Source: Bacteroidales bacterium
Lineage (GTDB): Bacteria > Bacteroidota > Bacteroidia > Bacteroidales > UBA4181
Direction: 5' to 3'
Assembly: GCA_031264715.1 (NCBI GenBank)
Contig: JAISDP010000196.1
Span: forward strand, 1-33,002
DNA: 33,002 bases
In this document: positions 1 to 33,002 of the stretch, piece after piece
How positions within the stretch are numbered: the stretch's first letter is position 1
How the letters are laid out: the number at the start of each line of letters is the position of its first letter
Notes under the pieces: model-generated
Told to the model about the DNA's origin: nothing
Databases searched by the model: none
Seen by the model: the letters and a program-made list of their open reading frames with translations, nothing else
Program-made: the position numbers and the translations under genes

Positions 1-112
1 TATCTTCTTTGTGGATACATTCCCGTTGACCGGAAGCGGTAAAATACAGAAATTCAAATTACGCGAAATAGCGCTCGAAATGTTGAAGAAACAAGGCGTG
101 GAAATCGTCTGA
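1..112 (+). CDS. C-terminal fragment of an AMP-binding acyl-CoA synthetase/ligase, truncated by the window start
   Basis: Frame 2 reads [36 protein letters not shown] and stops at 110-112. [15 protein letters not shown] is the typical C-terminal catalytic Lys region of the ANL superfamily. Confidence 0.8.
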
Positions 113-150
113 AAAGATACAGGTCTTCTCAGCTTTGCAAAAACGGTCAA

Positions 151-2826
151 TTATTCCCAGTCTATTTTTATTTTCTCTTCGTCGTTTTCGTCTTTTGGCT
201 GGCTTTTCTTCTTGCTGTTCCGGTTATTACCGGACGTTTTTTCCTGTTGCCGGGTTTCTTCATCGAATGTAAAACGCAGTTTCCCGGTATTTTCCGGCGT
301 TGTTGGTTTCACCAATGATGTGTCATTCCTGAACCATCCAAATTCCTCCTTCAGGATAGTTTTCAAATTTTGTTTTTCGTTACGGATATCTTCGGCAACG
401 GACGCCTTGGCCGATTGTTTGTCGTAGCTGATTTTGAAATCATCGCCCTGGCCGGCTATTTTCAGGTACAGGGCAGTACGTTTGCCGCCATTTTCCGAAT
501 ATTCATTCTCCCGGTTTTCGCGTTTCGCTTTGCGGGCTTTCGCAGCCAGCAGTTCGCTCAGTAATATCTTCACGCGGTAAGTATAACTATTGTCGAAGTT
601 ATGTTCGCCCGATCCCTGGATATCGAAAGCCGACGTCTGGATATCCGTTTGCGGGAACATGAGTTGCCGGTTCCTGATGGAAACCCGCGTGCGGAGCTTC
701 GAAAACCGTATATTTTGCAGTTCTTCGAGCGCAACGAATCGCGAGAGATTGTTCAATGGCTCGAAATTAACCAATTCGCCACCATCCAGGTCCATCTGGC
801 TTTCCACGGTTATCTCTTCCTGGCGTAATTGCATCCGACTATTCCAGCCGATGGCAAAACCAAGATCGCCCGAAAGACTGCCTTTCACATGTTCGGCGCG
901 AAGCACATCCTGTCCGAAGTTATCGAACGCGCGGAACAATTGCTTCACTTCAACCCGGTTGAGCGTCGTTTCGCCCAGCACATGTATCATGTTCGCCCCA
1001 TTATTGGCGATGGTACCGCTTCCTGTTACTTTCCCCGACATTGACGAGAAGTCGATCGACCGTATCTCCAAAATACGCGGTTGATAAACCAAGCGGGCTT
1101 TCATATCTTCTGCCTCAAACTTCCGGTAACGGAATTTTGCTGCTTCTATACCTGCATCAAGATCGATACCTGCAGGGAGGAGCAGGGATGCCGTGTTTCC
1201 GGCTTGCTGACTTGCTACTGCCGCTGTTTTGCCGGTAGTCGCTGGCCCCGATACCAATAATGAATCGATACACACCTGCTGCGACGATATATTAGCTTTA
1301 AGATATACCGTTTTGCTCTGTTTGAGCAGGTATGGCGACAACCGTTCCATGTACCCGTCTATTTTAAAATCGTTGCCATTGAGCATCAGTGTCAGGCTGT
1401 TCACAGCCACCCGGTTGCCGAACTGCAACGATCCGTTGATACGGCTGAACCGGTAGGCCGGCTCGCGCAGATGTACCGAAGCATTGCTGAGTTTGATAGC
1501 GCCTTGCAACTCCAGCCGGTCGATATCGCTTGTTTTAGCCAATAGCAGGTGTTTCAACCGGGCATTTACAGTCAGGTCGCAATTTATCCGCCCTCCGGCT
1601 GATGCGATCCGTTTGCCGGGAATAAAGCGGTATAGTTGTCCCCAATCGGTATTGCCGGCTATTTTGATTGTTATCTGTGGTTGAACGAAGTTTTGCATCG
1701 AAAGTTGGCCTTTGATCGTTCCGCCGCCAATGCTACATGCAAAATCACGGATATGCAACACGCTGGTGGAACGCCGGCTTTTCTCGCCGGTAGAGAATGA
1801 TCCCGTAAACGACAACCCGGTCAGTTTGACTTTGCTTTGCCGGTGTGTAATCTGGCCTTGCGCCATGCCGAATTGAGCTTCAATGTGAGGCATGTTTCCG
1901 CCACCTGCTTTGCCCGTGATATCCGCTGCAAAATTAACGTCGCCCTTGCCGGAATGATCGTGCAAATTTTGTCCGTATGGATCGGGAATTACCGATACCA
2001 GCGAGGCGTAATCCATCTGCCTGCCTTCCACATGCAAATCAAGCTCAACATCGTCGCCTGTCGTAAAGCCGCCCGACACAGTCATTTCCACCTTCGCAAG
2101 CGTCAGATCGCTTTGGCGGATCGTAAATACATTATTGTCGGCATCCAGTTTACCGGTTAGTTCCAACGCCTTATCGCGAATAAAAACATCGTCGTCTACC
2201 GATAAAAGCCTTACCGTACCTTGCCAATCGGCGCTTAGCGAATACTGCCGCGAAGAGAATCTACCACTGAGGCGCGACCGGTTGGCATGTAATGCAATCA
2301 CCGTATTGCTTCGCTTGTGGCTGTAATAAACCTCCACATTGCGCAAAGCTACATTCTGCAGTTCGATGGGTGAACTGTCGCCGGTTGATTTTCCGGGAAT
2401 CTTCCAAAAAATAAAGTTGTGTTTGCCGCTTTTGTCGGTTAACATATTGATATTTCCGTCGCGCACCTCGATACGGGTGATGCGGTAGTCGCCGGTCAGC
2501 AGCCGGAAGAGGTTCAGCTCGGCAAAAACGCTTTCGGCGACAAGTAATTGGCGACTGTGCGCAGGATCGAAACTAAGCGTGTCGAAATCCCTGGCGGAAT
2601 CCATCACCACGTGTTTAAATTCGACCGCTGCATTGGGAAATTTGCGGAATACCGAAAAATGAGCCGACCGTACCTGTATGCGCGAACTAACCTGCTTGTT
2701 AATGCTTTCGATCACAAACCCAATGACTTCGTCCTGGAAAAAATGCGATACTATGCCGCTGCCCAAGGCCAGTAACGCGGCAAGGGACAAAAGGCCGATG
2801 AGGATAATTTTCAGGTACCGGTTCAT
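151..2826 (-). CDS. AsmA-like family protein (inner-membrane-anchored, periplasmic, outer-membrane biogenesis type)
   Basis: 891-aa ORF with a single N-terminal TM segment, long beta-repeat architecture, and a C-terminal region (LDGGELVNFEPLNNLSRFVALEELQNIRFSKLRTRVSIRNRQLMFPQTDIQTSAFDIQGSGEHNFDNSYTYRVKILLSELL) typical of Bacteroidetes AsmA-like proteins. Confidence 0.85.
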   Translation of the reverse strand: MNRYLKIILIGLLSLAALLALGSGIVSHFFQDEVIGFVIESINKQVSSRIQVRSAHFSVFRKFPNAAVEFKHVVMDSARDFDTLSFDPAHSRQLLVAESVFAELNLFRLLTGDYRITRIEVRDGNINMLTDKSGKHNFIFWKIPGKSTGDSSPIELQNVALRNVEVYYSHKRSNTVIALHANRSRLSGRFSSRQYSLSADWQGTVRLLSVDDDVFIRDKALELTGKLDADNNVFTIRQSDLTLAKVEMTVSGGFTTGDDVELDLHVEGRQMDYASLVSVIPDPYGQNLHDHSGKGDVNFAADITGKAGGGNMPHIEAQFGMAQGQITHRQSKVKLTGLSFTGSFSTGEKSRRSTSVLHIRDFACSIGGGTIKGQLSMQNFVQPQITIKIAGNTDWGQLYRFIPGKRIASAGGRINCDLTVNARLKHLLLAKTSDIDRLELQGAIKLSNASVHLREPAYRFSRINGSLQFGNRVAVNSLTLMLNGNDFKIDGYMERLSPYLLKQSKTVYLKANISSQQVCIDSLLVSGPATTGKTAAVASQQAGNTASLLLPAGIDLDAGIEAAKFRYRKFEAEDMKARLVYQPRILEIRSIDFSSMSGKVTGSGTIANNGANMIHVLGETTLNRVEVKQLFRAFDNFGQDVLRAEHVKGSLSGDLGFAIGWNSRMQLRQEEITVESQMDLDGGELVNFEPLNNLSRFVALEELQNIRFSKLRTRVSIRNRQLMFPQTDIQTSAFDIQGSGEHNFDNSYTYRVKILLSELLAAKARKAKRENRENEYSENGGKRTALYLKIAGQGDDFKISYDKQSAKASVAEDIRNEKQNLKTILKEEFGWFRNDTSLVKPTTPENTGKLRFTFDEETRQQEKTSGNNRNSKKKSQPKDENDEEKIKIDWE

Positions 2827-2971
2827 TATTTTGGGAGACCTGCCGGAACAAAACCTGCCGGGTTTTCAAACTTGGCGGCCTTAGCGGGACTATTCCACGA
2901 AATAACCGGTCTTACAATTGAATATTAAAAAGACCTGTTGGATTTGAAAGCCCCGGCAGATCAATGTTTTT

Positions 2972-3472
2972 TTAAAATGAGAAACTTAACCCGCCGTTCA
3001 GGTACGACATTTCGTTATACCCAACTTCGGCAAATACGGCAATATTTTTACCGAACGAGTAGCGGCAACCTGCTGTGGTTCCAAAGAGAACACCGCTTGT
3101 GTTATTGACATAGTTTTTGGAATACGAGTATACAATGGCGCCCAGCATGGCGGTAGCGTATACTTCAAACGAACTGTTAATGGCATACCGGTAAGTGGCG
3201 CGTGGAGCAAATGCAAAGGCATTGACGCGATAGTCGCCAGAACCGGAAAGTGTTTTACCCCAGTTTTCGTACCCTGCATAACCGCCAATGGTAAAGATAC
3301 CGGGGCCCCATTTGTCAATCAGTCCATAATCATAGCTCGCATTAATCCCTATGCCGGGAACAAGTCCCAACCCGACATTGAACAGGCTCATCCCTGTTTT
3401 CATTTCCTGTGCATGAGATACGCCAATACCAATTGTACAAACAACTGCTAAAACAATAAAAAATCTTTTCAT
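2972..3472 (-). CDS. small outer-membrane beta-barrel protein
   Basis: Signal peptide MKRFFIVLAVVCTIGIGVSHAQ, alternating amphipathic strands, terminal aromatic (GGLSFSF*). Confidence 0.75.
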   Translation of the reverse strand: MKRFFIVLAVVCTIGIGVSHAQEMKTGMSLFNVGLGLVPGIGINASYDYGLIDKWGPGIFTIGGYAGYENWGKTLSGSGDYRVNAFAFAPRATYRYAINSSFEVYATAMLGAIVYSYSKNYVNNTSGVLFGTTAGCRYSFGKNIAVFAEVGYNEMSYLNGGLSFSF

Positions 3473-3663
3473 TTCAATTAAGTTTATTAAATTATGTGAT
3501 GCGTCGTATTAAACGGTCAAAATTACAAATTATTTCACTTCCGTAGCGCAAAGTTGCCACTATTCCTGTTATATAATAAGTTATACTGTCGTTTGTCGAG
3601 TAATTTCCCCCTGTTTAAATCTAAATTTCCGTAAAAAAACATAGTAATTTGAAAAAAAACATG

Positions 3664-3671
3664 TAGGTTTG
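3664..3671 (+). promoter_or_regulatory. possible Bacteroidetes -7 box (TAGGTTTG) for the acyl-CoA ligase
   Basis: Matches TAnnTTTG 31 nt before ATG 3702. No TTTG at the expected 19-21 nt spacing upstream. Confidence 0.3.
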
Positions 3672-3701
3672 CCGTCCATAATTTTCTTAAACTCATTGAT
3701 C

Positions 3702-5492
3702 ATGGTTACACGAACGTTTGATATACTGGATCAATACCGGACAAAATACCGGTTGGGCGATGCTTTGGCATGTAAGGTCACCGGCAAATGGGTTAAATAT
3801 AGTGGGGATGAATACATCAAATATGCCAACGATATCAGTTGCGGATTGTTGGCGATGGGATACAGTTCGGGCGACAAGATCGCTTTGATCTCGAACAACC
3901 GTCCCGAATGGAATTTTTTCGAAATGGGAATGGCGCAGATCGGGGTAATTTCCGTGCCCATCTACCCAACGATTAGCCTGGATGAATACCAACACATATT
4001 AAGCCATGCCGAACCCCGGATGTTAATGGTTTCGGATAAGCTGCTGCTCGAAAAGCTGCGGCCACTGTTCGAAAACAGTCCAACCATAGAACATGTCTAC
4101 TCTTTCAATAACATCGAAGGTGTGAACAATTGGAAGGAAATTGCTGTACAGGGAAACAACTCCTGTGAATTGTTATCGCAGGTGCAGCAAATAAAAGACG
4201 CGATAAAGCCCGATGATATGGCCACGTTAATCTATACATCGGGAACTACCGGTACGCCCAAGGGAGTGATGTTGTCACACAACAATCTGGTCAGCAATTT
4301 CAAAGCTACCTGCGACCGCAACTATCTTACCGCCGGCGCCCGTGCTTTGAGTTTCCTGCCTGTCAGCCATATATATGAGCGCATGATGAATTATCATTTC
4401 CAGAACCTCGGCATTGCAGTGTATTATGCTGAAAACATGGGAGCTATCATGGAAAATATCAGGGAAGTGCAGCCCCACATATTCAATACGGTTCCCCGGC
4501 TGCTCGAACGAATGTATATCGGCATCATCGGAAAAAGCAAAGAATTAAAAGGCATCAAAGGGAAAATATTTAACGACGCCATTAATATAGCTGTAAAGTT
4601 CGATCCCCGACACAAAAGCAATCTCGGTTACCGGTTCCGCCTGATGTTAGCCCGACGGTTGGTCTTTTCCAAATGGACTGCTATATTGGGCGGGCAGGTA
4701 CGCATCATCGTTTCAGGTGGCGCCCCGTTGCAAACACGGTTGACCAACCTGTTCAGCGCCATAGGTATTGACTTGCTTGAAGGCTACGGCCTTACGGAGA
4801 CTTCGCCTGTAATTGCCGTGAGCGATTTACGACGGGGCAGACCCAAACCGGGTAGCGTAGGGCCGGTACTCGACGGTGTGAAGATAAAACTGGACGAAGA
4901 TGGCGAAATATTGTGCAAAGGCCCGAATGTGATGTTGGGTTATTATAAAAATCCGGAACTAACAGCACAAGTAATTGATAGCGAAGGATATTTCCATACC
5001 GGCGATATTGGTGTATTCGATGAGAATGAATTTCTGACGGTTACCGATCGTAAAAAGGAAATCTTCAAACTGTCGAATGGCAAATACATATCGCCCCAGG
5101 TAATCGAAAACAAACTGAAGGAATCCCTGTTGATCGATCAGGTCATTGTGATCGGCGAAAACGAGAAATTTGCCAGCGCATTGATTTCCCCGAATTTTAC
5201 GCAACTGCACAACTGGTGCTATACCCGGGAAATTACATTTTCGGACAACAAGGAGTTGATACAGATTCCCGAAGTGATTGAAAATTTTCGGCAGGAAGTC
5301 AACCAGGTGAACAAACAAATGGGCGCTGCCGAGCAAGTCAAACGGTTCCGGCTGGTAGCAGACGAGTGGAGTGCGCAAACAGGCGAGCTTTCCCCGACCC
5401 TAAAGCTCAAACGCCGCCAGCTTACTGAAAAATACGCCAAGATTATCGATGAAATATACGTCTACTCACGAACCGAAAAAGCCGATAAATAA
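3702..5492 (+). CDS. long-chain-fatty-acid--CoA ligase (AMP-dependent synthetase)
   Basis: Motifs LIYTSGTTGTPKGVMLSHNN, GYGLTETSP, YFHTGDIG, TDRKKEIFKLSNGKYISPQ. The ORF track starts at a TTG (3669); ATG at 3702 is preferred. Confidence 0.92.
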   Translation: MVTRTFDILDQYRTKYRLGDALACKVTGKWVKYSGDEYIKYANDISCGLLAMGYSSGDKIALISNNRPEWNFFEMGMAQIGVISVPIYPTISLDEYQHILSHAEPRMLMVSDKLLLEKLRPLFENSPTIEHVYSFNNIEGVNNWKEIAVQGNNSCELLSQVQQIKDAIKPDDMATLIYTSGTTGTPKGVMLSHNNLVSNFKATCDRNYLTAGARALSFLPVSHIYERMMNYHFQNLGIAVYYAENMGAIMENIREVQPHIFNTVPRLLERMYIGIIGKSKELKGIKGKIFNDAINIAVKFDPRHKSNLGYRFRLMLARRLVFSKWTAILGGQVRIIVSGGAPLQTRLTNLFSAIGIDLLEGYGLTETSPVIAVSDLRRGRPKPGSVGPVLDGVKIKLDEDGEILCKGPNVMLGYYKNPELTAQVIDSEGYFHTGDIGVFDENEFLTVTDRKKEIFKLSNGKYISPQVIENKLKESLLIDQVIVIGENEKFASALISPNFTQLHNWCYTREITFSDNKELIQIPEVIENFRQEVNQVNKQMGAAEQVKRFRLVADEWSAQTGELSPTLKLKRRQLTEKYAKIIDEIYVYSRTEKADK

Positions 5493-5619
5493 TTGAATAT
5501 TCATTATGGCTCTATAACGAATTAAACCTATCCGGTTTTGCGCAGTCATAAAGTACAAAACCGATGTATAAGGAATGTTAATTTAAAATTTGTTATAGTT
5601 GAATTTAATTTTTTGAATC

Positions 5620-6138
5620 ATGAAGACGAATATGATAATGGTCATTGCCATTGCAGTTGTAACGAGCCTGGCAGTAGACGCTCAATCGCAAACGCCGCGC
5701 CCCTATTCGGGCAAAAGTCCCGGGGAAGTGAAGCAAGTGATGCGTCCCGAAGGCTTTACCACGCCGATGATGGGTCTGGACGACAAGCAGCGCGAAGAAC
5801 TCAAGAAAATCCGCACGGAACAGGTAAAGAGACGCATCCAAACACGTAACCTGCTGAAAGAAAAACACGCGAAACTCGAACTGCTTCAAACTGCTGATAA
5901 GCCGGATATGAAAGAGATCAACAAGGTAATCGACGAAATTGCAGCAGTGCAGGCACAGGAAATGAAAGCCAAAGCCGCCGACAGGCAAAAGACCAGAAGC
6001 CTGCTCACCGAAGAACAACGGGTATACTTCGATGCGCATGGCGACAAAATGGACAGGATGCATACGGACAGGAAAGTGCGCGCTGCTGATGGCGACCGCT
6101 TCCGCGGACAAAGAGGCGGCCCGGCAGGAAAAGGATGA
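5620..6138 (+). CDS. Spy/CpxP (LTXXQ)-like periplasmic protein
   Basis: Signal peptide followed by a helical charged region: LDDKQREELKKIRTEQVKRRIQTRNLLKEKHAKLELL...LLTEEQRVYFDAHGDKMDRM. Confidence 0.65.
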   Translation: MKTNMIMVIAIAVVTSLAVDAQSQTPRPYSGKSPGEVKQVMRPEGFTTPMMGLDDKQREELKKIRTEQVKRRIQTRNLLKEKHAKLELLQTADKPDMKEINKVIDEIAAVQAQEMKAKAADRQKTRSLLTEEQRVYFDAHGDKMDRMHTDRKVRAADGDRFRGQRGGPAGKG

Positions 6139-6170
6139 AAGTTTTCTGCTGGACAGGGGACAAAAATACG

Positions 6171-6314
6171 GACGTTCGCAATTTCCGGCGCGGACGTTCG
6201 TTTACCTTCCATGCGAACGTTCGCATCCCGGAACGCAGACGTTCGCATCTGCACCCCGGGAACGTCCGCATCTGCACCTCGGGAACGTTCGCGTCCAAAG
6301 TTGCAGACATTCGC
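6171..6314. repeat. degenerate tandem repeat, 7 units of about 22-23 bp, core RACGTTCGC
   Basis: Cores begin at 6171, 6193, 6216, 6238, 6261, 6284 and 6306 (spacings 22, 23, 22, 23, 23, 22). Confidence 0.8.
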
Positions 6315-6403
6315 ACAGGAAGCCGGGAGCGGTAACGGTTTCCCTTCGAGGCAAAGACCGGATGTGATAACAAAAAAACAACGAACGATAAAACAGGAAA
6401 AAA

Positions 6404-7717
6404 ATGAACTGGAAAAAAGTAAACATGCTGAGTGCGGGCATCCTTTACATGGGGATCCTTTTAGCCTGCAACAAAGAAGAAAACACGGGTCTGACGGTTG
6501 CCTCCAACTTGTCGGATGATATGGTTTCGGTACGGGATTTTGGCGCCAAAGGAGATGGCAAAACCGATGATACGGAGGCTTTCCAAAAAGCGCTCCATTC
6601 ATTCGGGACGAGAGGTGGTACGGTATATGCTCCACGCGGGACGTATCTTTTCGCAGGCAGTTTGAATATCCCCCAGGCAGTGACATTAAAAGGCTCTTTC
6701 GAATCGGTTCCTGCCCATAACGGTATCCGCGACAAGGGACTTCCCAAACCGGGAGATGACGGAACTGTATTTTTGGTTACCGGGGGTAAAGGAAATGAAG
6801 ATGCAACGCCGTTTATCACCCTGAATACGAACAGCACGCTCCGTGGGGTTGTGTTATACTGGCCGCAGCAGGATCCGGAAAAAGAGCCCGACGCCTATCC
6901 GTGGGGAGTAGCCATGCGCGGAAAAAATCCTGCACTGCTCGACGTGGAAATGTTGAATCCCTACAACGCGATTGACGCCTCGAAAAACGAACGCGCCCTG
7001 ATCCGCAATATCAGCGGCCAACCGCTCCGGAGAGGCATCTATGTCGATGGCATTTATGACATCGGGCGGATTGAAAATGTCCACTGGAACCCGTGGTGGA
7101 GCATGAAGCCGGCTCTGTTCAACTGGCAGAAAGCGAACGGAGAAGCGTTTATTTTTGAGCGTACCGACTGGCATTACGTGTTCAATACATTCTGCTTCGG
7201 ATACCGGGTCGGTTACAAGTTCGGCGGCAGTAAGGCAGGCGTTTGCAACGGCAATTTTCTGGGCATCGGCGCCGACGCCTGTCATACGGCGGTGCTGGTG
7301 GAAAGAAGCGCTCCGATGGGACTGTTGATTACCAATGGCGAGTTTGTTGCGATGGACGGCGAAAATCCTGTCATGGTACGGGTAAATTCCGGTAACGAGG
7401 GAAATGTAACCTTCTCCAATTGCGCCTTTTGGGGGCCTTGCAACCAGAATGCCATTATCGACGGACGGGGAACGACAACCTTTTCCGACTGTATTTTCAT
7501 GCAATGGGATCGAAACCGCGAAGGACGCTATTCCGTCCAGGTAACCGGCGGCTCCGTGATGATTCGCGGATGTAATTTCATGACCGACAGTCCGCAGGTA
7601 TTCATTAGCGAAAACGTGTCGCGGGCAATTGTCGCCGATAATATGGTCAGGGGCAAAATCAGGATTGACAATCGGTCGGCTAATACCGTGATAAAAGATA
7701 ATCTGGGCAGCGAATGA
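6404..7717 (+). CDS. right-handed parallel beta-helix lipoprotein (pectate lyase superfamily / GH28-related fold)
   Basis: Lipobox GILLAC followed by NKEEN; VRDFGAKGDGKTDDTEAFQKAL is the classic Pectate_lyase_3-type N-terminus; beta-helix repeats follow. Confidence 0.8.
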   Translation: MNWKKVNMLSAGILYMGILLACNKEENTGLTVASNLSDDMVSVRDFGAKGDGKTDDTEAFQKALHSFGTRGGTVYAPRGTYLFAGSLNIPQAVTLKGSFESVPAHNGIRDKGLPKPGDDGTVFLVTGGKGNEDATPFITLNTNSTLRGVVLYWPQQDPEKEPDAYPWGVAMRGKNPALLDVEMLNPYNAIDASKNERALIRNISGQPLRRGIYVDGIYDIGRIENVHWNPWWSMKPALFNWQKANGEAFIFERTDWHYVFNTFCFGYRVGYKFGGSKAGVCNGNFLGIGADACHTAVLVERSAPMGLLITNGEFVAMDGENPVMVRVNSGNEGNVTFSNCAFWGPCNQNAIIDGRGTTTFSDCIFMQWDRNREGRYSVQVTGGSVMIRGCNFMTDSPQVFISENVSRAIVADNMVRGKIRIDNRSANTVIKDNLGSE

Positions 7718-7757
7718 AAGCGGCGCCCTGCGAACGGTCGGCCTTAGCTGCGTATGC

Positions 7758-7788
7758 TTTGTACTCTTGTGGGAAAATGTTAACTTTG
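7758..7788 (+). promoter_or_regulatory. Bacteroidetes primary sigma promoter, TTTG-N19-TAACTTTG
   Basis: TTTG at 7758-7761, 19-nt spacer, TAACTTTG at 7781-7788 directly upstream of ribF. Confidence 0.65.
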
Positions 7789-7798
7789 CCGTCGATTT

Positions 7799-8752
7799 TT
7801 GATCACCACCATTTTAAGCGACTTGGCAGTTTATAGGGACATCAGCAATTTGAATTTTGAAAGGACGGCAGTTGCCGTCGGCAGTTTCGATGGCGTGCAT
7901 TGCGGACACCAGATGCTGCTCCGGCGTGTGGCTGGCCTGGCTGTCCGGCATCATCTCCGGTCGGTAGCGCTCACATTCTGGCCGCATCCCCGGCAGGTTC
8001 TCGATCCGGTTGGCGATGCTCCCCTGCTGCTTAATACACTCGGCGAAAAGATCGCCCTGTTGGAGCAGGCAGGTGTCGACGACGTGGTGGTATACCCGTT
8101 CGACAAGACTTTAGCGCAGATGCAGGCGGCCGGTTTCATTAGGGATGTCGTCGCCGGCAAGCTGGATGCACGCTGCCTGGTAGTCGGCCGGGACCATCAT
8201 TTCGGGAAAGACCGCGGCGGTAATGTGCAACGCCTGTCAAAACTTATTGCCCACAGCGATTTGCGGGTGGAAGTGGTCGATTTAAAGATGCTTGCCCGGA
8301 AAATCAGTTCATCGGCCATCCGTAAGGCGCTTTCATGCGGCGACCTGCCGCTGGCCGGCGAGATGTTAGGCTACGAGTACCTTATTTCCGGAAAGGTGGT
8401 TGCGGGCAACCATTTGGGGCGTACCATCGGTTATCCTACGGCAAATATCGAAACGCCCAGCTACAAACTTCTCCCCAGGGAAGGGGTCTACCGTGTAAGG
8501 GTAAAGACAGGAACCGGTGGATTCGACAGGCTTGGCATGATGTACATTGGCAGGCGTCCGGTACTGAAGCAGAAAGATGCCACGATACGCGTCGAAGTGA
8601 ATATATTCGATTTCGGGCAGGAAATATATGGGCAGGAAATAACGCTGGCCGTGACCCACCGTATCCGCGACGATATCGAGTTCGAGGATATGGGGCAATT
8701 ATCCGAGCAGCTTTATCGCGACAAGCAGAACATATTAAGTATTTCATCATAG
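7799..8752 (+). CDS. ribF: bifunctional riboflavin kinase/FAD synthetase
   Basis: VAVGSFDGVHCGHQMLL, VGRDHHFGKDRGGN, SSSAIRKAL, GRTIGYPTANI. The track start is TTG 7799; TTG 7823 is a plausible alternative given the promoter position. Confidence 0.93.
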   Translation: MITTILSDLAVYRDISNLNFERTAVAVGSFDGVHCGHQMLLRRVAGLAVRHHLRSVALTFWPHPRQVLDPVGDAPLLLNTLGEKIALLEQAGVDDVVVYPFDKTLAQMQAAGFIRDVVAGKLDARCLVVGRDHHFGKDRGGNVQRLSKLIAHSDLRVEVVDLKMLARKISSSAIRKALSCGDLPLAGEMLGYEYLISGKVVAGNHLGRTIGYPTANIETPSYKLLPREGVYRVRVKTGTGGFDRLGMMYIGRRPVLKQKDATIRVEVNIFDFGQEIYGQEITLAVTHRIRDDIEFEDMGQLSEQLYRDKQNILSISS

Positions 8753-8768
8753 ATTATCATCATTATAA

Positions 8769-10178
<1,410 letters not shown>

Positions 10179-10224
10179 GGATTTGCACATATCCTCCCGC
10201 TGTGTGTTATTTCATACCAAAGGC

Positions 10225-10284
10225 AGAAGAAATTCCGGTTGATATAATGGAAATACGCTTTATTTTTTCAACCGGAATTCTTCT
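10225..10284. terminator. long imperfect inverted repeat between convergent genes, candidate bidirectional terminator
   Basis: AGAAGAAATTCCGGTTGA (10225-10242) pairs with TCAACCGGAATTCTTCT (10268-10284), with one extra A in the left arm. Confidence 0.5.
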
Positions 10285-11282
10285 TTCACCACAGTATCGG
10301 CATAGCGACTGGGAAATGCAGCGAAAAAGCCTGACACGGGGACGCCGCTGCCGACGCAACGGATATTTGTTTCCACATTGGCCGGCGGCCCGCTGAAAAT
10401 CGGGTTCGAACCGCGTATTTCCGAGCGCACATTGCTGATGAAAGTAGCATACTCTTTCGGAATGGCATTAATATTGAGCGTCACTTTGTCGCCGGCGCGC
10501 AGTATTTCAACTTCTGCGTCTGCGTCTTCGGGGGCCTGGTTCAGGTAGTAGCACGCCACTCCGTTTATGTATTGCCCGTTAATGAATTTGTCGTCCATTA
10601 TAAAAAACTTATTGATGGTAGAGTTGACGGTCACATCGTTGATGGCGACAAAGATGCTGTAAAAATTTTCTTCGGGCATATCCTGGGCGTACAGAAGCAC
10701 TTCCACCATGTTCTTGAAAACAGCGGACGCCTGCAACCCCACCGAATCGATAAAATTGATGCGGGTAAGATATGATGACGATTGATAATGTTCGGGGACA
10801 TGATCGCCGTCGAAATCAAGGCGGACATCCAGCGTATAGGTTTTACCCTCTTCGCCGTATACATCGGCGGCTGTCTGATACAAGCCGGCCACCGTATCAT
10901 TCCTGGCCAGCGGTATCACCTTTCCGTCGTTATCCGAAACAGTAACCGTAGCATTGTTGATGCCTTCGGGACTGTCGGTAGTGAAATAGCCTGCCGAACG
11001 GGTGATCCGTATCGAATGTTGCATGGTGTCGGTGGTGATATAGCCATAAATGACTAATCGTGGCGGCGCATCGTCGGTTTCAATGCTGATGCGTTCGGTG
11101 CAGGCGGCTGCTGCAATTACCGGGAGCAAACACCATAACGCCAGCCTGACAGGCCTGATGGATGATTGCCGCAGGAAGTCTGCCGTATATTTGGAACCTG
11201 ACAGGTTGCCAGGGTATCTGTTAAAAAATTTTTCCACTGTCGGAATTAATATTTTGGGACCTGCTGCCCAATAACAGACCAA
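10260..11282 (-). CDS. DUF4249-type lipoprotein
   Basis: Lipobox-like VIAAAAC; PPRLVIYGYITTDTMQHSIRITRSAGYF...INNATVTVSDNDGKVIPL. The true start is probably internal (for example GTG near 11237), because the ORF overlaps lpxB. Confidence 0.7.
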   Translation of the reverse strand: MVCYWAAGPKILIPTVEKFFNRYPGNLSGSKYTADFLRQSSIRPVRLALWCLLPVIAAAACTERISIETDDAPPRLVIYGYITTDTMQHSIRITRSAGYFTTDSPEGINNATVTVSDNDGKVIPLARNDTVAGLYQTAADVYGEEGKTYTLDVRLDFDGDHVPEHYQSSSYLTRINFIDSVGLQASAVFKNMVEVLLYAQDMPEENFYSIFVAINDVTVNSTINKFFIMDDKFINGQYINGVACYYLNQAPEDADAEVEILRAGDKVTLNINAIPKEYATFISNVRSEIRGSNPIFSGPPANVETNIRCVGSGVPVSGFFAAFPSRYADTVVKEEFRLKK

Positions 11283-12508
11283 ACTGTTTCGGCTGCTTTT
11301 TGGGAGGGCGTCATGTCGCCGGGTTTCAATTTCAGGAGATATTGCTGCGCTTCGTCCATTTGGGCTTTTGCCTTGTCGGATTGTTGCATCAGGTCAAGTA
11401 CTTTTGGGGTGATCAACGGTTCGCGGCAGTTTTCGAGCACAAATTCGGGAATCACAAACTTGTCCGCCAGTATATTGATCAGGTTGGCATATTTTGTCCC
11501 GGCAAAATGTTTCAATATCTTGTTGGTGACGTAACCGAACCTGTAAGCGATCACATGGGGTATGCCGAAAGCCGTGAGTTCCAGCGATACCGTCCCTGAT
11601 GCGGCCAGGGCGAACATGCTTGCCTGGAAAGCGGCGTACCGTTCGTATTGTCCCATAATGATGCGGTGAGGGACTTCCAGATCGGCAAAAGCAGCTTCCA
11701 CTTCGCGGGAAATAGCAGCTACCGACGGAATCACCACATACAGGTCGGGGAACGTTTTTTTCAGTTGCAGGAGCGCCTGCCTGAAAACGGGTATCAGCCG
11801 TTTGATCTCACTGTGGCGGCTTCCCGGCAGTACCGACATCAGTGTACATTGTTCGGGTATACCGTATTTTACCTTGAAGGCAACCGGATCGTTCACTAAG
11901 TTGGCCGTGGTTTCGATAACGGGATGTCCCACGAAAGTGCAATTCAGCCCGTACTTTTCAAAATAGGGCGGTTCGTAAGGGAGTAGCGCCATCAGCCGGT
12001 CAACTAACCGGGCGACGGTTTTGGCGCGACCTTTTTTCCATGCCCACACCTGCGGCGCGACATAATGTACTTTGGGTATTTTGCAGCCTTCCTTTTTCAA
12101 CCGGGCAAGCACCTGATGTACAAAACCCCAGCTATCAACCGTTACCACCACATCGGGACGCTGCTCGCGGATATCGGCCACAACCTGTTTCACCCGCCGC
12201 AGGATGACCCGCAGTTTGGGCACCACTTCCATGATCCCCATGACGGAAATTTCGGAAATGTCGAACAGGCTTTCGAAACCCATCGCGATCATGGTTTCGC
12301 CGCCCATCCCGGCAAACCGGATGCCCGGGTCCTTATCATGCAAAGCCTGCATCAGCCTCGATGCAAGCAGGTCGCCCGACGGCTCGCCGGCAATAATGTA
12401 TACTAACTTTTGCTGTCTGTTGTCCAAATTCTGTTTTTTGATTTGTTGCCCGAAAAGGCGCAGGAACGCAAAGAAATGACAGGAAGATAATACCGAGTGG
12501 ATATACAT
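11246..12508 (-). CDS. lpxB: lipid-A-disaccharide synthase
   Basis: VYIIAGEPSGDLLASRLMQAL, GMGGETM, VHYVAPQVWAWKKGR, LPGSRHSEI, GTVSLELTAFGIPHVIAYR. The start may be the internal TTG at 12427. Confidence 0.95.
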   Translation of the reverse strand: MYIHSVLSSCHFFAFLRLFGQQIKKQNLDNRQQKLVYIIAGEPSGDLLASRLMQALHDKDPGIRFAGMGGETMIAMGFESLFDISEISVMGIMEVVPKLRVILRRVKQVVADIREQRPDVVVTVDSWGFVHQVLARLKKEGCKIPKVHYVAPQVWAWKKGRAKTVARLVDRLMALLPYEPPYFEKYGLNCTFVGHPVIETTANLVNDPVAFKVKYGIPEQCTLMSVLPGSRHSEIKRLIPVFRQALLQLKKTFPDLYVVIPSVAAISREVEAAFADLEVPHRIIMGQYERYAAFQASMFALAASGTVSLELTAFGIPHVIAYRFGYVTNKILKHFAGTKYANLINILADKFVIPEFVLENCREPLITPKVLDLMQQSDKAKAQMDEAQQYLLKLKPGDMTPSQKAAETVWSVIGQQVPKY

Positions 12509-12525
12509 CCCTGCATTTTTTTGCG

Positions 12526-12556
12526 CAAAGTTACAAAATTACAAATTGTTCGCAAC
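12526..12556 (-). promoter_or_regulatory. candidate Bacteroidetes promoter for lpxB (GTTG-N19-TAACTTTG on the minus strand)
   Basis: Plus-strand CAAAGTTA at 12526-12533, 19-nt spacer, CAAC at 12553-12556. Confidence 0.4.
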
Positions 12557-12567
12557 CCCATTTTAAT

Positions 12568-13455
12568 TTAGGCATTTGCCCGCGCATCATCAATACCTTT
12601 GATGGTTTTGCGCAGGAATGTCTCGAACTGTACGGCAAACTCACGGCGATGCAAGGCAAATTCCACGGTGGTTTTCAGGAAGTCGAGCTTATTCCCGATA
12701 TCGTACCGTTTACCTTCGATTACCGACGCGATGATATTTTCCTGTTTCAGGAGCAGGCGCAAGGCATCGGTAAGTTGCACTTCGTTGCTTTTACCGCGTT
12801 CGGTACGTTCGATGGCCGGGAAAATCTGTGGCGTCAGGATGTAGCGTCCCGCTATTGCCAGGTCGGACGGCGCTTTGTCACATTCGGGCTTTTCCACCAA
12901 TTCCGACAGTTGCATGATCCGGTTGTTCAGTTGTGTGCCGCCCACAATCCCGTAGCGTGAAACCTTGTCGCGGGGAACGCGCTCCACAGCTATGGCGCAT
13001 TGGTGATACTGGTCGTAAGCGTCGACCAGTTGCTGGGTAACCGGGATCACAGAGTTGATAATGGTATCGCCCAGGAGTACGGCAAAAGGTTCGTTGCCGC
13101 AGTGGAACCGGGCATGGTAGATGGCATCGCCCAGGCCGCAGAGTTCCTTCTGGCGGATGAAATGGATATTAGCCATATCCTCGATGTGGCGGAGCTGGTT
13201 GTACAGCGTCTCGTCCTCCTGTTCCTGTATGCGCGCATCCAGTTCGGGATTCCTGTCGAAATGGTCTTCGATGGATCGCTTGCCTTTACCGGAAATAATC
13301 AAAATATCTTCGATGCCCGAATCGACACATTCCTGCACCACGTATTGGATGACGGGCGTGTCGATAATGGGCAGCATTTCCTTTGGTTGCGCCTTGGTTG
13401 CAGGCAAAAAACGAGTCCCGAGACCTGCTGCGGGGATAACTGCTTTTCTGATCAT
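12568..13455 (-). CDS. galU: UTP--glucose-1-phosphate uridylyltransferase
   Basis: MIRKAVIPAAGLGTRFLPATKAQPKEMLPIIDTPVIQYVVQECVDSGIEDILIISGKGKRSIEDHFD. Start placed at ATG 13455; the upstream ORF extension runs into a repeat. Confidence 0.95.
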   Translation of the reverse strand: MIRKAVIPAAGLGTRFLPATKAQPKEMLPIIDTPVIQYVVQECVDSGIEDILIISGKGKRSIEDHFDRNPELDARIQEQEDETLYNQLRHIEDMANIHFIRQKELCGLGDAIYHARFHCGNEPFAVLLGDTIINSVIPVTQQLVDAYDQYHQCAIAVERVPRDKVSRYGIVGGTQLNNRIMQLSELVEKPECDKAPSDLAIAGRYILTPQIFPAIERTERGKSNEVQLTDALRLLLKQENIIASVIEGKRYDIGNKLDFLKTTVEFALHRREFAVQFETFLRKTIKGIDDARANA

Positions 13456-13464
13456 GTTTACGAT

Positions 13465-13556
13465 AGCGTTTGTAGCGTTTACAGCGCTCCTGGCGCTCAT
13501 AACGCTTGTAGCGCCGGGGCGCTTTACGTTATGAGCGTTCGGGCGTTATGAACGCC
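13465..13556. repeat. short-period array: 11 hexamers, nearly all RRCGYY, at about 9-bp pitch
   Basis: AGCGTT, AGCGTT, AGCGCT, GGCGCT, AACGCT, AGCGCC, GGCGCT, TACGTT, AGCGTT, GGCGTT, AACGCC starting at 13465, 13474, 13483, 13492, 13501, 13510, 13518, 13525, 13534, 13542, 13551. Confidence 0.8.
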
Positions 13557-14551
13557 TATAATACATAAGGTTTAATTACTCTTGCATTGATTTTCCGGAG
13601 GTTTACCACTAATTTGCTCAGGGTATCATCGTCGGGATACATGCCGATGATGGCGCCTCCCGAGCCCGAAAATTTGGCCGAAGCGCCCGATAAACGCGCA
13701 ACCCGCACAAGCTCCATGTTATTTTCGGAGATATTCATGATTTTGCACCGGAGATCGAAATTGTAATTGATCAACTGGTTCAAAGTCTTGTAATCCCTGT
13801 TGATGATGGCCTGTTTGCCTTCCACTGCCACATCGCCCAGCTCGCGGATGGTCTGGTGTACCAGTTCGTCGCCATTGTTGTAGCGTTCTTTCAGGTTGTT
13901 GAATACAGGCCCCGACACTTTGCTCAGGTCGGTCTTGTAGGCCATGTACAGTTTGGGAAGCATTGCAGGGTCCAGTCGCTGATACTTGCCGTGATTGTGC
14001 TTTTCCATGTATTTCCTGTCGAAATCCATATACACGCAGCCTTCATAAACCTGTATTACCCTGTCCTGCAAGCCGGCATTGATGGACAATTCCTCGGTTT
14101 CGGCAGCAAGCACGAGACTGGGCACCACTTCAACCGGTACCTGCACGCCGTAGAACTGCATCAAGGCGCGCATGGCGGCGGTAGCGATGGCGCTGGATCC
14201 GGCCATACCTACCTGGCGCGGTATGGACGATTCGTAGCGTATGGTGAAGTTCTTGTTTGCCAGCTTGATCCGGTTCAAATCACAATATTCGCAGAAGCGC
14301 TTGATTACGGCTTTAATCAGGCGCCTGCCTCCGTAATAACCGTTTTGCCTGATGGTTTCGGTCAGATGGTATATGTTGCGGAAACTGTTCCGGTCAACCT
14401 CCATTTCCTCTATTACCAGTTCGGGAGTTTGGTACAGTGACACGATCGCCCCGAAATTCTTGACAATAATCGAAATCGTTTTTCCAAAATACCCGTCCGA
14501 CGGATTTCCCAGCAATCCGGCACGAGCATATGCCCTACATTCTATGATCAT
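13556..14551 (-). CDS. GHMP-superfamily sugar kinase, glucuronokinase-like
   Basis: YARAGLLGNPSDGYFGKTISIIVKNFGA, IPRQVGMAGSSAIATAAM (GHMP ATP loop), AGLQDRVIQVYEGCVYMDFDRKYM, SGASAKFSGSGGAIIG; close resemblance to the plant glucuronokinase motif pattern as I know it. Confidence 0.8.
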   Translation of the reverse strand: MIIECRAYARAGLLGNPSDGYFGKTISIIVKNFGAIVSLYQTPELVIEEMEVDRNSFRNIYHLTETIRQNGYYGGRRLIKAVIKRFCEYCDLNRIKLANKNFTIRYESSIPRQVGMAGSSAIATAAMRALMQFYGVQVPVEVVPSLVLAAETEELSINAGLQDRVIQVYEGCVYMDFDRKYMEKHNHGKYQRLDPAMLPKLYMAYKTDLSKVSGPVFNNLKERYNNGDELVHQTIRELGDVAVEGKQAIINRDYKTLNQLINYNFDLRCKIMNISENNMELVRVARLSGASAKFSGSGGAIIGMYPDDDTLSKLVVNLRKINARVIKPYVL

Positions 14552-14678
14552 AATCGGAACCTGTAAAATGATTCTACTTCACGCGTCAAAAATAAGCATT
14601 TTGTTAACATGCGACGAAAAAAGACGAAAAAAGCGCATAATTGCAACCCTGTAGAGCCTGTAGAGTTTGAAAAACATT

Positions 14679-14686
14679 TATCTTTG
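14679..14686 (+). promoter_or_regulatory. possible -7 box TATCTTTG for the ECF sigma gene
   Basis: Matches TAnnTTTG 16 nt before ATG 14703. No clear -33 TTTG partner. Confidence 0.3.
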
Positions 14687-14702
14687 CCAAAAAAATACGC
14701 GA

Positions 14703-15275
14703 ATGTCCGAGTTCGATTCTGTCAATATTGCTGTAAAGGAACTGAAGGACGGTAATAAAAAAACATTTGAATGGATGTTTAAAGCCTATTACCGCGGGTT
14801 GTGTTTTTATGCAGAAGGGATCGTTGGGGAGAAAGAAGCCGCCGAAGAAATCGTAAGCGATTTCTTTATGAAATTATGGGAGAATCACGAAATCATACAC
14901 ATCACCACTTCATTGCAGGCCTATTTGTATAAAGGCATCTACAACAACAGTCTGAAATATCTGGAACACATTAAAGTATTAAATAAATACCGCGGATATG
15001 GCCGGTATATGGCTACTAACCACGACTTATTCCAACCGCAGGCCGATCAGCCTTTATCCATGCTGATATCCCGGGAGACGGTGGCCGAAATAGAAAATGC
15101 CATAGACGCCTTGCCCGCACAATGTAAGGAAGTATTCTCCCTGGCGCGTCTGGAAGGATTAAGTTATCAGGAAATAGCAGAAAAATTAGATATTTCCATT
15201 AATACAGTTCGTACACAGATCACCCGCGCAATGACTAAACTGCGGGAATCACTTGGAAAATTGATAAAAAATTAA
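14703..15275 (+). CDS. ECF-type RNA polymerase sigma-70 factor (Bacteroidetes expansion family)
   Basis: FEWMFKAYYRGLCFYAEGIVGEKEAAEEIVSDFFMKLWEN (region 2) and IDALPAQCKEVFSLARLEGLSYQEIAEKLDISINTVRTQITRAMTKLRE (region 4). ATG 14703 preferred over TTG 14667. Confidence 0.92.
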   Translation: MSEFDSVNIAVKELKDGNKKTFEWMFKAYYRGLCFYAEGIVGEKEAAEEIVSDFFMKLWENHEIIHITTSLQAYLYKGIYNNSLKYLEHIKVLNKYRGYGRYMATNHDLFQPQADQPLSMLISRETVAEIENAIDALPAQCKEVFSLARLEGLSYQEIAEKLDISINTVRTQITRAMTKLRESLGKLIKN

Positions 15276-15325
15276 AAAAATTTATTTTCCCTGTCACATC
15301 TTTTTTGTCCTAACCGGTCTTATAA

Positions 15326-15364
15326 TGTGATCGGCTTATCCGGTGAAGGATAACCCGTATCACA
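15326..15364. other. imperfect inverted repeat/hairpin downstream of the sigma gene
   Basis: TGTGATCGGCTTATCC - GGTGAA - GGATAACCCGTATCACA; the arms pair with one bulge and one mismatch. Confidence 0.6.
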
Positions 15365-15685
15365 TATCTGTAAAAAGTTATTCAAAATAAATCACTTAAC
15401 CTGTTTTGCCAATGGAGTAATCTGCAAGTAAATTAAAATACTGATCCTTTGCGAAAATAATAGATGTTTCGTAGAGGAGGAAAATTATAATTAAGAGATG
15501 CGAAATAAACAAGAAAGATATAACGGCTTTATGATGTGATGTGTAGCAAACAGTGCGTCGAATGTGTGTACATTGGACAGGATGCAACAACATTGAACAT
15601 TTATATCATTGATGTGTTATTTATTTTTCATCCCTAAAGAGAATTATACGAGCGAATTTTATAACAAATCTTAAATTACGGTTTT

Positions 15686-18600
15686 ATGCAAAAACTATTA
15701 GAAAATAGATTTTTCAAATTGAATGGCGAGGCTTTAAAACTATTGGGTTTATTGCCTGTCATGGTTTTTATGTTATCTGCTCCTTTATACGGGCAGGATG
15801 CACGCCAGATAACAGGCGTGGTGAAGAGCGCTGATGGCGAAACGATGCCAGGCGTAAACGTGGTTGAGCGAGGGACAACCAACGGTATAGCAACCAATAT
15901 TGACGGACAGTATTCTATCAGAGTCCCCAACAACGATACGGTCGTTTTGATTTTTTCGTCCGTTGGCTATGACCGTCAAGAGATTACCATTGGGAATTTG
16001 AGGACTGTCAATGTTGTGATGAACGAATCGAGCCAGCAACTTGACGAAGTGGTGGTAGTAGGTTATGGTATTCAGTCAAAAGCGAGTGTCGTGGGATCTA
16101 TTGTGCAAGCTTCCGGAGACGATTTGAAACGTGCAGTGAGCGGTTCCGATATTACTGCTGCTTTATCCTCGCAATTGCCGGGGGTTATCTCCTTGACGTC
16201 TTCGGGCGAACCGGGTGGAATCCTTACCGGGGAAAGTTCGACCAACCTCTATATTCGCGGGCAAAATACATGGAACAACTCAGGTCCGCTGGTACTTGTC
16301 GACGGGGTTGAACGCCCCTTAATGAGCGTTGATCCCAACGAGGTTGAATCGGTTTCGGTTTTGAAAGATGCTTCGGCAACAGCTGTTTACGGGGTAAAAG
16401 GCGCCAACGGCGTACTTCTTATCACTACCAAACGCGGAATCGAAGGTAAGACTAAATTGTCTGTCAATTATACGGCAACAGGAATCATGTTGTCTAAATT
16501 ACCCGGAATGTTGGATTCCTATGACGCTTTGATGGCAAAAAATGAAATGATAGAACGCGAGGTTTCTCTTCGCGAAGCCTCGTGGGCTGATTATACTCCG
16601 TACGAAGTCGTGGCGCGTTACAAGTACAGGCAATCGCCTGAAGACAAGTATATTTTTCCGAATGTTGACTGGAAAGATGAGATGTTCAAAAAGATGGGAT
16701 TTCAGCATCGGGTAAACGTCAATGCACAGGGCGGAAACAAGACGATCAAGTATTTTGGTCAACTGTCCTATTTATACGAAGGCGATATGATGAAGAAGTA
16801 TGACAACGGTAAGGGATATGACCCAAGTTATGCCGCCAACCGTTTCAATTTCAGAAGCAATATTGATGTTAACCTGACAAGTACTACGAAATTTAAAATG
16901 AACCTGGCAGGATCATTCAGTCAAAAGAATACCAATTATAATAACACCGGTTCTACCGGTCGTGCTGACCAATGGATGTGGGCTGCCGTATACGGTTTGG
17001 CGCCGGATTTATTCCCTGCACAGTATCCCGACGGGTATTGGGGCGCTTATTCCGAGGGAGGTAACAATACCGTAAATCCCGCAGCAGTTGTTGCCAATAT
17101 GGGCGTGCGCAAAGCGCGGGAAACCCAGTTGCAGTCCAATTTCGTGCTGGAGCAGGATTTGAAAATGATTACCAAAGGTTTGAATGCGGCGGTAACGCTG
17201 GCTTTTGATAACAGGATACGATCTGAAGGCGGTATTTACGACGTTGCCAATCATGGCAGGCCCGGCGAAGAAGCGACAAATATTGCTTACAGGCAGATTT
17301 ATCCTTCCAGGTATCTTGAAAATCCGGATGATGAGAGCTATTATACCGTATATTTGCCCGCCTCTTCAGGCGACTACGACTGGTATGTGCGCCCGTGGAG
17401 CATCCGCCAGGAGGGAGTCGCTACAGGTCTGGAAAATAGCTGGACGAGCAGATTGCCGGTCGACAGGTTTTTAATGTATCAGTTTCAATTAACTTATGCA
17501 CGAAAATTTGGCAGTCATTCGGTAGGGGCGACAGGAGTATTCAAACGGGAAGAAAGCGCTAAGGGAGCCGAATTTAAACGTTACAGGGAAGACTGGGTTT
17601 TCCGCGTCACCTATGATTACGCTTCGCGCTATATGTTCGAGTTCAACGGCGCTTATAACGGTTCCGAAAAATTCGGTCCGGGTTACCGGTTCGACTTTTT
17701 CCCGTCGTTAGGACTGGGATGGTATATCTCAAACGAACGCTTTTTCTCGAATATCAAATGGGTCGATCGTCTTAAAGTACGGTACAGCATAGGTATAGCA
17801 GGGGCTGACGATGCAGGCGGCAGATATCTTTATGAACAGCAGTATGCATACGGCGGCGCTGCCCATTTGGTCTATAATGCCAATAACAATAGCCCGTATT
17901 CCTTTTACCGCATCGCCAGCAAAGCCAATCCCGATGCCCGGTGGGAACAGGCTTTGAAGACCAATTACGGTTTGGAATTCGGCATATTGAAAAACCTTGT
18001 TTCATTGAGTTTTGATTACTTTACCGAAAACCGTACCGACATTTTGATTGCCGGAAACAACAGGTCTGTTCCGGTATATTATGGATTCAGTCCGCCTGCG
18101 GTCAATTCGGGTCAAGTTAAATCGAACGGGTTCGAAATAGAGTTGGGGCTTAACAAATCCATTAATAAAGACATTGATGTCTGGGCGAAATTTTCGTTAA
18201 CGCATACCCGGAATAAGGTTATATTCAGGGATGACCCGCCTCTGGCCGATGATCACATGAAAGCCCAGGATTTTAGGATTGGCCAAAATAAGAGAGTGCT
18301 GAACACCGGATATTTTTACAATAACTGGGATGAGGTATGGGCGAGCGCGCCTACTGAAACCAACGATCTCCAAAAGCTTCCGGGTTATTATGACCAGATT
18401 GATTACGATGGCAATGGCGTCATTAGCAGTACTTACGATTCAGCTCCGGTGGGATATTCCGAAGTGCCTGAAAATACAGGCAGTTTGACGCTGGGCGCGT
18501 CATACAGGGGGCTGTCCTTCACTATCCAGTTCTTTGGGGCGAACAATAGCAACCGTTACATTGGCTGGGATAATTACCGGAACAATACGAATGTTGTATA

Positions 18601-18940
18601 TGATCATGTAGGCAATTACTGGTCGAAAGACAATCCGAATGCAAGTTCATTTCTTCCCCGGTGGCAAACGTATGCGGAAAACATCGGACACTATTATCTG
18701 TACGATGCTTCCTTTATCAGATTACAAAATGTAGAGTTGGGTTATTCTTTCTCCAATGCCGGATGGGCTAAAAAGGCAGGAATTTCCAATTTAAGGATTT
18801 TTATGAACGGCAATAATTTGTTTTTTTGGTCGAAATTACCTGACGACCGGCAAACAACCTATTCCGGTGCGGGCAGTGCAACCGAGGGTTCATATCCTTC
18901 CACCAGGAGAATCAATTTAGGAGTAGAAATATCATTTTAA
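15686..18940 (+). CDS. SusC/RagA-family TonB-linked outer-membrane protein
   Basis: Signal peptide, carboxypeptidase-regulatory-like domain (ITGVVKSADGETMPGVNVVERGT), LDEVVVVGYG, plug domain (VLVDGVERPL..VESVSVLKDASATAVYGVKGANGVLLITTKRG). Confidence 0.97.
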   Translation: MQKLLENRFFKLNGEALKLLGLLPVMVFMLSAPLYGQDARQITGVVKSADGETMPGVNVVERGTTNGIATNIDGQYSIRVPNNDTVVLIFSSVGYDRQEITIGNLRTVNVVMNESSQQLDEVVVVGYGIQSKASVVGSIVQASGDDLKRAVSGSDITAALSSQLPGVISLTSSGEPGGILTGESSTNLYIRGQNTWNNSGPLVLVDGVERPLMSVDPNEVESVSVLKDASATAVYGVKGANGVLLITTKRGIEGKTKLSVNYTATGIMLSKLPGMLDSYDALMAKNEMIEREVSLREASWADYTPYEVVARYKYRQSPEDKYIFPNVDWKDEMFKKMGFQHRVNVNAQGGNKTIKYFGQLSYLYEGDMMKKYDNGKGYDPSYAANRFNFRSNIDVNLTSTTKFKMNLAGSFSQKNTNYNNTGSTGRADQWMWAAVYGLAPDLFPAQYPDGYWGAYSEGGNNTVNPAAVVANMGVRKARETQLQSNFVLEQDLKMITKGLNAAVTLAFDNRIRSEGGIYDVANHGRPGEEATNIAYRQIYPSRYLENPDDESYYTVYLPASSGDYDWYVRPWSIRQEGVATGLENSWTSRLPVDRFLMYQFQLTYARKFGSHSVGATGVFKREESAKGAEFKRYREDWVFRVTYDYASRYMFEFNGAYNGSEKFGPGYRFDFFPSLGLGWYISNERFFSNIKWVDRLKVRYSIGIAGADDAGGRYLYEQQYAYGGAAHLVYNANNNSPYSFYRIASKANPDARWEQALKTNYGLEFGILKNLVSLSFDYFTENRTDILIAGNNRSVPVYYGFSPPAVNSGQVKSNGFEIELGLNKSINKDIDVWAKFSLTHTRNKVIFRDDPPLADDHMKAQDFRIGQNKRVLNTGYFYNNWDEVWASAPTETNDLQKLPGYYDQIDYDGNGVISSTYDSAPVGYSEVPENTGSLTLGASYRGLSFTIQFFGANNSNRYIGWDNYRNNTNVVYDHVGNYWSKDNPNASSFLPRWQTYAENIGHYYLYDASFIRLQNVELGYSFSNAGWAKKAGISNLRIFMNGNNLFFWSKLPDDRQTTYSGAGSATEGSYPSTRRINLGVEISF

Positions 18941-18960
18941 CAAAGAAAAACTGAATAAAA

Positions 18961-20775
18961 ATGAAAAGGATAATCGATTATATATCTATTGCCGTTGTTG
19001 CATTATGTTTTACTTCGTGCGAGGAATACCTGGACAGACCATCGCAGTCGAATATTACGGAAAGGGATATCTATGTAAATTTCAGGAGTTTTCAAGGTTT
19101 TGTAGAAGAATTGTACAACTGTATTATCAGTCCGAGCGAATGTGGCGCATGGAACAATTATTCGTTTGCCGATGAAAACCTGGGGCCAAGGATTTACAAT
19201 TTTGACACCGGTAATTATTGGGGTGGCGAAACGTATTTCCACAACAATGGCAATCAGGCTGTAAGTACCACGGATGGTCAATCCAGGACCAAGCGCATCT
19301 GGGAATATGCGTGGTATGCTCTCGCCAAAGCAAATATTGTGCTGGATAAAATCGAAGAGGAAGATTTGTTTGCAGGTAACGCGGATGAAAAAAAATTGAT
19401 CCGCGGACAGGCGCTTTTTTTCAGAGGGTGGTTCTATTTTGAAATATGCCGTTTCTGGGGCGGGATGCCTTATATTGACAGGCCGCTGACTGAAACGGAA
19501 AATTACGAAGACCCTTATTTTCAAAGAATGAACTTTCGGGAGACAGCGCTGAAAATGGCGGCTGATTTCAGGGAAGCGGCTGATTTGTTGCCTGAACACT
19601 GGGAAGATATGTATGGAAAAGCGGACGGCGTTCCACAGGGAAGGAATGACAACAATCAATACATCAACAAGTTTCATGCCCTGGGGTATCTTGGTAAGGC
19701 TTTACTGTTTGCCGCCAGTCCGATGATTAACGAGGAAGCCACCGGCGTTAACGCATTTGACCCGGCGCTGTGCGCCCAGGCAGCTGACGCTTTTGGCGAA
19801 CTGTTGACGCTTGCCGAAAATACCAACAGGTATACGCTGGCGTCGTGGAATGAGTACAATCAGATTTTTTTCTGCGCAAACCGGAACGCCGCTCCCTACC
19901 GGAACGGCTTGAATGAAGTGATCATGCTGCCCACGACTTATGACGCAACACGGTTCAGATGGTCTACAATAGGCGCGATATCTCCTAACGACATGGGGTT
20001 GAATGCAGGCTCCAGCGCTGATGTGCCGACACATAACATTGTCAAAAATTTCGCCACAGCGAATGGACTTCCGCAAGCAGAGGACCCTGCTTTTGATCCG
20101 CAAAAACCATGGACTAATCTTGAGCCTCGTTTTTATAAGGTTATTGCGAAGCACGGCGATAAAATACACAATGGAACGACGGGACGACAGGTTCTTGAAT
20201 GTCAAAACGGCGGATTCCACCGCACAATACAGTATCCGACCGTTACCGGGTATTACCAGAGGAAGTTCAGCGGATTGGATCCGAATGCTTACAGGGCTTC
20301 GCCCGATTGTTATGCGGCTGCTCCTTACCTGAGGCTTGCAGATGTTTACCTGATGTATGCCGAAGCGGTAAATTTCATGACGGGCGGCGGACCCAAAGCG
20401 AAAACCGGCAATTATTCCAAAACTGCCGAGGATGCATTGAACATGGTAAGGCAGCGCGCCCAGATTCCGACTGTTGATCCCAAATATACGGCTGATAAAA
20501 ATGTGTTTTTTGAGGAGCTTGTCCGTGAAAGAGCGGTAGAATTATTTATGGAAGGCGCCCGCTTTTGCGATTTGCGACGCTGGAGCAGAAACGATGATCC
20601 GCGTTACCTGGAAAAAACAGGGATATATTTTGATTTAGACGGCAATGGTGAACCTGTCGCAGTTAGAGAGCAAGTTATTACTAAAAGGGCGGCTGATAAA
20701 AAACACAACTGGTTGCCTGTCATAACGAAATACACTACGATGTACAGTACTTTTCCGCAAAATCCAGGATGGTAA
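18961..20775 (+). CDS. RagB/SusD-family nutrient uptake lipoprotein
   Basis: Lipobox CFTSCEEYLDRP; C-terminal LVRERAVELFMEGARFCDLRRW..NPGW*. Confidence 0.96.
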   Translation: MKRIIDYISIAVVALCFTSCEEYLDRPSQSNITERDIYVNFRSFQGFVEELYNCIISPSECGAWNNYSFADENLGPRIYNFDTGNYWGGETYFHNNGNQAVSTTDGQSRTKRIWEYAWYALAKANIVLDKIEEEDLFAGNADEKKLIRGQALFFRGWFYFEICRFWGGMPYIDRPLTETENYEDPYFQRMNFRETALKMAADFREAADLLPEHWEDMYGKADGVPQGRNDNNQYINKFHALGYLGKALLFAASPMINEEATGVNAFDPALCAQAADAFGELLTLAENTNRYTLASWNEYNQIFFCANRNAAPYRNGLNEVIMLPTTYDATRFRWSTIGAISPNDMGLNAGSSADVPTHNIVKNFATANGLPQAEDPAFDPQKPWTNLEPRFYKVIAKHGDKIHNGTTGRQVLECQNGGFHRTIQYPTVTGYYQRKFSGLDPNAYRASPDCYAAAPYLRLADVYLMYAEAVNFMTGGGPKAKTGNYSKTAEDALNMVRQRAQIPTVDPKYTADKNVFFEELVRERAVELFMEGARFCDLRRWSRNDDPRYLEKTGIYFDLDGNGEPVAVREQVITKRAADKKHNWLPVITKYTTMYSTFPQNPGW

Positions 20776-20801
20776 AAGAATGTATTGTCTAATTATTAAT
20801 A

Positions 20802-23800
20802 ATGTATCAAATGAAAAATAAGATATTATATTCAGTTCTTTTTCTATTAATGTTTTGTACTTGTCATACTTATGCGCAAAGTGAACCGGGCAGCATTAGC
20901 GTTTCATCCATCGTTTCCGATACGGATGGAAATCCTGTAGAAAATGTCGAAATCTTCAGTGATCCGGCTTATGCCAAAACCGGAGCCGACGGACAGTTTA
21001 CGATTTCGGTATCGCCGGACGCCCTTTTAATCATAAAGGCAAACGGATATCAGACGGTTAAGTTGCTGGCGGGGGATGTTCAGAACATGTCGAATATCAG
21101 TCTCGCAAGTAATGACTTATTATACGGTAAAAAAATAAACCTGGCTTTCCGTCAATCTTATCAGGGTGATCTGACAGGCGCTGTAACATACGTTGACGCC
21201 GATGAAATACTGAAATACGACGAAACAGGCGCTTCCGGTCTTCTGAGTAACAGAACCCTGGGCATGTTGGGTTCCAATCAGATAAGGGGATTGGGGGTTA
21301 ATTTCGACGTTGGCAATATCATGACTGTTTCTACCCAGGGAACAGCGGCCATGGTTGTTGTAGACGGTATTCCGCGGGAATTGACCTATTTGCGCGCGTC
21401 CGAGATTGAAAGCATCACGGTTTTGAAAGATGCGAATGCGGCAGTTCTTTACGGAACAGCGGCAGCCAATGGCGTGATTCTGGTCACTACAAAGAGAGGA
21501 GAAGCCTATAAGAAGCAGGCTGACTTTAAGGTAACATACGGTATCAATAAGCCGATGGCGTTCCCCAAGTTTTTAAATTCGGCGGATTATATGGAGTATT
21601 ACAATCAGGCGCGCCGAAACGATCAACTGGATGCCGTGTTCACGGATATCGACAATTACCGTTCGGGTGATCCATATCGTTATCCAAACGTCGACTATTT
21701 CTCAAGGGATTATTTAAGGCCGTTCTACAGGTCTTTTAACGCCGAAGGGCAATTTTCAGGAGGGAACAGTGTGGCAAAATACTATTCAAATTTTGGATGG
21801 AACAATCAAAACACCATATACAGTTTCGGCGAAGGCAAAGATTCGCGAACAAACGAGTTCCATGCACGATTGAATGGCGATTTGAAAATTAACAGCTGGA
21901 TCAATACCCGGCTTGACGGAAGTGTGACTTTTCAAAATCAAGTTGTGCCGCGTATCTCCGCCAGTGACGGTTATTGGGCTGCGGCGCGCAGCATCCGCCC
22001 GTACGAATATACTCCGCTGATCCCCATAGACCTGATTGAACCGGATAATCCGGTATTGGAGTCCGCCAAGAGAATCATCGACGGGAAGTATCTTTTAGGA
22101 GGATCCGACGCTTACCGCACAACACCCATTGGCGATATGTATGGCGCCGGCGAAAGTGAAATCGGATTTCGTAACTTTTCGTTAGGTAACCAGATTAATT
22201 TTGATTTTAACCAATGGATAGAAGGATTGACATTAAATACCAATTTCGGTTTCGATTTCTGGTCGGGGTTTTCAACAACAGTTGCCAATATCTATGCCAC
22301 CTATTTTCCAACTTTCGATAACAACAACAGGATTACCGGCTTGCAGAAATTCAATGCCGACGAAGCGGCAACCTCTCCGCTGATTGAAGGAATTGCACTA
22401 AGGAGACGGTTTGGGTATAACCTGTCATTGCAATACGACAAGATGTTTGATGATATACACCACATTACGGCAATCCTTCTTGGATACGGCAATACGTACA
22501 AACAGTCGGGCGACCTGCAAGGGTCAAAGTTCGCGCATTTGGGCTTGCATTTGGGGTATATCTACAACAAGCGCTATATGATTGATTTCAGCAGCGCTTA
22601 CGTCAATTCGACACGGCTTGCGCCGGGGCACCGGGGCGGTTTTTCGCCTACGGCAGGGCTGGCCTGGGTAATGAGTTCCGAAGAGTTTATGTCCTCGGCA
22701 GATTTTATTGATTATTTGAAAATAAGGTTTTCGGCAGGTATCATTAAATCGGACCTCATGACCTCAAACAACTCCGCTCCCGGCTATTTCTGGTATGACG
22801 ATAATTATGGAGGTTCCACATCCTGGGGTTGGGGCGACGGGCTACGAAGCCGCAGCAGTACGATCGCAAACAGAACGCGTAATTTTGATATGACCTTTGC
22901 TGAACGTAAAGATTTGAACCTTGGTTTTGAATCGCTGTTGTTTGGGAACAGGTTGGGTTTGGAAGCCAATTATTTTCTTACTTTAAACGAAGGTATGCTT
23001 GTGCGCTCGACAAACGAGTATCCCAGTTTCCTGGGCACCTTTGTGCCGTACGAAAACTTCGAAAATGTGAAATACCAGGGCTTCGAACTTGGAGCGAGCT
23101 ATGTAGAGAAATGGAATGACTGGTCGTTGAGGGTTGGAGCCAATTTGCTGTATTCTGTCTCGGTAAAAACCAAAGTTAACGAATTGCGTGCCTACCCGCA
23201 TTTGAACAGGGTGGGAACGCCTCACGACGGTTATTGGGGATTGGTAAGTCTCGGCTTTTTCGAGAATCAGGCAGACGTAGACAACAGTACGCCGCAGGTT
23301 TTTGGAGGCACAGTACGCGAAGGCGACCTTAAATATCAGGCGCAGAAAGAGAATGGAAGAATTGACACTGATGACGAAGTTCTTTTGGGACGCTGGCAGG
23401 CTCCGTGGTCGGGAGGTATAAATTTTACGCTGTCCTACAAAAAAATCTCGCTTTTTGTGATAGGTGAAGGCCGTTCCGGCGCCAAGCCGTTTAAGGAAAA
23501 TAATTATTTCTGGCTGGAAGGCACGCGTAAATACTCCGAAGTGGCATTAAACAGTTGGACGCCTGAAACAAGAAATACCGCTGTCTATCCCAGACTGTCG
23601 TCCCAGTCGAATCCAAACAATAACCGCCGCTCAACATTTTGGCAGTATAATGCTGATTACTTTGAAATCAGCAAAATACAGTTGAATTATCAGATGCCCG
23701 AATTGTTGACCAGCGCCTTGCACATGAAAAGTTTGGATGTATTCGCTTATGTAACCCGTCCGCTCATTCTTGCTAAAGAAAAAGAAATGAGGTTAATTCA

Positions 23801-23864
23801 AACTGGAAACAGCGGCGGATTGAATTATCGCTCCTTTGTGTTCGGTTTGAAAGTTTCTTTCTAA
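20802..23864 (+). CDS. SusC/RagA-family TonB-linked outer-membrane protein (second copy, divergent N-terminus)
   Basis: Signal peptide, plug domain (AMVVVDGIPRELTYLRASEIESITVLKDANAAVLYGTAAANGVILVTTKRG), C-terminal barrel ending GLKVSF*. Confidence 0.96.
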   Translation: MYQMKNKILYSVLFLLMFCTCHTYAQSEPGSISVSSIVSDTDGNPVENVEIFSDPAYAKTGADGQFTISVSPDALLIIKANGYQTVKLLAGDVQNMSNISLASNDLLYGKKINLAFRQSYQGDLTGAVTYVDADEILKYDETGASGLLSNRTLGMLGSNQIRGLGVNFDVGNIMTVSTQGTAAMVVVDGIPRELTYLRASEIESITVLKDANAAVLYGTAAANGVILVTTKRGEAYKKQADFKVTYGINKPMAFPKFLNSADYMEYYNQARRNDQLDAVFTDIDNYRSGDPYRYPNVDYFSRDYLRPFYRSFNAEGQFSGGNSVAKYYSNFGWNNQNTIYSFGEGKDSRTNEFHARLNGDLKINSWINTRLDGSVTFQNQVVPRISASDGYWAAARSIRPYEYTPLIPIDLIEPDNPVLESAKRIIDGKYLLGGSDAYRTTPIGDMYGAGESEIGFRNFSLGNQINFDFNQWIEGLTLNTNFGFDFWSGFSTTVANIYATYFPTFDNNNRITGLQKFNADEAATSPLIEGIALRRRFGYNLSLQYDKMFDDIHHITAILLGYGNTYKQSGDLQGSKFAHLGLHLGYIYNKRYMIDFSSAYVNSTRLAPGHRGGFSPTAGLAWVMSSEEFMSSADFIDYLKIRFSAGIIKSDLMTSNNSAPGYFWYDDNYGGSTSWGWGDGLRSRSSTIANRTRNFDMTFAERKDLNLGFESLLFGNRLGLEANYFLTLNEGMLVRSTNEYPSFLGTFVPYENFENVKYQGFELGASYVEKWNDWSLRVGANLLYSVSVKTKVNELRAYPHLNRVGTPHDGYWGLVSLGFFENQADVDNSTPQVFGGTVREGDLKYQAQKENGRIDTDDEVLLGRWQAPWSGGINFTLSYKKISLFVIGEGRSGAKPFKENNYFWLEGTRKYSEVALNSWTPETRNTAVYPRLSSQSNPNNNRRSTFWQYNADYFEISKIQLNYQMPELLTSALHMKSLDVFAYVTRPLILAKEKEMRLIQTGNSGGLNYRSFVFGLKVSF

Positions 23865-23894
23865 TTGTTTTCGAATAAATTAAATAATGTTGAA

Positions 23895-25709
23895 ATGAAG
23901 AATTATAAATTTATACTACCCGGGGTTATTTTCATCATGTTATTTTCCTGCCAGTTGCTTGAGCCGGATAATGAAAACTATAGCACTTTTGACCGTGTTT
24001 ATGAAGACCCCGCCTTTGCCGAAGGTCTTTTAATACGCGGATTTATCCAGGTTCCTGTCAGGGATTACAGGTATGATGAACGTGCAACGGACGACGCTGT
24101 GACCAACGATTTAGCCAATGATTATGTCAGGATGGCAACAGGCGGCTGGTCGTCTCAGTATAATCCCCAGCATGTATGGCAAAATTGCAATGACGGGATC
24201 ATGTATGTTAACAAATTTCTGGAAATTGTGGACAAGGTGCCGTTCAGACCTTCCAATCCTGATATAGACAGGATGTACAAGCGGCGCTATAAGGGAGAAG
24301 CGTATGCCATCAGAGGTATTTTGAAATATTATCTGTTGCGTAATCATGGCGGATATGGCGCCAATGGAGAATTGCTGGGAACGCCGATATACGATGAGTT
24401 TATGGAATACACCGACAAGTCTAAATTTTCCCAGCCCCGTGCAAAATTTGTCGACTGTGTGCAAACTGTATATGACGATCTCGACATGGCGGTTTCACTA
24501 CTTCCGCTCGACTTTGGCAATGTAACTGCCGGCATTGGAATACCGCCGGGCTACAATGAATCAGGCAATGCGACCATAGACGATTACAATCTGGTTTGCG
24601 GACGTACTGCAAGTGAACGTGTTTCGGGACGTATTGCGTTGGCTTTTAAGGCAAAAATGGCATTACTCCACGCAAGTCCTGCATTTAACGAAGGCAATAG
24701 CGCTTTGTGGGAAAAAGCAGCCGAGTTTTCGGGCGAACTGCTGTCCAAACCGAATGTTATTTACAGTTCCGCTTTTCAGGGCGGGCTGGATATTGATCCC
24801 AACGGCCATCGCTTTTATGCCTCTACCGAAGTCGCTAAATATAATTGGAATACTCCTGTTACCGGAAAAGAATATGTGTGGAGAAAAAACAGGGAAAACA
24901 ACAATACAAAAGAAACGGAGCATTATCCTCCAACCTTTGGGGGCAATGGACGGATCAATCCTTCGCAAAATTTTGTGGACGCGTTTCCTATGGCAAACGG
25001 TTATCCCATCACTGCTGATCCTTCACTTTCGGGGTATGATCCGGCAGCGCCCTATACGGGGAGGGATTCGCGGCTTGGGCTGTTTGTGCTGTATAATGGC
25101 GCAAGTTTTAAAAGCAATACCGTTTACACTGCCATTGACGGAACCGGGACACATGCCGGGGATAACCGGCTGGGCATGGCAGCCAGATCGACACGGACAG
25201 GCTATTATCTGAAAAAACTGCTGGTGGACAATAATGTTACATGGAACGGGTCCAGTTGGAATACGGCTGATCATATTGAAGGCTATGTTCGTTACACCGA
25301 AATGTTTTTGACATATGCCGAAGCAGCTAACCAGGCGTGGGGGCCTGACGGAGTTTCGCAGTCCTACAATTATTCAGCACGTCAAATCATTGGAGAAATT
25401 CGCAAGCGTGCAAATCCCGGAATAGGCGCTGATCCTTATTTGGCGTCGCTCGACAAAGAAGGGATGATTACATTGATTCAAAATGAAAGGCGCATTGAAC
25501 TGAGCTTTGAAAGTCATCGTTTTTGGGATTTGCGTCGCTGGAACAAGACCGACCTGATGAAAGAATCCGTCAGGGGTGTAAGGTGGGAAGGCGGAATACC
25601 ATCGTACTTTGATGTAGAAAGCAGAGATTATGAGGATTATATGATTTATGGCCCTGTTCCCCAAACGGAAATCCTTAAATTCAACTTTATTCAAAACCGG
25701 GGTTGGTAA
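23895..25709 (+). CDS. RagB/SusD-family nutrient uptake lipoprotein (second copy)
   Basis: Lipobox MLFSCQLLEPDN; C-terminal LIQNERRIELSFESHRFWDLRRWNK..QNRGW*. ATG 23895 preferred over TTG 23865. Confidence 0.95.
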   Translation: MKNYKFILPGVIFIMLFSCQLLEPDNENYSTFDRVYEDPAFAEGLLIRGFIQVPVRDYRYDERATDDAVTNDLANDYVRMATGGWSSQYNPQHVWQNCNDGIMYVNKFLEIVDKVPFRPSNPDIDRMYKRRYKGEAYAIRGILKYYLLRNHGGYGANGELLGTPIYDEFMEYTDKSKFSQPRAKFVDCVQTVYDDLDMAVSLLPLDFGNVTAGIGIPPGYNESGNATIDDYNLVCGRTASERVSGRIALAFKAKMALLHASPAFNEGNSALWEKAAEFSGELLSKPNVIYSSAFQGGLDIDPNGHRFYASTEVAKYNWNTPVTGKEYVWRKNRENNNTKETEHYPPTFGGNGRINPSQNFVDAFPMANGYPITADPSLSGYDPAAPYTGRDSRLGLFVLYNGASFKSNTVYTAIDGTGTHAGDNRLGMAARSTRTGYYLKKLLVDNNVTWNGSSWNTADHIEGYVRYTEMFLTYAEAANQAWGPDGVSQSYNYSARQIIGEIRKRANPGIGADPYLASLDKEGMITLIQNERRIELSFESHRFWDLRRWNKTDLMKESVRGVRWEGGIPSYFDVESRDYEDYMIYGPVPQTEILKFNFIQNRGW

Positions 25710-25727
25710 TTTAAAAAAACAAGTAGC

Positions 25728-26783
25728 ATGAAAAAATTAATTATTTTAATGATTGCAGTAATCATCGGAAGCAACGCATGTAAAAATTTCGATGTAGAGT
25801 ATAACGATTATAAATATTCCACCGCTTACTTCGGATATCAATTTCCGGTAAGGATTTTGATTCTTGGTGATTATATCTATGACAACTCAAACGACAATGC
25901 GCACAAATTTGTCATTTCGGCGCATCTGGGAGGTGTAATCGATAATAAAACAGACAGGAAGTTTTCCATCGAAGTAGACGAAAGCCTGTGTAACGGTGTG
26001 GTTTTTGCGACCGGGGATCCGGTAGTAGCAATGCCTGCATCGTGGTATACATTAAGTTCCTCTTCGGAGTTGATCATACCAAAAGGCAGGCAGGACGGAG
26101 GCATTGAAGTGCAATTGACCGAAGCCTTTTTTGCCGATCCAAATTCCATCAGGAACACGTATGCAGTTCCCATCCGTTTGAAGGGTTCTAACGATGTCGA
26201 CAGCATCCTGTCGGGCAGGAAGGACAATGCTTATCCCAATCCCGATCCGCGCCTGGCAGAACAATGGGTAGTTTCACCCAAAGACTTTGTCATGTTTGTT
26301 GTGAAATACATCAACGAATATGAAGCATCCTATCTGAAATATGGAACAAGTACGGTATCGCAGGCAGGCGGAACAACCGAAACTACGACCTATAAGGAAA
26401 AATGGGTAGAACGTAATGACGTTGTAAAACTGCGTACCACCGGACGCAACACTGTTGAGGGAGAATTTAGCCTCCAGTCGGGCATCATGACCGGAAATGT
26501 TCTCCTGACACTGGATTTTAACGGAGTTCACAACGGCAAAAACAACTGTACTGTTACCGGAGTCGGCTTGGGAAATACAAATTATTCGGTTACCGGGACG
26601 GGAACGTTCAAAACCTTCGATACGGAATATGACAATTTTGGACAGAAAATCCGACAGGGTATGACGATAAACTATACCGTTACCGACGGAAACACCGGCG
26701 ACACCTACACTGCGGAGGAGACGCTGGTAGTACGCAGCCGTGATGTAGTTCTTGAAACATACTCTGTGAGGCCAACTCCTTAA
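25728..26783 (+). CDS. DUF1735/BT_3987-like surface lipoprotein, candidate surface glycan-binding protein
   Basis: Lipobox GSNACKNFDVEYND; FSIEVDESLCN...PASWYTLSSSSELIIPKGRQDGGIEVQL; position directly after susD in a PUL. Confidence 0.7.
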   Translation: MKKLIILMIAVIIGSNACKNFDVEYNDYKYSTAYFGYQFPVRILILGDYIYDNSNDNAHKFVISAHLGGVIDNKTDRKFSIEVDESLCNGVVFATGDPVVAMPASWYTLSSSSELIIPKGRQDGGIEVQLTEAFFADPNSIRNTYAVPIRLKGSNDVDSILSGRKDNAYPNPDPRLAEQWVVSPKDFVMFVVKYINEYEASYLKYGTSTVSQAGGTTETTTYKEKWVERNDVVKLRTTGRNTVEGEFSLQSGIMTGNVLLTLDFNGVHNGKNNCTVTGVGLGNTNYSVTGTGTFKTFDTEYDNFGQKIRQGMTINYTVTDGNTGDTYTAEETLVVRSRDVVLETYSVRPTP

Positions 26784-26844
26784 ATTTTTCCTGCAAATAT
26801 TCCTGATTTAACCTGAATTTGATAAATTTAATTTAATTTTGAAT

Positions 26845-27005
26845 CCCTTTGACCGGGAAGACAAAGACCCTTTGCTCGGGAAGACAAAGACCCTTTGCTC
26901 GGGCGGACAAAGACCCTTTGCTCGGGCGGACAAAGATCCTTTGACCGGGGGGGCAAAGACCCTTTGACCGAGGGGGCAAAGACCCTTTGACCGGGAAGGT
27001 AAAGA
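26845..27005. repeat. tandem repeat, exactly 7 x 23 bp, consensus CCCTTTGMYCGGGVRGRCAAAGA
   Basis: Units at 26845, 26868, 26891, 26914, 26937, 26960 and 26983, no indels. Flanks CCCTTTG and CAAAGA are nearly invariant; variation is central. Confidence 0.95.
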
Positions 27006-27033
27006 CCTGTGATAAGCGGAATATAGCGCTGTT

Positions 27034-27056
27034 GAGCCGAATTTGCAATTCGGCTC
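27034..27056. repeat. perfect palindrome GAGCCGAATT-TGC-AATTCGGCTC
   Basis: 10-bp arms, 3-nt loop. Confidence 0.85.
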
Positions 27057-27064
27057 GGAACACG

Positions 27065-27083
27065 AGGCAATTTGCAATTGCCT
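27065..27083. repeat. perfect palindrome AGGCAATT-TGC-AATTGCCT
   Basis: 8-bp arms, 3-nt loop; shares the AATTTGCAATT core with the preceding palindrome. Confidence 0.85.
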
Positions 27084-27121
27084 GTGATAAGACCTCGGAG
27101 GCGGGACGTAGAACTCCCGCT

Positions 27122-27146
27122 CCCGGAGGTTTTAGAAACCTCCGGG
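27122..27146. repeat. perfect palindrome CCCGGAGGTTT-TAG-AAACCTCCGGG
   Basis: 11-bp arms, 3-nt loop, directly upstream of the beta-helix gene. Confidence 0.85.
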
Positions 27147-27213
27147 GTTTCACTTGACCAAATCAAAATGTAATATCGTCAGAATCCTCTTAAAAAACCA
27201 AAAATCAAATTCT

Positions 27214-28797
27214 ATGCAGAAATTAGTATATACCGTTCTAATCTTCTTTTTACCCAGTCAATTTGCATTATCCGGACAGGGTTCGAATAACGTTCATATT
27301 TCCGTTGCATCCGGCGCTGTAACCGGTGGCGAAAAAGTTATATATTACAGCGAATACGGAGCTGTGGGCGACGGCGTAACCGACGACTTTGACGCAATCA
27401 TCAAGGCTCATGCCGAAGCGAATGAGGCGGGACTGAAAGTGAGCGCCGACGCGGGCGCAACATACTATATTGGCGGGGCGGACAAAACCGCCTTGATACA
27501 GACTGATACCGACTGGGGCGATGCCAGGTTCATTATCGACGACACGAAAGTCGAAAACCGGAATGTGCAGATATTCAAGCTTTCGTCCAAACTTCCCCCG
27601 ATTCAGGTAACGACCGTGAAAACGCTTGGAAAAAACCAGAAGAAGCTCGATCTGTCGCTTCCGTATCGCTCATTTATAACAGTAACCGACAATACGACAA
27701 AACGCTATATACGCTTTGGATTGAACCAGGACACAGGCTCTTCCCAGACGGACGCATTTGTCGTCGACAAAAAGGGAAAAGTAGATATGAAAGCCCCGAT
27801 CATATGGGACTTTAACAATATCAGCACGATGACGGCTTACCCGATCGACGCCAAAATACTGACCATTCGCGGAGGACATTTCACGACCGTTGCCAATCAG
27901 GATGAATCACGGTACACGTACTATTCCAGAGGCATTGGCGTAATGCGTTCCAATGTGGTAATCGACGGGGTCAGTCACGTGATCACGGGAGAACTTGATC
28001 ACGGCGCTCCGTATGGCGGTTTCCTTACAATATCGAATTGCACCGGCGTGACGGTGCAAAACTGCAAGTTGTCGGGACACAAGACCTATGTTACCATTGG
28101 CGCGGCAAATGCGCCGGTTTCGATGGGATCCTACGACATATCGGTTGGCAGGTCTACCAATGTGACATTCAAAAACTGTAAACAGATAAACGATATACAT
28201 GACACGAAATTATGGGGAATTTTCGGCTCGAACTATTCAAAAAATATTACATTCGATGCGGTAGAGTTTTCACGCTTCGATGCGCACATGGGTGTGGTAA
28301 ACGCGACAATAAAAAATTCGATTCTCGGACACCAGGGCATCAATATCATAGGGAGCGGCGTATTCCTCATAGAGAACACCAAAGTGTGCGCGACGAACTT
28401 CATAAATTTGCGCAGCGACTATGGCAGCACGTTTGAAGGCGAGTTCATTATAAAAAATTGCGAATATGTTCCGCGCAACGCTGCACAGTCCGATGCTGTC
28501 CTGATAAGTGGCAGCTATTCGGGCAAGCATGATTTCGGGTATACGTGCCATATGCCGCGAAAAATAACGATTAACGGTCTTGTAATAAACGATAGCAACC
28601 CTGTCGACAACTACCGGGGACCGAAAATTTTTGCACCTTTCAACAATGAGTATACGAGTGAAGCATATGAAGAAAAATACCCTTATGTAATCACCAGGGA
28701 AGTTGAAATACGAAATATGACCGTCAAAAGCGGTAAAAAATATCTCATAAGCAACAATCCGTTTATGTTCCGGAACGTCCGGATAACGGAACGATAA
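27214..28797 (+). CDS. secreted right-handed beta-helix protein (pectate lyase-like; putative polysaccharide lyase/hydrolase)
   Basis: Signal peptide MQKLVYTVLIFFLPSQFALSGQG; YYSEYGAVGDGVTDDFDAIIKAHAEAN; repeated short strands (VTFKNCKQI, ITFDAVEFSRF, ATIKNSILG, FLIENTKVCATN, FIIKNCEYV). Confidence 0.8.
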   Translation: MQKLVYTVLIFFLPSQFALSGQGSNNVHISVASGAVTGGEKVIYYSEYGAVGDGVTDDFDAIIKAHAEANEAGLKVSADAGATYYIGGADKTALIQTDTDWGDARFIIDDTKVENRNVQIFKLSSKLPPIQVTTVKTLGKNQKKLDLSLPYRSFITVTDNTTKRYIRFGLNQDTGSSQTDAFVVDKKGKVDMKAPIIWDFNNISTMTAYPIDAKILTIRGGHFTTVANQDESRYTYYSRGIGVMRSNVVIDGVSHVITGELDHGAPYGGFLTISNCTGVTVQNCKLSGHKTYVTIGAANAPVSMGSYDISVGRSTNVTFKNCKQINDIHDTKLWGIFGSNYSKNITFDAVEFSRFDAHMGVVNATIKNSILGHQGINIIGSGVFLIENTKVCATNFINLRSDYGSTFEGEFIIKNCEYVPRNAAQSDAVLISGSYSGKHDFGYTCHMPRKITINGLVINDSNPVDNYRGPKIFAPFNNEYTSEAYEEKYPYVITREVEIRNMTVKSGKKYLISNNPFMFRNVRITER

Positions 28798-28851
28798 TAA
28801 ATAAGCATCTTTTTTAAGCCTGAAAGTAGAATTAACCAAACATATATCGAA

Positions 28852-30801
28852 ATGAACCGACATTTTACCATCCTTCTTTCCTTTCTCTTTTCCTGTAATC
28901 TGTTCGCCCAGGATCAGAACCTGATAAGCGGAAAATATTCGCTGCAGGAACTTCAAAGCATCCTTGTAACGCAGGCCGAATGGACGCCTTTCCCGCGCCT
29001 GGACGATCGTGAAAACTGGTCGAAGGCCGACCGGAAGATAATGCAGTCTTACATAAAAGCCGCCGAAAGTTACATGGACTACGATTGGCCGACTATTCCC
29101 GCAACCTATTCACTCCTGATTGTCCGTACGGGTGACAGGGATGAATATCAAAGGGTCAGTTTCAGGAAACGTTCCGTATTGGGGACGATGATTCTGGCCG
29201 AAATTGCTGAAAACAAAGGACGGTTTATCGACCAGATGATCAATGGTATATGGTCGATCTGCGAGGAATCGTGGTGGGGCGTACCTGCACATCTTCCCAA
29301 AACCGGAGAGCTATCGGGATTGATGGATGTTACGGAACCTTTTGTTGATTTGTTTGCCGCTGAAACAGGTGTTTTTCTGGCCTGGGCGGATTATTTTTTC
29401 GGTGAAAAGTTTGATGCTGTTTCTCCCCAGATACGCAAAAGAATATACAACGAAGTAAACTACCGGCTGATGCAGCCTCTGATGAAGAAACATCACTGGT
29501 GGATGGGAAAAAGCGACAGCGGTTCGCCGCCCAACAACTGGAATCCCTGGATATGTTCCAACTGGATAAATTTTGTACTGTTGCTGGAAAAAGACAATGC
29601 AAAGCGTGCAGAAATGATAGGCAAAACCTTGAAAGTGCTGGATGAATTTATGAATCCGTATCCGCAGGATGGCGGTTGTGATGAAGGTCCCAGCTACTGG
29701 GGAGCGGCGGCGGCGTCTTTGTACGACAATATCTCACTGCTTAACCTGGCAACCAATGATGCCTTCCGGTATGTCTACAAGGATGAAAAATTCAAGGATA
29801 TGGGACGTTTTATCTATCGGGCGCAGATCAGCGAAGCGTATTTCCTTAACTTCGCCGACGCAGACCCGACGCCGGGAATGGCCGCCAACATGATCTACCG
29901 GTATGGGAAGGATATTCAGGATCAGGACATGATGGATTTCGGCGCATATTACCGGAAACCCGTAACAGGCGGGGTGGGAAGTTCACATTACTTCCGCCAT
30001 TTTTTTGCGTTATTCATGCAGGAAGAATTTTGGAATGTCACGCAACGTCTTCCCCTGCCAAAAGATGTATGGTTACCCGATTTGCAGGTAGCCGTGGCGC
30101 GTGACAATGAAGGGTCTGCCAAAGGATTTTATGTGGCAACCAAAGGTGGACATAACGCAGAAAGCCACAATCATAACGATATCGGTAATTATGTGGTGTA
30201 TTACGACGGCCAGCCGTTACTGATCGATGTCGGGAGGGGAACTTATACTGCCAGGACATTCAGTGACAGGAGATACGACATATGGTACAATTGTTCGGAT
30301 TACCATAATGTGCCCACTGTCAATACCATTACCCAGCGTCCGGGAAAATCATTCCGGGCAACGGAGGTGAATTACAGGAAAGGCAAATCCTCCGTAGAGT
30401 TCGGACTCGACATTGCTAAAGCCTATCCTGAGGATGCGGGGATAAACAGTTGGAAACGTACTGTTACCCTGAACCGTAATAAAAACGTCATCATTAAGGA
30501 TGTAGCCCATTTGCAGAAAGCCAACAGCATCATCCAGCACATGATGGTCTGTTATCCTGCCAAAGAGACAAAGCCGGGTGAAATCACGATTTTCTATACC
30601 GACAAGGCCGGGGAAAATATAGATTTTATCGTGAAATACGATCCGAAGAAGATGCGGGTGCAGATTGAAAAAATAAAACTGGAAACCGAAGAGGACAAAG
30701 GTATCCGGTCAAAATGGGGAGATGTCATCCACCGGATCAATTTTGAAGTCATTGCACCCAAAACGAAGGATATTTTTGTGTTTGAGATCAGGAAAAACTG
30801 A
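28852..30801 (+). CDS. heparinase II/III-family protein (putative polysaccharide lyase)
   Basis: (alpha/alpha) toroid-like N-terminal domain (PPNNWNPWICSNWINFVLLL); C-terminal motif GGHNAESHNHNDIGNYVVYYDGQPLLIDVGRGTYT; signal peptide. Confidence 0.88.
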   Translation: MNRHFTILLSFLFSCNLFAQDQNLISGKYSLQELQSILVTQAEWTPFPRLDDRENWSKADRKIMQSYIKAAESYMDYDWPTIPATYSLLIVRTGDRDEYQRVSFRKRSVLGTMILAEIAENKGRFIDQMINGIWSICEESWWGVPAHLPKTGELSGLMDVTEPFVDLFAAETGVFLAWADYFFGEKFDAVSPQIRKRIYNEVNYRLMQPLMKKHHWWMGKSDSGSPPNNWNPWICSNWINFVLLLEKDNAKRAEMIGKTLKVLDEFMNPYPQDGGCDEGPSYWGAAAASLYDNISLLNLATNDAFRYVYKDEKFKDMGRFIYRAQISEAYFLNFADADPTPGMAANMIYRYGKDIQDQDMMDFGAYYRKPVTGGVGSSHYFRHFFALFMQEEFWNVTQRLPLPKDVWLPDLQVAVARDNEGSAKGFYVATKGGHNAESHNHNDIGNYVVYYDGQPLLIDVGRGTYTARTFSDRRYDIWYNCSDYHNVPTVNTITQRPGKSFRATEVNYRKGKSSVEFGLDIAKAYPEDAGINSWKRTVTLNRNKNVIIKDVAHLQKANSIIQHMMVCYPAKETKPGEITIFYTDKAGENIDFIVKYDPKKMRVQIEKIKLETEEDKGIRSKWGDVIHRINFEVIAPKTKDIFVFEIRKN

Positions 30802-30873
30802 TCCGGCATGAATATCCATCGGAAAATTAGCTGTAACGTAAGTATCACACATAAATTCATAATTTTATCACAC

Positions 30874-32742
30874 ATGAAAAGAATCGCCATTATTATCGTA
30901 ATCCTGTTTTTGCCGGCGTTTTTCGTTCAGGCGCAGTTGAAATATCTACAGGACGTAAAGAACCTTCCTCCCCATCCGAGGATTCTGCTGTTTGAAGGAG
31001 AAGAGCAACAGATCAAAAACAACATTGCAGCCGACCAGTCCCGGGCAAAAATACACCAGGCAATTATTGCCGAATGTGACAGGATCATCGCCAGTCCCGT
31101 TTTGGAAAGGAAGCAGGAAGGTCGCCGGCTTTTAGGCGTTGCCCGGGAAGCGCTCCGGCGGATATTTTACCTCTCCTACGCATACAGGATGGAACAGCAG
31201 GAAAAATACCTGCGCCATGCCGAAGAAGAAATGCTGGCCATTGCCGGGTTTTCCGACTGGAATCCGTCGCATTTCCTGGATGTGGCCGAGATGACCATGG
31301 CCATGGCCATCGGCTATGACTGGCTGTACGCGTCTCTGTCCGAAACATCGCGGGGAAAAATAAAGGGAGCCATCCTGGATAAAGGCATTGACCCGTCATT
31401 GAATACAGGTTATGCCTGGTTCCTGAAAGCAAAGCATAATTGGAATCAGGTATGCAACGCGGGAATTACCTATGGCGCGCTGGCCGTTTACGAAGAAATG
31501 CCCGAACTTTGCAAACTGGTGATCGACAGGGCTATTGAAACTATTCAACTGCCGATGAATGATTATGCCCCGGATGGCGCTTATCCCGAGGGTTATGGCT
31601 ACTGGGAATACGGCACAAGTTTTAATGTGATGTTCCTGAGCGCCATTGAAAAACTGCTCAATTCCGATTTCAAGCTTTCCGAAGCGCCCGGGTTTATGAA
31701 AACAGCGGAATATCTGGAACACATGTCAGGACCTTTCAATCTCTGTTTTAATTATGCCGACAATGGCCTGGGAGGAAATTTAAGTCCCGCCATTTTTTGG
31801 TTTTCATCCAAATTGAATGACCCCTCGTTATTATGGAATGAAAAGACTTATTTGCAGAGTGACAGGAGATTTACGGGAAACCGCCTGTTGCCGGCAATGA
31901 TGCTGTGGGGGAGTCATCTCAAGGTGGATAATATACCGGCGCCCAAAAAATTATTATGGGTAGGACAGGGGGTAACGCCTGTTGCTTTGATGCGTACTTC
32001 GTGGACGGATCCCAATGCGATCTATGCAGGTTTCAAGGGTGGCACAGCATCCAGCAACCATGCCCACATGGATGCCGGATCGTTCGTCATGGATGCGGAT
32101 GGTGTCCGTTGGGCATCCGATTTCGGCGCAGAAAACTATAACTCATTGGAGACAAAAGGAGTGGATTTATGGAACAGCAGTCAAAATTCACAGCGATGGC
32201 AAGTGTTTCGTTACAACAACAGGGCGCACAACACGCTGACTGTAGATGATCAGTTGCATGTCGTCAAAGGTTATGCGAATATACGCTCGGCTTCATCTTC
32301 CCCTGACTTTATGAATGTTACTTCCGACCTGAAAGAGATATATGACGGGCAGTTATCCGAAGCAGTACGCGGAATTGCTATTGTTGACAAACAATATGTC
32401 GTTGTAAGGGATGAAATCAAAACACTGGACAAAGAGAGCGTCATCCGGTGGACGATGCTCACCACTGCCGATGCGAAGATTACCGGTTCGAACAGAATAG
32501 AGCTGAGAAAAGACGGAAAGAGATTGAAACTGGAAGTTGCCGAGCCGTCCAAAATAACCATGAAGACGTGGACTTCCAAATCACCCAACGACTTTGATTC
32601 GCCAAATCCCGGCACTGTACTGATCGGGTTTGAGGTAAAAGTTCCTGCCAATACCGAAATCACTTTACTCGTAAAGTTAATTCCGCAAAGCGCAAAGAAA
32701 ACAACAGCTAAAATACCGGCATTAAATCAGTGGCCGAAATAA
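30874..32742 (+). CDS. heparinase II/III-family protein, heparinase II-like (putative polysaccharide lyase)
   Basis: Signal peptide MKRIAIIIVILFLPAFFVQAQ; HPRILLFEGEEQQIK, DWNPSHFLDVAEMTMAMAIGYDWLY, SSNHAHMDAGSFVMDADGVRWASDFG. ATG 30874 preferred. Confidence 0.88.
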   Translation: MKRIAIIIVILFLPAFFVQAQLKYLQDVKNLPPHPRILLFEGEEQQIKNNIAADQSRAKIHQAIIAECDRIIASPVLERKQEGRRLLGVAREALRRIFYLSYAYRMEQQEKYLRHAEEEMLAIAGFSDWNPSHFLDVAEMTMAMAIGYDWLYASLSETSRGKIKGAILDKGIDPSLNTGYAWFLKAKHNWNQVCNAGITYGALAVYEEMPELCKLVIDRAIETIQLPMNDYAPDGAYPEGYGYWEYGTSFNVMFLSAIEKLLNSDFKLSEAPGFMKTAEYLEHMSGPFNLCFNYADNGLGGNLSPAIFWFSSKLNDPSLLWNEKTYLQSDRRFTGNRLLPAMMLWGSHLKVDNIPAPKKLLWVGQGVTPVALMRTSWTDPNAIYAGFKGGTASSNHAHMDAGSFVMDADGVRWASDFGAENYNSLETKGVDLWNSSQNSQRWQVFRYNNRAHNTLTVDDQLHVVKGYANIRSASSSPDFMNVTSDLKEIYDGQLSEAVRGIAIVDKQYVVVRDEIKTLDKESVIRWTMLTTADAKITGSNRIELRKDGKRLKLEVAEPSKITMKTWTSKSPNDFDSPNPGTVLIGFEVKVPANTEITLLVKLIPQSAKKTTAKIPALNQWPK

Positions 32743-32757
32743 ATTCAAACGAAACCA

Positions 32758-32949
32758 TGACGGGATTTGGTCGAATGATGGAACGTTACCTGAGGGGTCT
32801 ACCGATATGCCATCCCTGACGGGATTTCCGCTACGGGGAAAAACAGGCGGTGCACGTTTTTCTACCGATCTGTCATCCCTGACGGGATTTCGCCGAATGA
32901 TGGAACGTTCCCCGTCAGGGGAACCATATCAATAGAAAAACGTGCACCG
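32758..32949. repeat. mosaic of dispersed repeat units with nested inverted repeats (REP/MITE-like)
   Basis: Two pairs of 30-mers at 28/30 identity (32798-32827/32861-32890 and 32758-32787/32880-32909). Outer 17-bp perfect inverted repeat 32848-32864/32933-32949 encloses inner 10-bp perfect inverted repeat 32877-32886/32911-32920. Confidence 0.8.
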
Positions 32950-32961
32950 ACACCCGAACCA

Positions 32962-32978
32962 AAACCTCGTAGAGGTTT
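32962..32978. repeat. palindrome AAACCTC-GTA-GAGGTTT
   Basis: 7-bp arms, 3-nt loop. A second palindrome, TCTCC-TAC-GGAGA, runs to the window edge (32990-33002). Confidence 0.75.
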
Positions 32979-33002
32979 CACATGATGAATCTCCTACGGA
33001 GA

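Follow-up and report, generated by a model that had tools for sequence, protein, structure and literature searches.

What are the 192 bases (32758-32949) that follow the last lyase gene near the end of this stretch of Bacteroidales DNA, and how did they come to be there? We found that they form a cluster of short hairpin-forming, REP-like units, which begins 12 nt past the end of a gene for a heparinase II/III-like polysaccharide lyase (Table 1; "the window" is the whole 33,002-nt stretch that was analyzed). A preliminary description, made from the sequence alone, had reported two repeated unit types, each present twice, as well as perfect inverted repeats of 17 and 10 bp and the absence of any ORF covering the stretch. 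All of this was recovered: the unit types correspond to two direct-repeat families with 89% and 94% identity, both perfect inverted repeats lie inside a longer one of 39 nt, and protein coding was rejected, as the ORFs overlapping the flagged bases are only 29-42 aa long. As single-stranded DNA, the region 32754-32953 folds at -41.6 kcal/mol (z = -4.18), and none of 200 shuffled sequences was equally stable. The repeat continues beyond 32949 up to the contig end at 33002 and thereby reaches into the initial portion of a ~149-bp composite element. The 33-kb window contains three units with a GTAG or ATAG tag, all of them within the flagged stretch.

Table 1 Positions of the repeat units, repeats and flanking gene in the window
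Feature	Position	Strand	Details
Heparinase II/III-like polysaccharide lyase gene, upstream	30808..32742	+	Flank only, outside the element
Diverged copy of block 32877-32912	32755..32790	+	Palindrome CCATGACGGG minus one pair; direct-repeat family D1, 36 nt, 89% identity
Second direct-repeat family	32798-32828 / 32861-32891		31 nt, 94% identity
REP-like unit 1	32799..32825	-	Hairpin ATCCC-GTCA-GGGAT 32812-32825; tag GTAG 32799-32802, exactly 14 nt past the loop
REP-like unit 2	32862..32888	-	Hairpin ATCCC-GTCA-GGGAT 32875-32888; tag GTAG 32862-32865
REP-like unit 3, H1 type	32907..32935	+	Hairpin GTTCCCC-GTCA-GGGGAAC 32907-32924; tag ATAG 32932-32935
Units 2 and 3 as inverted pair	32848..32949	.	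Tags outside, hairpins inside; arms include the perfect 17-bp inverted repeat
39-nt inverted repeat	32848-32886 / 32911-32949		82% complementary
Perfect 17-bp arms	32848-32864 / 32933-32949		Within the 39-nt inverted repeat
Perfect 10-bp arms	32877-32886 / 32911-32920		Within the 39-nt inverted repeat
Start of ~149-bp composite element	32907..33002	+	Truncated by the contig end
Inner hairpin of composite, AAACCTC-GTA-GAGGTTT	32962-32978		Within 32907..33002; followed by the start of AATCTCC-TAC-GGAGATT

Each unit consists of a hairpin with the loop GTCA, an AT-rich spacer, and a tag, GTAG or ATAG, placed exactly 14 nt past the loop. Across the repeat loci of the window's own genome, NTAG was found 14 nt after the loop 93 times, whereas any other distance between 8 and 26 nt accounted for 0-12 occurrences. 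The loop of these copies is almost always GTCA, their stems vary in sequence with the pairing kept, and the distance to the tag is fixed regardless of stem length. The signal may lie on either strand; on the opposite one, the tag reads CTAC and lies 5' of the hairpin.

Copies elsewhere in the genome reveal a ~149-bp composite comprising H1 with CATATCAATAGAA, the inner hairpins H2 and H3, and an inverted linker with H4; a further hairpin type, H5 with CATATCGGTAGAA, often follows. The copies cease to be homologous at the outer border of each terminal palindrome. The window differs from 13 other copies in the partner of its H5 block, which is the H1 end of the composite here and H4 in those copies; the window site has therefore been rearranged. 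Single units are also present outside the composite, and tandem copies were seen, for example at locus L011.

The possibility that the sequence is unique to this locus, raised in the preliminary description, can be set aside, as the segment has 87 matches at ~60 places in its own genome (Bacteroidota; 2.86 Mb in 349 contigs, 57% complete). The linker motif CATATYVRTAGAA occurs 182 times in this genome versus 2 for a reversed control, and the eight further species of the genus have 82, 31, 18, 10, 9, 6, 4, and 1 copies of it. Using blastn, matches were obtained in 6 of the 41 genomes searched, all within the genus. Amplification of the repeat family is restricted to some of these species. A position close to a contig end is common among the copies, as one would predict for repeats when an assembly is fragmented. 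The units share with REP elements that they are short palindromic hairpins, present in high copy number and located outside genes. The earlier REP/MITE-like reading is supported, as the stretch is a mosaic of small palindromes that is non-coding, dispersed, and amplified in particular lineages; it can be sharpened to REP-like units that were probably copied in trans by a transposase of TnpA_Y1 subclass 1.2.

Scanning named genomes for the pattern CCCGNNNGGGATGNCATATNGGTAGAA gave matches in four records from several phyla. In a Bacteroidetes MAG (L146), a 153-aa IS200-like gene carries units on both sides, in inverted orientation. Its protein matched PF01797 (84.7 bits), NF033573 (62.4 bits, with a cut-off of 55), and, by sequence, the solved ISHp608 transposase. 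Homologs of this transposase were detected in 132 of 297 genomes of the phylum, and 86 of the 91 proteins at the homologous loci that were fetched carry the signature Y---Q--HH, which defines TnpA_Y1 subclass 1.2 (Quentin et al. 2018, PMC6006769). The signature, the length of ~150 aa, and the occurrence in Bacteroidetes are those of the published subclass (PMC6006769); the commonest HUH motif among the subclass-1.2 proteins is DH[IVL]H. It should be noted that the unit pattern is also present in a Planctomycetaceae MAG (L144, ~3480-3520), with no transposase seen nearby; horizontal spread and assembly contamination are alternative explanations for this occurrence.

At the 91 loci, 922 hairpins were found within 400 bp of the gene, versus 97 in shuffles, and GTAG was located 14 nt past the loop in 105 cases; any other distance accounted for 0-7 cases, and shuffles yielded 0.2. 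The unit consensus at these loci is GTCCC-GT(T)A-GGGAC-nnATATYG-GTAG-AAA. GTAG was the tag tested first, and ATAG and GTAA were added after seeing the data; with these two post hoc tags included, 209 units were counted within 400 bp; they represent 79 of the 91 loci and 22 of 23 families. In most cases, the unit closest to the gene is inverted and its tag faces the gene (53:10 upstream and 40:16 downstream), so that these relatives show the arrangement of a REPtron, a TnpA_Y1 gene between inverted units. The density of GTAG units drops from 1.75 per kb within 200 bp of the gene to 0.25 per kb between 700 and 1000 bp; DNA of the closest relative (G004) that was not chosen for these genes has 0.013 per kb. 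These flank counts are confined to subclass-1.2 genes, as opposed to those of class 1.1 and class 2. Unit 1 of the window has the same layout as the units adjoining subclass-1.2 tnpA genes, and the tag of unit 3, ATAG at 14 nt, is the second commonest beside such genes.

This association with subclass-1.2 genes extends across the phylum: among 296 genomes, the general unit pattern was present in 47 of 132 gene-positive versus 25 of 164 gene-negative ones (p = 7e-5). Two relatives of the transposase were found in plasmid records. One, from a Bernardetia plasmid (WP_338815653.1), has two units upstream of its tnpA gene, and the other, from a Persicobacter plasmid, has no units within 1.2 kb.

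The closest known system is that of REP/REPIN/BIME sequences and their TnpA_REP (RAYT) transposases, which belong to subclasses 2.2, 2.4, 2.5, 2.7, and 2.8 (PMC6006769, PMC8266576). Both systems feature short tagged hairpins dispersed outside genes, arranged as inverted pairs and clusters and flanking a Y1/HUH transposase gene. Unlike in RAYT systems, the enzyme here belongs to subclass 1.2, which is on the IS200 side. Moreover, canonical REPs are defined by GTAG or GTGG (GT[AG]G) located 0-2 nt 5' of the hairpin foot (PMC6006769), whereas the tag lies 3' here, 14 nt from the loop. The stretch looks like a REP/REPIN system and probably works like one, while departing from canonical REPs in this one defining feature. 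According to the 2018 survey, subclass 1.2 has no REP and, as a rule, lacks IS200-type end structures (PMC6006769), in contrast to the 79 of 91 loci with hairpin and tag units seen here. As the search rule of that survey required GTAG at the 5' foot, this may be why no REP was listed. We found no report of REP-like units for subclass 1.2 in the openly searchable literature, that is, outside subscription journals and preprints.

IS200/IS605 elements such as IS608 have a related transposase and hairpins near their ends, unlike which the dispersed elements described here contain no transposase gene and show no 5' guide. When a guide of the IS608 type was looked for, none of the bases 5' of the stem showed strong covariation with the tag, and the strongest signal came from the base adjoining the tag. 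A cleavage site of IS608 is located 3' of its right-end hairpin. Among Bacteroidota genomes, mosaic non-autonomous repeats are also known as BrickBuilt, in Porphyromonas gingivalis; this element is described as a MITE with a minisatellite inside, a description that sets it apart from the repeats of the present genome (PMC4596501). The stems of 5-7 bp and the GTAG or ATAG tag led us to reject a CGTC-tagged REP, which has a terminal CGTC tag and a stem of 8-9 bp (PMC3733652).

Taken with the flank counts, we consider it likely that these REP-like units were spread in trans by a subclass-1.2 TnpA, with inverted pairs giving rise to the composites and recombination to the mosaics. In this proposed mechanism, a small single-domain Y1/HUH transposase of subclass 1.2 would read the hairpin tip and the tag jointly, on single-stranded DNA. 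It would cleave near the tag and rejoin the DNA elsewhere, allowing units and inverted pairs to spread in trans. Inverted unit pairs would then form composite MITE-like blocks, those of ~149 bp in the own genome, and recombination between shared palindromes would produce mosaics such as the flagged stretch. Recognition, single-strand cleavage, and copying are proposed here by analogy with IS200/IS605 and REP systems (PMC8266576), and we infer that the own genome had, or still has, a cognate gene.

The preliminary description had also suspected a RAYT or IS200/IS605-family transposase. This is supported by the relatives, many of which have a PF01797 gene flanked by such units; no intact one was found in the 57%-complete assembly of the own genome. 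There, neither an intact gene of the subclass-1.2 type nor a RAYT (PF01797) was found, and the only trace is a decayed remnant of a Y1 transposase C-terminus, with stops and frame changes (G000:C272:4466-4540; L183, ~1460-1560). No intact gene of this kind was found either in the species with 82 linker motifs (G002, 93% complete), and window-type units are missing beside the intact genes of G004 and G008. Within the genus, copy number did not correspond to PF01797 genes. Over 296 genomes, the presence of at least 5 unit copies was not linked to gene presence (p = 0.83), and a narrow unit pattern, scanned in 297 genomes, showed no clear link (9 of 132 gene-positive versus 6 of 164 gene-negative). 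One family (f47; e.g., G096, G265, G111, and G193) has 20-50 pattern matches and no subclass-1.2 gene at E <= 1e-10, and its copies seem to persist without the enzyme. We infer that unit copies may outlive the enzyme or that the gene may have been lost from the assemblies.

These results bear on the reading that the units are immobile fossils whose enzyme has been lost, the mosaic being kept and reshuffled only by homologous recombination and replication slippage at shared palindromes. We regard this as possible, with somewhat less than an even chance. It accommodates the lack of an intact transposase in both the own genome and G002, the joining of the window's H5 block to the H1 end rather than to H4, and the tandem copies. 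However, recombination alone does not spread copies to ~60 different sites, so an earlier active phase is needed, and a repeat-flanked gene is easily missing from short-read assemblies such as this one, which is 57% complete.

A classical MITE, in which a DDE transposase would recognize the ~30-bp imperfect terminal inverted repeats of the ~149-bp composite and no Y1 enzyme would be involved, is unlikely. The recurrence of copies with inverted ends and the limits of homology at the outer palindromes are what such an element would give, but single units outside the composite are not, the layout of hairpin and tag at 14 nt is the same as beside Y1 transposase genes, and no target-site duplication was recognized on inspection. 

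A comparison of empty sites in relatives had been suggested in the preliminary description. The element is absent from the orthologous flanks examined in the closest relative (G004, ~80-95% nucleotide identity); these cannot serve as clean empty sites, however, as synteny breaks at the same place and the neighbors differ. No exact empty site with both flanks was found among the orthologous flanks examined, which, like the results on gene presence and copy number and the lack of a recognized target-site duplication, counts against the spread in trans proposed above.

A role mainly at the RNA level, in which the hairpins would form 3' ends or stabilize transcripts (that of the preceding lyase gene, for instance), is very improbable. 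In its favor, the cluster starts 12 nt past this gene, and REP hairpins stabilize mRNA in Escherichia coli. Against it, no Rfam family scored above threshold (only a chance match to mir-85, far below its threshold, was obtained), homologs of the lyase from G002, G007, and G008, three further species of the genus, have no repeat past the stop codon, and the fixed tag distance, on both strands and beside transposase genes, is a better fit to protein-DNA recognition.

Returning to spread in trans by TnpA, a broader proposition, which we also hold to be fairly probable, is that subclass 1.2 mobilizes its own phylum-wide class of REP-like units, the window included, with a 3' tag at a fixed 14 nt measured from the hairpin tip. 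If true, class 1, the IS200 side of the family, would have a REP-transposase partnership, and a transposase subclass published without a substrate would gain a likely one. It would also explain a large class of Bacteroidota hairpin repeats and would provide a simple searchable rule, namely a hairpin with a tag 14 nt from the loop. It further suggests that such repeats can attain high copy numbers and outlast the intact enzyme.

Other repeats were observed in the course of this analysis. In the closest relative, a different tandem repeat, GGGTTTCCATCGACGGTGGAAAGGCAAAACATTTTTGAAAA, fills an intergenic region that holds composites in the own genome (L113, 13600-14400; G004:C10). At locus L182 (140-400; G003:C73), a Y1 transposase C-terminus is directly followed by different repeats, GTCCC-TGC-GGGAC adjoining TTAATAAAGTRTC, and this repeat is also present in a Prevotellaceae MAG (L147). 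Finally, a 251-aa open frame runs through repeats at locus L032 (773-1525), so gene finders may call false proteins there.
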